A stretch of DNA of 64,000 nt, from NCBI RefSeq assembly GCF_000313565.1, contig NZ_HE578923.1, positions 495,445 to 559,444 of the forward strand, in the 5' to 3' direction. The notes beneath the pieces are model-generated. The model was not told the origin of the DNA. It ran no database searches and worked only from the letters and a program-made list of their open reading frames with translations. Positions 1-64,000 of this stretch are shown piece by piece. The position numbers and the translations under genes were made by a program. The stretch is from Dielma fastidiosa. Lineage in GTDB: Bacteria > Bacillota_I > Bacilli_A > Erysipelotrichales > Erysipelotrichaceae. The stretch's first letter is position 1, and each line of letters begins with the position of its first letter.

Positions 1-533
1 TTGACGGCAAATCAATTAAGAATGATGAAATGGCATGTAAGCGGATTATGGCCTATATTCCTGATAATCCGGATATTTATGAATCTTTGACCGGAATTCG
101 TTATCTTAATTTTATCGGTGATATTTATAAGGTGGATGCAAGGCTGCGGGAAACTTTGATTCGGCAGTATGCGGACGCGTTTGAATTGACGGCCAATCTG
201 GGTGATGTGATTGCTTCTTATTCACATGGTATGAAGCAGAAGCTGATGATTATTTCCGCATTGATTCATCAGCCGAAGCTGCTGATTCTCGATGAACCGT
301 TTGTCGGTTTAGATCCTAAGGCTGCGCATATTTTAAAGCAGCTGATGCGTGAGCTGTGTGATCAGGGTGGTTCGATCTTTTTCTCTACCCATGTTTTAGA
401 GGTGGTGGAGAAGCTTTGTGACCATGTCGCAATTATTAAGAATGGGTCTATTATTACTGAGGGAAGTATTGATCAGGTTATGGGTGATCAAAGTCTTGAG
501 GAAGTATTCCTGGAGCTGACGGATCATGAGTAA
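1..533 (+). CDS. ABC transporter ATP-binding protein (5' end outside window)
   Basis: This is the ATPase subunit of an ABC-2 type exporter. The frame is open from base 3, before the first ATG at 30, and the first residues (DGKSIKND) fit the region after Walker A, so the start and Walker A lie outside the window. Visible parts are an ABC signature variant (SYSHGMKQK), Walker B with catalytic Glu (LLILDEPFVGLDP), the D-loop and the H-loop (STHVLEVVEKLCDHVAII). The stop overlaps the permease start by 8 bases, so the two are translationally coupled. The substrate is not evident. Confidence 0.9.
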   Translation, partial: DGKSIKNDEMACKRIMAYIPDNPDIYESLTGIRYLNFIGDIYKVDARLRETLIRQYADAFELTANLGDVIASYSHGMKQKLMIISALIHQPKLLILDEPFVGLDPKAAHILKQLMRELCDQGGSIFFSTHVLEVVEKLCDHVAIIKNGSIITEGSIDQVMGDQSLEEVFLELTDHE

Positions 534-2112
534 TTTTATAAATCTTGTAAAGCTGCAGACGAGGAATTTATTATTCAGCAGTATCCGGCATACAAGAAGC
601 AAGGGGAAACAAGCAGCGGGGATGGGCTTTTTAGCCTTTATGGTGGTTACCTTATTGGCGGTGTCCAGCTTTTATTCAATAACGCTGCTGAATGCGCTTC
701 AGGGTGAAGAGCGGCAGCTGGCGCTTTATACGATGGCTTTGGCGGCTTTTGTACTGCTGCTGGTTTTTGCGGCATATAACTGCGGCAATCATCTGTTTGG
801 CAGCAAAGACTATGACCTGCTGCGTTCAATGCCGATTTCTAAAACGGCGCTGGTTGCCAGTAAGCTGCTGTCGTTTTTATCTCTGCAGTATTTCTATGCC
901 TTGTTTTTGCTGCTGCCGGCAATCCTGCTTTATGGTTTATTTACAGGTCAATCATTATTTTACTATCTGGGCGGGGTTGGAATGTTTTTAGTCCTGCCGA
1001 TGCCGGCGGTGGTTTTATCAGCGTTGTTTTCGTTAGTGATTGGTTATGTCTCCAGTCATTTTAAATATAAGAATTTAGTTAGCAATCTTTTAATGATGAT
1101 CTTTATCGTGTTGGTCTTTTTCGGTTCATTTATGATACAGACACTGGTTGGCAGTGCTGTTGATGTACAAGAAGTTATCCGCAACATGCAGCTTTATCTG
1201 CCATTCTTTGGCTTAATGGTAAAAGGCATGATTGAGGGAAGCCTGCTGAGTTATCTGCTTGGTTTATTATGCAATGTCCTGCCTTTTGTATTCTTTGTGG
1301 TTTTCTTTGCCAAGCGTTTTACGTCTATTAACAGCCGATTGAGAGGCAGCTATCGCGAGAAAAATTATAAGCTGGCTAAAATTAAACAAAGCTCAAGCTT
1401 TAATGCATTGTTTATGAAGGAGGTACGGCGTTATTTTGCCTGCGGTATCTATGTGATGAATACAGCTTTTGGACCGGTTATCATGCTGGGTGCCTCTATC
1501 TTTGCTTTATTCAGTAAACAGAGCTTGATGGCGATCATGAATGAACTGCCGCCGGAATTGACTGCTCAGATCAGCGTGATATTGGCGCTTGGATTGATTT
1601 TCTTAATTGTCATGAGCTGTACAACGAATTCATCAATTTCTCTTGAGGGCAGGCATCTATGGATCATTAAGTCATTGCCCATCCGCACGGAGGAAATCTT
1701 TGCGGCTAAGATCGCGCTGAATCTGATGATTCTGATTCCGGCAGCGATGCTTTCGGTTCTGTTATTGGCACTGTTGTTTTCATTAAATATCGCAGAGCTT
1801 TTATTGCTGCTTCTGTTATGTGCAGTTACGGCATTCTTTACAGCAAGTTTTGGCTTGATTGTGAATCTTAACTTTCCGCGGTTTGATTGGGTCAGTGAGA
1901 CAACGGTCGTGAAGCAGAGTATGGCATGCATGATCAGTATCTTCGGCGGTATGATTTTATCGGGTATCATTGCCTTTATATCGATTCAAGTGATCGGCAG
2001 TATGCCGGTGCTTGTTTATCTGTTGATTTTAAACTTATTTTTTATCTTATTGGGTGTAATTTGTCTGATTTATCTGAAAAAGGCCGGCATTGCGCAATTT
2101 AAGCAATTATAG
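526..2112 (+). CDS. ABC-2 type transporter permease, 528 aa
   Basis: This is a large integral membrane protein with roughly 10-12 hydrophobic segments, starting inside the last codons of the upstream ATPase gene. The two form a classic two-gene ABC exporter. The size and the pattern of membrane helices broken by soluble stretches (around residues 250-300) resemble the 500-550 residue ABC-2 permeases of Firmicutes. A rho-independent terminator follows about 90 bases after the stop. The transported substrate cannot be inferred; drug, bacteriocin or lipid export are all possible. Confidence 0.82.
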   Translation: MSNFINLVKLQTRNLLFSSIRHTRSKGKQAAGMGFLAFMVVTLLAVSSFYSITLLNALQGEERQLALYTMALAAFVLLLVFAAYNCGNHLFGSKDYDLLRSMPISKTALVASKLLSFLSLQYFYALFLLLPAILLYGLFTGQSLFYYLGGVGMFLVLPMPAVVLSALFSLVIGYVSSHFKYKNLVSNLLMMIFIVLVFFGSFMIQTLVGSAVDVQEVIRNMQLYLPFFGLMVKGMIEGSLLSYLLGLLCNVLPFVFFVVFFAKRFTSINSRLRGSYREKNYKLAKIKQSSSFNALFMKEVRRYFACGIYVMNTAFGPVIMLGASIFALFSKQSLMAIMNELPPELTAQISVILALGLIFLIVMSCTTNSSISLEGRHLWIIKSLPIRTEEIFAAKIALNLMILIPAAMLSVLLLALLFSLNIAELLLLLLLCAVTAFFTASFGLIVNLNFPRFDWVSETTVVKQSMACMISIFGGMILSGIIAFISIQVIGSMPVLVYLLILNLFFILLGVICLIYLKKAGIAQFKQL

Positions 2113-2201
2113 CATGCAGTTCATGATGAAGTCAGCAATCAGTGATTCAAGAGATGCAAGCTGGATCACAAAATTCTAAAGCCGAATAATTGAATGATAT
2201 G

Positions 2202-2225
2202 GGAGCTGAAACGGCTCCTTTTTGT
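2202..2225 (+). terminator. Rho-independent terminator after ABC exporter
   Basis: GGAGC at 2202-2206 pairs with GCTCC at 2214-2218 and is followed by TTTTTGTTTT. It separates the ABC exporter from rmuC. Confidence 0.75.
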
Positions 2226-2327
2226 TTTACTAACCACCCATTATGCATGTTAGAATATGAATTAAAATGCTTTCTTTGATCGTATGAATCAGCAAGTATG
2301 TTAAAATAGAAGCACTGGAGGGATTCT

Positions 2328-2426
2328 ATGGAATTATTACTTTATATATGTTTGATTGGGATTGCAGTGCTGGCTGTTTTGCTGTTTGTGCTGCATCTTG
2401 GTGATAATAAAAAAATGCGGCGATGA
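2328..2426 (+). other. N-terminal membrane-anchor segment of RmuC in a different frame
   Basis: A 32-codon frame with a strong ribosome binding site (GGAGGG, 5 bases before ATG 2328) encodes one hydrophobic helix (MELLLYICLIGIAVLAVLLF) and then runs into TGA at 2424-2426. That TGA overlaps the first ATG of the following RmuC frame as ATGA. RmuC proteins normally carry such an N-terminal transmembrane helix in the same chain. A run of seven A (2409-2415) just before the stop would restore one protein by a -1 shift. The segment is therefore either the true start of rmuC or a separate coupled mini-protein. Confidence 0.6.
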
Positions 2427-3730
2427 TGGCGGAGCTGAAGCTGATGAAGCAGGAGCTGAGCGCATCAACGCAGAATCAGGTAAGCAGCCTGTCAACGGTT
2501 TTGTCTGATTCGCAGAAGACCTTTATGGAGCTTCAAAATATGCGGCTTCAGGAGCTGAATCAATCAATGAGTTCTCGTCAGGATGTTTTAGCGGCCAATA
2601 TTAATACGCTGATTAAGCAGATGGATGAGCGGATGCTGAAGGTCAATGAATTAAATACTGCCAACAATGAGATGGTACGCCGTCAGCTGTTTGAAACGAG
2701 CAGCCAGCTTGAGGAAAAGGTGAATGTGCTGACCCGTCAAAATGAAGAAAAGTTGGAACAGATGCGTACAACACTGGAACAGAAAATTACGGAAATGCAG
2801 GCGGACAACGGCAAGCGTTTGGAAGAAATGCGGGTTACGGTTGATGAAAAGCTGCAGGATACGCTTGAAAAGCGTATTTCTAAATCATTTCAGCTTGTGT
2901 CTGAGCGTTTGGAACAGGTTTATAAGGGACTTGGTGAGATGCAGACGCTGGCTGCCGGTGTCGGTGATTTGAAAAAAGTGCTTGGCAATGTGAAAACCCG
3001 TGGTATTTTAGGTGAGATTCAATTGGGAGCCATTTTGAAAGAAATCTTGGCGCCTGAACAATTTGAAGAAAATGTCGCGACCAAAAAGGGCAGCAAGAAT
3101 GTTGTTGAGTTTGCGATTAAAATGCCTGCTGATAATGATCGCTTTGTTTATCTGCCAATTGATTCAAAGTTTCCAAGTGAACCTTATGTAAAGCTGCTGG
3201 ATGCCTATGATACCGGCGATAAGGAACAGATTAATGCGGCGGGGAAGCTGTTGGATACAGCGATTAAACAGAATGCTAAGGATATCCGAGATAAGTATAT
3301 TGATGCCCCGAATACAACAGATTTTGCAATCATGTTCCTGCCATTTGAGGGCTTGTACGCGGAGGTTGTGCGCCGTGGGCTGATTGAAGTGCTGCAGCGT
3401 GACTATAAAATCAACATTGCCGGACCTACAACGATGGCGGCCTTATTAAATTCATTGCAGATGGGCTTTAAAACACTGGCTATCCAAAAGCGTTCCAGTG
3501 AGGTTTGGGATGTACTGGGAGCCGTTAAGACAGAATTTGAAAAATTTGGCGATGTTCTGTCGAATACTCAAAGCAAGCTTGATCTGGCACAGAAGGAGCT
3601 TGATAAATTGGTGGGTGTACGCACGCGTCAAATTCAAAAACGACTCAGTTCAGTGACCTCACTGGATGAATCGGCTTCAGCGCAGATGATTGAGAATACA
3701 ATGGCTTTTGCCGAGGAAAGTGAAGAATAA
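2423..3730 (+). CDS. rmuC: DNA recombination protein RmuC, main frame
   Basis: The protein has a long N-terminal coiled coil (residues 1-190, rich in Gln, Glu and Lys) and then the conserved RmuC nuclease-like domain, recognisable by GNVKTRGILGEIQLG and by DFAIMFLPFEGLYAEV. RmuC is linked to limiting DNA rearrangements at inverted repeats. The ATG at 2423 has no ribosome binding site, whereas the upstream frame at 2328 has a strong one and supplies the missing membrane helix. The complete protein therefore probably begins at 2328 and crosses frames at the A7 run, unless the sequence has an indel error. Domain identity is secure; the start is not. Confidence 0.85.
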   Translation: MMAELKLMKQELSASTQNQVSSLSTVLSDSQKTFMELQNMRLQELNQSMSSRQDVLAANINTLIKQMDERMLKVNELNTANNEMVRRQLFETSSQLEEKVNVLTRQNEEKLEQMRTTLEQKITEMQADNGKRLEEMRVTVDEKLQDTLEKRISKSFQLVSERLEQVYKGLGEMQTLAAGVGDLKKVLGNVKTRGILGEIQLGAILKEILAPEQFEENVATKKGSKNVVEFAIKMPADNDRFVYLPIDSKFPSEPYVKLLDAYDTGDKEQINAAGKLLDTAIKQNAKDIRDKYIDAPNTTDFAIMFLPFEGLYAEVVRRGLIEVLQRDYKINIAGPTTMAALLNSLQMGFKTLAIQKRSSEVWDVLGAVKTEFEKFGDVLSNTQSKLDLAQKELDKLVGVRTRQIQKRLSSVTSLDESASAQMIENTMAFAEESEE

Positions 3731-3802
3731 AAATGGGCATTGTGAATGCAAGCAATGCTTAGATAGCTTATACTTAAGGTAAGGAAAAAGGAGAAATGCG
3801 AT

Positions 3803-4090
3803 ATGGTATTTAATAAATTAATTAATGGTGTGCAGATTAGCGCCAATGAGGAAATGAGTGATCAGGATTGCCGCAATTACATTGAATGGGCCAGAAAGAA
3901 GAATCCCGGTCATGTCATTGAATCAATGAATCTTGAATTTGATGGTGAGGATGTCGGTATCGAATATAAAATTGCACCCGTGCCTTTTGAAAAGATTCGC
4001 CGCATTACCGGTTATTTGGTAGGCACACTGGATCGCTTTAATGATGCCAAGGCAGCAGAGGAGCACGACCGCGTTAAGCATACAATTTAA
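3803..4090 (+). CDS. Small protein resembling anaerobic ribonucleotide reductase (NrdD-like)
   Basis: A 95-residue soluble protein with a GGAG-type ribosome binding site. Its C-terminal part (RITGYLVGTLDRFNDAK..E..DRVKH) strongly resembles a block near the end of class III ribonucleotide reductases (NrdD), but the radical-glycine and cysteine regions are absent and there are no partner nrd genes. It may be a stand-alone regulatory or decayed piece of that family. It is separated from rmuC by about 70 bases and followed by a bidirectional terminator. Function is unknown. Confidence 0.6.
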   Translation: MVFNKLINGVQISANEEMSDQDCRNYIEWARKKNPGHVIESMNLEFDGEDVGIEYKIAPVPFEKIRRITGYLVGTLDRFNDAKAAEEHDRVKHTI

Positions 4091-4098
4091 GGGGAAAG

Positions 4099-4142
4099 AA
4101 AAATGCGCAGATCAGCGATTAGGACTTGATGTGCGCATTTTT
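4099..4142. terminator. Bidirectional terminator between converging genes
   Basis: AAAAATGCGCA at 4099-4109 pairs with TGCGCATTTTT at 4132-4142. The A and T tracts let it serve both the plus-strand gene ending at 4090 and the minus-strand gene ending at 4154. Confidence 0.8.
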
Positions 4143-4153
4143 ATATTCAGTTA

Positions 4154-4819
4154 TTATTTTTGGCATTGCTTAATAAAGCTCTTAAACAGCCTTAGCTGAT
4201 CAGGCTCATGCGTTAATGCTTCAGGATGCCACTGAACAGCTAGTATGTTATCGGCTTCAATAGCTTCAATGTAGCCCTCGCTGCTGAAAGCAACGGCTTT
4301 TAAGCCATCACCCAATCGATCAATCACCTGATGATGCAAAGAATTGACCTGTGTGCTTTCATTTAAGATTGAGGCTAGCTGACTGTCCTTAACAATCTTA
4401 ACTTCATGAGTTAAAACATGACGGTCTGCTTTTTGGCTGTGGTTGGGAATGTCTTGAATCAGTGTACCGCCAAAAGCTACATTTAATACTTGCAGGCCCC
4501 GGCAGATTCCTAATATTGGTTTGTGCTGCTGCATAAACGCTTGAATAAGGTTTAAGTCAAGTGTGTCAATTTCATCAAAATAATCCGTCACTGTAGGATC
4601 AGGCAGCTGATGATAGAGCGCGGGGTTTAAATCAGCGCCGCCAGGCAGCAATAAGCCATCACATGTTAAAGCGGCTTGTTTGGCGTCCATTAACGGAAAG
4701 ATGGGAACGCCAAGGGCATCGATCTTATCCAGCATATATAAATAATCAGTATTCGCGTAATGATAGGTATAATCCTTGTCTTTCATGCAGCGTACCGCCA
4801 CAGCAATTTTTGTTTTCAT
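4154..4819 (-). CDS. Gamma-glutamyl-gamma-aminobutyrate hydrolase family protein (peptidase C26)
   Basis: A class I glutamine-amidotransferase-fold hydrolase of 221 residues, the usual size for the PuuD-type family that cleaves gamma-glutamyl amides. The nucleophile is Cys106 in PILGICRGLQVLN, and the His-Glu pair sits in LAVQWHPEA near the C-terminus. The glycine-rich LLLPGGADLNP segment, which forms the oxyanion site, is present. The gene has its own ribosome binding site (AGGTGA) and stands alone, convergent with the upstream gene. No polyamine pathway genes lie nearby, so the substrate is open. Confidence 0.85.
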   Translation of the reverse strand: MKTKIAVAVRCMKDKDYTYHYANTDYLYMLDKIDALGVPIFPLMDAKQAALTCDGLLLPGGADLNPALYHQLPDPTVTDYFDEIDTLDLNLIQAFMQQHKPILGICRGLQVLNVAFGGTLIQDIPNHSQKADRHVLTHEVKIVKDSQLASILNESTQVNSLHHQVIDRLGDGLKAVAFSSEGYIEAIEADNILAVQWHPEALTHEPDQLRLFKSFIKQCQK

Positions 4820-4920
4820 TTGTTCACCTCAGATATTTGTATTTTATCATAAATTATAAGAGGATAAAAGCTTTTAACTATGTTATAATAACCTCGAAGA
4901 AATTGGAAATGAGGCGTTTT

Positions 4921-6000
4921 ATGAAAGAGATTCAATGCCCAAAATGCAATACGCTGATTCAGCTTGATGAAGCGGGAGGCTGTACCCATTGTCATTATGA
5001 GTTAACTGCCAATGATATTGTAAGCAGTTTGTTTGATGATGAGTTTTTCAAGCGGCTGGCACTCGATGAAAAGCATCCGCTGCGTGAGGGATATGCTTAT
5101 TATTTTGATGGCAATCTGAAGAAAGCAGAGCCGCTTTTCAGTTCTGTTGATAAGCGGGATAAAGCGTTTATTTATGCTTATTTCGGAGAGATGCTATGTA
5201 TCAGCGATGGGTTTGAAATCAGTTTTGCGCCTTTTGAAGAGCCTTATCAAAAGATGATGCAGACCGTATTGAAGCAGACTAAAAATCAACCGGAAGCGGC
5301 ATGGCTGAGTTTCATTTTAAATCGCTATCTGATGAAAAATAAAGCCCTATATGATGAACAGCTTGCGAAGATTGCATCACTTAAGCAGCAGCAGGCGGCT
5401 GAAATAAATGCGAAGGAAAATGAACTGCGTTCTTTAGAGCTGAAAAAGGCTGCCAAGATACAAAAGAAGCGTGAGCAGCTGCCGGCTCTTAAATGGGGTG
5501 TGCTGATAGGCATATGGTTGCTTTCGGCAGTATTGTTTACTTGGGGCTTTGTGGCTGGCAAAGCATCGTACTTCACTTTGATCATTGCGATACTTGTGCC
5601 TTATACATATTGTCTTGCGTTAATTCCTTTAATCAGTTATGCCAATAATGAAAAGAAGTTTTATGGCTTTTCTTTGCTTTTGTTAGTGCTGCTTTATCCG
5701 ACTTATTTTGCGGCAATGCTGATTGGCATGCTGATTATCAATGATTCAACGCTGTTTTCACTGACAATATTTCAGGAGCGTTTATTGATTTATGCGGTTA
5801 TTTTAGGTATATCATCCTTCATTCAGTTCATTGTTTTTATTCTGAATGAAAATAAGCTGCATAAAAAAATGGTTAAGTATACGCCGGCTAACAGCTTTGA
5901 TGTCAGTTTAGATCAAAGCGCGCTGACACTTTGCGAGGCTGAGGCGTTAGTTATGGATAAATGGTTAAATTTTGATAAGAAGGAGAACAATTATGAGTAA
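4921..6000 (+). CDS. Zinc-ribbon membrane protein of unknown function
   Basis: A 359-residue protein. The N-terminus holds a CxxC...CxxC zinc ribbon (Cys6, Cys9, Cys21, Cys24). A soluble helical region and a Lys/Glu-rich coiled coil (about residues 140-190) follow, then four hydrophobic segments at the C-terminus. An ATG at 4909, four codons earlier, is also possible; neither has a strong ribosome binding site. The stop overlaps the malic enzyme start by 8 bases, so the two are co-translated. No known family function was recognised. Confidence 0.75.
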   Translation: MKEIQCPKCNTLIQLDEAGGCTHCHYELTANDIVSSLFDDEFFKRLALDEKHPLREGYAYYFDGNLKKAEPLFSSVDKRDKAFIYAYFGEMLCISDGFEISFAPFEEPYQKMMQTVLKQTKNQPEAAWLSFILNRYLMKNKALYDEQLAKIASLKQQQAAEINAKENELRSLELKKAAKIQKKREQLPALKWGVLIGIWLLSAVLFTWGFVAGKASYFTLIIAILVPYTYCLALIPLISYANNEKKFYGFSLLLLVLLYPTYFAAMLIGMLIINDSTLFSLTIFQERLLIYAVILGISSFIQFIVFILNENKLHKKMVKYTPANSFDVSLDQSALTLCEAEALVMDKWLNFDKKENNYE

Positions 6001-7177
6001 TGTATATGAAGAAGCATTAAAGAAACATGCGCAGTGGCAGGGAAAGATTGAAACTAAGGTTGTCTGTGAAGTCAATAATGCAGAAGATCTGACTTTGGCC
6101 TATACCCCGGGAGTTGCCCAGCCATGCCGAGAAATTCATCAGGATTTAAAGAATGTTTATAAATATACCGGTAAGGGTAAGACGGTAGCGGTTATTACAG
6201 ACGGTACGGCGGTATTAGGCTTGGGAGATATCGGGCCGGAAGCGGCTTTACCGGTAATGGAAGGCAAATGTGTATTATTTAAACGGTTTGCAGATGTCAA
6301 CGCGGTACCAATCTGTCTCGATACAAAAGACCCTAAAGAGATTATTGCCATCTGTAAGGCATTGGCACCAGCTTTCGGCGGTTTTAATCTTGAGGATATT
6401 TCAGCCCCTCGCTGTGTTGAAATTGAGAGAACATTAAAAAAGGAATTAAATATACCGGTTTTTCATGATGATCAGCATGGAACGGCGATCTGCGTGACTG
6501 CGGCTTTGATCAATGCTTTAAAGGTTGTTAATAAAAAGGCTGAAGATATTACGGTTGTTGTGAGCGGCACCGGTGCGGCAGGTTCTTCCATCATTCATAT
6601 GCTGAAAGATTTTGGCGTGAAGGAAATCTATGGTTTTAATATTAATGGCATTGTATTAAAAGCGGATAAGGAGAAATATGATTTCTTAACCCAAGAGCTG
6701 TGTGAAATCACAAATTCAGAGAATAAACGGCTGAGTATGGCGGAAGCTTTAAAAGAGGCTGATGTTTTTGTAGGTGTCAGTGCGCCAAAATTGCTGAATA
6801 AAGAAATGGTTGCCGGCATGAAACGTGATCCGATCATTTTTGCGATGGCAAATCCTGAACCTGAAATAACAGTTGATGAAGCATTGGCTGGCGGTGCCCG
6901 TGTCGTTGGTACAGGCCGCAGTGATTTCCCTAATCAGGTAAATAATGTATTAGCTTTCCCAGGTTTATTTAAGGGAGCTTTATCGGTGCGGGCGACAAAG
7001 ATTACAGAGGAAATGAAAATGGCGGCGGCCAGAGGAATTGCCTCTTTGATCAGTGATGAAGAGCTGAATGAAAATTATGTTATTCCTTCTGCCTTTGATC
7101 CTAGAGTTGCCGATATGGTAGCAGCTAAGGTAGCAGAGGTTGCATTGGCAAGCGGTGTTGCCCAAAAAGCAGAGTAA
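5993..7177 (+). CDS. Malic enzyme (oxaloacetate-decarboxylating malate dehydrogenase)
   Basis: It converts malate to pyruvate and CO2 with reduction of NAD(P). It is a short bacterial malic enzyme of 394 residues without the C-terminal phosphotransacetylase-like domain. Visible are the substrate Tyr loop (LAYTPGVAQPC), the catalytic Lys region (VMEGKCVLFKRFADV), the metal-binding EDI segment (GGFNLEDISAP) and a Rossmann glycine motif (VVSGTGAAGSS). The ATG at 5993 is chosen because AAGGAG precedes it by 8 bases. It links C4 acids to pyruvate in the cytosol and is followed by a terminator overlapping its stop. Confidence 0.93.
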   Translation: MSNVYEEALKKHAQWQGKIETKVVCEVNNAEDLTLAYTPGVAQPCREIHQDLKNVYKYTGKGKTVAVITDGTAVLGLGDIGPEAALPVMEGKCVLFKRFADVNAVPICLDTKDPKEIIAICKALAPAFGGFNLEDISAPRCVEIERTLKKELNIPVFHDDQHGTAICVTAALINALKVVNKKAEDITVVVSGTGAAGSSIIHMLKDFGVKEIYGFNINGIVLKADKEKYDFLTQELCEITNSENKRLSMAEALKEADVFVGVSAPKLLNKEMVAGMKRDPIIFAMANPEPEITVDEALAGGARVVGTGRSDFPNQVNNVLAFPGLFKGALSVRATKITEEMKMAAARGIASLISDEELNENYVIPSAFDPRVADMVAAKVAEVALASGVAQKAE

Positions 7178-7190
7178 ATCTGCTTTTCTT
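7165..7190 (+). terminator. Terminator overlapping the malic enzyme stop
   Basis: AAAAGCAGA at 7165-7173 pairs with TCTGCTTTT at 7179-7187, with a T-rich tail. The stem includes the last codons of the gene. It is close to the mutY ribosome binding site, so partial read-through is likely. Confidence 0.7.
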
Positions 7191-7207
7191 TTAAGAATGG
7201 AGAATTT

Positions 7208-8200
7208 ATGGAAATTAAAGATGAATTGACAGGCTGGTATCGTCAGTATCACCGTAAGCTGATTTTCAGGGAAAGCGGTGATCCATATGCGATTTGGGTT
7301 AGTGAAATTATGGCCCAGCAGACGCGGATTGATACGATGCTGGCCTATTATGAACGGTGGATGAAAGACTATCCCACAATTGAGGCATTGGCATCAGCAC
7401 CGATTGAAAAGGTGTTAAAAAGCTGGGAGGGGCTTGGTTATTACAATCGTGCCCGCAAGCTGCACGAAGGCGCACAAATGGTTGTGCGTGATTATCAGGG
7501 TCAGCTGCCTGCAAATCTTGAACAGCTGCGAGCAATACCGGGAATCGGCAATTATACAGCGGGTGCAATCGCTTCAATTGCTTTTAAAATGCGGGCGCCG
7601 GCTGTCGACGGCAATGTGTTAAGAGTAATTTCAAGATTGCTGCTGATGGCCGATGATATCAGTTCGCAGAAAACACATAAAAAGGTTTATGATCTTGTGT
7701 ATGATTTAATGGCTGACAGTGATCCTTCTGATTTTACACAGGGCTTGATGGAGCTTGGTGCATTAATCTGTACGCCGCTGGCATGGAAGTGTGAACAGTG
7801 TCCGCTAAAAGCGAAATGCCAAGCGTATGCAGCTGGCAGACAGGCTGAATTTCCAGTTAAGAAAGCCAAAAAGGCACCTGCAGAGGTTGATTTAATCACT
7901 ATAATCGTACCTAAAGAAAATCAGCTGCTGCTGTGCCGTGATTGGCAGGATGGTTTGATGGAAGGCTTTATGCGGCTGCCGCAGTTTACAGAGTTAAAAA
8001 CTGAGCATCTTAAACATCTGATGAAGAAAAAACATGTCTTTTCACATCGGATTTGGCATATGGATGTATATCTTGCAGATGCTTCACAAATTGAATTAAA
8101 GCCAGGCTGGGAATATGTCAGCTTGGAGCAATTAGACAATCTTTCAATTGTGACCGCGCATCGCAAAATCATTGATCAATACAGGAGGAAATATCTATGA
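7208..8200 (+). CDS. mutY: A/G-specific adenine DNA glycosylase MutY
   Basis: It removes adenine mispaired with 8-oxoguanine. It is 330 residues, typical of MutY. The catalytic Glu33 lies in EIMAQQTR. The helix-hairpin-helix is LRAIPGIGNYTAGAIASIAF, with the catalytic Asp in APAVDGNVLRV. A [4Fe-4S] cluster is formed by Cys188, Cys195, Cys198 and Cys204 (C-x6-C-x2-C-x5-C). The C-terminal NUDIX-like domain for 8-oxoG recognition is present but short (ends HRKIIDQYRRKYL). The stop overlaps the next start by 4 bases (ATGA). Confidence 0.95.
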   Translation: MEIKDELTGWYRQYHRKLIFRESGDPYAIWVSEIMAQQTRIDTMLAYYERWMKDYPTIEALASAPIEKVLKSWEGLGYYNRARKLHEGAQMVVRDYQGQLPANLEQLRAIPGIGNYTAGAIASIAFKMRAPAVDGNVLRVISRLLLMADDISSQKTHKKVYDLVYDLMADSDPSDFTQGLMELGALICTPLAWKCEQCPLKAKCQAYAAGRQAEFPVKKAKKAPAEVDLITIIVPKENQLLLCRDWQDGLMEGFMRLPQFTELKTEHLKHLMKKKHVFSHRIWHMDVYLADASQIELKPGWEYVSLEQLDNLSIVTAHRKIIDQYRRKYL

Positions 8201-9252
8201 ACTTAAATAAGCTTCAGGAAGCAATGCGAAATCTTGGTTTAAATCAACTGATTGTTGCTTCACCCAAACAAATTGATTATTTAATTAACCGCCGCTTTGA
8301 ATGCGGTGAGCGATTGCTGGCATTGGTTGTTAAGCCTGATCGGGCAGTTTTAGTGCTGAATGAGCTGTTTCCAATCGATCCTATCAATGGTGTTGAACTG
8401 GTAAATTATAATGACTGTGATGACGGCGTTAAGGTGGTTGCCGATTTGCTTGATTCAGGTCATGTCGGTGTTGATGGTGAGTGGCCGAGTGCATTCTTAC
8501 TGCGTTTGATGAAAATCCGCCCTGAGCTTGCAATCAGTGATGAAACAGATATTATTTCAGATTTGCGGGCAATAAAAAATCCGGATGAACAAGAAAAAAT
8601 GCGTAAGGCATCACAGCTGAATGATCAGGTAATGCATGAAGTCAGAAAACTATTGAGGGTAGGCGTGAGTGAGGCAGAGGTTGCCGCTCAGATTCATGAT
8701 TTGTTTGTCGAAATCAGCGGCGGTGATGAGAGTTTTGAGACGATTGTCGCATTTAAGGAAAATTGTGCTGATCCGCATTGTATGCCGGGGGATAAGGTAT
8801 TGCAGGCAGGTGAAAGCATCGTCATCGATATGGGCTGTAAGTATCAGGGATACTGTTCAGATATGACAAGAACTTTCTTCATTAAAGAAAATACGATGAA
8901 GGAAGTGTATGACCTTGTACTTCAGGCAAACATGGCTGCGAAGCAAGTGGTGAAACCGGGTGTCAGATTCTGTGATGTCGATGAGGCAGCCCGCCGTGTA
9001 ATCCGCGATGGCGGTTATGGTGAATATTTTATTCATCGCCTTGGTCATGGTATCGGTATGAGTGTGCATGAACCCTATGATGTGAGCGGCAGCAATGAGC
9101 GGATTGTTAAAGCGGGCATGTGTTTCTCAATTGAACCGGGAATCTATCTGCCTGGTGTGGGCGGTGTGCGCATTGAGGATTTGGTGCTGGTCACTGAGGA
9201 TGGCTGTGAAGTGCTGAATCACTATCCATATGATATTGAAGTGATTGATTAA
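8197..9252 (+). CDS. Xaa-Pro aminopeptidase (M24 family)
   Basis: A cytosolic metallopeptidase removing N-terminal residues before proline. The creatinase-like N-terminal domain (1-120) is followed by the pita-bread M24 domain. All five metal ligands are present: Asp211, Asp222, His284 (in RLGHGIG), Glu313 (SIEPG) and Glu327 (RIEDLV). The length of 351 residues matches Firmicutes PepQ/PepP-type enzymes. The gene is translationally coupled to mutY and ends the operon at the terminator around 9288. Preference between dipeptide and longer substrates cannot be told. Confidence 0.92.
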   Translation: MNLNKLQEAMRNLGLNQLIVASPKQIDYLINRRFECGERLLALVVKPDRAVLVLNELFPIDPINGVELVNYNDCDDGVKVVADLLDSGHVGVDGEWPSAFLLRLMKIRPELAISDETDIISDLRAIKNPDEQEKMRKASQLNDQVMHEVRKLLRVGVSEAEVAAQIHDLFVEISGGDESFETIVAFKENCADPHCMPGDKVLQAGESIVIDMGCKYQGYCSDMTRTFFIKENTMKEVYDLVLQANMAAKQVVKPGVRFCDVDEAARRVIRDGGYGEYFIHRLGHGIGMSVHEPYDVSGSNERIVKAGMCFSIEPGIYLPGVGGVRIEDLVLVTEDGCEVLNHYPYDIEVID

Positions 9253-9287
9253 ATGTTCTTTTAATGAATATGATATAAATGAGAATC

Positions 9288-9339
9288 AAAAAAATTATGG
9301 CTTTATGAAATGTTTATTCTATAAGGTCATAATTTTTTT
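9288..9339. terminator. AT-rich terminator closing the mutY operon
   Basis: A near-perfect stem (9288-9306 with 9321-9338, two mismatches) has A and T tracts on either side. It lies just before the AT-rich PTS island and could work in both directions. Confidence 0.7.
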
Positions 9340-9381
9340 ATGCTTAATTTTGGCTAATTTAAAACCAATTAATAACGTTCG

Positions 9382-9410
9382 TTGACTTAATAAATGTATA
9401 AAGCTATAAT
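9382..9410 (+). promoter_or_regulatory. Promoter of the TrpA-like gene
   Basis: TTGACT (9382-9387), a 17-base spacer and TATAAT (9405-9410) form a near-consensus sigma-A promoter. The operator-like repeat begins at the next base. Confidence 0.85.
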
Positions 9411-9430
9411 AAAAGAAAGAAAAAGAAAAT
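9411..9430 (+). promoter_or_regulatory. Putative DeoR operator, copy 1
   Basis: A purine-rich repeat starting AAAAGAAAGAAAA sits immediately after the -10 box, covering the expected transcription start. It matches a second copy at 10253-10272 at 18 of 20 positions. Its G-AAA periodicity resembles the repeated half-sites used by DeoR-family repressors, and a DeoR gene lies directly downstream of the second copy. Confidence 0.6.
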
Positions 9431-9449
9431 ATAAGAAAGGATGAGATGT

Positions 9450-10172
9450 ATGAAATTTATTGGATATATACCTTTTGGCTACCCAAATATTGAAAAAAGT
9501 ATAGAAATTGTAGAAACTTATGTTGCAGCTGGCTGCAAAGCCTTAGAGATTAGTTTCCCGACGTATGATCCTGTTGATGAAAGTGAGATGATAACTGAAT
9601 ACATGAGGAAAGCATTGTCAAATTGTAATGATTATGAAAAATATATGACAGGTATTCAATGTGTTAGGGATAAGCATCCTAATCTTGAAATAAATTTGTT
9701 AATGTTTGTGGACATCATTGATCAAATTGGTCTGGAAAAGTTATGCAGTTTTTATACTAAAAACAGAATTGCTTGTATTATATGTCCTGATATTGACACA
9801 AATAAAGAGTTAAAGGCATATTTGGTAGGAAATGGTATTAAATTTTCATCTCCAGTTCATTACGATTTTACTGAAGCTGAAATAAAAAATTGCTTAAATA
9901 ATGATGGATTTGTTTATGTGCAAGCTTTTCCTACTAAGGGTCAAAAGGTTATTGAAGGTTATGATACACCGGATAAGATAATCTCTTATTTGAAAAGAGT
10001 GGGGGTAAAGCAGCCTATTTATGCAGGTGTTGGTATAAAAACTGTGGAGGATGTTCAATTAATTAAAGCTGCTGGTGCTGATGGATTTTTTGTTGGCGGT
10101 ACGCTAATGCGAATTATGGAAGATGATAGTCTTCAGTTAGCAATTAAACAATTTATTGATGCAGGTAAATAA
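9450..10172 (+). CDS. Tryptophan-synthase-alpha-like TIM-barrel protein
   Basis: A 240-residue TIM barrel clearly related to TrpA: the N-terminus GYIPFGYPN, the LEISFPTYDP segment and the C-terminal phosphate-binding GADGFFVGGTLMRI follow the TrpA plan. Glu33 aligns with the catalytic Glu49 of E. coli TrpA, but the partner Asp60 position is Glu44. There is no trpB or other trp gene nearby. It is first in a PTS locus, so it probably acts on a phosphorylated sugar derivative rather than indole-glycerol phosphate. ATG 9450 is preferred over 9441 because AAAGG abuts 9441. It is clearly AT-richer than genes before 9.3 kb. Confidence 0.75.
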   Translation: MKFIGYIPFGYPNIEKSIEIVETYVAAGCKALEISFPTYDPVDESEMITEYMRKALSNCNDYEKYMTGIQCVRDKHPNLEINLLMFVDIIDQIGLEKLCSFYTKNRIACIICPDIDTNKELKAYLVGNGIKFSSPVHYDFTEAEIKNCLNNDGFVYVQAFPTKGQKVIEGYDTPDKIISYLKRVGVKQPIYAGVGIKTVEDVQLIKAAGADGFFVGGTLMRIMEDDSLQLAIKQFIDAGK

Positions 10173-10215
10173 AAAAGGAAAAATAAGGAAAAACAATAAA
10201 AAGAAAGTTAAAGGA

Positions 10216-10244
10216 TTGACATTAACCTAATATTTTGTTAATAT
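10216..10244 (+). promoter_or_regulatory. Promoter of the DeoR regulator and PTS operon
   Basis: TTGACA (10216-10221), a 17-base spacer and TAATAT (10239-10244). It lies 43 bases after the TrpA-like stop, so the regulator-PTS operon can be transcribed independently. Confidence 0.8.
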
Positions 10245-10252
10245 TTGTATGT

Positions 10253-10272
10253 AAAAGAAAGAAAACGAAAAC
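10253..10272 (+). promoter_or_regulatory. Putative DeoR operator, copy 2
   Basis: This is the second copy of the AAAAGAAAGAAAA-type repeat, starting 9 bases after the -10 box. Its position before the DeoR gene suggests autoregulation and joint control with the TrpA-like gene. Confidence 0.6.
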
Positions 10273-10306
10273 AAAAGCAAGGGGATGTCATAGGTGAGGA
10301 AAGCAA

Positions 10307-11065
10307 ATGTTTCAAGAAGAAAGATTAAAATTTATCGTAGATTATGTCACTAAAAATAAAAAGGCATCGACAAAAGAATTGAGTGAGCTGTTAAGTACAT
10401 CGGTCGTGACAATTAGAGCAGATCTTAAAATTCTGCAGGAAAAAGATTTATTAGTTAAAACCCATGGTGGAGTAATGATTAATTCTTATAAAATTAACGA
10501 TGTGATTCCATCCAATGTTAAATTTCAAAAGTTTAAGCGTGAAAAAGCTAAGATAGCAGAATTGGCAAATCGTTATATTTCTGATGGCGATATTCTTATC
10601 ATAGACTCTGGATCAACAACCCTTGAATTAGCAAAATGTATAACTGCAGAAAATTTAACAGCTTTTACAAATGATTTGCAGATAGCTATTGAATTATCAA
10701 AGAAAAGAAACATTGATCTAACAGTTTCTGGCGGAACGCTTATTCCTGATGTTTATACATTAACCAGTTATGAAACAGTTAACTTTTACAAGCATTTACA
10801 TGTAGAAAAACTGTTCCTTAGCTGTGATGCCATAGATGCTGAATTTGGTATTTCTAATCGTGATAAACGCGAGGTGGAAATAAAAAAAGCTATGTTAAAG
10901 GCAGCTAATGAAGTTATTCTAATGGCTGATCACAGTAAAATGAATAACAGTGTTTTATTGCAGGTAGCCGATTTTGAAGATATTGATAAACTAATTGCTG
11001 ATGATATACCGGCCGATTTAAGAGCCGTTATTCAAAGCAAAGGAGTTGAAATAATTACTGAATAG
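10307..11065 (+). CDS. DeoR/GlpR family transcriptional regulator
   Basis: A 252-residue repressor. The N-terminal winged helix-turn-helix (residues 1-57, KKASTKELSELLSTSVVTIRADLKILQEK) and the C-terminal DeoR sensor domain with the GSTTLELAK phosphate-binding loop are both present. Members usually respond to a phosphorylated sugar intermediate. Its position between the TrpA-like gene and the PTS genes, and the two shared operator-like repeats, suggest it controls this island. It is followed after 11 bases by PTS IIB in the same transcript. Confidence 0.92.
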   Translation: MFQEERLKFIVDYVTKNKKASTKELSELLSTSVVTIRADLKILQEKDLLVKTHGGVMINSYKINDVIPSNVKFQKFKREKAKIAELANRYISDGDILIIDSGSTTLELAKCITAENLTAFTNDLQIAIELSKKRNIDLTVSGGTLIPDVYTLTSYETVNFYKHLHVEKLFLSCDAIDAEFGISNRDKREVEIKKAMLKAANEVILMADHSKMNNSVLLQVADFEDIDKLIADDIPADLRAVIQSKGVEIITE

Positions 11066-11076
11066 GAGGGAAAAAT

Positions 11077-11565
11077 ATGTCAGTAACATTAGCAAGAATT
11101 GATGATCGTTTAATTCACGGACAGATTGTGCATGCATGGATTGAATACTCTAAGGCAAAACACCTTTTGATTGCAGATGATTTTGCGTCAACTGATAAAA
11201 CATCTCAGCTAATGTTAAGGTTGGCAGCTCCCAAGACAATTAAATTAGTAATCCTCTCTTTAGAGGAAACGATTAATTATATAAAAGAAAATGAAAATGA
11301 ACCAATCTTTCTGATTGTACGTAATCCAGAGAGTATGCTTAAATTGTTGAATCTGGGTTTAGTCCTTTCTGAAATCAACTTAGGGAATATTAGTATGACT
11401 AAGTCACAAACTGGCAGAAAAATGCTTTTAAAAAATATTCATGTTGAACAGAATGATGTTGATTGTTTGAAGGCAATAGCCGAAAAAGGCGTTTATATAT
11501 ATATTAAATTGGTACCAGATGAACGTCCAATTGATGCTATTGACCTGATAAATAAGAAATATTAA
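11077..11565 (+). CDS. PTS mannose/fructose/sorbose-class EIIB
   Basis: A cytosolic phosphocarrier of 162 residues that passes phosphate from EIIA to the incoming sugar. The phospho-accepting His14 is in RIDDRLIHGQIVHAW, the hallmark of the mannose-class EIIB. The fold and length are canonical. It is second in the regulator-PTS operon with a GGAGGG ribosome binding site. Sugar specificity cannot be read from the sequence. Confidence 0.94.
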   Translation: MSVTLARIDDRLIHGQIVHAWIEYSKAKHLLIADDFASTDKTSQLMLRLAAPKTIKLVILSLEETINYIKENENEPIFLIVRNPESMLKLLNLGLVLSEINLGNISMTKSQTGRKMLLKNIHVEQNDVDCLKAIAEKGVYIYIKLVPDERPIDAIDLINKKY

Positions 11566-11584
11566 AGAAAGGAAAGGGGTCATT

Positions 11585-12334
11585 ATGTCATTATTAACTC
11601 AGGCACTTATCGCTTCATTGGTAATGTTCATCGTGTGGCTGGATTATGAATGGGTTCATGTCTGGACATATCGTCCAATTGTTTTAGGTCCTTTGATGGG
11701 CATTTGCCTAGGAAATTTGCAGATTGGACTTGAAGTAGGTGCAACCGTAGAATTAATGTTTTTAGCCACTGTATGGGTAGGCTCAGCTGTACCGCCAAAT
11801 GAAATATTATCGGCTGGTATTGCTACTGCTTTAGCAGTTACAACAGGGGATGCAACGGTAGCTATCGCTACAGCGCTGCCAATTGCAATATTGGGCAGTG
11901 CATTACTTACATTTAGGAATACGTTTATGAATACCTTTGCAATGCAGCATTTTGAAAAGGCTGCAGGTAAAGCAGATATAAAAGGAATGAAATTTTGGGG
12001 TATTATCATTCCTGTAGGTCTTTATCATTTAGTATTATTTGTTATACCAACATTCATTGCAGTATATTTTGGAGCAGATGTCTGCGTAAAAGTATTAGAA
12101 ATGATACCTCCGGAAGTACTGGCAGCAATTAACTGCGGAGGCCGTATGATTGGTGCTGTCGGACTTGCATTATTATTAAAATCAATTAACTTTAATAGAG
12201 CTTGGCCATTCTTCTTTTTGGGCTTCATATTCTCTGCTTATCTTGGTGTAGGTAACTTAGGTATTACGATGCTGGCGGTTGTCGTTGTAGGAATCATCTA
12301 CATGTATAAAGAAAAGACAGCCAGTAATAAGTAG
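11585..12334 (+). CDS. PTS mannose/sorbose-class EIIC permease
   Basis: A 249-residue membrane subunit with about seven to eight hydrophobic segments and the family motif around NLQIGLEVGATVELMFL. It forms the sugar channel together with EIID. It carries a strong ribosome binding site (AAAGGAAAGGGG) and lies between EIIB and EIID in the usual order. Confidence 0.93.
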   Translation: MSLLTQALIASLVMFIVWLDYEWVHVWTYRPIVLGPLMGICLGNLQIGLEVGATVELMFLATVWVGSAVPPNEILSAGIATALAVTTGDATVAIATALPIAILGSALLTFRNTFMNTFAMQHFEKAAGKADIKGMKFWGIIIPVGLYHLVLFVIPTFIAVYFGADVCVKVLEMIPPEVLAAINCGGRMIGAVGLALLLKSINFNRAWPFFFLGFIFSAYLGVGNLGITMLAVVVVGIIYMYKEKTASNK

Positions 12335-12345
12335 GAGGAAAAATC

Positions 12346-13161
12346 ATGGCTAAATTAGAAAAAAGTGATTTATGGAGGCTGTTTTGGTCAAGTCAATGGT
12401 TCACGGTTGGGTGTAATAATGAAAAGTTTGAATCTATGGGTTTTACACTATCATTAATACCAATTATTGAGAAACTTTATAGTAACGAGGAAGATCGCAA
12501 AGCTGCTTATTTACGGCATCAGGAAATATTTCTGACTGAGGCTCAATGTGCTAAGACTGTTATTGGCATAACTGCAGCAATGGAGGAACGTTATGCCAAT
12601 GAAGGTGACATTCCCGTTGAGTCAATTGGAGCAATTAAAGCAGCAATGATGGGACCTTTAGCAGGTATTGGTGATACGCTGTATCATGGTACTTTACGTC
12701 CAATCTTTGCGGGCATCGCAGTTAGTTTGGTAGCAGCAAGTGGATATACTAGTCCGCTAGGCTCAATTCTCTTCTTCTTGATCATGGGCGGAATTGGTCA
12801 ATTAATTAATTGGTTTGGCATCTTTAAGGGATATGAAAAAGGTGTTGAGCTAGTTGCAAATATTGAAGAAGCGGGTCTTATAGACAAAATAAGAGATTAT
12901 GCTTCCGTCTTAGGCTGCATTATCATGGGTGGATTCTCAGCTGTATTTGTTACGATAAATCTAGGTATAGAATATAATGCCGGAGAATCGGTAGTGAATC
13001 TGCAAAATACTTTAGATAGTATGATTCCGCATTTGCTGCCAATGACATATACATTATTCTTGTATTATCTAATTACCAAAAAGAAGGCTAACCCTATTGT
13101 ATTAATGGTAATAACCATGGTTGTAGGAGCAATTGGTTATATGCTTGGAATCTTTGCGTAA
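12346..13161 (+). CDS. PTS mannose/sorbose-class EIID
   Basis: A 271-residue membrane partner of EIIC. The N-terminal LEKSDLWRLFWSSQW is followed by the family segment MMGPLAGIGDTLYHGTLRPI and C-terminal hydrophobic helices. This component exists only in mannose-class PTS. Its GGAGG site lies 11 bases after the EIIC stop. The 51-base gap after it leads to the serine hydrolase gene with no terminator visible, so the operon continues. Confidence 0.94.
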   Translation: MAKLEKSDLWRLFWSSQWFTVGCNNEKFESMGFTLSLIPIIEKLYSNEEDRKAAYLRHQEIFLTEAQCAKTVIGITAAMEERYANEGDIPVESIGAIKAAMMGPLAGIGDTLYHGTLRPIFAGIAVSLVAASGYTSPLGSILFFLIMGGIGQLINWFGIFKGYEKGVELVANIEEAGLIDKIRDYASVLGCIIMGGFSAVFVTINLGIEYNAGESVVNLQNTLDSMIPHLLPMTYTLFLYYLITKKKANPIVLMVITMVVGAIGYMLGIFA

Positions 13162-13212
13162 ATGATAACCTGATAAGCGTATCTGGCACTGTAAGGATGT
13201 CTGGGAGGATCT

Positions 13213-14682
13213 ATGAATAATTTAGAAAAAAGTAATTGTTTAAAGGAGCATTTAGCTCCGGATAGTGTATTAACATTTATAAAAAATATTGAAGAGATAA
13301 TTGAACCGCATGGCATTGTAATGATTAAAAATGGCAAGATTATCTTAGATGCTAAGTGGGAACCTTATTCTACTGCCAGGCCTCATGCAGTTAATTCAGT
13401 AACTAAGACTTTTATAGGTATTGCTATTGGATTATTATATGATAAAGGTTTGATTCGTTTAGAGGATAAAGTTATTAGTTTCTTCCCTGAGGTTAAAATA
13501 GATTTACATAATACACAAGTCAGAGAAATGACAATCAAAAATGTGTTAACAATGTCGATGGGACAAATAACTACACCTATATTAGATGCTGATCGCAGTT
13601 GGGTAAGTGCTCTATTGAATAATCCAGTTACTTATACACCTGGAAGTATGTTTCATTATGATTCATTAGCCTCTTATTTATTGTCAGCTATTTATACAAA
13701 AGTTAAAGGTGAAAGTGTTGCCGCAGGACTTCAGCGAGAATTATTTATGCCCCTTGGTATCGAGAATGCGTATTTTTTTGATAATAAAGAGGGAATTACG
13801 ATTGGCGGCTTAGGTTTATTTATTCCTACTATTGGCTTAGCTAAAACTGGATATATGTTAATGAATCATGGCGTTTATGCTGGACATAGGATTCTGTCTG
13901 AAGAATGGTGTCAGATGCAATTAGCTAAACAAATTGATAATGCTGCTGCGTTTGCACCAAGTAAGCATGAGAGTCGCCAGGGCTATGGCTTTCAATGCTG
14001 GCATTGTGTGAATGGTGGCGTTAGAATGTCAGGGTTATGGGGACAAATGTGCCTAATGATGCCAGAATATAATTTTGTGATGGCAATTAACGCGAGGGGC
14101 TCAAGTTCTCAGCCAGTTCTAGATATATTTAATAAGACGATTTTACCAGCATTACAAGATGGAGATATTGAAGGTAGTCAATGCGAACTTGATAATTATC
14201 TCAGTACTCGTAAAGTAACGATTAATAATAATGATTTCACTTCTTATATGAAAGATATAATCAATAATAAAGAAGTGACAGTCAGTGCTGATGATATTTA
14301 TGATGTATCTAGATTTAAACTGACATTTGAAAATGATTTGCTTTTGTTTGAAGTTGAGAGAAAGAATAAAACATATAGTTGTATCTATCAGCAAAATTGT
14401 TTGAGAAAGGGTAAATCTAATATTGTAGATTTGTTTCCTCCTTATTATGATTCTCTGGCTAAGTCTAAAAATGAATTATTGAACTATCATGAACCAGTAT
14501 GCTTTGCTCAATATATTTGGGAAGACGAAGGCACACTCTTACTGACTGCTTTATTTGATAATGAAGCCACACACTTTATAATTCGTATTCATTTTGATTA
14601 TGAATATGCGGCTTTTGAATGGCAGCCTCTATCATGTTTTACCAAATATGAACAAGTAATTGTTCACGGGAGATATGTATGA
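13213..14682 (+). CDS. Beta-lactamase-family serine hydrolase in a PTS operon
   Basis: A 489-residue cytosolic-looking protein with no signal peptide. The N-terminal two thirds is a class C beta-lactamase/esterase fold: SxxK at Ser62-Lys65 (NSVTKTF) and a Tyr149 motif (FHYDSLAS). The C-terminal 150 residues resemble the extra domain of multi-domain esterases of this family. Relatives are D-aminopeptidases, esterases or transacylases, usually extracellular; here the lack of export and the operon place it on an imported, phosphorylated compound. Its stop overlaps the EIIA start by 4 bases. Hydrolysis of an acyl or amide group on the sugar is an inference. Confidence 0.82.
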   Translation: MNNLEKSNCLKEHLAPDSVLTFIKNIEEIIEPHGIVMIKNGKIILDAKWEPYSTARPHAVNSVTKTFIGIAIGLLYDKGLIRLEDKVISFFPEVKIDLHNTQVREMTIKNVLTMSMGQITTPILDADRSWVSALLNNPVTYTPGSMFHYDSLASYLLSAIYTKVKGESVAAGLQRELFMPLGIENAYFFDNKEGITIGGLGLFIPTIGLAKTGYMLMNHGVYAGHRILSEEWCQMQLAKQIDNAAAFAPSKHESRQGYGFQCWHCVNGGVRMSGLWGQMCLMMPEYNFVMAINARGSSSQPVLDIFNKTILPALQDGDIEGSQCELDNYLSTRKVTINNNDFTSYMKDIINNKEVTVSADDIYDVSRFKLTFENDLLLFEVERKNKTYSCIYQQNCLRKGKSNIVDLFPPYYDSLAKSKNELLNYHEPVCFAQYIWEDEGTLLLTALFDNEATHFIIRIHFDYEYAAFEWQPLSCFTKYEQVIVHGRYV

Positions 14683-15086
14683 TTGGTATTTTATTGATAA
14701 GTCATGGTAATTTCTCGGTTGGAATTAAAAATTCAGCCGAAATGTTTTTCAGTAATTCAATTGATGCATTTGATGCAATTGTATATAACGAGAATATAAG
14801 TTTGGAACAATTTGATGAACTGCTCAAAAATAAAATTCAAGAGCTGAATGATGGTTCAGGAATTGTCATTCTTGGTGATCTCGCTGGTGGAACACCAATA
14901 AATCGTTCAATTTCTTTATTGAATGATGACGTTTATCTAATTGCTGGCTTTAATTTTAATTTATTAATTGATTTATTAATTAAGCGTAAGGTTCTCTCTC
15001 ATATCAGTGAATTAAATTTACACGATATGATTGAAGAGGCAAAATCAGGGATGATTTTCATTAATGAATTACTGGAGGTGTTATAA
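14679..15086 (+). CDS. PTS mannose-class EIIA
   Basis: A 135-residue phosphocarrier taking phosphate from HPr. The active His9 is in GILLISHGNFSVG, the standard mannose-class EIIA site. A GGTPINRS loop is also typical. It completes a full EIIA-B-C-D set with IIB, IIC and IID upstream. Its placement after the hydrolase, and coupling with it by ATGA overlap, indicate that the hydrolase belongs to the same pathway. Confidence 0.93.
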   Translation: MIGILLISHGNFSVGIKNSAEMFFSNSIDAFDAIVYNENISLEQFDELLKNKIQELNDGSGIVILGDLAGGTPINRSISLLNDDVYLIAGFNFNLLIDLLIKRKVLSHISELNLHDMIEEAKSGMIFINELLEVL

Positions 15087-15890
15087 TTGAAATTTATTGA
15101 TTTATTTAATAAAAAGCCCATAATTGGGATGGTTCACTTGCTGCCTTTACCTTCAAGTCCTTTATTTGATGGTGATTTAGATAAAATCGAAGCACGAGCC
15201 ATAGCTGATACTGAGGCATTAATTCAAGGTGGTGTTGATGCCTTTATTATCGAAAATTTTGGGGATGTGCCTTATGATAATACAATTTCCCTAGAAGCTT
15301 ATTCAGTGATGCTGTCAATAACAAATAAAATCAGACAAATGACTGAAATTCCATTTGGATTAAATATCCAATTTAATTGTATCGAACATGAATGGTCGAT
15401 GGCGTATGCAGCCAAGGCGGATTTTATCAGAGTTGAATCTTTTGTGGAAAATCGAATTGGAACTCACGGCATTAGTTTTGCCAGTGCTCCCAAACTAATG
15501 AGGATGAAAAACTCATATCCTGCAAAAAGCATGATTTTCTCCGATATTAATGTTAAGCATACATATCCGATGACCGAAATAACAATGGAAGATGCCGCCC
15601 ATGAAGCAATTGAATCGGGTAGTGATGCAGTAATTGTTACTGGTAAGATAACAGGTCAGAATCCTAAGCTAGAAGATGTACAGGATTTAAAGGACAAAAT
15701 TAGAAATATACCAATTTTAATAGGCAGCGGTGTAAATTCAGAAAATGTTAACGAGTTTCTACAAGTGGCAGATGGTATAATTGTCGGCAGCTCTTTAAAA
15801 TATAACGGTGATGTATATCAAGGAATTGATCCACTACGAGTAAAGAATTTTATGAATATTGTCAAGGGACATCAAGCATTTGCTGATTGA
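15087..15890 (+). CDS. BtpA/SgcQ family protein
   Basis: A 267-residue TIM-barrel protein of the BtpA family. The N-terminal PIIGMVHLLPLPSSP and the IIENFGDVPY segment are diagnostic. It starts at TTG right after the EIIA stop, with GGAGGTG seven bases upstream. SgcQ, a homologue, sits in a PTS-containing cluster of E. coli of unknown substrate, and cyanobacterial BtpA was linked to photosystem I stability. In this operon a role in sugar-phosphate metabolism is more likely. It closes the island, with a terminator 14 bases on. Confidence 0.88.
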   Translation: MKFIDLFNKKPIIGMVHLLPLPSSPLFDGDLDKIEARAIADTEALIQGGVDAFIIENFGDVPYDNTISLEAYSVMLSITNKIRQMTEIPFGLNIQFNCIEHEWSMAYAAKADFIRVESFVENRIGTHGISFASAPKLMRMKNSYPAKSMIFSDINVKHTYPMTEITMEDAAHEAIESGSDAVIVTGKITGQNPKLEDVQDLKDKIRNIPILIGSGVNSENVNEFLQVADGIIVGSSLKYNGDVYQGIDPLRVKNFMNIVKGHQAFAD

Positions 15891-15903
15891 TTAAATAAAA
15901 ATA

Positions 15904-15940
15904 AACAGCAGAAGGTATTTAAACCATCTGCTGTTTTATT
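15904..15940. terminator. Terminator at the end of the PTS island
   Basis: AACAGCAGA (15904-15912) pairs with TCTGCTGTT (15927-15935), with an inner GGT/ACC extension and a T-rich tail. It also faces the end of the minus-strand hicB-type gene. Confidence 0.85.
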
Positions 15941-16349
15941 ATTGATGACGTTTTGACAGTCCCATTTTTTGAAGCAGCGCTTCCTGCAAAAGCGATGAAA
16001 AGTTTATATTCTCCTTTTCGGCTAATTGATTCAGCCATGCGGGAAGCGTTACATTTTTTCTGATAGATTTTGTGCTGTAAGTCTTTGTCCATTCATCCAT
16101 ATCGATGCTGATAAGTGCGGTATATGTATTCTCACTGGTTTTATATTTTAAAATATCTGAGGCAGCTGGCGGCATAATACCACGTTCAAGATAGTCAGCG
16201 ATACCGATTCCTAATGCTTCCTCCGCTTTCTCAAAAGCCTCCTGTAAATTCATGCCTTGAGTCACAATGAAATCAAAATCGGGATAGGTAACGGTAATAC
16301 CATCATCAGCGATTGTAAAAACAGCCGGATAATAAAATTTTCCTAACAT
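15939..16349 (-). CDS. HicB-type antitoxin, apparently orphan
   Basis: A 136-residue protein with an N-terminal HicB partial RNase-H fold (YYPAVFTIADDGITVTYPDF, then EAFEKAEEALG) and a C-terminal ribbon-helix-helix DNA-binding part (RKNVTLPAWLNQLAEKENINFSSLLQEAL). HicB normally neutralises the small mRNA-cleaving toxin HicA. No HicA-like frame is visible on either side. A 14-base palindrome lies about 60 bases upstream and may be its operator. It may have been retained as a transcriptional regulator or as an anti-addiction protein. Confidence 0.82.
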   Translation of the reverse strand: MLGKFYYPAVFTIADDGITVTYPDFDFIVTQGMNLQEAFEKAEEALGIGIADYLERGIMPPAASDILKYKTSENTYTALISIDMDEWTKTYSTKSIRKNVTLPAWLNQLAEKENINFSSLLQEALLQKMGLSKRHQ

Positions 16350-16407
16350 AACGTTTTTCCTTTCTCTTATACTGGCTCAATAAATGAATTATTAGTATAT
16401 CATAATT

Positions 16408-16430
16408 ATAATGCGCATTATACGCATTAT
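16408..16430. promoter_or_regulatory. Palindromic operator candidate upstream of hicB-type gene
   Basis: A perfect 14-base palindrome ATAATGCGCATTAT (16408-16421) is followed by a further half-site ACGCATTAT. Read on the minus strand this gives tandem TATAATGCG units overlapping a possible -10 box. The arrangement suits a dimeric ribbon-helix-helix repressor. Confidence 0.55.
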
Positions 16431-16516
16431 AAAGAGCTAGTCAGTGTTTTTATTTTTGTTTATAGAAAAGCATTAAACAATGATTACGCTAATTTTTTTC
16501 ATATTTTTAATTATCA

Positions 16517-16545
16517 TTGACATCGGACTTGTTTAGCAGTATAGT
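16517..16545 (+). promoter_or_regulatory. Promoter of the three-gene ABC exporter
   Basis: TTGACA (16517-16522), a 17-base spacer and TATAGT (16540-16545). The start of the ATPase gene is 147 bases downstream, leaving a long leader. Confidence 0.82.
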
Positions 16546-16551
16546 GAAATT

Positions 16552-16692
16552 CCATAATAAGCAACTTATTATCATTCATGTCTGGTAATATGAATGCAAA
16601 GTATCAAGACATGGCTGTGCCGATAATCATTGCACACAGATTTATCTGACATGTCCGCTGATGGTCTAACTGTACTTAAGGAGGTAAGTATC
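16552..16692 (+). promoter_or_regulatory. Structured 5' leader with mutually exclusive pairings
   Basis: Segment 1 CATGTCT (16577-16583) pairs with segment 2 AGACATG (16607-16613). Segment 2 can alternatively pair with segment 3 CATGTCC (16650-16656). The ribosome binding site AGGAGG (16679-16684) is the loop of a small hairpin, TACTTA (16673-16678) with TAAGTA (16685-16690). No known riboswitch class was recognised. The layout suggests translational control. Confidence 0.4.
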
Positions 16693-17679
16693 ATGATACA
16701 GGTGGAGCATCTTAGTAAATCATTTAAAGTAGTGAAGAAGCAATCGGGGATGATGGCTTCTTTTAAGTCGTTGTTTCATCATGAAACGATGACTATCAAA
16801 GCGCTGGATGATATTTCATTCAACATTAAGAAAGGGGAAATCGTAGCGTATATCGGCCCTAACGGTGCCGGTAAATCTACAACCATCAAGATTATGAGCG
16901 GTATTCTGACACCGGATGAGGGAACGGTTTCAATTAATGGCAAGGTGCCATGGCTTGATCGAGTGGATTATGTTAAGGATATCGGTGTTGTATTTGGTCA
17001 GCGAAGTCAGCTGTGGTGGGATGTTTCAATTATTGACTCTTTTAACTTATTGAAAGACATCTATTCAATTGATGAGCAAGCTTATAAACAGCGTCTTGAT
17101 GAGTTAAGCGAGCAGTTAAAGCTTAAGGAGCTGCTTCACATACCTGCCCGTCAGCTTTCATTGGGGCAGCGAATGCGCTGTGAACTGGCAGCCTCTTTGC
17201 TGCATGCGCCGACTATTCTGTTTCTTGATGAGCCGACGATTGGTCTTGACGCTGTTTCTAAGCTGGCTGTGAGAGAGTTTATCCTAAAACTGAATCAGCA
17301 AAATGAAACCACGATCATTCTAACAACCCATGATATGCAGGATATTGAAGCGCTTTGTCAGCGGGTGCTTTTAATTGGTAAGGGGAGACTGCTGTATGAT
17401 GGCACACTTGAAGAATTAAAGCGGCAATATGCATATGAGAAACAAATTACTATTCTCTATCAGGGTGAGCTGACAGTGCCCAAGCATTGCCGCTTAATCG
17501 AAACAAAGGACATGCTGCCGCTGATGTCAGCCGTATTAGAAATCGATACCCGGCTTACAAGCAGCGCGGCGGTAATGAAGGAGCTTACTGCGGTGATGGA
17601 TATTAAAGAGTTTTCAATTGCCGAGAAAAGTATTGATGAAATTGTCGCTATGCTTTACCGGCAGTTTGAGATTCTTTAG
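16693..17679 (+). CDS. ABC exporter ATP-binding protein (COG4586 type)
   Basis: A 328-residue ATPase. Walker A is GPNGAGKST, the signature LSLGQRMRCEL and Walker B ILFLDEPTIGLD, followed by the H-loop TTHDMQD. An extra N-terminal loop (VVKKQSGMMASFKSLF) and the SQLWWD segment mark the ATPases that pair with two COG4587/COG3694 permeases. The ATG at 16693 is preferred because AGGAGG lies 8 bases upstream. It is first in a three-gene operon; the substrate is not known. Confidence 0.92.
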   Translation: MIQVEHLSKSFKVVKKQSGMMASFKSLFHHETMTIKALDDISFNIKKGEIVAYIGPNGAGKSTTIKIMSGILTPDEGTVSINGKVPWLDRVDYVKDIGVVFGQRSQLWWDVSIIDSFNLLKDIYSIDEQAYKQRLDELSEQLKLKELLHIPARQLSLGQRMRCELAASLLHAPTILFLDEPTIGLDAVSKLAVREFILKLNQQNETTIILTTHDMQDIEALCQRVLLIGKGRLLYDGTLEELKRQYAYEKQITILYQGELTVPKHCRLIETKDMLPLMSAVLEIDTRLTSSAAVMKELTAVMDIKEFSIAEKSIDEIVAMLYRQFEIL

Positions 17680-17688
17680 AGGTGAGCT

Positions 17689-18492
17689 ATGAAACAATAT
17701 ATTGCTTTCTTCAGAATCCGCTTTATTAATTTTCTGCAATATAAAACAGCCGCTTGGGCAGCTGTTGGTACACAGTTTATTTGGGGTACGCTTGAATTAA
17801 TTGTTTTCAGTGTTTTCTATGATGAAGGAATCGGAATCTTTCCGATGGATTTTCAGGCTTTGGTTGATTATATTTGGCTTAAACAGGCATTTCTTTCCTT
17901 TTTTGCTTTATGGGTATTAGACAGTGATATTTTAGAATCAATCCGTGACGGCAGCGTTGCCTATGAACTATGCCGGCCAATTAACCTATATGAAATGTGG
18001 TTTTCTAAATGCAGTGCTTCACGGCTTTCTAAATGCAGCCTGCGCGCTATTCCAATCTTATTAGTTGCCATGCTGATACCCGGGCGATTCCGAATGAGCC
18101 TGCCTGCTGACTGGCAGCTATTTGGCTTATTTATCATTTCGATGGCAGCCGCTTTAATCATTATCAGTGCCTGCTGTATGCTGATTTATGCCATTACCTT
18201 CTACCTCTTGGCTCCCAATGGCATCACGTTAGTGATATCTTCAGTGGCAGATTTCTTATCGGGTGCGGTTATACCGCTGATGTTCTTTCCTGAACCGCTG
18301 CGCAGGATTGCGGAGCTTTTGCCCTTTGCTTCGATGCAGGATTTGCCCTTGCGCATCTATGGCGGTGAATTAGCCTATATGGAAGCTATCCATGTCATTT
18401 TGCTTCAGCTTTTCTGGGCGATTGCATTGATAGCTTTAGGGAAATGGCTGCTTAAACAGGTGCTTAAGCGGGTTGTTGTGCAGGGTGGCTAG
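17689..18492 (+). CDS. ABC-2 family permease (first subunit)
   Basis: A 267-residue membrane protein with six likely transmembrane helices, starting 10 bases after the ATPase with an AGGTGAG site. The YELCRPINLYEMWF segment and the YLLAPNGITLVISSVADFLSGAVIPLMF-type helices (here in part) fit the ABC2_membrane_6-like family. It pairs with the next gene to form a heterodimeric exporter channel. Confidence 0.85.
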   Translation: MKQYIAFFRIRFINFLQYKTAAWAAVGTQFIWGTLELIVFSVFYDEGIGIFPMDFQALVDYIWLKQAFLSFFALWVLDSDILESIRDGSVAYELCRPINLYEMWFSKCSASRLSKCSLRAIPILLVAMLIPGRFRMSLPADWQLFGLFIISMAAALIIISACCMLIYAITFYLLAPNGITLVISSVADFLSGAVIPLMFFPEPLRRIAELLPFASMQDLPLRIYGGELAYMEAIHVILLQLFWAIALIALGKWLLKQVLKRVVVQGG

Positions 18493-18493
18493 T

Positions 18494-19270
18494 ATGAAAC
18501 TATTTTTTCGATATTTTCTGATGGAATTAAAATCAGCGATGGAATACAAGCTTTCCTTTTTATTAGTGGCACTGGGTCAGTTTATAGTATCTTTCAGTGC
18601 TTTCTTAGGCGCGGCATTTTTGCTTCAGCGCTTTACGAGCATTAAAGGATACAGTATGGAAATGATCATGCTTTGTACAGCAAGTGTTCTTTTACAGTAC
18701 ACTCTGGCAGAATGTCTGGGCCGTGGTTTTGATAACTTTCCCTCGTTAGTAAAAAGCGGGAAATTTGACCGCATTCTATTGAGACCGCAAAATACAATGC
18801 TTCAGGTGATGGGCAGCCGTTTTGAATTTACCAGAATCGGCCGTCTGATTCAAGCGGTTATCCTAATGGCTGTAGGCTTAAGCGGTGCGAATGTGGCATG
18901 GAGTATCGGCAGGATCATGACGCTGATTTTTATGATGATTGGCGGTATCTGTTTGTTTATTGGTATCTTCATCATTACCGCGGCTTTTTGCTTCTTTACG
19001 ATTGAGGGATTGGAAATCTTTAATGTGTTTACTAACGGGGCAGTCGAATTTGGGAAATATCCTATTGCTGTTTTTGGCAAGCGCATTCTTCAATTCTGCA
19101 CCTATATCATCCCTTATGCGCTGATTCAATATTATCCGCTGTTATATCTAATGGGCGAGAGCAATCAAACATTTTTGATTGGGGTGCCGTTATTGGCCTG
19201 CCTGTTTTTGATTCCGGCGGTGCTGATTTGGCAATTTGGTGTTAAGCATTATAAATCATGCGGTTCCTAA
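18494..19270 (+). CDS. ABC-2 family permease (second subunit)
   Basis: A 258-residue membrane protein, paralogous to its upstream neighbour, with about six helices and the family marker LVKSGKFDRILLRPQN. The ATG at 18494 sits one base after the upstream stop, with GGGTGG as ribosome binding site. It completes the ATPase-permease-permease set. A terminator follows directly. Confidence 0.85.
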   Translation: MKLFFRYFLMELKSAMEYKLSFLLVALGQFIVSFSAFLGAAFLLQRFTSIKGYSMEMIMLCTASVLLQYTLAECLGRGFDNFPSLVKSGKFDRILLRPQNTMLQVMGSRFEFTRIGRLIQAVILMAVGLSGANVAWSIGRIMTLIFMMIGGICLFIGIFIITAAFCFFTIEGLEIFNVFTNGAVEFGKYPIAVFGKRILQFCTYIIPYALIQYYPLLYLMGESNQTFLIGVPLLACLFLIPAVLIWQFGVKHYKSCGS

Positions 19271-19277
19271 AAGATGG

Positions 19278-19312
19278 AAAGGGTTGAAGCTGACGGCTTC
19301 AGCCCTTTTCTA
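19278..19312 (+). terminator. Terminator of the ABC exporter operon
   Basis: AAAGGGTTGAAGC (19278-19290) pairs with GCTTCAGCCCTTT (19295-19307) with one bulged mismatch, then TTTC. Confidence 0.82.
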
Positions 19313-19322
19313 TGAAATAAAA

Positions 19323-19346
19323 AAACTGCCGCGTTTTCGGCAGTTA
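19323..19346 (-). terminator. Terminator of the aconitase gene
   Basis: AACTGCCG (19324-19331) pairs with CGGCAGTT (19338-19345). Read on the minus strand the stem is followed by a run of T. Confidence 0.82.
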
Positions 19347-19355
19347 ATTAGCATT

Positions 19356-21263
19356 TTAATCTTTTAATGTATTCAGCAAGCCGCCTTTTAGAAGGAATTC
19401 AGCCTGCTGGGCGGTACATGGCAGGTAAACCATAAAGCTGCGGCCTTTGGTTTTGTTCATGACCACAAGTGTTGTGTCACCTTGAATCGTATGCAGATTT
19501 TTAAATTCTAATTCATCCATTTCATCGATCATGTCATAGTCAGCTTCATTTTTAAACAGACATGGCAGAATACCAAAATTATATAGATTGGCCTGATGAA
19601 TACGGGCAAAGCTTTTCGCAATCACTGCCTTGATACCAAGATACATCGGCGCTAATGCGGCATGTTCACGGCTGGAGCCTTGTCCATAGTTACTGCCGGC
19701 AATGATAAAGCCGCCATGCTCTTTAATACAGTCATCATGGAAGGCTGCTTTTTGATTCATGAAGCAGAATTCAGAGATTTTTTCAATGTTGCTGCGGTAA
19801 GGAAGCACTTTAGCGCCGGCCGGCATGATGTCATCCGTAGTAATGTTGTCACCCACTTTTATCATAACTTTTTTACTGATATGATCGGGCAGTGCTTCAT
19901 TTTTCGGCAGGGCTTTGATATTTGGACCGCGGATGATTTCCGCATTTGGATCACACTGCGGCTGAATCAGTGAGCGGTCATCAATTGTGTAATAAGGTAA
20001 ATCTAAAGCAGGCTCATAATCCATGGTGCGCGGATCGGTAATAACACCCGTGATTGCACTGGCAATGGCGGTTTCACATGATACCAAAGCGACACTGGCG
20101 CTCAAAGTACCACTGCGGCCATAGAAATTGCGGTTAAACGTTCTCAGTGACCAAGCATTGCTTGCCGGTGATTGACCCATGCCGATACATGGTCCGCATG
20201 TGCTTTCTAATAGACGGATACCGCTTTTAATAATATCGGTCAGCTTATTGTTTTCCGCCAGCATGCTTAATACCTGCTTTGAACCTGGTGAGAGGGAACA
20301 GCTGACATTTGGCGCGATGGTTTTATTGCGTACAATATTGGCTACAGTGCATAAATCAAGATAAGAGGAATTAGTACAAGAGCCGATTGCGACCTGCTGG
20401 ATCGGCCGGCCTGCTACCGAAGCGACGGTAACCACATTATCCGGTGAGTGCGGCAAGGCGATCATCGGTTCTAATTCATCAAGATTAAGCTCAATAATTT
20501 GATCATAGCTGGCATCCTGATCAGCTTTGATTTCTTCAAATTCATCTTCACGCTGCTGTTTCTTCAAAAATTCCAAGGTACGCTCATCACTTGGAAAAAT
20601 GGAGGTTGTAGCGCCTAATTCAGCACCCATATTCGTTATAGTAGCCCGCTGCGGTACGCTTAAGGTAAGCACGCCGTCACCAAAGTATTCAATGATTTTG
20701 CCGACACCGCCCTTAACGCTTAATAGCTGCAGGACTTTTAAGATGATGTCTTTGGCAGCCACGCCGTGCTGAAGCTTACCGCTGAGGCGGATGCCGATAA
20801 TTTCAGGCATAGTTAAAGCAAAGGGTCTGCCGGCCATCGCTGCCGCTACATCTAAACCGCCCGCACCAATGGCTAAGGCACCCATACCGCCGGCTGTCGG
20901 TGTATGAGAATCCGAACCCAGCAGCGTCTTGCCTGGTCTGGCAAAACGTTCAAGATGCACCTGATGGCAGATACCGTTGCCAGGTCTTGAAAATATGATG
21001 CCGTAACGATTTGCGACACTTTGCAGATACTGATGATCATCGGCGTTTTCAAAACCGCTCTGTAATGTATTATGATCAACATAGCTGACTGAAAGCTCCG
21101 TTTTAACCCGATCAATACCGATGCTTTCCAGCTGCAGATAAGCCATTGTACCAGTAGCATCCTGAGTCAGTGTCTGATCGATGCGAATCGTGATTGGGGC
21201 ACCTTTTTTCATTTCTCCGGATACCAGATGTCTGGCTATGATTTTTTCACTTACTGTATTCAT
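19356..21263 (-). CDS. Aconitate hydratase
   Basis: It isomerises citrate to isocitrate. At 635 residues it is the shorter aconitase type seen in clostridia and relatives, not the roughly 900-residue AcnA. The iron-sulfur ligands are one Cys in GSCTNSSYLDLC and two in STCGPCIGMG. The swivel domain has the substrate-binding GSNYGQGSSREHAALAP. ATG 21263 is chosen over an upstream TTG because AGGAG lies 10 bases before it. It is divergent from citrate synthase across a 111-base region, and with it and icd forms a route to 2-oxoglutarate. Confidence 0.94.
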   Translation of the reverse strand: MNTVSEKIIARHLVSGEMKKGAPITIRIDQTLTQDATGTMAYLQLESIGIDRVKTELSVSYVDHNTLQSGFENADDHQYLQSVANRYGIIFSRPGNGICHQVHLERFARPGKTLLGSDSHTPTAGGMGALAIGAGGLDVAAAMAGRPFALTMPEIIGIRLSGKLQHGVAAKDIILKVLQLLSVKGGVGKIIEYFGDGVLTLSVPQRATITNMGAELGATTSIFPSDERTLEFLKKQQREDEFEEIKADQDASYDQIIELNLDELEPMIALPHSPDNVVTVASVAGRPIQQVAIGSCTNSSYLDLCTVANIVRNKTIAPNVSCSLSPGSKQVLSMLAENNKLTDIIKSGIRLLESTCGPCIGMGQSPASNAWSLRTFNRNFYGRSGTLSASVALVSCETAIASAITGVITDPRTMDYEPALDLPYYTIDDRSLIQPQCDPNAEIIRGPNIKALPKNEALPDHISKKVMIKVGDNITTDDIMPAGAKVLPYRSNIEKISEFCFMNQKAAFHDDCIKEHGGFIIAGSNYGQGSSREHAALAPMYLGIKAVIAKSFARIHQANLYNFGILPCLFKNEADYDMIDEMDELEFKNLHTIQGDTTLVVMNKTKGRSFMVYLPCTAQQAEFLLKGGLLNTLKD

Positions 21264-21310
21264 CTTCTCATTTCTCCTCTTTTTCAAAACTCATTATAGC
21301 ATGATTGGTA

Positions 21311-21339
21311 TTGAATTGAAACTCTAAATGTAATATAAT
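21311..21339 (+). promoter_or_regulatory. Promoter of citrate synthase-icd
   Basis: TTGAAT (21311-21316), 17-base spacer and TATAAT (21334-21339), in the divergent region shared with aconitase. Confidence 0.75.
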
Positions 21340-21374
21340 GAAAGAAATGTGAAAACTTAGAAAGTGGTGTGGAA

Positions 21375-22709
21375 ATGAATCGTGAACTAGCAGAAATATT
21401 TAAACAGTCAGTCAATGACAATGCCATTGAAAATGGCTTATACAAAACCTATGAAGTAAAAAAAGGGCTGCGCAATGAGGATAGTACCGGTGTATTGGTC
21501 GGTTTGACAAAGATTGCTGATGTTGTGGGCTATAAACGGGTTAACGGTGAGAAGGTCGATGATATCGGCCGTTTATATTACCGGGGTTATGAGATTAAGG
21601 ATCTGATTGACGGCTTGGATTTCAGTGAGCATCATGCTTTTGAAGAAGTCGCTTTTCTGATTCTTTTTGGCAAACTGCCCAATGCTTCAGAATTAGCGCT
21701 TTTCATGAGCTATCTGCAAAGTCATTACGCACTGCCGAAGGACTTTTTAGAACTGAATATCTTACGGATGCCGGGCAAGAATCTGATGAATAAGGTTCAG
21801 CAGGCGATTTTAATGCTGTATGGTTATGATGAAAACAGTGATGATACAACGGCGATGAATACGCTGTTCCAGGGCTTAAATATTATAGCCAAAATGCCGG
21901 CTATCATTTCTTATTCCTATCAGGCAAAACGGCATAATTTTGATGATGAAAGTCTGATCATCCATCAAATTGATCCGCATTGTACGATTTCAGAAAGCAT
22001 TCTGCGGCTGATCCGCAGTGATATGCAGTATACGGATACCGAGGTGCGGGTGCTTGACTGCATGCTGATCCTGCATACCGATCATGGCGGCGGCAATAAC
22101 TCAACCTTTACCAATGTCGTTATCTCATCAACCGGCACAGATATCTATTCAGCAATCAGCGGCAGTATTGGTTCATTAAAGGGGCCGCGTCACGGCGGTG
22201 CCAGTTTGGCGGTCTGCCAGATGATGAGTGCGGTCATTGATGAGATTGGCTATCAAGCAGATGATGCCGCAATCAGAGGTATTGTTGAGCGGCTGCTGGA
22301 TAAAGATTTCTTTGATCACAGCGGCTTGATCTACGGTATCGGTCATGCTGTTTATACATTGAGTGATCCGCGTTCTGAAATCTTGAAAGAAAAGGCTTAT
22401 ATGCTTGCTGAAGAAAAACAGATGATTGAACAGTTTGATTTCTATAAGCGGTTTGAAGAAATTGCGAAACAGTGTATTAAAGAGCGCAAGGGCAAGAGTG
22501 TTTCCAGCAATATTGATTTTTACAGCGGCTTTGTTTACAGTATGCTGAATATTCCCCAGGAGCTTGTCAGTCTGCTGTTTGTGACCGCCCGGATCGTCGG
22601 CTGGCTGGCACATAATATTGAGGATAAATGTTATTGTGATAAGATTGTCCGGCCGGCAACGAAATATGTTGGGGATACAAAAAAATTTGTTAAAATTGAG
22701 GAGCGATAG
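21375..22709 (+). CDS. Citrate synthase
   Basis: It condenses oxaloacetate and acetyl-CoA. It is 444 residues with a N-terminal extension relative to short CitZ enzymes, as in several Firmicutes. Catalytic residues are visible as His in HTDHGGGNNSTF, His in IYGIGHAVYTLSDPR and Asp in SSNIDFYSGFVY. The LKGPRHGGASLAV loop is typical. ATG 21375 follows GTGGTG, with a GTG two codons earlier as alternative. It overlaps no gene but icd begins one base after its stop, so the two are co-expressed. Confidence 0.94.
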   Translation: MNRELAEIFKQSVNDNAIENGLYKTYEVKKGLRNEDSTGVLVGLTKIADVVGYKRVNGEKVDDIGRLYYRGYEIKDLIDGLDFSEHHAFEEVAFLILFGKLPNASELALFMSYLQSHYALPKDFLELNILRMPGKNLMNKVQQAILMLYGYDENSDDTTAMNTLFQGLNIIAKMPAIISYSYQAKRHNFDDESLIIHQIDPHCTISESILRLIRSDMQYTDTEVRVLDCMLILHTDHGGGNNSTFTNVVISSTGTDIYSAISGSIGSLKGPRHGGASLAVCQMMSAVIDEIGYQADDAAIRGIVERLLDKDFFDHSGLIYGIGHAVYTLSDPRSEILKEKAYMLAEEKQMIEQFDFYKRFEEIAKQCIKERKGKSVSSNIDFYSGFVYSMLNIPQELVSLLFVTARIVGWLAHNIEDKCYCDKIVRPATKYVGDTKKFVKIEER

Positions 22710-22710
22710 A

Positions 22711-23715
22711 ATGAAAAAAGTAACATTGTTTAAGGGTGACGGCATCGGTCCGGAAATCTGTGATCAGGTAGTAAGGATTATTAACACATTAAATCTGCCG
22801 CTTGAATTTGAACCTTTTGAGGTTGGTGCAGCAGAATATGAGCGTCATGGCGCATTGATACCGGCGGCCGCTTTTGAATCCATTGAACGCAACAAGGTGA
22901 TTTTAAAGGCACCGATAACAACCCCGATCGGCAAGGGGTTTCGAAGCTGTAATGTGCAGCTGCGTGAGAAATATGATCTTTATGCCAATATTCGTCCGGC
23001 AAAAAGTCTGCCTAATGTTAAGACGCCGTTTGCTAATGTAGACATGGTTATTTTCAGAGAGAATACGGAAGATTTATATGTCGGTGTAGAAAAGCAAATT
23101 GATGAAAACACCGTTCACGCAACTAAAATCATCACTCGCCGCTGCAGTGAGCGAATTATCCGCTCGGCTTTTGAGTATGCCAAAGAGCATCACCGCCAGC
23201 GCGTCAGCTGTGTGCATAAGGCTAATATTTTAAAGCTAAGCGACGGTTTGTTCCTAAAGGTGTTTAATGAAATCAAAGAAGAATTTCCGGATGTAGAGGC
23301 AAACAGCTACATCGTTGATAATGTCTGCATGCAGATGGTCATGCATCCTGAGAAGTTTGATGTATTGGTTATGCCGAATCTTTATGGAGATATCACTTCA
23401 GATTTAGCAAGCGGTTTAATCGGCGGGCTGGGCCTCTTGCCAAGCGCAAATTTAGGTGATGAATACGCGATGTTTGAAGCTGTTCACGGATCAGCACCGG
23501 ACATTGCCGGTAAGAATCTGGCCAATCCAACCGCACTCTTATTATCCGCCTGCATGATGTTGGATTATTTGGGCTATCATGATGAGGGGGAAAAGGTACG
23601 CGCAGCCATCAACCGCGTATTGATTCAGGGTGATGTTTTAACTCAGGATCTTGGCGGCAGCGCGTCAACAAGTGAATTCACAGATGCTATCCTTCAGGCA
23701 CTTCAAAACGCATAA
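22711..23715 (+). CDS. NAD-dependent isocitrate dehydrogenase
   Basis: It oxidatively decarboxylates isocitrate to 2-oxoglutarate. It is 334 residues in the beta-decarboxylating dehydrogenase family. The RENTEDLYVGVE substrate loop marks isocitrate rather than isopropylmalate as substrate. HGSAPDIAGKNLANP carries Asp-Ile where NADP enzymes have Lys-Tyr, pointing to NAD. ATG 22711 with GGAG at -12 is used. It ends the operon at a terminator overlapping its stop. With citrate synthase and aconitase it probably serves glutamate synthesis. Confidence 0.9.
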   Translation: MKKVTLFKGDGIGPEICDQVVRIINTLNLPLEFEPFEVGAAEYERHGALIPAAAFESIERNKVILKAPITTPIGKGFRSCNVQLREKYDLYANIRPAKSLPNVKTPFANVDMVIFRENTEDLYVGVEKQIDENTVHATKIITRRCSERIIRSAFEYAKEHHRQRVSCVHKANILKLSDGLFLKVFNEIKEEFPDVEANSYIVDNVCMQMVMHPEKFDVLVMPNLYGDITSDLASGLIGGLGLLPSANLGDEYAMFEAVHGSAPDIAGKNLANPTALLLSACMMLDYLGYHDEGEKVRAAINRVLIQGDVLTQDLGGSASTSEFTDAILQALQNA

Positions 23716-23738
23716 GAGAGTCAATGGCTCTCTTTTTC
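23715..23738 (+). terminator. Terminator after icd
   Basis: AGAGAG (23715-23720) pairs with CTCTCT (23728-23733), then TTTTTC. Confidence 0.75.
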
Positions 23739-23815
23739 TATACAATTTATTGATAATGCGTAGGGCATGAGAATCATTCATCATTAAATTAATGGAATCG
23801 TTTACAAAAAAGTTG

Positions 23816-23844
23816 TTGACAAACTGGTCATAACCAGTTAAACT
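23816..23844 (+). promoter_or_regulatory. GntR-controlled promoter with operator in the spacer
   Basis: TTGACA (23816-23821), 17-base spacer and TAAACT (23839-23844). The spacer holds a perfect inverted repeat: AACTGGT (23822-23828), CATA, ACCAGTT (23833-23839). The core ACTGGT...ACCAGT is very close to known NagR/DasR (HutC-subfamily) sites, so the GntR protein just downstream should block RNA polymerase here. Confidence 0.8.
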
Positions 23845-23862
23845 GAATTTAGGAGGAAAGTC

Positions 23863-24585
23863 ATGAACAGCAACTATAACAAAATCCCCTTGTACTGTCA
23901 GTTGGCTGAAAGTATTGAGGAACAGATTAATGACGGTACTTTAAAAAAAGGACAGCCGATTCCTTCTGAAAGAGATTTATGTAAGCAGTACAACGTTTCA
24001 AGAATAACGGTCCGTTCAGCAATTGATGAATTGGTAAGACAGGGTAAATTAGAAAAAATTCAAGGCAAAGGTACGTTTATTCTCGGTAAGAGTATCGTAC
24101 AGAATTTAGGAAATGTTTACAGCTTTTCAAAAGAAATGGAAAAGCAGGGTAAAATATCCTCAACCAAGATCGTAACCCGGGAAAAAATCAAAGCTGAACC
24201 GAAGATTGCCTATCATCTTGGTATTAATGAAAATGATGATGTAATTTATATCGAGCGTCTGCGCTGTGCCGAGAATGTCGCAATCATGGTTGAAAAAGCC
24301 TATTTTCCTTATCAGGGATTTGAATTCCTGCTTGATTTGGATTTTGCGAAGCGAGGGTTATATAAAACCTTAGAAGAGGACTATCATATTGTATTTAATA
24401 AAGCAATAGAAACCTTTAAGGCATGTGAGTTAAATACGCGTGAATGCAAACTGCTGAGCTGTCCGAAGAAGCAGTATGGTCTGCTGGTTAAGCGTACCAG
24501 CTATTCCAATGATAAAATAGCCTGTTATTCTACGATTGTTTCAAAGGGAGATTCGTTTGAATTTACAATTAAATTAGTATCTTAA
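23863..24585 (+). CDS. GntR family regulator, HutC/UTRA subfamily
   Basis: A 240-residue repressor with an N-terminal GntR winged helix (residues 5-73, ending KIQGKGTFI) and a C-terminal UTRA ligand-binding domain. HutC-subfamily members that control PTS genes usually sense a phosphosugar. The operator in its own promoter spacer implies autoregulation. A second partial site lies before the EIIA gene at 24628. It heads the ascorbate-class PTS operon. Confidence 0.93.
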   Translation: MNSNYNKIPLYCQLAESIEEQINDGTLKKGQPIPSERDLCKQYNVSRITVRSAIDELVRQGKLEKIQGKGTFILGKSIVQNLGNVYSFSKEMEKQGKISSTKIVTREKIKAEPKIAYHLGINENDDVIYIERLRCAENVAIMVEKAYFPYQGFEFLLDLDFAKRGLYKTLEEDYHIVFNKAIETFKACELNTRECKLLSCPKKQYGLLVKRTSYSNDKIACYSTIVSKGDSFEFTIKLVS

Positions 24586-24650
24586 TTTCTGAGATGTCTG
24601 ATTGATATCTCAGAAAAAAAATAATGTAACTGGTAATGATGTCATAACCA
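24586..24650 (+). promoter_or_regulatory. Stem-loop plus partial GntR operator
   Basis: TTTCTGAGAT (24586-24595) pairs with ATCTCAGAAA (24607-24616); no T tract follows, so it is probably an RNA stability or processing hairpin rather than a terminator. After it come AACTGGT (24628-24634) and CATAACCA (24643-24650), which repeat the two operator halves with wider spacing. This may be a second, weaker regulator site. Confidence 0.5.
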
Positions 24651-24664
24651 ATAGGAGGACACTT

Positions 24665-25108
24665 ATGATAAAAGATATACTTACTGAAGATTTAATTTTG
24701 ACAGATGCGGATGCAAAGGATTGGCGGGATGCAGTGCGGCTCTGCGGTGAATTGCTGGCCAATCAGGGCAAGGTGAATGAAGCATTTATACAGACGATGA
24801 TTGATGTTATTGAGACATATGGTCCCTATATGATTCTGGTGGAAGGAGTTGCTTTCTTTCATGGCAAGCCAGGTTCAGATGTAAAGGAGGCATGTCTGTC
24901 ACTGGTAACATTCAAGCATAAAATCGTATTTGATGATTTTGAGAATCAAGAGATAGATTGTGCGTTCGGTTTTGGGGCTGTTGACTCAGATTCACATATG
25001 GCAATGATTATGAGTCTTGCTTCACTGCTTCAGGATACGGAATTTATCAATTTGATCAGAAATCATGGATTGAAAGCAGAAATTGCGGCAATGTTGAAAA
25101 AATACTAG
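24665..25108 (+). CDS. PTS EIIA, mannitol/ascorbate (fructose superfamily) type
   Basis: A 147-residue phosphocarrier of the PF00359-type family. His66 in VEGVAFFHGKPGSDV is the probable phosphorylation site; the usual motif is PH or AxPH, so FFH is a slight variant. A strong AGGAGG sits 8 bases before the ATG. It is the first enzyme gene after the regulator and pairs with IIB and IIC downstream. Confidence 0.88.
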   Translation: MIKDILTEDLILTDADAKDWRDAVRLCGELLANQGKVNEAFIQTMIDVIETYGPYMILVEGVAFFHGKPGSDVKEACLSLVTFKHKIVFDDFENQEIDCAFGFGAVDSDSHMAMIMSLASLLQDTEFINLIRNHGLKAEIAAMLKKY

Positions 25109-25120
25109 GAGGAAACAAAA

Positions 25121-25855
25121 ATGAAGCATGAGGAATTCTATGACATTGTAATGGATCAGATGAAGCATCAATTTTATGATGAAAGGGAACAGATTGAACA
25201 GGCAGCCCGTTATGGCGCGGCTTCAGTGATGAAAAAACGTCTGATTCATGTATTTGGCTGCGGTCATTCCCAAATGTTTGCCATGGAGGTATTTTATCGG
25301 GCTGGCGGACTTGTTCCGGTAAATGCCTTGCTGATACCGCATCTCGCATTATTTCCCAAAGCGAAGCTAAGTACGATTCAGGAGCGGGTCGAGGGCTTCG
25401 CGGGCGAGTATTTGAAGCTGGAAAATGTCAGCGGTGACGATACGATGATTATCGTTTCCATCTCTGGCCGCAATGCCGGTGTCATTGATATGGCGCTTAC
25501 CGCTAAGGAAATCGGCATGAAGGTTATCGCGCTGACATCAAAGGCATTTTCTGATCAGGTCAGTTCCCGTCATTCATCAGGCAAGAATCTGAAGGATATC
25601 GCGGATGTGGTAATTGATTTGAAATGTGAGCTTGGCGACGCGTGTCTTTCCATGCCGAACGTGCCTGATAAATTCACGGGTACGTCAACGATACTTGGTA
25701 TGCTGGTGATGGATTGTATAACGGCGCGGGTCATTGAATTATGTGCTGAACAAGGGTATGTACCGCCAACCTATGTCAGCTCGAATCTGGATCGGGGTGA
25801 TGCTATCAATGCTGAGCATATTAAGCATTATCATGATTTAATTGATTGCTTATAG
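25121..25855 (+). CDS. SIS-domain sugar-phosphate-binding protein (UPF0309-like)
   Basis: A 244-residue protein with a SIS fold: the first strand-loop VFGCGHSQMFAMEVFYRAGG, the phosphate-binding SISGRNAGVIDMA and the IALTS strand are all present. SIS proteins are sugar-phosphate isomerases, deaminases, etherases or regulators. Being inside a PTS operon with a NagR-like operator suggests an amino-sugar phosphate or related imported product as substrate. The specific reaction is not known. Confidence 0.85.
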   Translation: MKHEEFYDIVMDQMKHQFYDEREQIEQAARYGAASVMKKRLIHVFGCGHSQMFAMEVFYRAGGLVPVNALLIPHLALFPKAKLSTIQERVEGFAGEYLKLENVSGDDTMIIVSISGRNAGVIDMALTAKEIGMKVIALTSKAFSDQVSSRHSSGKNLKDIADVVIDLKCELGDACLSMPNVPDKFTGTSTILGMLVMDCITARVIELCAEQGYVPPTYVSSNLDRGDAINAEHIKHYHDLIDCL

Positions 25856-25869
25856 AAGGGAGCAAGAAA

Positions 25870-26148
25870 ATGTTAAAAATTATTACCGTATGCGGTTTAG
25901 GTGTAGGTTCAAGCTTGATTTTGAAAATGACTGCAGATACTGCTATGAATCAGCTTGGCGTTAAGTGTAAGATTGAACATTGGGATATGGGAACCGTAAA
26001 GGGTAAGCCCTGTGATTTAATCATAACCACGGAAAGCTTCCGTAAGCATTTTGCGGATCAAGATAATGTTGTGTATGTCAATAACATTATGGATGTTGAA
26101 GAGGTTAAGGGGAAGCTTAAAGCATATCTTGACAGTCATGAACATTAA
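25870..26148 (+). CDS. PTS EIIB, ascorbate-class
   Basis: A 92-residue phosphocarrier with the phosphocysteine loop VCGLGVGSS (Cys8). The length and the GMGxGSS-like loop resemble UlaB/SgaB. ATG 25870 is preferred over an upstream TTG because AAGGGAG lies about 10 bases before it. It lies between the SIS protein and EIIC in the operon. Confidence 0.9.
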   Translation: MLKIITVCGLGVGSSLILKMTADTAMNQLGVKCKIEHWDMGTVKGKPCDLIITTESFRKHFADQDNVVYVNNIMDVEEVKGKLKAYLDSHEH

Positions 26149-26166
26149 AGAAAGGGGTTTTGACTT

Positions 26167-27495
26167 ATGTTAGATTTTATTCTCAATATTTTTCAGACAC
26201 CGGCAATAATCCTTGGATTAGTTGCGCTGATTGGTTTGCTGCTGCAGAAGAAAAGCGCTGGTGAAGTATTCTCCGGTTCAGTAAAAACAGCCATCGGTAT
26301 GCTGGTTTTATCCGCTGGCTCAAGTTTGATTGTTACGGAAATTCTGCCGTTTGTTGATTTATTCTCGGCCGTATTCAATCTTCAGGGCTTCGCAACTTCA
26401 TCAGAAGCCGTAGTGGGTGCGATGCAAAGCGCAGTTCCGATTATTGCGACTACAAGCGCCTTGATTATGGGCATCGGCTTTGTGGTCAATGTCTTAATTG
26501 CCCGTTTCAGCCCGTTAAAATATATCTTCCTGACTGGCCATATGATGTGGATCTTATCTGTGGCAGTCGCTGGCAGTCTGTATATCGGTGGTTTCAATGA
26601 GACGATGATTGTTGTGATAGGCAGTATTCTGCAGGGAATGCTGATGGTTATCTTCCCGGCAATCGGACAGCCGATGGTGCGTAAGGTTACCGGTAATGAT
26701 AATTTTGCGATTGCCCATCTGACAACGCTTGGTACTGTGCCAGCTGGTTATATCGGCGGTCTGCTGGGTGATAAATCAAAAAATGCTGAAGATATTAAAT
26801 TACCTGAATCACTGGAATTCTTTAAAGATACTTCTATGTCGGTATCCATCGTTATGGGTGTATTCTATCTGTTAGTCGTTATTATGGCCGGCCCGGAAGC
26901 GGTTGCTCCTTATGCTGGTGAAACAAATTATATTATTTATGGCATTTTGAAAGCTCTCGGGTTCACTGCCGGCATCATGGTTCTGCTGCAAGGTGTGCGG
27001 ATGTTCTTAGGTGAGCTGGTACCTGCCTTTAAGGGTATTTCTGATAAAATTGTACCAGGTGCTATACCAGCACTTGATGTTCCCGCATTGTTCGCATTTG
27101 CGCCAAACAGCTTAATGATTGGCTTTGTCACAGCGGTTATCGGCATGATACTCGGTATGGTTGTAAGTTCTGCCCTCTTTGGCGTAGTACCTTTGGTATC
27201 TATTATCGGCGCGTTCTTTACCGGTGGAGTTGCTGGTATTTATGGCAACGCACAAGGCGGCAGCCGCGGAGCTGTCATTGCAGGTTTGATTTATGGCTTC
27301 TTGTTAATCGTCGGCTCTGCCTTCCTGTTTACGATTTTTGACTACGCGGCTTATGGCGCGGCAGGAGTTGGCCATGATTGCCTAGATGTCATGGTATTGA
27401 TGACTATTCTGAAACAGCCGTATATCGGTATAGCAATCATTGCGGCAGGCTTTGCTGCCTTATGCATCTTCCACAAAAAACAGCAAAATCATTAA
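26167..27495 (+). CDS. PTS EIIC, ascorbate-class (UlaA/SgaT family)
   Basis: A 442-residue membrane transporter with about eleven hydrophobic segments. The N-terminal IFQTPAIILGLVALIGLLLQ and the FTGGVAGIYGNAQGGSRGA motif are typical of UlaA. It is the channel of this PTS. The family includes ascorbate carriers but many members transport other compounds, and the usual ula decarboxylase/epimerase genes are not present, so ascorbate should not be assumed. A terminator follows. Confidence 0.92.
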   Translation: MLDFILNIFQTPAIILGLVALIGLLLQKKSAGEVFSGSVKTAIGMLVLSAGSSLIVTEILPFVDLFSAVFNLQGFATSSEAVVGAMQSAVPIIATTSALIMGIGFVVNVLIARFSPLKYIFLTGHMMWILSVAVAGSLYIGGFNETMIVVIGSILQGMLMVIFPAIGQPMVRKVTGNDNFAIAHLTTLGTVPAGYIGGLLGDKSKNAEDIKLPESLEFFKDTSMSVSIVMGVFYLLVVIMAGPEAVAPYAGETNYIIYGILKALGFTAGIMVLLQGVRMFLGELVPAFKGISDKIVPGAIPALDVPALFAFAPNSLMIGFVTAVIGMILGMVVSSALFGVVPLVSIIGAFFTGGVAGIYGNAQGGSRGAVIAGLIYGFLLIVGSAFLFTIFDYAAYGAAGVGHDCLDVMVLMTILKQPYIGIAIIAAGFAALCIFHKKQQNH

Positions 27496-27502
27496 GTAAT
27501 AT

Positions 27503-27530
27503 GAGGAGTGAAGCAATTCACCCCTCTTTA
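27503..27530 (+). terminator. Terminator of the ascorbate-class PTS operon
   Basis: GAGG-A-GTGAA (27503-27512) pairs with TTCAC-C-CCTC (27518-27526) around a short loop, followed by TTTATC. Confidence 0.72.
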
Positions 27531-27611
27531 TCTATTATTTAAGTATTATTTATAAATTTATGGTTATTTAGAAACTGTAATAGCTTACATAAAAGAAATC
27601 GTGAATAATCG

Positions 27612-27641
27612 TTGACAGCACCTGCTTTCATGATTTATACT
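27612..27641 (+). promoter_or_regulatory. Promoter of the DAACS transporter leader
   Basis: TTGACA (27612-27617), an 18-base spacer and TATACT (27636-27641). Transcription would start just before the PyrR-like hairpin. Confidence 0.75.
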
Positions 27642-27664
27642 AAATCAGGTTTAAAAAGAACCTT

Positions 27665-27762
27665 TAAAATAATCCAGAGAGGTTATGAAGGGGATTGAAA
27701 TTCATTGTTTTTTTCGTATGAGGCTCAAGATCCTGCTAACTTTAATGGTAGGATCTTTTTTA
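27665..27762 (+). promoter_or_regulatory. PyrR-dependent attenuator leader (putative)
   Basis: The hairpin 27671-27696 has AATCC and GGATT as stem ends and the conserved internal bases CCAGAGAGG and GAAGGG, which match the PyrR binding loop consensus of Firmicutes pyr leaders. It is followed by a terminator: AAGATCCT (27727-27734) with AGGATCTT (27750-27757), then T5. In known systems PyrR with UMP stabilises the first hairpin and lets the terminator form. Here the controlled gene is a DAACS symporter. Confidence 0.8.
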
Positions 27763-27778
27763 TACGAGGAGGACACAT

Positions 27779-29143
27779 ATGACAAAGAATCAAGGATCAA
27801 AATTAGCCATGAAGATGGCCATTGCATTAGCGATTGGACTGCTTTGCGGCGCTGGCTGCATCTTCCTGCGTGAATCATTAATAAGCTCCGGACAGGCATC
27901 TACCTGGACATTCATTAATAATCTGCTGTTTCAGGATATCACAGCGGAAGGCGCAACAAATGCAATTGGTATTTTCTATATCTTAGGGCAGATTTTCATC
28001 AATGCTTTGCAGCTGATCATTATCCCGATGGTATTTACTTCCATCACGCTGGCAATCTGCGATATGTCAGACGCGAAGAAATTAGGCAGAATCTCATTTA
28101 AAACAATCAAATGGTTCTTGATTACTTCATTCATCGCGCTGCTGTTCGCAGGAGCGGTAGGCTTTGCTGTTTATCATTTAGGCGGCTTCAGTGTAGGTGA
28201 AGTTGGCGAATTAACGGCGGCTGCCGGTAAGGCGGGAAGCAATCCGCTGCTGATTTTCATTCAGGCAGTTCCTAATAATATCTTCGATGTATTCTCAAAT
28301 AACGGCCGTGTCTTATCAATTGTTGTTCTGGCAGTTGTGTTTGGTCTGGCAATCCTTAAGCTAGGTGACAAGGTTACCGTGTTTAAAAAGCTGTGTCAGG
28401 AAATCAATGACATCGTTGTAGTATTCCTGAGTTATGTTGTTAATAATTTTGGACCGGCAGCAATCTTCGTGCTGATTACCAGAACCTTTGCGATTTACGG
28501 CATCGATCACTTAAAACCGGCTTTAACTTACGTCGTAACAACGATTATTTGTCTCCTACTGTTCTTGTTTGTAGCTTATGGTATTATTGTAAGACTGACA
28601 ACTGGTTTAAGTGCTAAAAAATTTATCGGCAAGATTTCAAAAGTAGCGCTGTTTGGTTTCTCAACCTCATCAAGTGCAGCAACTCTGCCATTAAATACTA
28701 AGACGACAACTGAAGAATTAGGTGTTAATGAAGAAATTGCATCATTTGTACTGCCATTAGGCATGACTGTTAATATGAACGGTACTGCCATCATGCAGGT
28801 AATTGCTGCTATCTTCATTGCCGCAAGCGCTGGTTATCAAGTAACTTTCGGCAATATTGCTTTAATCGCTGTACTGGCTTTAATTGCATCTGTGGGCACA
28901 CCGGCTGCACCGGGAGCAGGTGCTGTAATCCTATTCACGATCCTGACTGCCATGGGCTATACAAACGATCCGGCATTATTGGCTTATAGTTTAATACTGG
29001 CAATTAACCGACCGATTGAAATGTTGGTTACCTCATTAAATGTTGTTGGTGATTCAGCAACCAGTGTGATTGTCGCCAAGAGCGAAAATATGCTAGATAC
29101 AGATAAATATAACACAAAGGATAACCACTATAATAAAAAGTAA
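27779..29143 (+). CDS. Dicarboxylate/amino acid:cation symporter (DAACS family)
   Basis: A 454-residue membrane symporter of the DctA/GltP superfamily. Family marks are the serine-rich re-entrant loop GFSTSSSAATLPLN, the NMNGTAIM cation-site motif and the re-entrant segment SVGTPAAPGAG. In helix 8 the usual Asp-Arg is replaced by Asn-Arg (INRPIEMLV), so substrate may differ from glutamate or C4 acids. The upstream PyrR-like attenuator suggests a pyrimidine-related substrate such as orotate, or aspartate as precursor. AGGAGG sits 9 bases before the ATG. Confidence 0.9.
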   Translation: MTKNQGSKLAMKMAIALAIGLLCGAGCIFLRESLISSGQASTWTFINNLLFQDITAEGATNAIGIFYILGQIFINALQLIIIPMVFTSITLAICDMSDAKKLGRISFKTIKWFLITSFIALLFAGAVGFAVYHLGGFSVGEVGELTAAAGKAGSNPLLIFIQAVPNNIFDVFSNNGRVLSIVVLAVVFGLAILKLGDKVTVFKKLCQEINDIVVVFLSYVVNNFGPAAIFVLITRTFAIYGIDHLKPALTYVVTTIICLLLFLFVAYGIIVRLTTGLSAKKFIGKISKVALFGFSTSSSAATLPLNTKTTTEELGVNEEIASFVLPLGMTVNMNGTAIMQVIAAIFIAASAGYQVTFGNIALIAVLALIASVGTPAAPGAGAVILFTILTAMGYTNDPALLAYSLILAINRPIEMLVTSLNVVGDSATSVIVAKSENMLDTDKYNTKDNHYNKK

Positions 29144-29172
29144 AGCAGAGGCTAAACAGCTTCTGCTTTATT
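29142..29172. terminator. Bidirectional terminator
   Basis: AAAGCAGA (29142-29149) pairs with TCTGCTTT (29162-29169), with an inner GCT/AGC. It overlaps the stop codon of the minus-strand zinc-ribbon gene. Confidence 0.78.
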
Positions 29173-29371
29173 GCTTTCTGGCAATCAGATAATCAAGTTC
29201 ATCCGCATAACGGCCATCAAATTCAAAGGTATGACCACAAGCTGAACAGGTAAAAACATAATCAAGATCAGCAACCCGAACTAATGCCTTGCGCCCGCAA
29301 TGAGGACAAACCTCGTTCATCGATATTCCTTCACATTCCTTTAAAAAATTATTATACCAATCATCTTGCAC
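29168..29371 (-). CDS. Small double-CxxC zinc-ribbon protein
   Basis: A 67-residue protein with two CxxC pairs (CPHCGRK and FTCSACGHTF), a typical zinc ribbon. GTG at 29371 is the start because GGAGG lies 8 bases upstream; an internal ATG at 29320 is possible. It stands alone between converging and diverging neighbours. Function unknown; such proteins often act in RNA or DNA binding or as redox-sensitive adaptors. Confidence 0.75.
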   Translation of the reverse strand: MQDDWYNNFLKECEGISMNEVCPHCGRKALVRVADLDYVFTCSACGHTFEFDGRYADELDYLIARKQ

Positions 29372-29564
29372 GACGTATTCCTCCTTTTTTTGTATTATAT
29401 ATCAGAAACGCATTGGGAAGCAAACCCCATCATTCAACAAGACGTTGTATATGAAGCTATACTAGCAGAATAGTATTGATTATTGATATAATTATTGTGT
29501 GATTAAATGTTTACAAATCTGATTTTAATGGTTGATTTAAACCCCTGAAGAAAGGTGATGTCGA

Positions 29565-30839
29565 ATGGCTGAGGAAATAGTTATCAGTAACAAGAATAAG
29601 ATCAGAGTAGGAAGATTGATCAGAATCTATCAAAAGGAAATGGGGATTACTTTATTTGATCTGATCGAAAATGTTTGTTCAAGGCAGGTAGCGACTAATT
29701 TTAATAAGGATATTCCCGCTAAGAATGATGAATTTTATTTAGGTGCGTTGGCTAAATTAGGTTTTAATTATAATTACCGGCATGATATGGATGACTATAT
29801 TTTAAACCAATGCAGGCTGTTAAGAGATGCAGTTGAATGGTATGATACGAAAATGATGGAGAAAATCTGTTATGAGACGATTAAAAGGTTAGAGCCATAT
29901 CGGAAATATATCATTGAGTATGAGTACATCAGAGCGTTTGAAATGATTTATAGGTATCACTTTATAAGTATCAATGTCGAGAAAGAAATCGATCATTTTG
30001 TTAATACGATGAAATATTTGAGTCAAGATATAGTTGATGTTTTGACAGATATCATTTTTAAGTATTGCTTCAAATTTTATGGCTTTTTTGAAGGTTCAAA
30101 ATACTTCGATAAATCAAATGAAATTTTTAAACTTTTGGATTTATCACATTCTAATTATAGTGTAAATCAGTTGAACTATGCCGTATATTTATTATGCTTA
30201 AAGTATCATTTTGATTGCTTAGAAATATTGAGTAAAATTGAACACGAATATTCCAGTAAACATAATTATAACGGACTTCTTAATGTTTACATCAGAATAT
30301 TTTGGCTAATAGGGAATATACAAGAAAAATCAATTGTAAAATATGAAGAAAAATTTAATCGCCTTGTTGAAACATGTGAAGGACCAATTAACTCTAATTT
30401 GGTCATGAAATGTATGTTTAATTTAGCAATAAGATATTTTGAAGGTGGGGATTATATAACATCTAAAAAGTATTTTCTAAAAACTTTACATGATGAAAAT
30501 TTTTATGTTCAAAGTGCAATATGTTTAAAATATATAATTTTCAATGAAAATGATTTTAGTTTTGATTTTAAACTTAAACCTTTAGATGAATGTGCTGTCA
30601 TCACTGATAGAGAAAAAGTGTTTTATAGTTATTATAATCTAAAGAGTAGTGTAGTTAATATAAAAGAATTGGTCAATTATATTGATTCATTTGTTTTTCC
30701 TGCTTTAGGTTCACATGATTCCTTTTATTACATTGTTTTTATAAATGAAATCAAAAGTTTGATGGAGAAAGTAGAGAAAAACAACAAAAGTTGCAGAAGA
30801 AAGTTAATGAGAGTTTTAGATAAATTTAGGAATATGTAA
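29565..30839 (+). CDS. RRNPP-like peptide-responsive transcriptional regulator (HTH plus TPR)
   Basis: A 424-residue protein. Residues 12-65 form an XRE-type helix-turn-helix (VGRLIRIYQKEMGITLFDLIENV...). The rest is all-helical with TPR-like repeats, the plan of Rgg, PlcR, PrgX and NprR. These receptors bind a short imported peptide made from a neighbouring precursor gene. Such a gene is found 95 bases downstream. The gene is clearly AT-richer than its surroundings, suggesting transfer. AGAAAGGTG precedes the ATG by about 8 bases. Family assignment is by architecture, so moderately sure. Confidence 0.78.
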   Translation: MAEEIVISNKNKIRVGRLIRIYQKEMGITLFDLIENVCSRQVATNFNKDIPAKNDEFYLGALAKLGFNYNYRHDMDDYILNQCRLLRDAVEWYDTKMMEKICYETIKRLEPYRKYIIEYEYIRAFEMIYRYHFISINVEKEIDHFVNTMKYLSQDIVDVLTDIIFKYCFKFYGFFEGSKYFDKSNEIFKLLDLSHSNYSVNQLNYAVYLLCLKYHFDCLEILSKIEHEYSSKHNYNGLLNVYIRIFWLIGNIQEKSIVKYEEKFNRLVETCEGPINSNLVMKCMFNLAIRYFEGGDYITSKKYFLKTLHDENFYVQSAICLKYIIFNENDFSFDFKLKPLDECAVITDREKVFYSYYNLKSSVVNIKELVNYIDSFVFPALGSHDSFYYIVFINEIKSLMEKVEKNNKSCRRKLMRVLDKFRNM

Positions 30840-30883
30840 TAAAAAGAACTTGAAATGTACAAATTCGGACTAATATTCCTAAA
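30825..30883. promoter_or_regulatory. 11-bp inverted repeat upstream of the peptide promoter
   Basis: TTTAGGAATAT (30825-30835) and ATATTCCTAAA (30873-30883) are perfect inverted copies 37 bases apart. The right arm ends one base before the -35 box of the peptide gene. It may be a regulator operator, or a hairpin at the end of the regulator transcript. Confidence 0.5.
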
Positions 30884-30884
30884 A

Positions 30885-30914
30885 TTCACAAAAATTTTTA
30901 AGTTGTGTTATTCT
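30885..30914 (+). promoter_or_regulatory. Candidate promoter of the peptide gene
   Basis: TTCACA (30885-30890), an 18-base spacer and TATTCT (30909-30914). The -10 is imperfect, as expected for an activated promoter. Confidence 0.5.
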
Positions 30915-30934
30915 ATTCCACGAGAGGTGATAGA

Positions 30935-31060
30935 ATGAAATTATTAAAGGTACTTTTAGTTGCAGGTATTATGTTCTCTGGAATCGTTACTCCGCCAACT
31001 CCAGGTGATGATGACCCTATTCCATATTGTTATGGTAGTGATTGCGTTAGTCTAAATTAA
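30935..31060 (+). CDS. Putative secreted signalling peptide precursor, 41 aa
   Basis: A short frame with a good ribosome binding site (GAGAGGTGAT, about 6 bases before ATG). It encodes a Sec-type signal (MKLLKVLLVAGIMFSG) and then a Pro/Asp-rich linker and a C-terminus with two cysteines (YCYGSDCVSLN). Size, signal and position just downstream of an RRNPP-like receptor match Phr, PapR and SHP-type pheromone precursors. The mature peptide would be a C-terminal fragment, perhaps disulfide-linked. This role is inferred; a small lipid- or membrane-targeted peptide of other function is possible. Confidence 0.65.
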   Translation: MKLLKVLLVAGIMFSGIVTPPTPGDDDPIPYCYGSDCVSLN

Positions 31061-31177
31061 TAATGTGTTTTTAATAGGGAATGAGTTTTATTAAATATTA
31101 ACAGCTGAATGTCTATATCAGTAAACCCCCAATGACTATTATATTCTATTCAGCATCTATCTAAAAATCAAAAGAAT

Positions 31178-31200
31178 GAGGGCAATCGCCCTTTTCTTTT
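31178..31200 (+). terminator. Terminator downstream of the peptide gene
   Basis: GGGC (31180-31183) and GCCC (31188-31191) with flanking A-T pairs, followed by TTTTCTTTT. Confidence 0.65.
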
Positions 31201-31413
31201 ACGCGCATGTCATAATTATCTAAGCATGCACGCATTTCACGCTTAAGAGCACTAAATCATTTCATCATTCCCCGCAATTCTCTATTTTATCATCAATTTC
31301 ACCTAATACAGCCGCAAAATCCCATCTTTAATCCACTTTTATTCATTTGTTTTGCTATACAGAAAGCCGTAAAAACAGTATAATAATACAGGTAGTTGAT
31401 AGGAGAGTGGCAA
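31201..31413. other. Gene-free stretch before trhP1
   Basis: Nothing coding is seen between the peptide terminator and the next gene. A TATAAT at 31379-31384 with TATACA 17 bases upstream is the likely promoter of the U32 operon. The rest is unstructured AT-rich sequence. Confidence 0.5.
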
Positions 31414-32316
31414 ATGTTCGAGTTAAGTGCTGCTAGTTATGAATTGGCAGATATTAAAAAGTACCATGATGCAGGAATTAATACGGTTCTCTTCGCGTTG
31501 CCGTTTTTTAGTGCGCGACCCGCTGGGGTATTCACTAATCAACAAATCGAAGAAGGAACAAAACTGCTCCATGAATTAAATATGAAAAGCGCCGTTCAGC
31601 TGACACGTTTTTTTACTGAAAGTGAATGTGAAGCGTGCCGTGATGAACTGCAATTATTAAAAGCTATGAATGTAGACCAGATTTATTTCACTGACTGCGC
31701 GGTTTTACAGTTAGCCGATGAATTAGCAATGAAAGATAAATTGATTTACAATCCGGATACACTGATTACCAATGCGGCTGACGCACAGTTTTATCTTGAT
31801 CAGGGTATCAATGGTGTTACATTATCAAAGGAAATCACCAAGGAAGAAATGATTGGCATTGCCGCTCAGGTCAAGGGTAATTTAGAAGTGCTGATTCATG
31901 GCCGGTTGAATATGATGCATTCCAAGCGTCGTTTATTAACCAGCTATTATGAATTTCTGGGCCGTGAATTTGATCTTGAAAACAATCATGATTTATATTT
32001 AATGGAAGAAAATCGTGATGAGCATATGCCGATTATCGAAGATGAGCTTGGTACGCATGTGTTTACCGGCTTTACTTTATGTTCATTTAATGAAGTGAAT
32101 GACTTAGTCAAGGCAGGGATACAGTCTTTGCGTATTGAAAGTCTGTTTATGAGCAGTGATGAGGTTGCTCAGACTGCCCGTGATTATCGTGATGTGCTTG
32201 AAGGCAGAAAGTCCGGGTTAGAAATGTTTGAAGCATATCAGAAGCAATATCCAAATCAGAATATCAGTACCGGTTTTATGTATAAGAAAACAAGTACAGT
32301 GAAGGTGAATGTATGA
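31414..32316 (+). CDS. trhP1: U32-family tRNA hydroxylation protein (TrhP1-like)
   Basis: A 300-residue peptidase-U32 family protein, the short partner of the pair equivalent to B. subtilis YrrN (TrhP1). With its partner it makes 5-hydroxyuridine at position 34 of some tRNAs using prephenate. It has the U32 TIM-barrel plan and LIHGRLNMMHSKRRLL where the longer partner carries cluster cysteines; these cysteines are absent here, as is usual for TrhP1. ATG 31414 follows GGAGAG; the stop overlaps the next start by 4 bases. Confidence 0.85.
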   Translation: MFELSAASYELADIKKYHDAGINTVLFALPFFSARPAGVFTNQQIEEGTKLLHELNMKSAVQLTRFFTESECEACRDELQLLKAMNVDQIYFTDCAVLQLADELAMKDKLIYNPDTLITNAADAQFYLDQGINGVTLSKEITKEEMIGIAAQVKGNLEVLIHGRLNMMHSKRRLLTSYYEFLGREFDLENNHDLYLMEENRDEHMPIIEDELGTHVFTGFTLCSFNEVNDLVKAGIQSLRIESLFMSSDEVAQTARDYRDVLEGRKSGLEMFEAYQKQYPNQNISTGFMYKKTSTVKVNV

Positions 32317-33542
32317 GACAGAGAATTGAATTATTATCACCAGCCGGTGATCTTGAACGTTTGAAAATAGCAATCTTGTATGGTGCTGATGCTGTTTATA
32401 TCGGCGGCAAAAAATTCTCTCTGCGTTCCCGGGCAAGCAATTTTGATATTGAGGATATCCAAGAGGCAGTTAAGTTTGCTGATGCTCATGGTGCGCGTAT
32501 TCATGTGACCGTGAATATGCTGCCGCATGAAGAAGATATGCATGATTTAAAGGAATATTTAAAACAGTTGGAGGATGCCGGGGTAACGGCTGTTATTTGT
32601 GCCAGCGCAACAATCGCGATGACTGCCAAAGCGGTAGCACCTAAGCTTGAGGTGCATTTGAGTACCCAGCATTCCACATGCAATTCATTGGCCGCTAAAT
32701 TTTGGCAAAGCAAGGGTGTTGATCGGGTGGTTTTGGCTCGGGAATGCACGCTTGAAGATATTAAGGCAACAACGGCTGCTTCGCCGCTGCCCATCGAAGC
32801 CTTTATTCATGGCGGTATGTGTATTTCCTATTCCGGCCGCTGTACGTTATCTAACAATATGACCAATCGTGATGCGAACCGCGGTGGCTGTGCACAAAGC
32901 TGCCGTTGGAAATACCGGCTGTATAAGGGCGATGAAAAGCTGAATGATGATCAGGAGCTGTTCTCAATGAGCAGCAAGGATCTGATGGCAGCCCGTTATA
33001 TTCCGGATCTGATTCATGCCGGTGTTGCTTCATTAAAAATTGAAGGCCGGATGAAATCGACGTATTACATAGCCACGGTTGTGAAAGCATACCGTATGCT
33101 GATCGATGAGGTATATGAAAAGGGTGAAATCAGCGAAGCGCGGATGGCGTTCTTCCTGTCTGAATTAAGCAAAGCGGAAAACCGTCCGGCTGATGTTGGT
33201 TTCTACGCCGGCCTGCCGAAATTCAGCGCTCATCTGTATGGTGTTAATGGCGCCGGTGTTACACAGGAATTTATTGCCAGTGTGCTGTCGTATGATGCAT
33301 CGACCCAAATGGCAACGATTCTGGTGAGAAATAATTTCAAACCGGGCTGTCAGGCTGAGGTATTTGGCCCGCATATAACCAATGAACCATTGATTATCGG
33401 TGACTGCTTTGATGAAATGAATGAGAAAATTGAAGTAGCGAATAAGCCGATGCAGATACTAACCACCAGGATACCATTTCCGGTGGAGAAAAATGATATG
33501 ATCCGTAAAGTGATGATTAAGGATCGCAGTACAATTTATTAA
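32313..33542 (+). CDS. trhP2: U32-family tRNA hydroxylation protein (TrhP2-like)
   Basis: A 409-residue U32 protein equivalent to B. subtilis YrrO (TrhP2). The N-terminal RIELLSPAGDLERLKIAILYGADAVYIGG motif (first part) is diagnostic. The iron-sulfur cysteines are seen in MCISYSGRCTLSN and GGCAQSCRW. The C-terminal beta-barrel domain follows. It is translationally coupled to trhP1 and 14 bases before proS, linking tRNA modification and charging in one operon. Confidence 0.9.
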   Translation: MRQRIELLSPAGDLERLKIAILYGADAVYIGGKKFSLRSRASNFDIEDIQEAVKFADAHGARIHVTVNMLPHEEDMHDLKEYLKQLEDAGVTAVICASATIAMTAKAVAPKLEVHLSTQHSTCNSLAAKFWQSKGVDRVVLARECTLEDIKATTAASPLPIEAFIHGGMCISYSGRCTLSNNMTNRDANRGGCAQSCRWKYRLYKGDEKLNDDQELFSMSSKDLMAARYIPDLIHAGVASLKIEGRMKSTYYIATVVKAYRMLIDEVYEKGEISEARMAFFLSELSKAENRPADVGFYAGLPKFSAHLYGVNGAGVTQEFIASVLSYDASTQMATILVRNNFKPGCQAEVFGPHITNEPLIIGDCFDEMNEKIEVANKPMQILTTRIPFPVEKNDMIRKVMIKDRSTIY

Positions 33543-33556
33543 GGGAGAAAAGAAAA

Positions 33557-35245
33557 ATGAAATTGAGTGAGAGCTTCTTTTATACATTAAGAGAAAATGC
33601 TAAGGATGAAGAATCAACAAGCGGCAACCTGCTAGTCAGAAGCGGAATGATCAAGAAAACCAGCAATGGCGTATATATGATTATGCCGATGGGACATCGG
33701 GTATTAAAAAAGGTAGAAAATATTGTTCGTGAGGAAATGGATCGTACCGGTGCTCAGGAATTATTGATGCCAGCCCTGATTCTTGAAGAGGTTTATGAAA
33801 AGTCTGGCCGCCGTGAAGCGTTTGGCAGCAATATGTTTGCGTTAAAGGACCGTTATCAGAAAAATTATGTATTAGGACCAACCCATGAAGAATTATTTGC
33901 GGTAGCTGCCAGTATGAATGGTGCTTCTTATAAGAGCTTTCCGTATAATCTTTATCAGATTCAAACAAAATACCGTGATGAAACGCGTCCTCGTTATGGC
34001 TTGATCCGTGTCCGTGAGTTTATTATGAAGGATGCTTATTCTTTTGATACTGATCTTGAGGGCCTGCATACATCTTATATGAAAATGTTTAACGCTTATA
34101 AGGCTTGCTTTGACCGCATGGGTTTAAATTATAAGATCGTTAAGGCGGATACCGGTGCTATGGGCGGCTTGCTTTCTGAGGAATTCCAGGCAATCTGTGA
34201 AATTGGTGAGGATACAGTCGTTCAATGTGAGGGCTGTGACTTCTCAAGTAATTTAGAAATTACTGAGGTTATCGATACAAGTGAGGTCAGCGATGAGGCT
34301 GAATTAGCGATGAATGAAGTGGAAACACCACATGCGAAAACCATCGATGAGGTAGCTGCTTTCTTTAATAAAACGGCTGATTCTTTTGTAAAGACATTAA
34401 TCTATAAGGTAGATGGTGAATTTGTAGCCTTCCTGCTTAAGGGAAATCGTGAATTAAATGAAACTAAGGCATTGAAATTGCTGCAGGCAAATGAGATTGA
34501 ATTAGCGGCTTTTGATGATGTAGAACGGATTACAAAAGCGGCTGTCGGTTTTGCCGGTCCAGTCGGTTTAGGGATTAAGATTGTCATGGACCGTGAGGTT
34601 GCTAAGATGAAAAACTTCATTGTTGGTGCCAACAAGACGAATTATCATATTGAAAATGTTAACTTAAAGGATTTTAAAGCGGATCTTGTTGCTGATGTGG
34701 CCTGTGTTCAAGCGGGTGATGTTTGTCCATGCTGCGGCAAAAAGCTAGTATTTACAAAGGGTATTGAGGTTGGCAATACGTTTAAGCTGGGTACTAAGTA
34801 TGCTCAGACTATGGGACTGAATTATCTTGATGCCAATAATAAGCTGAATCCAGTTGTGATGGGCAGTTACGGTATTGGTCTGGAACGCTGCATGGCGGCG
34901 ATTGCGGAACAGCATAATGATGAACACGGTTTGATCTGGCCTAAATCAGTTGCGCCGTTCCAAGTGGCTTTAGTGATTGTTTCAATGAAGGATGAAGCTC
35001 AGAAAAAGGCAGCGGCAGAATTATATGAACAGCTGAGCGCGGCAGGCTTTGAGGTACTGCTTGATGATCGTGATGAACGTCCGGGTGTTAAATTCAAGGA
35101 TATGGATTTAGTAGGTATTCCATGCCGTATCACTTTGGGCCGTAAACTTGGTGAAGGTCTTGTTGAGTTTAAGATGCGTGATGAAGCTGAAGGCTTTGAT
35201 GTTGAATTATCAAAGGTTATTGATGAAGTAAAGAATCGTTTTTAA
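33557..35245 (+). CDS. proS: Prolyl-tRNA synthetase (bacterial type)
   Basis: It charges tRNA-Pro. The 562-residue length and the inserted editing (INS, YbaK-like) domain between about residues 230 and 380 mark the bacterial type. Class II motifs are visible: motif 2 TKYRDETRPRYGLIRVREF (19 residues) and motif 3 GSYGIGLERCMAAI. The C-terminal anticodon domain contains LLDDRDERPGVKFKDMDLVG in whole. No T-box leader is present upstream; it is read from the U32 operon. Confidence 0.97.
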   Translation: MKLSESFFYTLRENAKDEESTSGNLLVRSGMIKKTSNGVYMIMPMGHRVLKKVENIVREEMDRTGAQELLMPALILEEVYEKSGRREAFGSNMFALKDRYQKNYVLGPTHEELFAVAASMNGASYKSFPYNLYQIQTKYRDETRPRYGLIRVREFIMKDAYSFDTDLEGLHTSYMKMFNAYKACFDRMGLNYKIVKADTGAMGGLLSEEFQAICEIGEDTVVQCEGCDFSSNLEITEVIDTSEVSDEAELAMNEVETPHAKTIDEVAAFFNKTADSFVKTLIYKVDGEFVAFLLKGNRELNETKALKLLQANEIELAAFDDVERITKAAVGFAGPVGLGIKIVMDREVAKMKNFIVGANKTNYHIENVNLKDFKADLVADVACVQAGDVCPCCGKKLVFTKGIEVGNTFKLGTKYAQTMGLNYLDANNKLNPVVMGSYGIGLERCMAAIAEQHNDEHGLIWPKSVAPFQVALVIVSMKDEAQKKAAAELYEQLSAAGFEVLLDDRDERPGVKFKDMDLVGIPCRITLGRKLGEGLVEFKMRDEAEGFDVELSKVIDEVKNRF

Positions 35246-35286
35246 AAGATGTAAGAGTTTTCATTAAAGAATGAAAAAGAACTAAC

Positions 35287-35315
35287 TTTACACTGAAAAT
35301 TTTTGTGTGTATAAT
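35287..35315 (+). promoter_or_regulatory. Promoter of the PEPCK/HprK-like gene
   Basis: TTTACA (35287-35292), 17-base spacer and TATAAT (35310-35315). Confidence 0.75.
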
Positions 35316-35373
35316 TAGAAAGGCTAAGCGTACGATAGAATGTAGGCTTATAGAAAGATACGAGGGATAAAAG

Positions 35374-37068
35374 ATGAAAGAAACATTGTATATGAATGAA
35401 CAGATGGCAATACTGAATTTCAGCGCATCGTATGCACGTACACCGGCAGAGCTGTTGAATTCACCAACGTTTAAAAATCTTGTGGAATCTTTTATTGATG
35501 ATTTGGAAACTACAGACCCTGAATTATATGCATGGGCTGTTAATGGTAAATCAACCCGTCAGGCTAAGGTTGAAATTACAAAGCTTTTCAGAGAACTGAC
35601 AATTTTAGAATGTGATGAAGTAGAGAGCTATTATCTGAATGATAAGACTTTGCTGCTTGATTTCATTGAAGAACTGTATAATTTCTGGAAACGTCATCAG
35701 CGTTTTTCAGTAACTAATATCGGATCGGGGAATGCCCTTCAGGAATCTAGCTATGTAACGGCGGATTCTAATTTTAACCGTTTGATTCGTGATATTTATC
35801 GTAATCTTGAACAAAAGGTTCAGGGCAGAAAGAATAAGGTATACCGTCAGCTGCAGGCAGGAACAAATGCGGCAGCAGCAGTGCGGATTAATAAGAGTAA
35901 ATTATCCGCAAGATATGACCGGCTTAAAGAAATCCCAATGTTTGATTCAGTCATGCTGCGTACACCTTTACTGCTGACAACACGTTCTAATAAACGTACA
36001 GGGATGTTTGTGGAAAGAGCGGATAATCCGGTTGATACGTTCAGCGGCAATGCGGATGAATGGTTCTGTTTCCCGGCTAAGATCGGCAGTATGTTAGCGT
36101 TCATTTATTTCCATCGTGATTTTATGTGTTCAGGTATTTCACTGGCAAACTTATTTGAAATTGCAACAGCTGATGAATGTGCGAAAAAACCGGATCTGAT
36201 CTGTCTTTTTGGTAATCAGGACGGTAAGAATGAAACAACTTTCTATCATGATACCGAAGAAGATATTTGGGTTGGTTCTGTATCTTATGGTCAGCAGATT
36301 GAGTATTTTGGCTATATTAAGAAAATGTCTCTGACTTTGCATAATCTGGCAATGATGCAGAAGGGCTGGCTGCCAATTCACGGCGCGTTTGTAAATATTA
36401 CATTGAAGGATGGTAAGCGCAAGGGAATCATGCTGATGGGTGATTCCGGAGCCGGTAAGTCTGAATCAATTGAAGCGCTGCGTGCCTTAGGCAATGAAGT
36501 GATTTCGGATATTGAAGTTGTCTTTGATGATATGGGTACGATTCATATCGAAGACGGCATCCCTTATGGTCAGGGTACAGAAATCGGTGCCTTTATCCGT
36601 TTGGATGACCTTGATAAGGGTACGCCATATCGTGATATGGACCGTTCAGTATTCTTAAATCCAGACAGTGCGAATGCACGTGTTATTACACCGGCAGCGC
36701 CTTATGATGTAGTAGCAACAAATCATCGCATTGATCTGTTCGCCTATGCCAATAACTATGGTGAAGCTATCGGTTTAAGAAGAATTGACGATAAGGAAGA
36801 AGTAAAGAATATTTGTATTCAGGGTCAGCGTATGGCATTGGGTACAACGCAGGAAGTTGGTTTATCAAAGACTTATTTTGCGAATCCTTTCGGACCGATG
36901 CAGAAGCAAGATGTCTGCGCGCCGCTGATTGATAAGGTATTTGATTGTCTGTATGCCAATAATGTCTTTGTTGGTGAAATCTTTACGCATTTGGGCTTTA
37001 GTAAAGAAGACCGCACAGGCTTAAATGAGGCCGCTCAGCAGTTGCTTGATTTTATTCAAAATGCATAG
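35374..37068 (+). CDS. P-loop protein of the PEPCK/HPr-kinase superfamily
   Basis: A 564-residue protein. The C-terminal half has a Walker A GDSGAGKSES (from Gly356) and the following EVISDIEVVFDDMG, which resemble HPr kinase and PEP carboxykinase nucleotide sites. PEPCK-specific substrate motifs are not evident and there is no HprK N-terminal domain. The N-terminal 200 residues are helical and unmatched. It probably binds ATP and phosphorylates or hydrolyses an unknown partner. It is a single gene with its own promoter and terminator. Confidence 0.7.
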   Translation: MKETLYMNEQMAILNFSASYARTPAELLNSPTFKNLVESFIDDLETTDPELYAWAVNGKSTRQAKVEITKLFRELTILECDEVESYYLNDKTLLLDFIEELYNFWKRHQRFSVTNIGSGNALQESSYVTADSNFNRLIRDIYRNLEQKVQGRKNKVYRQLQAGTNAAAAVRINKSKLSARYDRLKEIPMFDSVMLRTPLLLTTRSNKRTGMFVERADNPVDTFSGNADEWFCFPAKIGSMLAFIYFHRDFMCSGISLANLFEIATADECAKKPDLICLFGNQDGKNETTFYHDTEEDIWVGSVSYGQQIEYFGYIKKMSLTLHNLAMMQKGWLPIHGAFVNITLKDGKRKGIMLMGDSGAGKSESIEALRALGNEVISDIEVVFDDMGTIHIEDGIPYGQGTEIGAFIRLDDLDKGTPYRDMDRSVFLNPDSANARVITPAAPYDVVATNHRIDLFAYANNYGEAIGLRRIDDKEEVKNICIQGQRMALGTTQEVGLSKTYFANPFGPMQKQDVCAPLIDKVFDCLYANNVFVGEIFTHLGFSKEDRTGLNEAAQQLLDFIQNA

Positions 37069-37126
37069 AAAATAGCGAAATTTCGCTGTCTTGTCAAATG
37101 TTATATTTTATTGAAAATCTACTTGT

Positions 37127-37190
37127 GAAATGCTGCACTCTAGCAAAAACATAGTGTTTATGCGGAAGTGCAGCATTTCTTTTTTTCTCC
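37127..37190 (+). terminator. Long-stem terminator after the PEPCK/HprK-like gene
   Basis: A perfect 13-bp stem (37127-37139 with 37167-37179) encloses an inner AAACA/TGTTT hairpin, followed by seven T. A separate 14-base palindrome lies at 37073-37086, just after the stop codon. Confidence 0.88.
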
Positions 37191-37366
37191 TGTTCAAACT
37201 GTGTAAAATAAGCCAATGATGCCAAAATGGTGCCCATGTTCTGCGCGGAGTTAGAATACAATTAAAAGTAGTATCATATAATGTCGAAGTTTTCCAAACT
37301 GATGGGTTAAAAGGAAGACATTTAGTATAGGATTTGATATAATGAAAAAAATGGTGGAGGTTAGAA

Positions 37367-38221
37367 ATGAAGGAAGAAAAGGTCTTAAAAGCAAAATTAA
37401 GTGCTAAGGGGATGCAAATTTCTGTTGTGTCGGATGGAAGTTATGATGACTATATTTCTTTAACTGATATTGCGAAATATAAAAGTGAAGATCCGGCTGC
37501 AACAATCCAAAATTGGATGCGTAGCCGTGATGTTATTGAATTTTTGGGGTTATGGGAGACTTTACATAATTCGGATTTTAAACCCCTCGAATTCGAGGGG
37601 TTTAAGGCACGGGCTGGTTCTAATGCATTTACTTTATCCCCGAAACGCTGGTTGGAAGCAACAGCCGCAATTGGTATGTATTCTAAAGCTGGACGTAATG
37701 GAGGGACTTTTGCACATCGGGATATTGCATTTGAATTTGCTTCGTGGATTTCGCCGGAATTCAAACTATACATTATCACGGATTATCAACGGTTAAAGGC
37801 GGATGAAAACAGCAGGCTTTCTCTTAATTGGAATATGAACCGTGAGATTTCAAAAATCAATTACCGAATTCATACGGACGCTATCAAAGAACACCTGATT
37901 GTACCGGAACTGCCAAAACAATATCAGAGCTTTACATATGCAACAGAAGCCGATGTCTTAAATGTAGCAATGTTTGGTAAAACGGCAAAACAATGGCGAG
38001 ATGCAAATCCGAGATTAGATGGGAATATTCGTGATCATGCAACCTTGCAGCAACTTATTATACTTTCTAATATGGAAAGTTTTAATGCCGAGTTGATTAA
38101 ACGCGGTTTGGATCGCGAGGATCGATTGATAGAATTGAATCGGATGGCAAGGGAACAAATGCAGTCTTTGATTGATTCGGCAGGGATTAAACGGCTAACG
38201 GATATAAGTAAAGAAAAATGA
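37367..38221 (+). CDS. KilA-N domain protein
   Basis: A 284-residue protein with an N-terminal KilA-N DNA-binding fold (YISLTDIAKYKSEDPAATIQ, then the RSRDVIEFLGLWE and WLEATAAIGMYSK segments). KilA-N proteins are common in phages and in mobile regions, but no other phage gene flanks it. The C-terminal half is helical and resembles phage regulatory domains. GGAGG lies 7 bases before the ATG. Inside the gene a perfect 28-bp palindrome lies at 37578-37605. It may be a domesticated phage gene. Confidence 0.85.
   Translation: MKEEKVLKAKLSAKGMQISVVSDGSYDDYISLTDIAKYKSEDPAATIQNWMRSRDVIEFLGLWETLHNSDFKPLEFEGFKARAGSNAFTLSPKRWLEATAAIGMYSKAGRNGGTFAHRDIAFEFASWISPEFKLYIITDYQRLKADENSRLSLNWNMNREISKINYRIHTDAIKEHLIVPELPKQYQSFTYATEADVLNVAMFGKTAKQWRDANPRLDGNIRDHATLQQLIILSNMESFNAELIKRGLDREDRLIELNRMAREQMQSLIDSAGIKRLTDISKEK
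37578..37605. repeat. Perfect 28-bp palindrome inside the KilA-N gene
   Basis: Fourteen bases on each side of the centre (at 37591/37592, within GAATTC) match exactly with no spacer; the arm is TTAAACCCCTCGAA. It encodes FKPLEFEGF in frame. Chance occurrence at this length is very unlikely. Confidence 0.9.
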
Positions 38222-38254
38222 AGCGGGCCATTGTTATGGTGCAGTGTGGTTTAT

Positions 38255-38290
38255 AAAGAACCTAAATTTTTGCGGGTTCTTTTTCTTTGG
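38255..38290 (+). terminator. Terminator after the KilA-N gene
   Basis: AAAGAACC (38255-38262) pairs with GGTTCTTT (38275-38282), then TTCTTT. Confidence 0.78.
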
Positions 38291-38350
38291 CTTGATAGAC
38301 AGCAAGAGCTTTATCTTTTATAATAGTAGGGGAAAGAATGAGGAATAGCT

Positions 38351-39169
38351 ATGGAACAGAAAATCATATTCATTGATGTGGATGGCACGTTAGTCGGCAA
38401 TGACGTCGTTTTGGCAAAGAGTACACTATGGGCATGTGAACAATTGAAGAAGAAGGGCCATAAGCTTTATCTATCCACCGGCCGCAGCAAGGCAGAATTA
38501 CACGCAAATATTATGGCTATCGGGTTTGACGGCTTTATCTGTGCGGGTGGCAGTTATCTTGAGGATCATGGCGAGGTGTTGATGCATTTAGTGATGGAAC
38601 AAGCGGACATCAGAGCAATTGTAGATGCATTAGACAGCTATCAGATGGATTACTTTGTGGAGTGCAGCGGTGGTCTATATGCCAGTGAAAACTGTATTCC
38701 TCATTTGATGAAGCTGATGCAGATTGAAAAGGTGAAGGATCACCCTTTTACTGCCTGTCTCATAAATAGTCGTGATTATTATGATAAAGATGTCAGTAAG
38801 ATATGTTTCCTTGAAGGCAGTCAGCCGTATCACAGGATCGCGGATCAATTCAAGGACCGTTTTGAAATCATTCCATGTACGGTGCCGGTTTTTGGCAAGG
38901 AAAGCGGCGAAATTGCCATCAAGGGTGTATCTAAGTCAAAAACAATCTTGAAGCTGCTTGAGCATCTGAATGCTGATCTTAGTCAAACGATTGCGATTGG
39001 TGATGGCGGCAATGATATTGATATGATAAAGCTATGCAATCTGGGAATTGCCATGGGAAATGCGAAGGAAAGCCTGAAACAAGTCGCTGATTTTGTTACG
39101 GATGATTTAGAGCATGATGGCTTTGCGAAGGCATTTATTAAAGCTGGTCTGCTGAGTGGTGAGGAATAA
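38351..39169 (+). CDS. Cof-type HAD-IIB phosphatase
   Basis: A 272-residue haloacid dehalogenase-superfamily phosphatase, likely acting on sugar phosphates or FMN. The nucleophile motif is IFIDVDGTL (Asp9, Asp11), motif II LSTGR, and motif IV GDGGNDIDMIKLCNLGIAMGNA in part. A type II cap lies between. The stop and the next start share one base, so it opens an operon of three genes. Confidence 0.92.
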   Translation: MEQKIIFIDVDGTLVGNDVVLAKSTLWACEQLKKKGHKLYLSTGRSKAELHANIMAIGFDGFICAGGSYLEDHGEVLMHLVMEQADIRAIVDALDSYQMDYFVECSGGLYASENCIPHLMKLMQIEKVKDHPFTACLINSRDYYDKDVSKICFLEGSQPYHRIADQFKDRFEIIPCTVPVFGKESGEIAIKGVSKSKTILKLLEHLNADLSQTIAIGDGGNDIDMIKLCNLGIAMGNAKESLKQVADFVTDDLEHDGFAKAFIKAGLLSGEE

Positions 39170-39609
39170 TGCGTCTGTTTATTGATGGTGATGGCTGTCC
39201 GGTCATTGATGAATGCTTATGGATCACTCAGCAAAGGGATATACCGGTTACTCTGGTATGTGATACGGCTCATCAGTATGCGATTGACGGCATAGAAATC
39301 ATTATTGTTGATCAGGGCCATGATCATGCTGATTTTGAGATTTTAAAACGTATCAGAAAGGGAGATTTGCTGGTTACTCAGGATACCGGTCTGGCTGCTC
39401 TCGCCTTGGGTAAAGGGGCAGTCTGTCTGCATCCCTCAGGCATGGAATTTGATGATGGAAGCATTCTTCAGCTTTTAAATCAACGCAGTGACGGGATTAA
39501 AATCCGCAAACAGACCAAGCGCTGCGGGCATATAAAAAAACGAAGTGAGGCTGATGATGAGCGATTTATTAAGGCATTAATCAGCTGTATAGAAAGAGAG
39601 CGTAAATAA
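39169..39609 (+). CDS. YaiI/YqxD family protein (UPF0178)
   Basis: A 146-residue conserved protein. The N-terminal MRLFIDGDGCPVIDE and the DLLVTQDTGLAALAL segment are the family signatures, with a PIN/FLAP-nuclease-like arrangement of acidic residues. Its cellular role is not established. It is flanked by one-base overlaps on both sides. Confidence 0.93.
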   Translation: MRLFIDGDGCPVIDECLWITQQRDIPVTLVCDTAHQYAIDGIEIIIVDQGHDHADFEILKRIRKGDLLVTQDTGLAALALGKGAVCLHPSGMEFDDGSILQLLNQRSDGIKIRKQTKRCGHIKKRSEADDERFIKALISCIERERK

Positions 39610-40460
39610 TGATGATTGATGAAAAGCAATTAGCTGAAAAAATGGATAAAATGTATGCTGATCTTGAAACAATGGATCAGTCATTGATGATGGAAAATCT
39701 AAAGGCAATGGGCTGCACATGGAGCTATGAACAGATCGTTGATGAATTGACAAAGAATTGGAATGATTTAAAGGTTTCAGATAAAATTTTTGAAACATGT
39801 ACGATTGATGATACATGCAGCATTTATCCGCGTGATTTCATTGATGAGGCAATATATCTCATTCTCAGCAAGTTTCATCAGTTTAAATTTGAACATTACG
39901 GCTTAATTTCTAAACGGCTTGATGACTTACGTGAGGCTGAGCTTGATGATTGCGAAAAAATTGCGCAGCTGGAGAGTTGTTTTCAGCGTTTCTTTAAGAT
40001 GTGTAAATGTTTTGATTTAGATAATTTTGACCGCATCACTTATGAGGTCAATGACGGCATTGATCTGCACAGCATCATCGTTGATTATCTGGATGAATGC
40101 ATGGAACAGGGGAGAATGAATGATCCGCGCTATTACCAAAAAATCATTGATTTTGTGCTCCGCTTCAATAAGCAGTTCAGCTATGTGAATGATTTTCTGG
40201 CTTATGCGCTTGAAGTTGAATTGGCAACTGCCTATGTGGCTTTGAAGAATCCCAAAGGTGAAAAGATGCTGCTGGCAGCCATTGATAAGCGTAATGATAA
40301 AACAGAAGCGATTCTTTATTATGGATTAGCTTATCTTGATGAGTATCCGCAGAAAACGTTAAAGATTTTTGATCGCTATAAAGCTCTGTTAAATAAAGAA
40401 AGTGATTCCTATGAGATCATTATGGAAATCATTAATGACATGAAGCAGGAGCAGGCTTAA
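39609..40460 (+). CDS. Conserved helical protein of unknown function
   Basis: A 283-residue acidic, soluble, all-helical protein with no signal peptide or membrane segment. It contains several Cys residues in the middle (CEKIAQLESCFQRFFKMCKC), which could bind metal. No family was recognised. It starts in the last base of the upstream stop, so it is translated with the UPF0178 protein. Confidence 0.75.
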   Translation: MMIDEKQLAEKMDKMYADLETMDQSLMMENLKAMGCTWSYEQIVDELTKNWNDLKVSDKIFETCTIDDTCSIYPRDFIDEAIYLILSKFHQFKFEHYGLISKRLDDLREAELDDCEKIAQLESCFQRFFKMCKCFDLDNFDRITYEVNDGIDLHSIIVDYLDECMEQGRMNDPRYYQKIIDFVLRFNKQFSYVNDFLAYALEVELATAYVALKNPKGEKMLLAAIDKRNDKTEAILYYGLAYLDEYPQKTLKIFDRYKALLNKESDSYEIIMEIINDMKQEQA

Positions 40461-40554
40461 CGCGGCTTTTAATTATGGGAAATTGTCGGATTATTCATAA
40501 TTAGTAGCAATCAGGCAGCAAATAAGGTTTAATAATAGCTGGATGGTGATAAAT

Positions 40555-41298
40555 ATGAAACGCCGCAGACGTTTAAATATAAAGCATTGTATTATTTTCG
40601 CAGGTGGATGTTTAACGATAATCGTTCTCTTGGTGATGAGTATTCAATTTTTGATTGGTCTGTTTACGCATGAGGATGTAAACGCGAATATAGAACCGCC
40701 GATTGTGGAACAGCAGGCAAAACCGACTGTTGTTATTGACCCGGGACATGGCGGTTATGATAATGGAGCGGTGTCTTATAACGGTATCTTGGAGAAGGAT
40801 ATTGATTTGACCGTAGCCAAGAAGATTAAAAGCGCGCTTGAGTATTATGGGGTGAATGTCATTATGACCCGTGAGGATGATAATGTACCTTGGCCTGATG
40901 ATAATGTGGCAGATCTGCGCGGACGCAGTGCGATTGCCAATGCATCTAATGCCAGTTATTTTGTATCCCTGCATTGTAATTCAACCGATCTGGCCGGTGA
41001 GGTTAAGGGCAGTGAGATTTATGTGTATTTTGATGATGCGAAGGCCATGGCGCTGAGTGATGCTGTCAATGCGCAGTTACAGAAGATTGACGGCTTGCCT
41101 AACCGGGAACCCAAGGATGCGTCAGTGAATCTTCTGCAGCTGCTGATGGAGAATGAAATACCGAGCATCATTGTGGAAATGGGCTTTTTAACTGACAATG
41201 AAGAGGCTGATTTTCTGATGAGTGATGATGGCCAGAATCAGCTAAGTATGGCAATTGTCAAGGGGCTGCTTCATGAGTTAGGCATCGCTATGGAATAA
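40555..41298 (+). CDS. N-acetylmuramoyl-L-alanine amidase (Amidase_3), membrane-anchored
   Basis: A 247-residue cell-wall hydrolase. One N-terminal membrane helix (residues 12-35) follows a basic MKRRRRLNIKH start. The amidase domain shows zinc ligands in VVIDPGHGGYDNGA, Glu in GILEKDIDL, His in VSLHCNS and the catalytic Glu in IIVEMGFLTD. It would act outside the membrane on peptidoglycan. ATG 40555 fits GGATGGTGAT better than ATG 40543. Confidence 0.92.
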   Translation: MKRRRRLNIKHCIIFAGGCLTIIVLLVMSIQFLIGLFTHEDVNANIEPPIVEQQAKPTVVIDPGHGGYDNGAVSYNGILEKDIDLTVAKKIKSALEYYGVNVIMTREDDNVPWPDDNVADLRGRSAIANASNASYFVSLHCNSTDLAGEVKGSEIYVYFDDAKAMALSDAVNAQLQKIDGLPNREPKDASVNLLQLLMENEIPSIIVEMGFLTDNEEADFLMSDDGQNQLSMAIVKGLLHELGIAME

Positions 41299-41321
41299 TG
41301 CAGGGACATGGAGGATAATTC

Positions 41322-42017
41322 ATGAAGTATTTTGGTGAAGGCTTAAGTGAACAGCATAAAGCATTACAAAAGATAATTCGTAAGCCAGACCAGCTTGAAA
41401 TCGCCAAAGAATTATTTTTAGCCATTCATGCGTCACTGCATCCTTCAGACAATATGATGACAGCTTTGAATGCGGTTGATGCGCTTTTAAATGATCTGAC
41501 AGTTCAGGAATATACCGCTATGGCTGCCGGCAGCGATGAGACGATAGCATGGGTGCTGTGGCATACGGCTCGCATTGAAGATTTAACGATGAATTATCTT
41601 GTCGCCAGACAGGAACAGCTTTTTGATTCTATGTGGCAGCAGGCTATGGGGATTGAGTTTACTGATACTGGCAATGCTTGGTCAGATGATGAAATTCTTC
41701 GATTCAGTCATCAGGTGGATATCAATGCTTTGTTGAATTATTGCAGGCAAGTATCACTGCGTACCCGAACCATTGTGAGCGAGCTTCAGGCGGGGGATAT
41801 GCGGCGTCAGGTACAGGCAGAAGATTTAGATAAAATACGGGCTGTCAAGGGTGTAAGTGAGCATGAAGATTCAATCTGGCTGCTTGATTATTGGGGCAAA
41901 AAGGATGTTGCGGGTTTATTGCTGATGCCGCCCACCCGTCATGTTATGCTGCACTTGAATGACTGCTGCAAATGGAAGCTGCATTTTCGTACCCATAAAC
42001 GCATCTATCGTGAATAG
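41322..42017 (+). CDS. DinB-like metal-dependent hydrolase-fold protein
   Basis: A 231-residue soluble helical protein. Histidines in SEQHKAL, VLWHTARIEDL and MLHLNDC are spaced like the three metal ligands of the DinB/YfiT four-helix bundle family. Such proteins include thiol transferases and DNA-damage-inducible members. The precise function is not known. It has a GGAGG-type site and follows the amidase after 23 bases. Confidence 0.68.
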   Translation: MKYFGEGLSEQHKALQKIIRKPDQLEIAKELFLAIHASLHPSDNMMTALNAVDALLNDLTVQEYTAMAAGSDETIAWVLWHTARIEDLTMNYLVARQEQLFDSMWQQAMGIEFTDTGNAWSDDEILRFSHQVDINALLNYCRQVSLRTRTIVSELQAGDMRRQVQAEDLDKIRAVKGVSEHEDSIWLLDYWGKKDVAGLLLMPPTRHVMLHLNDCCKWKLHFRTHKRIYRE

Positions 42018-42097
42018 CCTGGAAGCTGTCCATTTAATTCTTGCCTGATTTTATGTGTTGAATTAAGCTTGTAATTTAGAGCCGCGGAGGAACTATA

Positions 42098-42445
42098 ATG
42101 TTTAATGAAATATGTATTTATGAAGCTAAAATTGATAAGCAGGATGAAATTGAGGCGTTAATGAAAGAGGTTGCGGAATTTTATCTTTCACAACCTGGTG
42201 TTATAGATGTAAAATACATCAAGCGCACTCATCGGCAAGAAGATTTCAATGCTGTAAAAGAAGGCAAGGCGCCGCTTCGTTTAACCAGATATATCGGAAA
42301 AGTAACATATATTTTGCATTGGACAGTTGAAAATGAAGAGGTTCATGCGCAGGTATCTAAGCGAGGCTTGGAAAAGTTTTATAAACGCTGGAACCGCTGT
42401 CTGATAACGATGCCTAAGATCTTGCTGGGTGAGAATATCGTATAG
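42098..42445 (+). CDS. Small dimeric alpha/beta-barrel (ABM-like) protein
   Basis: A 115-residue protein whose first half (EICIYEAKIDKQDEIEALMKEV...PGVIDVKYI) resembles antibiotic-biosynthesis-monooxygenase-like ferredoxin folds. These are often small monooxygenases or stress proteins. The C-terminal half is basic. GGAGG lies about 7 bases before the ATG. Unknown role. Confidence 0.6.
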   Translation: MFNEICIYEAKIDKQDEIEALMKEVAEFYLSQPGVIDVKYIKRTHRQEDFNAVKEGKAPLRLTRYIGKVTYILHWTVENEEVHAQVSKRGLEKFYKRWNRCLITMPKILLGENIV

Positions 42446-42454
42446 TTTTTAATA

Positions 42455-42476
42455 GAAAAAAAAGCCATTGCGGCTT
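42455..42476 (-). terminator. Terminator of the minus-strand DeoR gene
   Basis: AGCC (42463-42466) pairs with GGCT (42472-42475). On the minus strand the stem is followed by eight T. Confidence 0.65.
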
Positions 42477-43245
42477 AATCTTTAGCCAGAATCAATGGCA
42501 GTTTTAATGCTTCAGCTTCAGCTCGCAAAGCAGCGTCAAGCTGGTTGTCAGTAATAATAACATCAAATTCACTGGCAGCTGCGTGCCGGCATAAATAATG
42601 AGTGTTGAATTTCTCATGGTCAATCATGAGAAATTTTTTACGTCCGCTTTTAATCAGCGCCCGCTTAACCTGACAATCCTCCATGTCCGGTACTGTGGCA
42701 CCCTCTTTTAAATCAAAGCCCTGACTGCCGACAAATACCTTGTCAGCTTGAAACTGATGGAAAAAATCAATCGTCATGGCAGAGATTACGCCATTGCTGG
42801 TGCTTGAATAAATGCCGGGCGCCAGAATCAGCTTAATCTTGGGGTTCGCCTGCAGATAGCTGACCGCCGGCCACGAATTTGTAATAACCGTTATCCGCTT
42901 GTCCTGAATGAAACGGCAAAGCTGCAGGGTGGTTGTACCGCAGTCGATAAGAATACTGTCGCCATCCTGTACAAAACGGGCCGCTTCCTTAGCAATCGCA
43001 CTCTTACAATTCATTTGGGTTTTCTGTTTTAAGGTGAAGCTTGGTTCAATCGCAGCCCCCTGATTCAGCTGCGCGCCGCCATAATTCTTTGTTACTAAGC
43101 CCTGCTTTTCAAGCATTTCTAAATCACGCCGAATCGTCATTGTCGATACATTAAACAAACGGGCCAGCTCGCTGACTTCCACCGCCTTATTCTTTTGTAG
43201 TAGATTAAATATATCCATTCTTCTTGATGAAGTACCCATACTCAT
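42475..43245 (-). CDS. DeoR family transcriptional regulator
   Basis: A 256-residue repressor. The winged helix is at residues 8-60 (KNKAVEVSELARLFNVSTMTIRRDLEMLEK, in part) and the DeoR sensor domain has the DCGTTTLQL phosphate loop. It is not obviously paired with a sugar operon here; both flanks are unrelated. It therefore probably acts on a distant locus. It is distinct from the DeoR protein of the PTS island. Confidence 0.92.
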   Translation of the reverse strand: MSMGTSSRRMDIFNLLQKNKAVEVSELARLFNVSTMTIRRDLEMLEKQGLVTKNYGGAQLNQGAAIEPSFTLKQKTQMNCKSAIAKEAARFVQDGDSILIDCGTTTLQLCRFIQDKRITVITNSWPAVSYLQANPKIKLILAPGIYSSTSNGVISAMTIDFFHQFQADKVFVGSQGFDLKEGATVPDMEDCQVKRALIKSGRKKFLMIDHEKFNTHYLCRHAAASEFDVIITDNQLDAALRAEAEALKLPLILAKD

Positions 43246-43308
43246 TCCTCATTTCGTCAGTTTCAATTTAGCATAATCAGCGGATGAAGTAAAGAAAAAA
43301 AGCCAGTG

Positions 43309-44124
43309 TTAAACCGGCTTAATCATCATCAGCTTATCACGGGCAGCAGTATAAAGAATTAGAAAATTGGCTTTAAATAGATTCATATCGGTACAGCTGA
43401 TCAGCTCAGGATAAAACTTCGCAATCTCATGACGCTGTTCCTGATAGGCTTTTTTCATTTCAGCGGCATTCATCGCAGGCAGTGAATAGGTAATGCTTCC
43501 CTGACGCATCCGGTAATAATAAAGCGGCTCATTCAGCAGCGAAAAGCGGGATGCCTGAAGAAATACTTTATAGACTGAACGCACATCCTCATAGATCTGA
43601 TCGACAGGGAATTGCAGTGCGGGCAGCAGACTTCGGCGGATCATTTTTCCCCATGCATAATTCTTAATGACCTTATCCTGAAGAATCATTTTCACAGCCT
43701 GCTTCTGATCAAGAACCCATGACTTGCGGCTTCTGACCTTCAATTTATAATGACTGCCGGCAATCCAGTGTCCGCAGATCGCGATATCGCTTTGATCAGT
43801 TTCCAAGGCATTTACCAGCTTTTCAATCAGGGTCAGCTCTGCCCAGTCATCACTGTCCATAAACGTTATGTATTCACCATGACACATCGACAAGCCCAAA
43901 TTACGAGCTGCTGACGGGCCGCTGTTTGCTTGTGAGATTACACGCAGACGCTGATCCATTGCCGCGTAAGCATTTAAAATAGCCAATGAGTTATCGGTTG
44001 AACCATCATCCACAGCAATTACCTCAAGATCTTCATAAGTCTGATTCAGCAGCGAATCAAGACAGAAAGTGAGGTAATCCTCAACATTATATACGGGAAT
44101 AATAATACTTACTAATTTTTTCAT
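43309..44124 (-). CDS. Family 2 glycosyltransferase
   Basis: A 271-residue GT-A fold enzyme, likely building a surface polysaccharide or teichoic acid decoration. The nucleotide-sugar site is VSIIIPVYNVEDYL and VDDGSTDNS; the metal DxD is MDSDDW. The ATG at 44124 is chosen because AGGTGAT precedes it by 4 bases. It is a lone gene with no polysaccharide cluster around it. Confidence 0.9.
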   Translation of the reverse strand: MKKLVSIIIPVYNVEDYLTFCLDSLLNQTYEDLEVIAVDDGSTDNSLAILNAYAAMDQRLRVISQANSGPSAARNLGLSMCHGEYITFMDSDDWAELTLIEKLVNALETDQSDIAICGHWIAGSHYKLKVRSRKSWVLDQKQAVKMILQDKVIKNYAWGKMIRRSLLPALQFPVDQIYEDVRSVYKVFLQASRFSLLNEPLYYYRMRQGSITYSLPAMNAAEMKKAYQEQRHEIAKFYPELISCTDMNLFKANFLILYTAARDKLMMIKPV

Positions 44125-44270
44125 CGTATCACCTAATCTTATTATTACATGGCGATGTGAAGAAAAAGTGAAAACTTTGTTAAGATTTAGCAAAGATTAT
44201 AAAAATCAAGTCTTGTATGTGATTTTTATTCAGGTAAAATAATACATGCTAGTTAAAGGGATGAGAAATA

Positions 44271-44465
44271 ATGACAAAAAGAGAATGTGAAATGCTTGAG
44301 ATGGAGAAGAAACTGGAATCCTTAATGGATGAGGTTTGGAAAGATTATTATTCAGAAATTGGCAATGCTCAGCTTGAAGAGACAAACAATATGTTTGATC
44401 ATTTATGCAAAGAAGAGGAATGGCAGAGCAATAACCGACGGCTGAAAACAGCAGTCAGCTATTAA
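44271..44465 (+). CDS. Small hypothetical protein
   Basis: A 64-residue, Glu-rich helical protein with GGGATGAG before the ATG and a terminator 8 bases after the stop. No motif is recognised. Its clean expression signals support it being real. Confidence 0.6.
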   Translation: MTKRECEMLEMEKKLESLMDEVWKDYYSEIGNAQLEETNNMFDHLCKEEEWQSNNRRLKTAVSY

Positions 44466-44472
44466 GCATATG

Positions 44473-44500
44473 AAAACGGCACAATCATGCCGTTTTTTTA
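44473..44500. terminator. Bidirectional terminator
   Basis: AAAACGGCA (44473-44481) pairs with TGCCGTTTT (44488-44496), followed by T3. The A tract also serves the minus-strand gene ending at 44498. Confidence 0.83.
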
Positions 44501-45406
44501 AATCATGGATTTTAAAAATTTTATGTTTTTGATGATAATATCGCTCTTCCACCAATTTTCACTGATTGACCATTCTCTTGGATATTCACCCCAATCCCAT
44601 GTTACATTCCATGTACCATCATCATTTTGAGTCTGTTTGATGAATTTACATTCATAGGCGCACAGCTCTGCCAATTCAGGATAGAAATCACTCTTCTTAT
44701 TCTTGATGAATAAAGAGGGCTTGCAGCTGTAAGTGGTATCCCATAATGAAGTTTCAAAAGTTAGCAGTGCTTTCATTGACTGCATACATAAAGCTTTAAA
44801 TTCGTTTAAATCGATGATGTTAAGAGGCTCAGCTGTTAAATAATCATACAGTTCGACAAAGCATGCCGTTTCATGCATTGAAGCAAGCGGTGTATTCGCT
44901 TTTAAATAATCATAAGCTTCAATCAGCAGGCGGGTGCCTAAGTTGTAAATCGATGATGTTTTGTCTGCGTATTTCAGGATAAAGCCGATTAAGCTTGAGG
45001 TTGGATTATAGCCTGAGCCAGCTTCAGCATCGTAAGACCACCAAGGTGCATGCGGATATTCGTTATTTGAGGAAACGTTATTTAAGCCATGCCAGCAATG
45101 ACCATCAAAGGCAGTGGTTGTTTCCAGATAATTTAAAAGGTTGGTGATGAGTGGATGCTGCTTATCGTTTAATTCAATTTCATCAATGATTCTGGTGGCT
45201 ACCCATGTCTGAATTGGCAATGAATTAGGATTCCAGCAATCAGGCTCTAGGGCATTCGCAAACCCGCCGTCTGGATTTTGATAGCTGCTTAAGGCGTCTA
45301 TCACCGGTTGTTTGCTGCCATTTTCAAACAGGTAATGCCAGCGTGCTAGATCAAGCGGCCGGGCATTGCGATATATAAATTTTCTTGATGCTTCAATGAT
45401 TTCCAT
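44498..45406 (-). CDS. Alpha/alpha-toroid (prenyltransferase/squalene-oxidase-like) protein
   Basis: A 302-residue soluble protein with repeats like those of terpene cyclases and protein prenyltransferases: SYQNPDGGFANALEPD near the N-terminus and TQNDDGTWNVTWDWG near the C-terminus. The catalytic DxDD or zinc residues of true cyclases or transferases are not evident. Similar stand-alone proteins are found in Firmicutes with unknown substrate. An AGGAG-type site precedes the start. Confidence 0.68.
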   Translation of the reverse strand: MEIIEASRKFIYRNARPLDLARWHYLFENGSKQPVIDALSSYQNPDGGFANALEPDCWNPNSLPIQTWVATRIIDEIELNDKQHPLITNLLNYLETTTAFDGHCWHGLNNVSSNNEYPHAPWWSYDAEAGSGYNPTSSLIGFILKYADKTSSIYNLGTRLLIEAYDYLKANTPLASMHETACFVELYDYLTAEPLNIIDLNEFKALCMQSMKALLTFETSLWDTTYSCKPSLFIKNKKSDFYPELAELCAYECKFIKQTQNDDGTWNVTWDWGEYPREWSISENWWKSDIIIKNIKFLKSMI

Positions 45407-45506
45407 AAGGCTCCTTTATTGTGTGGTATCACTTTTTATTGTAAAACGACAGTTATTAAATCTAAAAATGTCCGCATTGCCGAAACCGCTTTGCGCAGCT
45501 AAATAA

Positions 45507-46364
45507 CTATTTTAAAAGATAATTGGCAAGATTGGCATCTTTGCAGATTTTTGGTTTCAATGTATCCTTTTTACATGTCAGCATGACACAGACACCAGGA
45601 CCATGACCTGAAGTAAAGGAATCTGAATGGACAATGACACCGACACTGCCGCTGCCTTTCAGATAATGCGCGCCATTATGACCATCATTATCTTGGATAT
45701 AAACGATATCGCCAAAGCGCAGCGTATCTAATCCCAGCTCTTTAACGGCTTCTTTATCTTGGGTTGTAATATCATAATCACCGCTCATTAAGGTTGCCGA
45801 ACCAAGACCGCTGCCCATCAGATAAGCAGGTATGATGTGGGTTACCGGGACGATCAGCTTGCCGTCTTTTTCCTCAATTCCCAGCTTATCAAAGAGTTCA
45901 GGATCAGTATTCATAACCATGACCTCTTCATAATCCAGCAGCTTCATGCCTTGACCATGCGCCTTAATCAGCACCTTGTCATCTACAGCCATTTTTTCAA
46001 GTGTTTCACTCGGGAAGTAAATCATGACATGATCAATGCCGCCATGCTTGCCGGTCACAAAGCCCAGCTCACCCTTGGCATCACCAGTTAATACTTTTGC
46101 GGTATTGCCGACACAGGCAAAAGCATTCATTGCGTCATTTTCACTGGCATCCGCGTTCTTTAAGCTGACCCCCGGTTCAATATGATCACCGGCAATTCCC
46201 ATGCAGCAATCACCAATCGCGTAATTATAGGTAATACCGCCGGTAGCCATTAGGATTCGTCCCCAGCCGTCAAAGCCGACCCGATATCCAGCCCCGCGCA
46301 TGGTCGGATGATGGACGCGTCCTTGTACAGATTGTATTACTAAATGTTCTTTATTTGTTTTCAT
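45507..46364 (-). CDS. DUF4438 domain protein
   Basis: A 285-residue conserved protein with glycine- and histidine-rich stretches (DNDGHNGAHYLKGSGSVG, IVHSDSFTSGHGPG). It matches the DUF4438 family, structurally characterised but without an assigned function. It is divergently transcribed from the amidohydrolase gene, 117 bases apart, which may reflect a shared pathway. AGGAGG lies about 8 bases before the ATG. Confidence 0.82.
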   Translation of the reverse strand: MKTNKEHLVIQSVQGRVHHPTMRGAGYRVGFDGWGRILMATGGITYNYAIGDCCMGIAGDHIEPGVSLKNADASENDAMNAFACVGNTAKVLTGDAKGELGFVTGKHGGIDHVMIYFPSETLEKMAVDDKVLIKAHGQGMKLLDYEEVMVMNTDPELFDKLGIEEKDGKLIVPVTHIIPAYLMGSGLGSATLMSGDYDITTQDKEAVKELGLDTLRFGDIVYIQDNDGHNGAHYLKGSGSVGVIVHSDSFTSGHGPGVCVMLTCKKDTLKPKICKDANLANYLLK

Positions 46365-46481
46365 TGCAGAATCCTCCTGAAACTATTATACATGTTTGCA
46401 GTCTGACGCTCAATGATCGAGATCGAAATAGTGTAATTTTTAGTTTTGGTGTATAATACTGATAAGCGAGGAGGTTGATTT

Positions 46482-47648
46482 ATGCTTCTAATTAAAAATG
46501 GAATGATTTATACTATGGGTAAAGCGGGTATTCTGCAAGGTGATATCCTGATTGATAACGGCAAGATTAAAGCAGTCGGCAAGGATTTGGCAGTTGATGC
46601 GAAACAGGTAATTGATGCTTCTGGATTTAACATTTATCCAGGTCTTATTGAGGCTCACTGCCATCTAGGTCTTCATGAATCAAGTATTCAGTTTGAAGGC
46701 AATGATGTCAATGAGAGCACTGATCCTATCACCCCGCAGCTGCGCGCCATTGACGGTATCAACCCAATGGATGAAACGGTGCGTCTGGCATGCAGTCATG
46801 GTGTTACAAGCGTCTGCGCGGGGCCGGGCAGCGCAAATGTAATCGGCGGTACCTTTACTACTTATAAAACAAACGGTACTTGTATCGATAAAATGATTAT
46901 AAAAGATAATGTCGCAATGAAGGTTGCCTTTGGTGAAAATCCGAAACGCGTTTATCAAAACAGCAAGATTAAGACACGCATGCAGACTGCGGCTTATCTG
47001 CGTGAAACGCTATTGAAAACTAAGGAATATCTGGCTAAAAAAGAAGCGGCCGGTGATGATATCAGCAAACGTCCGGCTTTAGATATGAAACTGGAAGCGA
47101 TGATTCCGGTAATTCAAAAAAAGATGCCGCTGAAAATTCATGCTCATCGCGCTGATGATATCTTAACCGCCCTGCGGATCGTGAAGGAGTTTGATCTGAA
47201 CTGTACTCTCGATCACTGTACGGAAGGCCATCTGATTTTAGATGAAGTAAAAGCCAGTGGCTTTCCGGCTTTGGTAGGACCAAGCTTGGGAAATAAATCT
47301 AAATTTGAGTTAAAGGAAAAAAGCTTTAATACACCGGGCATTTTAAATAAAGCAGGTGTTAAAATTGCTATTATCACGGATTCTCCGGTTATTCCTCAAG
47401 AATACCTGAGTCTGTGCGCGGCCTTGGCGGTAAAGCATGGTCTTGATGAAATGGAAGCGTTAAAGGCTATTACAATCAATCCTGCGGAAATCCTGGGCAT
47501 TGCTGATCGGGTCGGCAGCCTTGAGAGCGGCAAGGATGCGGATCTCGTATTTGTGAAAGGCAATTTATTATCTTATGAAGCAGAGGTAATGAAAACGATG
47601 ATCAATGGTGAGATCGTTTATGAAAGTGAGGAAACAAGCAATGTTTAA
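46482..47648 (+). CDS. Imidazolonepropionase-like amidohydrolase
   Basis: A 388-residue metal-dependent hydrolase of the amidohydrolase superfamily. The N-terminal composite domain (LLIKNGMIYTMGKAG) leads to a TIM barrel with metal ligands in IEAHCHLGLHE, IHAHRADDI, LDHCTEGH and the catalytic Asp in IITDSPVIP. The C-terminal AILGIADRVGSLESGKDADL-type motif (here ILGIADRVGSLESGKDADL) is typical. The natural substrate, a cyclic amide or dipeptide, is unknown. Its stop overlaps the next start by 8 bases. Confidence 0.9.
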   Translation: MLLIKNGMIYTMGKAGILQGDILIDNGKIKAVGKDLAVDAKQVIDASGFNIYPGLIEAHCHLGLHESSIQFEGNDVNESTDPITPQLRAIDGINPMDETVRLACSHGVTSVCAGPGSANVIGGTFTTYKTNGTCIDKMIIKDNVAMKVAFGENPKRVYQNSKIKTRMQTAAYLRETLLKTKEYLAKKEAAGDDISKRPALDMKLEAMIPVIQKKMPLKIHAHRADDILTALRIVKEFDLNCTLDHCTEGHLILDEVKASGFPALVGPSLGNKSKFELKEKSFNTPGILNKAGVKIAIITDSPVIPQEYLSLCAALAVKHGLDEMEALKAITINPAEILGIADRVGSLESGKDADLVFVKGNLLSYEAEVMKTMINGEIVYESEETSNV

Positions 47649-48621
47649 TTCACATAAATGCTATGTTGTTGATACAAAACCGGCAATGATACAGAATACA
47701 CCCCAATATCAGCGCTTATTGAATCGGGTTATGGCTTCTTCGATGCATCATGCTAAGCTGGAAGAGGTTTATCAGAATCTCGCGAACGGCGGCCCGGCTC
47801 AGGAAAAACGGCTGTATCTGCCGGAATTCAGTGTGCCGCTGCGTAAAAATCTGTTTGGTTTATATCTGATCAATGTTTCAGTTAATGACATTGAAAAAAG
47901 CTTTTTGCTTGATACCGGGGCTCAGGTTTCCGCAATCACAGAGAAATGCGCTAAAGAATGCGGCTGTGAAAGCAATCAGGGTGTCATGCAGATTGAAAGC
48001 TTTGCCGGCAGTGCTAAGGAATTATCCGCAGCAGTTGTGAAAAAGCTTCGCGTTGGTGCCTTGGAATTAGTCAATCAGCCGATGGTGCTTTCCTCTTTGC
48101 AGGATATCAGTCCAACCTTGTTTGGTATCTCATTGACGGGAATTGAAGGGATCTTAGGCTGGGATATTCTCAGTCAGCTGGATTTTGAAATTGATGACGC
48201 CAACCGCACATTTAATGTCATTCAATATCAGGGCGAAGTCAGCAGCTGCAATATGATCAGCGGTATGTTTCCGACGCTGGTTGTCCTTAACGGCAAAAAG
48301 GAATACGCATTGGCAGGTTTTGACAGCGGTGCGAAAACTAGCTGGATCTCAGAGCATATTATCGATGATGATAAAATTAAAAAGGTGGATGATGGTGAGG
48401 CCATCGTGCTTGGTGTGCATGGTTTAGAGACAACCCATCTATCGCTTGTTAATGAAGTGCGCTTCAAATTTCATCAGTCTAATTTAGTATTTGAAAATAT
48501 TATAACCGGCCGTACTAATATTTTTAAGGATCTTGAATTTGACGCTGTCTTTGGCAATGAAATCATCCGTAAGCGTAAGATTCGCTTTATCAATTCACAA
48601 AATTTTGCGCAAATCATATAA
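47641..48621 (+). CDS. Double-lobe retropepsin-like aspartic protease
   Basis: A 326-residue soluble protein with two copies of the aspartic protease active-site motif: LLDTGAQVS (Asp91) and FDSGAKTS (Asp228), each followed by a hydrophobic-Gly segment (GILGWDILSQLDFEID; AVFGNEIIR). Bacterial retropepsin-like domains usually have one motif and dimerise. Here a fused pair would make an intramolecular pepsin-like site. No signal peptide is present, so it is intracellular. It is co-translated with the amidohydrolase. Confidence 0.75.
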   Translation: MFNSHKCYVVDTKPAMIQNTPQYQRLLNRVMASSMHHAKLEEVYQNLANGGPAQEKRLYLPEFSVPLRKNLFGLYLINVSVNDIEKSFLLDTGAQVSAITEKCAKECGCESNQGVMQIESFAGSAKELSAAVVKKLRVGALELVNQPMVLSSLQDISPTLFGISLTGIEGILGWDILSQLDFEIDDANRTFNVIQYQGEVSSCNMISGMFPTLVVLNGKKEYALAGFDSGAKTSWISEHIIDDDKIKKVDDGEAIVLGVHGLETTHLSLVNEVRFKFHQSNLVFENIITGRTNIFKDLEFDAVFGNEIIRKRKIRFINSQNFAQII

Positions 48622-48627
48622 TCACTG

Positions 48628-48660
48628 CCGTACCTCATGGAAAGGTACGGTTTTCTTTTG
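48628..48660 (+). terminator. Terminator after the aspartic-protease gene
   Basis: CCGTACCT (48628-48635) pairs with AGGTACGG (48643-48650), then TTTTCTTTT. Confidence 0.87.
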
Positions 48661-48724
48661 ATTGATACTTTAAAAAGCCGCTGAAAAATGATATATTTAT
48701 ATACAGGATTTAAGGAGGAAACAA

Positions 48725-49156
48725 ATGTTAACTGGTAAAATTACAATGGCAAACGGGGCAGTGATCCCATTTGAACTTTATGAAGAAGAAGCTCCGATTA
48801 CGGTCGGCAATTTTGTGAAATTAATTAAAGAAGGTTATTATGACGGCAAAACCTTTCATCGGGTAATTAAAAATTTCGTATCACAAGGCGGCTGCCCTTA
48901 CGGCACCGGTGCTGGTGATTTGGGATATACAATTCCATGTGAGACAAAGAATAATCCGCATAAGCATGTGACTGGGGCTTTATCAATGGCTCACCGCGGT
49001 AAGGATACCGGCTGCTGTCAGTTCTTTATCTGTCATGAACCTCAGCCGCATTTAGATGGCGTACATACGGTATTTGGCTGTGTAACCGATAATATGGGCG
49101 CTGTCCGCAATATGCATAATGGAGACGTGATGACAAGTATCACGCTGGATGAATAA
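48725..49156 (+). CDS. Cyclophilin-type peptidyl-prolyl isomerase
   Basis: A 143-residue cytosolic PPIase. The cyclophilin core is visible as [20 protein letters not shown] (full catalytic Arg/Phe region), [17 protein letters not shown] and [11 protein letters not shown]. It lacks the conserved Trp for cyclosporin binding, as usual in bacteria. AGGAGG precedes the ATG. It shares a base with the next gene's start. Confidence 0.94.
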
Positions 49157-49506
49157 TGGATGATGTAAAGCGTTTAGGCTATCCGGTATTGATTATCTTT
49201 TTATCAGCGTTCATCGTAAAGCTGATCAATACTTACTTTTACAGCAACTTTACCGCGATGCTGCTGACGATTATTACCGTAAGTGCTTTATTTTTATTTG
49301 GCACTTCATTGAATAAAAGCCGTAAACGCCGCAATCCGGCAGTGCTGAAAAAGGTACTGGCAATCATTATTGTCTTGTTTTTGGTCTTGATGCAGCTGGG
49401 ACTGTTTGAAATTGCGGTTGTATCTGAGGTTTTATTTTTCTTTGGTGTTAATTCTTTCTTTATTAACATGATCTACATTTTCTGTGGATTCTTGTTTGTG
49501 GATTAA
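49156..49506 (+). CDS. Small four-helix membrane protein
   Basis: A 116-residue protein with about four hydrophobic helices and a basic cytoplasmic loop (NKSRKRRNPAVLKK). Unknown function. It starts in the stop of the cyclophilin gene (TAATG) and likely depends on coupling. Confidence 0.65.
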   Translation: MDDVKRLGYPVLIIFLSAFIVKLINTYFYSNFTAMLLTIITVSALFLFGTSLNKSRKRRNPAVLKKVLAIIIVLFLVLMQLGLFEIAVVSEVLFFFGVNSFFINMIYIFCGFLFVD

Positions 49507-49510
49507 GCGT

Positions 49511-49864
49511 ATGGAAGGCTTTATGAAAATTTGGCATCAGCTGACTGATATTGAGCTGAAATGCCCATTCTGCGGACACCATATCCCTTTTTCACTCGTG
49601 CAGTGGAATACTCGGGTGAGATGCGCTCATTGTAAGAAGGTGCTGAGAGTTGGTTTAAAACGCTTCGCTATCATCACAATGTTTGTGCTAGGTATGATTC
49701 TTTATACTCTGCTGTATTTGTTGCTTCAGCAAATAACCACAGATTTTATGCTGATTATGATCATTCTTGTATTATTCTTATTTGTATATTCAGCTTTATA
49801 TACGAAAGCATTGATTCATTTTCTAGGCGTGGAAAATGTCTATGATATAAAGGTCGTAAAGTAA
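49511..49864 (+). CDS. Zinc-ribbon protein with two membrane helices
   Basis: A 117-residue protein. The first part holds a CPFCGHH...RCAHCKKVL zinc ribbon, followed by two hydrophobic helices. It starts at ATG 49511; ATG 49523 with GGAAGG 4 bases upstream is an alternative. It follows the four-helix membrane protein directly, and both may form one unit. Function unknown. Confidence 0.65.
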   Translation: MEGFMKIWHQLTDIELKCPFCGHHIPFSLVQWNTRVRCAHCKKVLRVGLKRFAIITMFVLGMILYTLLYLLLQQITTDFMLIMIILVLFLFVYSALYTKALIHFLGVENVYDIKVVK

Positions 49865-49959
49865 AAATTTATTTTGGGATTGTATTTGTTTGATGAACTG
49901 CTTATAATAGAATTACAGAGGATGTTTCGGCATAACCTGCATTCAAAATTGAATATCAA

Positions 49960-50072
49960 GTCTTTGTGGCGGGGTGTAAGTCCCTACCGATGGTAAAGTC
50001 CATGACCTGCGAAACAGCAGCTGATCTGGTGAAATTCCAGAACCGACGGTTAAAGTCCGGATGAGAAAAGAC
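49960..50072 (+). promoter_or_regulatory. FMN riboswitch (RFN element)
   Basis: The P1 stem is GTCTTT (49960-49965) with AAAGAC (50067-50072). The core has the conserved GGTGTAAGTCCC, ACCGATGGTAAAGTCC, GGTGAAATTCCAGAACCGAC and GTCCGGATGAGA elements. It lies before ribU and should reduce expression when FMN is abundant. Confidence 0.95.
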
Positions 50073-50089
50073 ATTTTCTGTGTACACTC

Positions 50090-50120
50090 GGAGACGAATT
50101 TTTTTTCGTTTCCTTTTTTT
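50090..50120 (+). terminator. Expression-platform terminator of the FMN riboswitch
   Basis: GGAGACGAA (50090-50098) pairs with TTCGTTTCC (50105-50113, one G-T pair), followed by seven T, 17 bases before the ribU start. Confidence 0.85.
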
Positions 50121-50136
50121 GATTGGAGGTATTTCT

Positions 50137-50736
50137 ATGCATAAAGCTTTTTCGATGAAGCATTTGACGCTGATTGGCATGATGGGTGCCCTAGGTTCTG
50201 TGCTGATGCTGTTTCGCTTTCCACTGCCCTTTATGCCGCCCTTTTTAAGCTTTGATCTGGCGGGTGTGCCGGAACTGATCGGTGGATTTGCGTTAGGGCC
50301 GTTCAGTGCGTTTTTAATTATTCTGGTTAAGATTTTGATTCAGCTTATAATATCCGGCAGCAAGTCGATGCTGGTAGGGGAGCTGCAGGGGCTGATGTTA
50401 AGCTGCGCCATGGTTCTGCCGGCAGCCATAATCTATCAAAAGAATAAAACCAGAAAGGGGGCAATTCAGGGACTGATTGCGGGTGCGCTGCTTTGTATTA
50501 TCACAGCGGTTATTACGAATCTTACAATGATCATTCCTTTTTATATCAATCTATATGGCATGACCATGGATTCAATTGTAACCTCAAGCCACAGTATTAA
50601 TCCGCTGATTAATGATGTTTCATCACTGGCGCTGATTGGCATTCTGCCATTTAACATCATTAAGACGGCGGCGAATTGTGCAGTAACGCTGATCGTGTAT
50701 AAGAAAATCAGCGGTTTGATTCATAAATATCTATAA
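50137..50736 (+). CDS. ribU: Riboflavin ECF transporter S component RibU
   Basis: A 199-residue membrane protein that binds riboflavin and docks on the shared ECF energy module. Six hydrophobic helices are visible, and the FALGPFSAFLIILVKILIQL region fits S components. The FMN riboswitch immediately upstream is decisive for riboflavin specificity. GGAGG sits 9 bases before ATG 50137. No ECF ATPase genes are nearby, consistent with a shared module elsewhere. Confidence 0.93.
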   Translation: MHKAFSMKHLTLIGMMGALGSVLMLFRFPLPFMPPFLSFDLAGVPELIGGFALGPFSAFLIILVKILIQLIISGSKSMLVGELQGLMLSCAMVLPAAIIYQKNKTRKGAIQGLIAGALLCIITAVITNLTMIIPFYINLYGMTMDSIVTSSHSINPLINDVSSLALIGILPFNIIKTAANCAVTLIVYKKISGLIHKYL

Positions 50737-50752
50737 ATAGGAGGCAAAGAAA

Positions 50753-51217
50753 ATGGAATTTAATGAAGCAAAAGCATTAATGTTTAAAAAACTGGGAACA
50801 AGTAAGATTATGGCATTGGCGTCCAGTGTGGATGATTATGTAATGGTAAGAAATGTGAGCTGTTTATTTTACGATGATAAAATCTATTTTAAGACTGATA
50901 AAAATTTCAGAAAGACGCAGCAGCTTTTCAAAAACCCAAGAGTAGCCTTATGTGTCGGCGGTGTGCAGGTTGAAGGAATCGCTGTCAATAAAGGTTTAGT
51001 TGTGGAAGAGGAAGGACGTAAATTTGAAACAGCTTATAAAAAATATCTTTGGCAGAGCTATAATGCTTACAGTCATGAAGATACTGAGATTTTGATTGAG
51101 GTTACACCTGTATTTGTGGAAATCTGGGATGAGGATGAAAACCGCTATGCCTTTCAAACATTTATTGATTTTGAAAAGCAGAGTGTAGAGGTTAAAGCTT
51201 ACGATCAGAAAGACTAA
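50753..51217 (+). CDS. Pyridoxamine 5'-phosphate oxidase-fold flavoprotein
   Basis: A 154-residue FMN-binding split-barrel protein. The strand pattern VRNVSCLFYDDKIYFKTDKNFRKTQQLFKNPRVALCV (in pieces) is that of the PNPOx-like family. Its proximity to ribU, 17 bases downstream, suggests joint expression when riboflavin is low. The substrate is unknown; it is not true PdxH. Confidence 0.82.
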   Translation: MEFNEAKALMFKKLGTSKIMALASSVDDYVMVRNVSCLFYDDKIYFKTDKNFRKTQQLFKNPRVALCVGGVQVEGIAVNKGLVVEEEGRKFETAYKKYLWQSYNAYSHEDTEILIEVTPVFVEIWDEDENRYAFQTFIDFEKQSVEVKAYDQKD

Positions 51218-51249
51218 TGATTCTTAATCAATGTTATTATAATTAATTA

Positions 51250-51300
51250 AAACAGAGAGTTTGTCATTGTTGGAAATGAATCAGAACTCTCTGTTTTCTT
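51250..51300. terminator. Bidirectional terminator
   Basis: AACAGAGAGTT (51251-51261) pairs with AACTCTCTGTT (51285-51295), then TTCTT. It lies between convergent genes. Confidence 0.82.
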
Positions 51301-52039
51301 ACTTATGGCGTCGCTGTCTCACACATTCAAAGGCAATGGCTGAAGCTGCTCCGGCAGCATTTAACGCGTTGCGGAAATCATTGGGATAGGGAATATAGAT
51401 GTTTTGATCTGAATGCGACAGAACCGTTTTACTTAGACCGCGCATCTCACCGCCAATCGCGATGCAGACAGGTGATTTAAAATCAGCGTCATAGTATTCA
51501 ATAGCGTTTTCCCGCATTGCGCAATAGATTTTAATTTGCCGTTCATGCAGCTGGCTTAAAGCCTCATCAAAATCTTCTATCGGTATTATCGGCAGATATT
51601 CGCTGGCTCCGGCACTCGATTTAGTAACCACCTTTGCGGCACTGCTCCAGTTGCGGGAACTGACTAAAAGGCCATCACACCCGGCTGCATAAAGGATTCG
51701 GCATAAATAACCAAAGTTGAATGGGTCTTCAACACCCTCGACCAGTGCTAAAAAGGGGTTTGAAAGATTTATCACATCCGCTAATGACTGATATCTGCGC
51801 TCACTCACTCTGGCAATTAAACCGCCATGGGTTTTCCCCTCAGCGATATCGTCGATCGCGTCACGGCTGACCTTTTTCACCTCAACACCCGCTTCATAAG
51901 CCTTGGCCAATATATAACGGGTATCCTTATCATTTTTATGCTCATCAACGATAACCTCGCAGACGGTACGCACCTTCGCAAGCAAAGCTGCCTTTACCGA
52001 TATATTTCCTTCTAACAGTAAATCTTGATCCATAGACAA
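51299..52039 (-). CDS. SpoU/TrmH-family rRNA 2'-O-methyltransferase
   Basis: A 246-residue SPOUT-fold RNA methyltransferase. The AdoMet-binding knot is visible as LALVEGVEDPFNFGYLCR, IAIGGEMRGLSKTVL and YIPYPNDFRNALNAAGAASA. The N-terminal L30e-like RNA-binding part is short. It resembles RlmB but substrate (rRNA or tRNA) is not certain. It is a single gene on the minus strand. Confidence 0.9.
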   Translation of the reverse strand: MSMDQDLLLEGNISVKAALLAKVRTVCEVIVDEHKNDKDTRYILAKAYEAGVEVKKVSRDAIDDIAEGKTHGGLIARVSERRYQSLADVINLSNPFLALVEGVEDPFNFGYLCRILYAAGCDGLLVSSRNWSSAAKVVTKSSAGASEYLPIIPIEDFDEALSQLHERQIKIYCAMRENAIEYYDADFKSPVCIAIGGEMRGLSKTVLSHSDQNIYIPYPNDFRNALNAAGAASAIAFECVRQRRHK

Positions 52040-52148
52040 ATCCTCGTTTCTATTGCTATTATAACAAAACTATAACCCATCGTACAGCTGAAACAATAAG
52101 AAGCATATATATAAACACATATGATATAATAGCTTGGGAGATGGTACT

Positions 52149-52364
52149 GTGAAAAAAGCGTTATTGCTTTATGGATTAAATTGTACGGCAGCTATTTGGC
52201 AGCCGTTATTAAATAATATGCAAGAGTTAAAGACAGACATTTTGACTTATCCGCATGAGGTAACCGCATCGGCTTTCGAGGTTATGGATCTGACTAAATG
52301 GGTTTGGCCGAAGGTAAATTGGACATGGCATGGGGATTTGGATACAAGCCAAAACATTGGCTAA
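52149..52364 (+). pseudogene. N-terminal remnant of an alpha/beta hydrolase
   Basis: From GTG 52149 (with GGGAG 9 bases upstream and a TATAAT-type promoter), the frame encodes the first 60 residues of a small alpha/beta hydrolase (KKALLLYGLNCTAAIWQPLL, DLTKWV), then stops soon after an unrelated tail. The nucleophile elbow and the His/Asp parts are missing. The remainder appears lost by a deletion that brought in the next membrane protein frame. Confidence 0.6.
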
Positions 52365-52602
52365 ATCACCGGATGCTTACCGCCAGATAGCCATTGAATC
52401 TAAGGATGAGCGAAACATCCTGATTGCTAATCAGGCTAAAGCTAAGGCTTATGACAGCATGATTTATATCTTTGCCGCGCTGCTGCTTACGTTTTCATTA
52501 ATGGGTGTGGATGCGGTGCTTGTGTTAATGCTGGTTGGCTGTTATTTGCTTGTTGTTGGTATTAGTATTTATTATCGGATTAAATTTGATAAAGAAATGT
52601 AG
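52330..52602 (+). CDS. Small two-helix membrane protein, possibly 5'-truncated
   Basis: A 90-residue protein overlapping the hydrolase remnant in another frame. The central AIESKDERNILIANQAKAKA segment and two C-terminal helices match small uncharacterised membrane proteins of the DUF2178/DUF6442 kind. No good ribosome binding site precedes ATG 52330, so the original start may be lost. It is followed by a terminator. Confidence 0.55.
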   Translation: MGIWIQAKTLAKSPDAYRQIAIESKDERNILIANQAKAKAYDSMIYIFAALLLTFSLMGVDAVLVLMLVGCYLLVVGISIYYRIKFDKEM

Positions 52603-52606
52603 AAAA

Positions 52607-52640
52607 AAACCTGGTCATTGGATCAGGTTTTCTTTCCGCA
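52607..52640 (+). terminator. Terminator after the small membrane protein
   Basis: AAAACCTG (52606-52613) pairs with CAGGTTTT (52624-52631), then CTTT. Confidence 0.78.
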
Positions 52641-52650
52641 TTTTGATATT

Positions 52651-53373
52651 TTAAAACAATCGTTTGCCATCGGATATATCAATGTCTAATTCCCTGGCTC
52701 TTGATGTTTGTTTAAAGGGATTAATATTTTCAATCACACCATCATGGGCAAACTTAGAACCGGTATTTTTAAACCAGAAAGTCACGTTGGCTGCTTGGCA
52801 TTGTGTATGCAGGTCAAGAACCCAGTCATAATTACAAACACGGGCGTCACGGCCTGTTTCACCGCCAACACTCACATGATTAACACCATGAAGATAGGGT
52901 CTTAAATCAATGGCTTCCAGTAAAGGCGCGCAGGCAATGAAACGGCGTTTTATTGGATAAGATAAAAATAATGGCAGCCGATAGTCAGCCGCTTTTTGAT
53001 TTTCAACAGTGCAGCCAAGATTAACATTGTCATAACCATCACCCCAATCAGCAGGCAGTGAAGTCATGAACCGATCAATCCGCTTGGTTAAAATCAAGAA
53101 ATCAATGTCGGACCGTTCCCGAATCATCGCCCAAATTTCCCGACGCCACGCGTCTGCTTCCGGCAAAAAGAAATCAGTAGCAAAACAAGTCGCAAGTATT
53201 TTATTACCCTTGATATTATAGTCACCCTTAGCATTTTTTCTTATCGGCCAATCAAATTTATCTGTTTTTTTGATGGTATTTTGGCCAAACCGTTTGGCAT
53301 GCGGCCCATAAAAATAACAATTTGCACAGCCATCACTGTGCATATAACAGCCTGTCCAAGGTTCCCAATTCAT
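52651..53373 (-). CDS. DUF5131 (phage Gp37/Gp68-like) protein
   Basis: A 240-residue protein of the DUF5131 family. The N-terminal WTGCYMHSDGCANCYFYGPHAKRF has clustered cysteines that could bind an iron-sulfur cluster, as in radical-SAM-like proteins (19 residues or fewer shown in pieces). LTKRIDRF, VSVGGETGRDARVCNYDWV and WFKNTGSKF are typical. The family is common in phages and mobile regions; function unknown. It lies 13 bases after the VOC gene stop on the same strand and may be co-transcribed. Confidence 0.85.
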   Translation of the reverse strand: MNWEPWTGCYMHSDGCANCYFYGPHAKRFGQNTIKKTDKFDWPIRKNAKGDYNIKGNKILATCFATDFFLPEADAWRREIWAMIRERSDIDFLILTKRIDRFMTSLPADWGDGYDNVNLGCTVENQKAADYRLPLFLSYPIKRRFIACAPLLEAIDLRPYLHGVNHVSVGGETGRDARVCNYDWVLDLHTQCQAANVTFWFKNTGSKFAHDGVIENINPFKQTSRARELDIDISDGKRLF

Positions 53374-53385
53374 AATCTATACTCC

Positions 53386-53790
53386 TTAAATATCACCGTC
53401 ATTTAATTCAAAAAGATTACCTTCAGGATCTCTGAAGTAGGTACAGCGCATCCCCCATGCTTCTATTGTTTGCGGTTCATTGAGAAAATCAACACCCGCC
53501 GCTTTCAGACGCTGATAGTCTGCATCTAAGTTAAGGGTAGGGATGACAGCCGCTATTGTATCAGGCTGTTTATCTGTATCAGGCTGAGAATAGCCGGGAA
53601 ACAAAGACATCGCACTGCCGTCAAATATAGCGAAACATGGCGGCAGATCAGGACTTACGGTAAAAGAAGTGTAGGGGCCGCTGCGATCGCCCCATACTGG
53701 TATCAGTCCTATTTTCTCGGTATAGAAATCATAGCATTCTCCATAATTTTTACGAACTAAAATACGAATTGTCGTTTCATTAAATTTCAT
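53386..53790 (-). CDS. VOC (glyoxalase/bleomycin resistance) family protein
   Basis: A 134-residue protein with two beta-alpha-beta-beta-beta modules. The C-terminal GMRCTYFRDPEGNLFELND is the classic VOC ending with metal ligand Glu. These proteins include glyoxalases, dioxygenases and antibiotic-binding proteins. ATG 53790 is used (GAGAG upstream) rather than an upstream start inside the AraC gene. It lies 43 bases after the AraC regulator and may be its target. Confidence 0.86.
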   Translation of the reverse strand: MKFNETTIRILVRKNYGECYDFYTEKIGLIPVWGDRSGPYTSFTVSPDLPPCFAIFDGSAMSLFPGYSQPDTDKQPDTIAAVIPTLNLDADYQRLKAAGVDFLNEPQTIEAWGMRCTYFRDPEGNLFELNDGDI

Positions 53791-53833
53791 CTTATCAATC
53801 TCTCTTTCTGTTTCATATAAAAATATTATAGGT

Positions 53834-54664
53834 TTAAAACTTGGCGATTTCACTGTAAAAATCGGACATGTGAGCTCGGTATTCCTGAGGGGTCAGCTGG
53901 CACACGATTTTAAAGTCCTTCACAAAATGCGAGCTATCATAGTAACTTAATATTTCACAAATTTCACTTATTGATCGATTATCATTCAGCAGTTGAATCG
54001 ATTTATTGATTCTTACTAATCGAGAGAATCCCTTAATGCTCATTCCTAAATATAAATTGAACAGCCGGTTTAGATGCCTGGGGCTATAAGAGACATGAGC
54101 GGCGATAGCTGCGGCGCTGCTGATACCGCTGCTTTGAATAATCAACTGCAATGCAAGCGCTAATTCTTCAGGGTAGGGAAATTGAATGTTTTGGAGCAGA
54201 ACGGCTTCAAAATTCATTATTAGCTCATCGGCAGAGCATGCTGTTTCTAAAATTGCGCGCATCGCTGAATCAAGAGAATCATTAATCATTGAAAAAGGGA
54301 TGATGCGGTCGGTAAGCTCTTTTTGGTTGATATTTGCAAAAGGGAAAAAGCCGGCCGGCTGATATTCAATGATGAAGATAATGCTGCACTGGTTAGCAAG
54401 ATCACCAACTTTAACCGGCTTTGTCGTCGGCCCGAATAAAAAGCTGTGTAGTTTATCATTATATTGAAAGAAAACAAGTGTGTTGCTGCCATGCGGCATA
54501 ATTGTATAATCATCAGAAATCGTAGTTTTATCAGGAAAGGTAATCGTAAAATTGGAAATTAAATGACTGAGTTCAACACATGGCAATAAGTAGGCATAGC
54601 TTTCTTCCCGGATCAATATTTTATGGTGATCAGACAATGATTTTAAACTGTTTTTATTAATCAT
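53834..54664 (-). CDS. AraC family transcriptional regulator
   Basis: A 276-residue regulator. The C-terminal two helix-turn-helix motifs are visible (SAAAIAAHVSYSPRHLNRLF and SISEICEILSYYDSSHFVKDF). The N-terminal part is a ligand or dimerisation domain with DUF6597-like features. ATG 54664 is preferred because AAGG lies 9 bases upstream. It heads the VOC and DUF5131 genes on the minus strand. Confidence 0.9.
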   Translation of the reverse strand: MINKNSLKSLSDHHKILIREESYAYLLPCVELSHLISNFTITFPDKTTISDDYTIMPHGSNTLVFFQYNDKLHSFLFGPTTKPVKVGDLANQCSIIFIIEYQPAGFFPFANINQKELTDRIIPFSMINDSLDSAMRAILETACSADELIMNFEAVLLQNIQFPYPEELALALQLIIQSSGISSAAAIAAHVSYSPRHLNRLFNLYLGMSIKGFSRLVRINKSIQLLNDNRSISEICEILSYYDSSHFVKDFKIVCQLTPQEYRAHMSDFYSEIAKF

Positions 54665-54728
54665 AATTTTCATCCTTATAATCTGGAGTTAGTTATATAT
54701 AGTATACACACGATCAGCAATAAAATAA

Positions 54729-54760
54729 AACAGCATGCCATTCTATTTTGACATGCTGTT
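54729..54760 (-). terminator. Terminator of typA
   Basis: AACAGCATG (54729-54737) pairs with CATGCTGTT (54752-54760). On the minus strand it is followed by TTATTTTA. Confidence 0.8.
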
Positions 54761-54765
54761 CATAA

Positions 54766-56604
54766 TTATTGTTCGGTTTCCTGAGATTTAACAAGTTCAC
54801 GATAATACTGTTTACGGTCAAAAGGTGTAAGACCTCTTTTACGCAGACGAATCGTATCTGGTGTGATTTCTACAAGTTCATCATCATTGATAAATTCTAA
54901 CGCTTCTTCCAGCGACATAATCTTTGCCGGTGTCAGCTTCATCGCTTCATCATTGCCTGAAGAACGAATCGCAGTCAGCTTCTTATTCTTAATTGGGTTA
55001 ACTTCTAAATCGGTATTTCTTGCACTCATACCAATAATCATTCCTTCATATACCTCAGTTTGCGGAGTAATGAATAATGTGCCTCTCTCCTGCAGATTCC
55101 ATAAGGCATAAGTCATTGCCTTGCCTGTTTCAGTGGAAATCATCGCACCGTTTGCACGCTGAGTAATTTCTCCCTTAAATGGCTCATAACCCTTGATTCG
55201 GCGGACTAAAGTACCTTCACCGCGGGTATCATTAATGAATTCTGAACGATAGCCCAGCAAGCCGCGGGTCGGCGCGCTGTATGTAATACGGCAATAGCCG
55301 TTTTCTTCATCCATATCCACCATAACACCTTTACGCAGATTCAGCTTAGAAATAATTGTACCTGAATATTCGCTTGGCGCGATGGCAACAACCTCTTCAA
55401 CCGGTTCAACAATGCGGTTTTCTTCATCCCTATGCATAATAACTTCTGGTTTTGAAACGGCAATCTCAAAACCTTCACGGCGCATATTTTCAAGCAGAAT
55501 AGAAATATGCAGCTCACCGCGGCCGCTGACTTTGAAACAGTCACCGCTCTCAGTGGGTTCAACCTTTAAGCCGACATTGACTTCTAATTCCTTTTCCAAA
55601 CGTTCTTTTAGATTTCTTGATGTAACAAATTTACCTGACTGACCAGCAAACGGTGATTTATTTACAATGAAATTCATCGATAAGGTAGGCTCTTCAATTT
55701 TAATCGTCGGCATCGGCATAATATTATCTTTATCACATAAAGTTTCACCGATGGAAATATCCGCAATACCGCTGATTACCACGATATCACCGCTGTGCGC
55801 TTCTGATACAGCTACACGCTTTAAGCCCTGATAAGCAAAAATCTGATTGACTGACTTCTGACGGATATTGCCGTCACCGTCACAAACTGCCACATTTTGG
55901 CCTTCTTTCAGAACACCGCTGTAAATACGGCCGATTCCCAAACGTCCGATATAATCATCGTATGCCAAGGCGGATACCTGCATCTGAAGCGGTTCTTCAT
56001 CTAAATCCGGATAAGCTTCCACATGATTCAGTATCGTTTCAAATAATGGTTCAATGCTTGTGCCTTCTTCGTCTAAAGAATGCTGAACAATGCCGCGCTT
56101 CGCAATACCGTACAGAATTGGGAAGTCTAGCTGTTCATCATTAGCATTCAGATCAAGGAACAGATCATAAACTTCATCGACAACCTCTTCCGCGCGCTGA
56201 TCCTTCTTATCGATCTTGTTGATCAAAAGGATTGGACGAAGACCCATTTCTAATGATTTAGATAATACGAAACGTGTCTGAGGCATCGGACCCTCGGCTG
56301 AATCGACAAGCAGAATAACGGTATCTACGGTTTTGATGATCCGTTCTACTTCACTTGAAAAGTCAGCATGTCCCGGCGTATCGACAATGTTGATTTTGTA
56401 ATCCTTATAGTTTACACTGCAGTTTTTAGAATAAATGGTGATCCCGCGTTCACGCTCAAGATCATTGCTATCCATAACGCATTCCACAACTTCTTCGTTA
56501 GAACGGAATACGTGGCTTTGATTTAAAAATGCATCCACCAATGTTGACTTACCGGCATCAACGTGGGCAATTACGGCAATATTAATAATTTTCTGTTTAC
56601 TCAT
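54766..56604 (-). CDS. typA: Translational GTPase BipA/TypA
   Basis: A 612-residue ribosome-binding GTPase involved in 50S assembly and stress adaptation. GTPase motifs are AHVDAGKST (G1), DTPGHADF (G3) and NKIDKKD (G4). The domains II, III and V, and the TypA-specific C-terminal domain ([18 protein letters not shown]), are present and complete. The start has GGTGGA about 8 bases upstream. Confidence 0.97.
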
Positions 56605-56843
56605 GTAAATTCCACCTTTTTAACTTTAAAATTATACTATAAGGAATAGCTAATTACAATTTATTTGTGAAAAAATACAATGATTAACGCTTTCATTGAC
56701 CGGTTTTTACTGAAAGTTAAGATTTATCAGCATAAATACGCGTTTTTCACATTTTAAAGTATTGTTAGAAAAGTGGAATTTTAATCAAAAAGAGGCAAGT
56801 TTTTCATTCTGAATTTCTATACTAGAATGAAAAGGTGATAAAA

Positions 56844-58073
56844 ATGAAACGATTCTTAATGGTGCTTAGTATACTCTCACTGATGATTTGCGGCTGTCAT
56901 AAATCAGTGAATCCGGTTAAAGAAGATGTGAATATGAATTATGAAAGCGGTGAGGATAAAAAGATGATGCTGGTTTATCCTACCTTAAATGCTCCCTTGC
57001 TTGATGAACAGCTGAAAGCATTGAGTGAAGAACTGAATCAGGAATTTGCGGCTATTGATGGTGACTGTGAATTCAATATGTCGTATCGGTTAAATCACAA
57101 TGATGATTTTATCTCATTGATGGTTAAGATTCTGCGTGGTGATAAGGAAGAAGTAAAGACTTTTTTAAGTAATGGTGACGGCAGTCAAAGCTATACGTTT
57201 GAAGACGCGTTTGATGCGAAGCAGATTAAAAGCTTGGCGCAAAAAATTGATGAGCGATTGCGGCAAAGCGATGAAACAGCCGGCAGCTCCATTGATTATA
57301 AAATGGCTGTCATGCCGAAAGCTGAGAATTTCCAGAATTTCTATCTGGATCAAGATACAATTACATTTTATTTTGATAATTTTGCTGATCAGCAGATTCA
57401 TGAGGCTGTCTTTACTTATGAAGAATTAAAGGATTTCACCAAGCTTGAAAACAGCAATCCCGTATATTTAACCTATGATGAAATTTTATATGAACCGACA
57501 AAGATCATTGATCCTAATAAACCGATGGTTGCCTTAACCTTTGATGACGGGCCTAATAAGTATACAGAGCAGCTTTTAGACGCGTTAAAGGAATATAACT
57601 GCAGCGCTACTTTTTTCGTGCTTGGCAGCATGGTTGAAAAGTTCCCGCAGGCTTTGCAGCGAATGGTATTGGAGGGCAATGAAATCGGTAATCATACGAT
57701 GGATCACCGTCAGCTGACTAAATTATCAGAAAAGGAAATAATCAAGGAGGTTGAGGATACCCAGCAGGCGATTGAATCAATTGTTCATATCTATCCCAAG
57801 CTTGTAAGGCCGCCTTATGGTTCTAAAAATGACACTGTTTCGCGAATTCTTGATTATGATTTGATTCTTTGGGATTTGGATACCCGTGATTGGGCCAGTA
57901 AGGATACGCAGAAAATCATTGAAGTGACATTAAATAATGTACGGGATAAGGATATTATTTTGATGCATGATATTTATCCGACCAGTGTGCAGGCCGCCAT
58001 CGAGTTAATTCCGCTGCTTCAGGAGCGCGGGTATCAGCTGGTAACTGTCAGTGAATTGTTGCTGTATCGATAA
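56844..58073 (+). CDS. Lipoprotein polysaccharide deacetylase (NodB domain)
   Basis: A 409-residue exported enzyme. A lipoprotein signal ends at the lipobox MICGC (Cys18). The middle is a RsiV-like or DUF3298-type domain. The C-terminal NodB domain has the catalytic Asp and metal Asp in TFDDGPNKYT, His-xxx-His in GNHTMDHR, RPPYGSKN and the catalytic His in LMHDIY. It likely deacetylates peptidoglycan GlcNAc or MurNAc. ATG 56844 follows AAAGGTGAT. Confidence 0.92.
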   Translation: MKRFLMVLSILSLMICGCHKSVNPVKEDVNMNYESGEDKKMMLVYPTLNAPLLDEQLKALSEELNQEFAAIDGDCEFNMSYRLNHNDDFISLMVKILRGDKEEVKTFLSNGDGSQSYTFEDAFDAKQIKSLAQKIDERLRQSDETAGSSIDYKMAVMPKAENFQNFYLDQDTITFYFDNFADQQIHEAVFTYEELKDFTKLENSNPVYLTYDEILYEPTKIIDPNKPMVALTFDDGPNKYTEQLLDALKEYNCSATFFVLGSMVEKFPQALQRMVLEGNEIGNHTMDHRQLTKLSEKEIIKEVEDTQQAIESIVHIYPKLVRPPYGSKNDTVSRILDYDLILWDLDTRDWASKDTQKIIEVTLNNVRDKDIILMHDIYPTSVQAAIELIPLLQERGYQLVTVSELLLYR

Positions 58074-58110
58074 TTTAAAAAAACTTAAGAAATTTTTAAT
58101 AGGTAATTAT

Positions 58111-58139
58111 TTGAACGTTTTGCTGGACCATGGTAAACT
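58111..58139 (+). promoter_or_regulatory. Promoter of the second deacetylase
   Basis: TTGAAC (58111-58116), 17-base spacer and TAAACT (58134-58139). Confidence 0.65.
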
Positions 58140-58159
58140 AAGAAATGAGAGGTGAAACT

Positions 58160-59407
58160 ATGGGAAAGCAGCGGTTTGAATTTGACCGTTTGAAAATTTT
58201 GGTTCTGGCATTATTAGCTGTCATGGTTTTGCTGGTGTCATTGATCTTCTTAGGACGGAAAGAAGATCGTTATCAAGAGTTCAAATCAGTTTCTTTAGAT
58301 AATAAAAAAGCAGGTGAGACATTGCAGGATGAGTTCAGTGAAGCCGATGTGATATTGGCCCTTCATTATCCGCATTTCAGTGATGAGACGCTGAATCAGC
58401 TGATTAAGGATCATGTAGCAGCCATCCGCGCTTATCAGGGTGAGGAAAATGATTTGGTTTTTCTTGATTATGAGAGTATGAAAAGCTTTGATCAGTATGT
58501 GACTATCCGTTTTATTGAAAAAGTATATGATGAGCAAATAAAACTGAAGCAGACTAACACAAGCTTTATCACTTATGATATGAAGCAGCAGAAGATTCTG
58601 AAAATCGAAGAACTATTCCGTTCGGATTATCTGGTTCAGCTGCAAACGATGTTTAATGAAATTCCCGAGCATTTTCAGATTGAAGAGCAGGGAATTCGCT
58701 GTTTTGATAAGGATGGCAATGAATTGGGTTTATTTGAATATGCCAATCATGAACGCTTTATCGCATTAAAGAATCCGCAAGTGCCTTCACTGGCAGATAA
58801 GGGAGATGAAGAAGTCGAAAAGATGACGATTGATCCCAATAAACCGATGATTGTATTTACTTTTGATGATGGTCCTACACCAGAGATTACCAAAAGAATC
58901 ATGGATGCTTTTTTAGCAGCCGGCGGCAGAGCTACCTTCTTTGAGTTAGGCAATCGGATGGAAGCTTATGGCGATTTGACACAGATGCTTTATCAGCATG
59001 GCTTTGAGATCGGCAACCATTCTTACAGTCATGCCAATCTAAGTATCGCGGATGAGGCAGCGATTCGTCAGGAGATTTATGCGACGCAGGATATCGCTTA
59101 TGCCTTGACAGGGAAAGAGATTCAGCTGGTAAGGCCGACCTATGGCGCTGTTTCAGATTTGATGCGTGAAGTGATTCCGTTTAGGATGATTAATTGGAAT
59201 ATCGATTCATTGGATTGGAAAACAAGAAATAAGGAAGCTATTTTAAATGAAGTGCTTCCCTACATAGAAGACGGTTCAATTATTTTAATGCATGATTTAT
59301 ATGATGCTACTGCTGAGGCGGTTGAAGCGATGCTGCCGATTTTAGCTGAAAAGGGGTATCAGTTTGTAACTTTATCTGATTATTTAGCAAGTACAGAGAC
59401 GAAATGA
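58160..59407 (+). CDS. Membrane-anchored polysaccharide deacetylase (NodB domain)
   Basis: A 415-residue paralogue of its upstream neighbour. It has an N-terminal membrane helix (residues 13-35) instead of a lipobox. The NodB motifs TFDDGPTPE, HSYSHAN, VRPTYGA and LMHDLY are intact. ATG 58160 is used because AGAGGTGA lies 6 bases before it. Tandem duplication with two anchoring modes suggests action at different depths of the cell envelope. Confidence 0.92.
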   Translation: MGKQRFEFDRLKILVLALLAVMVLLVSLIFLGRKEDRYQEFKSVSLDNKKAGETLQDEFSEADVILALHYPHFSDETLNQLIKDHVAAIRAYQGEENDLVFLDYESMKSFDQYVTIRFIEKVYDEQIKLKQTNTSFITYDMKQQKILKIEELFRSDYLVQLQTMFNEIPEHFQIEEQGIRCFDKDGNELGLFEYANHERFIALKNPQVPSLADKGDEEVEKMTIDPNKPMIVFTFDDGPTPEITKRIMDAFLAAGGRATFFELGNRMEAYGDLTQMLYQHGFEIGNHSYSHANLSIADEAAIRQEIYATQDIAYALTGKEIQLVRPTYGAVSDLMREVIPFRMINWNIDSLDWKTRNKEAILNEVLPYIEDGSIILMHDLYDATAEAVEAMLPILAEKGYQFVTLSDYLASTETK

Positions 59408-59435
59408 TGATGTGTTTAAAAAGGAGTGATAGGGA

Positions 59436-61082
59436 ATGAAGATTGCGTTAAGCTCAATGCAGATCAACCCTGGGGATTGTCAGGCGAATTATTTGAAGAT
59501 GCAGGCTCAGATTAAAGAAGCCATTGCGATGCAGGCAGAACTGATCGTTTTTCCGCAGAATGCGCTGAGCGGGACTTATCTGGGAGAACTGTGGCAGAAT
59601 GATGATTTTTGTCAGTTTGCGGACAGCTTTAATGAATTATTAATTGAAGCCAGCGATCAGATTGCGATTGTTTGGGGCAATGTGAAGTATCGGCATGGGC
59701 ATTTGTTTAATTGTGCTTTTTTCGCATGGCAGAAAGAAACGCGAATGAAAGTGAAGCATCCTGAGCATCATTTTATGGACGAGGCGCTTTATTTTGAAGA
59801 CAGCGCGATTGATTCAGAAATTGAATACAAGGGTGAATTGCTGAAGCTGAACTTCGGCACTGATACCGAAGCGGATGTTTTCAATATTAATCTTGATCAT
59901 CATCCATACTGCCGTGATTTGATGTGCTGTCTGCATCACAGCGGGGTTTATGTGAACGCTCTGTGTGTGGAAAGCTATGGTAAAAATGTATTTATTTGTC
60001 CGGGCGGTCCGGCTTATTATGAAGACGGTGAATTGATTAGCAGCGCACCGTTTCTGCATGACGGCTTGACGCTGATTGATACACAGCAGCCAAATCATCA
60101 AAAACATGAGCTGTGTGAGCTTGATGTGATGCTTTATGGTCTTAAGACTTTTGATGCTCAGGTACTGGGCGGCAAGATGCCGTGGATCATCGGTTTGTCC
60201 GGCGGTTTGGACAGCAGTGTTAATGCCGCATTGATTACCATGGCTTTTGGCCCTGACAGGGTTTATGCTTATAATCTTGCGACAGCTCATAATTCATCGG
60301 CTACCAAGCAGAATGCGCAGCAGCTTGCGGACGCTTTAGGCATCCGGCTGAATAATGGCGCCATTACGCAATTGGTTGAGGCCAGCCGTGATGTACTTTG
60401 CAATGAATATGGTTATGATGATTCAAAATGGCCGTCTCTGGTCATGGAAAATATACAGGCGCGGATACGAGGCCATCTGCTGTCAAGCTTTGCGGCAATC
60501 CACGGCGGTGTCGTAGTGAATAATGGCAATAAGGTGGAGGTTGCTTTGGGGTATTGTACGCTCTATGGTGATGCCATCGGCGTGCTTTCACCAATTGGTG
60601 ACTGTACAAAATGCGACTTGTTTGCTTTATCAAAACAAATCAATGAATTGTATGAAAAAGAAGTAATTCCTTGGAATCTGCTGCCCGAAGTCAGCGATAA
60701 GATTGAATGGGAAACACCGCCGAGCGCCGAATTGAAAAATGATCAGCTTGATCCGATGAAATGGTTCTATCACGATCAGCTATTAGACGATCTTTTATCC
60801 GGCATGGACCCTTGTGAATATCTGCGTGCCTATCAGTCAAAAGAACTGTTCGCAGGTAAATATGGTTTCTGGCTGAAGCTGTATGGTCTTGATGATCCGC
60901 AGGAATTTGTAAAGGATTTTTGCTGGTTCACATCAACGCTGCGGCGCAATGCGTTTAAACAGCTGCAGACACCGCCGATTCTATCCTTAAGCAGTAAGCC
61001 TTTTGGTACTATACCGGTGATTCAGGGGCATGCCGTATATCCGCAATGCGAAAAATTATTAAAAGAAATAACAGAAGCTTAA
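59436..61082 (+). CDS. nadE: NAD+ synthase with degenerate glutaminase domain
   Basis: A 548-residue protein with a N-terminal nitrilase-like glutaminase domain and a C-terminal NAD synthase. The synthetase P-loop is GLSGGLDSS and ATAHNSS is present. In the nitrilase part the catalytic Glu is Gln (VFPQNALSG instead of FPE) and no catalytic Cys is found in the expected ICED-like strand (FGTDTE). It may therefore use free ammonia only. The start has AAGGAG. It is about 80 residues shorter than usual two-domain enzymes. Confidence 0.9.
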   Translation: MKIALSSMQINPGDCQANYLKMQAQIKEAIAMQAELIVFPQNALSGTYLGELWQNDDFCQFADSFNELLIEASDQIAIVWGNVKYRHGHLFNCAFFAWQKETRMKVKHPEHHFMDEALYFEDSAIDSEIEYKGELLKLNFGTDTEADVFNINLDHHPYCRDLMCCLHHSGVYVNALCVESYGKNVFICPGGPAYYEDGELISSAPFLHDGLTLIDTQQPNHQKHELCELDVMLYGLKTFDAQVLGGKMPWIIGLSGGLDSSVNAALITMAFGPDRVYAYNLATAHNSSATKQNAQQLADALGIRLNNGAITQLVEASRDVLCNEYGYDDSKWPSLVMENIQARIRGHLLSSFAAIHGGVVVNNGNKVEVALGYCTLYGDAIGVLSPIGDCTKCDLFALSKQINELYEKEVIPWNLLPEVSDKIEWETPPSAELKNDQLDPMKWFYHDQLLDDLLSGMDPCEYLRAYQSKELFAGKYGFWLKLYGLDDPQEFVKDFCWFTSTLRRNAFKQLQTPPILSLSSKPFGTIPVIQGHAVYPQCEKLLKEITEA

Positions 61083-61128
61083 CACACTCTTTCATAAAGA
61101 CATGATATGATAGCTATGGAGGTTTTTT

Positions 61129-62289
61129 ATGAATCTAAAACTTACAGAAGAAAACAGGTCGAAGGTAATTGCCAACAGCATTGTTGTTGTGATTGGCATC
61201 ACCGTATTTTTTGCCTTTTACCGTTTTGATGAATTACGAGCCGGTTTTGACGTCATGATCGGCAAACTCTTCCCATTTATCTTTGGCTTCGCAATCGCTT
61301 TTTTGCTTGATAAGCCAATGATGATGTTTGAGGAATTTCTAAAAAAGGTAGGCTTAAAAGGCAAGGGAGTAAGAAACCTGGCGGCGATTCTTGCTTTGAT
61401 TCTTGGTTTTATCATGGTATCGGCACTGCTTTGGCTGCTGATTCCGCAGGTGCTGACATCACTGTTTGATCTGATTGATAAAGCACCGGGCTATCTTGGT
61501 CATTTCTTTGATTTTGTTAATGATGTAATCGTAAGAGAAAACATCGATATTTCATATTTATATGAATTTTTAGGAACCGATTTTGAGAAAGAGCTGATTA
61601 CTAATCTGACAAGCTTCTTTTCCAGTTCACTGCCGCAGATGGTTACTTTAACTGGTAAGGTTACTTCCACTTTCTTTAATATTATTTTAGGAATGATGGC
61701 AGGTTTATATATCATGTTTGAGAAAGAGAATTTCATCTTAGGCATCAAACGGACTACATATGCATTTTGTTCTAAGCCGGTTGCGGACTATCTGTCTCGT
61801 TTTGCCAAGATCACGGCCGATATTTTTAATAATTTTATTGTTGGGAAGGCAATTGATTCAGTGATTATCGGTGTGATTACTTATGTGCTGATGACGATCT
61901 TTAAAATGCCTTATGCCTTGCTGCTGAGTGTAATTGTCGGTACGACCAATATGATTCCGGTATTCGGACCGTTCATCGGCGCTATTCCAGGTGTCTTTAT
62001 TCTGATGATCATTCATCCTTTACAGGGCTTGTATTTCGCCTTATTGATTTTAGCTATCCAGCAGTTTGACGGCAATATTTTAGGGCCGATCATTCTCGGT
62101 GATAAGCTGGGACTGCCGTCGCTCGCTATTTTGTTTGCGGTGGTAATCGGCGGCGGAATGTTTGGCATCCTAGGCATGTTTATCGGTGTGCCAATTTTTG
62201 CGGTCATTTATACAGCCGTTCGTGAAGTCGTTGAATATCGGCTGAATAAGAAGAACCTAAAGGTTGAACTGAATACCAAGGTTGAATAA
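61129..62289 (+). CDS. AI-2E family transporter
   Basis: A 386-residue membrane protein of the PerM/TqsA (UPF0118) family. About eight helices are visible; the GTTNMIPVFGPFIGAIPG and IQQFDGNILGPIILGDKLGL segments are diagnostic. Members export autoinducer-2, ions or other solutes. GGAGG precedes the ATG by 7 bases. Confidence 0.93.
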   Translation: MNLKLTEENRSKVIANSIVVVIGITVFFAFYRFDELRAGFDVMIGKLFPFIFGFAIAFLLDKPMMMFEEFLKKVGLKGKGVRNLAAILALILGFIMVSALLWLLIPQVLTSLFDLIDKAPGYLGHFFDFVNDVIVRENIDISYLYEFLGTDFEKELITNLTSFFSSSLPQMVTLTGKVTSTFFNIILGMMAGLYIMFEKENFILGIKRTTYAFCSKPVADYLSRFAKITADIFNNFIVGKAIDSVIIGVITYVLMTIFKMPYALLLSVIVGTTNMIPVFGPFIGAIPGVFILMIIHPLQGLYFALLILAIQQFDGNILGPIILGDKLGLPSLAILFAVVIGGGMFGILGMFIGVPIFAVIYTAVREVVEYRLNKKNLKVELNTKVE

Positions 62290-62318
62290 ATCATAGATGA
62301 ATTGAATACATATTAATT

Positions 62319-62362
62319 AAACCTTCAAACTCTCCATTGAGTGTGTCTGAAGGTTTTTATTT
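62319..62362 (+). terminator. Terminator after the AI-2E gene
   Basis: AAACCTTCA (62319-62327) pairs with TGAAGGTTT (62348-62356), with an inner ACTC/GAGT pairing, then TTATTT. Confidence 0.85.
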
Positions 62363-62442
62363 AACCTTATACTTAGATTATATGCATATGTTTCTTAGTG
62401 ACACAAATTTGATGATAATTAAAGAGCAGTGCTACAAAACGT

Positions 62443-62471
62443 TTTACAAATGACAAAAAAAGCCTTATAAT
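62443..62471 (+). promoter_or_regulatory. Promoter of the diguanylate cyclase
   Basis: TTTACA (62443-62448), 17-base spacer and TATAAT (62466-62471). A leader of about 130 bases follows before the ATG; no known riboswitch class was recognised in it. Confidence 0.75.
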
Positions 62472-62611
62472 GTATTAAAATAAGGTAAAAAATATCTTGT
62501 GAAATTATTTCTTATCAGGATGTTAAATACCCTTTTTTATTACTGCACAGTGAATTTAACGTTTATCGGCTTGTAAGTTCTACTTAAACGATAGAATTGA
62601 GGAATCATAAC

Positions 62612-64000
62612 ATGAATAAAAAATCGACAACTAAGAATAACCAAGATGTTTATATCCTTCCTTTAGCTTCGATTCGAAGAGTTTTTATCGTTTTTGGTAT
62701 CGTAAGTTTTTTAATTGTGTTATTGGGCGGTGTTTTTGTTACGGTTTCCAGAATGAGACAGGTGACCTTATCCGCCTACCAGAACGCATCTGCGCAGATT
62801 TCTCAGCGTGTGAATGAAACCATTAAGCTATTAACTTCGCTGGCCGCTTTGCCGGAGTTTTATGAGCCGGAGGTGCCATGGGAGGAAAAGGTTGCCAAGC
62901 TTGATAAAATCAATGAATATTACGGCTATATGTTTATTTGTTATGTGGATCAGGATATTCAGGTTTATACGCTTGGCGAAGAACCGGCCAGTCTGGCAAG
63001 CCGTGAACATATGCAGCGCCTTTACACAACAAAGACCAATCTGGTTACTGACAGCTTTGCGGCAGGGGCGGATGGTGTAACGCTGAATTATACAATCGCG
63101 GTTCCGTTAATGAAAGCTGATGAGATGGTCGGCAGCTTGTTTGCGTCGATTTATTTTGATGAAACGGTATCACTCCTGAAGGATGCCGCCAGTGTGAATG
63201 AGGCAGAGGCAGTTTTGATTGGTTCAAAGGGTCAGATTATGTCGTCGACCAATGGTTTGACTTATGGCAGCATTTATACGGATTACCTTCGAGAAGCCAG
63301 CTATGTCGAGATTTCCCCGGATAGTTTAGAAAGCATGCTGTTAAGCCGTGAAGCTGGCTCTTTTAAGAGCGCGGAAGGCTTGAACCCAAAACTTACTTAT
63401 TATGGCCCGGTTGAAAATACGAACTGGGATATTTTAGTCAGCGTTGATTTTTTAGCGCTGTTTATGTCGGTACTGCCAATCCTGCTGCTGGTGACGGTGC
63501 TGATTGCTTTTGCGGAAATTATGCTGTTTATTTTTGTAAGAAAGCATATCTATAATCAGAAAACAATTGTAGAACATTTGGTCACATCGATTCAGAAGCT
63601 TGAAAAGAAGCTGTATCATGATGATGTGCCGGAAAGTGTCGATTTTGAAGCATTGCTGAATATGTCCAGCAAAGGACTGCATGATGGCCTGACCGGTGTA
63701 ATGACGCGCTCAATCTTCTTAGCGCATGCGGAAAAGCTATTAGGCAATGAGCAGAAGCTGCTTGTGCTTTGTTTTGTTGACTTAGATAATCTAAAAATAT
63801 TAAATGATACCCATGGTCATCAGGCGGGTGATATCGCGCTGCGGCAGATTGGTTCGATTCTGCGAGCCTATGAAACTAAATATGAGGGTGCGGTAGGCCG
63901 TTATGGCGGTGATGAGTTTATATTAATTTTAAGAGATATTGAAGATATTGAAGAATTAAAGAGTATTTTAGCTGAATTGGTGAAGAAGCTAAGCTTTAAT
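62612..64000 (+). CDS. Diguanylate cyclase with extracellular sensor domain (3' end outside window)
   Basis: The frame is open from ATG 62612 to the window end (463 codons). A first membrane helix (about residues 27-50) is followed by a roughly 230-residue extracellular Cache-like sensor, a second helix (about 280-310) and the GGDEF domain. The active motif RYGGDEF is intact (Gly432-Phe436), with FVDLDNLKILND as metal and substrate site. It would make cyclic di-GMP in response to an external ligand. GAGG lies about 9 bases before the ATG. Confidence 0.9.
   Translation, partial: MNKKSTTKNNQDVYILPLASIRRVFIVFGIVSFLIVLLGGVFVTVSRMRQVTLSAYQNASAQISQRVNETIKLLTSLAALPEFYEPEVPWEEKVAKLDKINEYYGYMFICYVDQDIQVYTLGEEPASLASREHMQRLYTTKTNLVTDSFAAGADGVTLNYTIAVPLMKADEMVGSLFASIYFDETVSLLKDAASVNEAEAVLIGSKGQIMSSTNGLTYGSIYTDYLREASYVEISPDSLESMLLSREAGSFKSAEGLNPKLTYYGPVENTNWDILVSVDFLALFMSVLPILLLVTVLIAFAEIMLFIFVRKHIYNQKTIVEHLVTSIQKLEKKLYHDDVPESVDFEALLNMSSKGLHDGLTGVMTRSIFLAHAEKLLGNEQKLLVLCFVDLDNLKILNDTHGHQAGDIALRQIGSILRAYETKYEGAVGRYGGDEFILILRDIEDIEELKSILAELVKKLSFN

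Follow-up and report, generated by a model that had tools for sequence, protein, structure and literature searches.

Most of what is known about peptide quorum sensing through RRNPP receptors comes from Bacilli and Clostridia and concerns linear peptides. Rap-Phr and NprR-NprX consist of nine-TPR receptors with Sec-exported propeptides, and the Phr and NprX signals are both linear. The gene pair described here lies within a 64,000-nucleotide stretch of Dielma fastidiosa DNA (the window; Table 1). As in NprR, a receptor of about 420 aa combines an HTH with superhelical repeats; as in both systems, it adjoins a small exported (here predicted) precursor with the signal at its C-terminus, and these systems provide the best fold matches of the window and Holdemania models. 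The pair differs from them in having no family-level sequence match, in belonging to the Erysipelotrichaceae and in a signal with a recurrent cysteine pair. Streptococcal Rgg-SHP and ComR-XIP share with it the placing of an HTH-TPR regulator beside a tiny peptide gene, as well as paralogous pairs and orphan receptors. However, Rgg and ComR have five TPRs (PMC12700828), and SHPs are short, hydrophobic and exported by PptAB, whereas here a longer Sec-like leader precedes a Cys-x-x-Pro-[DEG]-Cys tail. The nearest that the literature offered to a disulfide pheromone with an RRNPP receptor is the cysteine-bearing streptococcal SHPgp_sali_3, which begins with a cysteine and was detected after reduction and alkylation (PMC12445099). 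The Agr autoinducing peptide is also a small secreted ring peptide serving as a density signal, as the present peptide would be, but it is a thiolactone made by AgrB and read by a membrane histidine kinase, neither of which is recognised beside the window pair: the peptide has no NCBIfam match, and inspection of the neighbouring ORFs revealed no AgrB-/AgrC-like pair.

We consider it likely that the pair is an RRNPP-type quorum-sensing module of an undescribed Erysipelotrichaceae subfamily, working through the circuit proposed below. The main texts of an RRNPP survey (PMC10075063) and a structural phylogeny (PMC12700828) do not name the Erysipelotrichaceae, and searches of open-access full text found neither a report linking RRNPP systems to this family nor a disulfide pheromone sensed through a receptor of RRNPP type. 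The comparison with the Rgg, NprR, PlcR, Rap, ComR and AimR subfamilies was made through family models, and the window receptor has no Pfam or NCBIfam match; a place outside these subfamilies is provisional. An undescribed RRNPP-type subfamily with a recurrent cysteine-tailed signal is credible. With at least 23 receptor-linked cysteine-tailed precursors in 11 Erysipelotrichaceae genera, several of the precursors coming from cultured gut commensals (Holdemania), it would be a testable communication system.

Table 1. Features of the window pair and positions of second-class peptides in other receptor neighbourhoods
Feature	Position	Strand	Description	Basis
Receptor ORF	29565..30839	+	424 aa; ATG preceded by GAAAGGTGA	ORF list, sequence
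Domains of cytosolic receptor/regulator		+	predicted N-terminal HTH, residues ~9-64; predicted helical-hairpin (TPR-like) superhelix, residues ~72-424	AlphaFold model
Inverted repeat (11 bp), left arm	30825..30835	+	TTTAGGAATAT; inside the receptor's last codons	
Inverted repeat (11 bp), right arm	30873..30883	+	ATATTCCTAAA; beside -35-like box; candidate operator	
Promoter-like site	30885..30914	+	TTCACA-18-TATTCT, TG before -10	total of such sites in the region not above chance
Ribosome-binding site of peptide gene	30923..30930	+	AGAGGTGA	sequence
Peptide precursor	30935 (ATG)..31060 (stop end)	+	41 aa, uncalled; putative propheromone	ORF with ribosome-binding site; same position and tail in relatives
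Cysteine tail	31028..31057	+	CYGSDCVSLN (C32, C37); putative core of mature signal	alignment of relatives, peptide list
Terminator-like stem-loop, then T-rich tail	31178..31193	+	downstream of peptide	consensus match only
Second-class peptides	L054 1118-1321; L061 1066-1275; L067 785-1024; L086 3669-3872; L090 1767-2000			

Receptor family and predicted fold

The sequence-only reading had described the regulator as an HTH followed by helical repeats. This architecture is found in the AlphaFold model and in the Pfam matches of relatives (TPR_2, TPR_8, TPR_1, HTH_3 and HTH_31), but not in the scan of the window protein itself, which matches no Pfam model, HTH and TPR included, and no NCBIfam model. 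The window receptor, modelled with AlphaFold2 from five sequences, is predicted with moderate confidence (pLDDT 70.5) to form an HTH and then a helical-hairpin superhelix; the H. filiformis receptor model has a pLDDT of 79.8. Compared with solved structures over residues 72-424, the window model matches Rap with competence factor, RapF, RapI, a phage Rap and apo NprR at Z 13.9-15.8, with unrelated proteins reaching 13.5. Rap and NprR take the first ten places for the Holdemania model (Z 17.0-21.0), where unrelated TPR proteins score at most 16.1. Foldseek E-values are weak for the window model (best 0.026, NprR-NprX at the top) and reach 7.6e-4 for the Holdemania model, with pLS20 Rap-Phr*. 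In fold, the predicted models best match RRNPP pheromone receptors (Rap, NprR). A cysteine of the HTH, C38 (window 29676-29678) within 'VCS' or 'ICS', is kept in most members of the receptor family, orphans included.

Used as sole query, the window protein retrieved homologues of 20-28% identity in 14 of 273 family genomes, its own counted. A profile built from 19 of these homologues detected relatives in 67 of the 273 genomes and 33 of 60 genera, and when 394 genomes sampled from the whole class were searched, the matches beyond Erysipelotrichaceae were confined to one other family. Named relatives include Holdemania filiformis, H. massiliensis, Holdemania sp. Marseille-P2844 and one uncultured Erysipelotrichaceae. 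A first scan of the contig collection with the window protein gave no relatives, and whole-genome profile searches were required.

In a receptor tree made by a quick method and containing many long branches, the window receptor sits among relatives without a detectable peptide (nearest L018-L021, L031 and L059). Because it groups with peptide-less relatives, the own-genome paralogue L018 included, the receptor homologues are a mixture of paired and orphan forms. Orphan receptors occur in known RRNPP families too. On the tree, receptors that have a C-tail partner are clustered, yet several gains or losses are needed to account for their distribution. The genome of the window encodes two more receptor paralogues (L018 5078-6343 and L113 2273-3490), and no peptide gene was detectable next to either. 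In two genomes of one genus, three receptor genes form an array of about 5 kb (L028 1673-6741 and L024 1625-6067), where C-x4-C and C-x3-C peptides adjoin different members. Tandem receptor relatives from a different family of the class (L117, L118, L121) lie near small hydrophobic ORFs free of cysteine.

Pairing of receptors with cysteine-tailed small ORFs

The 41-residue frame proposed earlier, 95 bp downstream of the regulator on the same strand and with a ribosome-binding site, was reproduced at its coordinates; its tail had been given as Cys-x5-Cys, and the actual spacing is C-x4-C (CYGSDC). The window peptide, MKLLKVLLVAGIMFSGIVTPPTPGDDDPIPYCYGSDCVSLN, matches no Pfam or NCBIfam model. 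It runs from a basic start and hydrophobic core (maximum 10-residue Kyte-Doolittle value 2.6) through a Pro/Asp-rich linker to the tail, the loop of which is without the Pro present in most other C-x4-C tails. There is no clear signal-peptidase site, and several relatives have an SxA-like one (VSAEE, ISAEG).

RRNPP systems have been defined by five criteria, including a propeptide of 10-100 aa, Sec export, a receptor of 250-500 aa, tetratricopeptide repeats and adjoining genes (PMC10075063). The window precursor and receptor both fall inside these size ranges, the two genes are directly adjoining in an arrangement that recurs in relatives, and repeats are represented by the Pfam TPRs of relatives and the Rap/NprR model matches. 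Leaders were scored by hydrophobicity and charge, and Sec export is thus a prediction; with this qualification, the locus appears to agree with those criteria that lend themselves to testing.

The sequence-only reading had proposed a search for homologous receptor-peptide pairs in related genomes, and pairs of the same type were found in 11 genera. Scanning the neighbourhoods of 85 distinct receptors, 549 kb in total and mostly receptor-centred, identified 23 different small ORFs of secreted type that end in a CxxxC/CxxxxC tail (genera g1, g16, g18, g20, g30, g38, g44, g45, g53, g54 and g56). All lie 0-423 bp from a receptor, while the receptor neighbourhood (450 bp) makes up 18% of the non-receptor DNA in this set. 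Among the 73 receptors with enough sequence, 14 are followed within 260 bp by an ORF with Shine-Dalgarno site (SD), leader and C-tail; the corresponding number for unrelated genes is 0 of 182 (Fisher P 9e-9), two raw control matches having been set aside that themselves adjoin receptors L033 and L072. The other 59 have no such ORF within that distance, and some of them have one elsewhere or in another orientation. Spacing from receptor to peptide is 91-134 bp in the downstream C-x4-C pairs and typically 91-165 bp when C-x4-C and C-x3-C ORFs are taken together. A single genome (G173) has three C-x4-C pairs.

These data bear on the possibility that the window frame arose by chance behind a receptor without a partner, and that the pairs are real only in Holdemania and elsewhere. 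The nearest relatives of the window receptor are orphans and the comparison covers no second genome of the window's genus, both of which would suit such a reading. However, when the downstream region was simulated 10,000 times with a first-order Markov model, an ORF with SD and hydrophobic leader arose in 2.0% and one that also carried the C-tail in four (0.04%, a probability of 0.0004). The filter of the 549-kb scan found 66 secreted-type ORFs, none with the tail, in 400 kb of control DNA drawn from three genomes, the window's genome supplying half. As the window pair also shares distance and tail layout with the other pairs, we regard a chance ORF as barely plausible. Homologues without an adjacent small secreted frame, named at the outset as a finding that would speak against the pair, are indeed many, and include the nearest relatives and the two own-genome paralogues; to that extent the finding tells against it. 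The original proposal is partly supported: its core, an RRNPP-like receptor with an adjacent secreted peptide whose cysteines hint at a loop, draws strong comparative support from the pairs in 11 genera, from C-tail peptides that all lie beside receptors, from selection in Holdemania and from the RRNPP-like fold.

Selection was analysed in the Holdemania peptides. Three Holdemania species have all retained the frame, the ribosome site, the -10 box and the stop, and a fourth relative has an in-frame indel. With dN/dS in the mature part at about 0.09-0.16, and with the mature part changing less than the whole including the leader, the sequence comparison shows strong purifying selection on the mature part at the protein level, and the peptide is a real gene, at least in Holdemania.

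The C-x4-C peptides follow a consensus C-x-x-P-[DEG]-C: of the 14, 11 have Pro two positions ahead of their second Cys and 13 have D, E or G immediately ahead of it. Tails include ..GCSSPDCMFQ (H. filiformis), ..GCTAPDCMFG, ..ICPGPGCDPS, ..ICPQPLCKQL, ..RCGYPECDFGSY, ..RCSFPECGFGG and ..FCSSPGCWVIA, and ..PCDSPECLDID and ..PCNKPGCNEA belong to peptides upstream of their receptors. A second class (tails ..CSPECWGV, ..CTPDCWL, ..CPRSCW) comprises peptides of 60-79 aa that end in CxxxC, often CxxxCW, and are often on the strand opposite the receptor; their extra Cys hairpin is an internal pair spanning an acidic stretch, for example CxxxxEEGxxExxC. At L022 two near-identical peptides without cysteine (..AAISPSRIHIKV and ..AAISHSRIHIKV) lie 116-500 bp downstream of the receptor (3494-4735, minus strand), and possibly represent linear signals in duplicate.

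The small gene could instead encode a secreted effector, a bacteriocin or other antimicrobial Cys-loop peptide, with the HTH-TPR protein regulating it on a different cue. Regulators of RRNPP type often control neighbouring antimicrobial genes (PMC10075063), and the longer Cys-rich peptides with an additional hairpin in some relatives would suit an effector. The C-x4-C products, however, are very short (mature part about 10-30 aa), mostly acidic or neutral, and highly diversified between systems while their position beside the receptor is fixed; moreover, no immunity or transporter gene is evident in the ORFs adjoining the window pair or the H. filiformis pair. An effector is unlikely on this evidence.

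Proposed circuit and chemistry of the signal

In our preferred reading, a quorum-sensing module, the 41-aa precursor would leave the cell by the Sec pathway and be processed into a C-terminal peptide of about ten residues around CYGSDCVSLN. The mature peptide, in which a disulfide may close a ring of six residues, would build up with population density, be re-imported by an oligopeptide permease and bind to the neighbouring receptor in its TPR groove. Binding would alter the contact of the receptor HTH with the peptide's own promoter (30885), giving autoinduction, and with further targets. The own genome encodes four SBP_bac_5 oligopeptide-binding proteins, from which re-import is possible. 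The neighbourhood of the window pair contains no identifiable additional regulatory target.

The signal perhaps carries its cysteine pair as a disulfide ring. Between the two cysteines Pro/Gly and an acidic residue or Gly are prevalent, which fits a tight six-residue loop; a free dithiol or metal binding is a conceivable alternative state of the tail. That mature signals in general are disulfide-closed six-residue rings, C-x-x-P-[DEG]-C plus 0-5 residues, read by cytosolic RRNPP-type receptors, we put forward only tentatively, as a proposal with the odds somewhat against it. If true, such rings would represent a new chemical class of intracellularly read pheromone, and the ring state could couple cell density to redox state in the gut. 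The family would also pose the puzzle of how its receptors could read a cysteine-ring signal when the cytosol is reducing.

Enzymatic modification is another possibility, the peptide being a RiPP signal or product whose cysteines carry a thioether, lactone or similar linkage instead of forming a plain disulfide or dithiol. Cysteines are common modification sites, and enzymes cyclise the RaS-RiPPs under Rgg control (PMC12445099). The ORFs near the window and H. filiformis pairs were inspected, only partly by family-model scans and limited to the pair surroundings such that a distant enzyme is possible; they disclosed no radical SAM or other cyclising enzyme, and a modified peptide of this kind seems highly improbable.

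Base composition, gene context and promoter region

The segment was described from the start as AT-richer than its flanks, and this is borne out: GC is 0.25-0.32 against 0.39-0.48 in most flanking 500-bp bins. The transfer proposed as the cause is not supported. Holdemania orthologues keep an equally low GC (27-29% amid flanks of 44-48%) in one conserved gene context, and so low GC is no sign of recent horizontal transfer. This makes low GC look like a trait shared by most paired systems. Paired receptors have 26-32% GC in the genomes measured, whereas orphans such as L018 and L031 match their own genome (about 40%). Examples of AT-rich paired receptors in surroundings of 44-48% GC are the window receptor (29565-30839) and L134 (5001-6311). 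A phage or plasmid origin was rejected, as tblastn against 50,697 phage and 72,556 plasmid records returned 0 matches; a search of viral contigs with a Holdemania-type query also gave 0. Conserved cargo genes were likewise dismissed: the window pair is flanked by an SDF symporter and U32 peptidases, and the H. filiformis pair by a sigma factor upstream and a transglycosylase-like ORF downstream.

The 11-bp inverted repeat noted beside the small gene's promoter is present, with both arms located and the right arm stopping 1 base short of the -35-like TTCACA. With 9-bp arms and exact spacing, the full repeat occurs once in the 3.6-Mb genome. A conserved operator sequence was considered and set aside, the repeat being unique to the window and no motif being common to the pairs. 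The Holdemania pairs have in common TGTAwCAA upstream of TATAAT instead of the window repeat, and L069 carries a 14-bp repeat with a layout similar to it.
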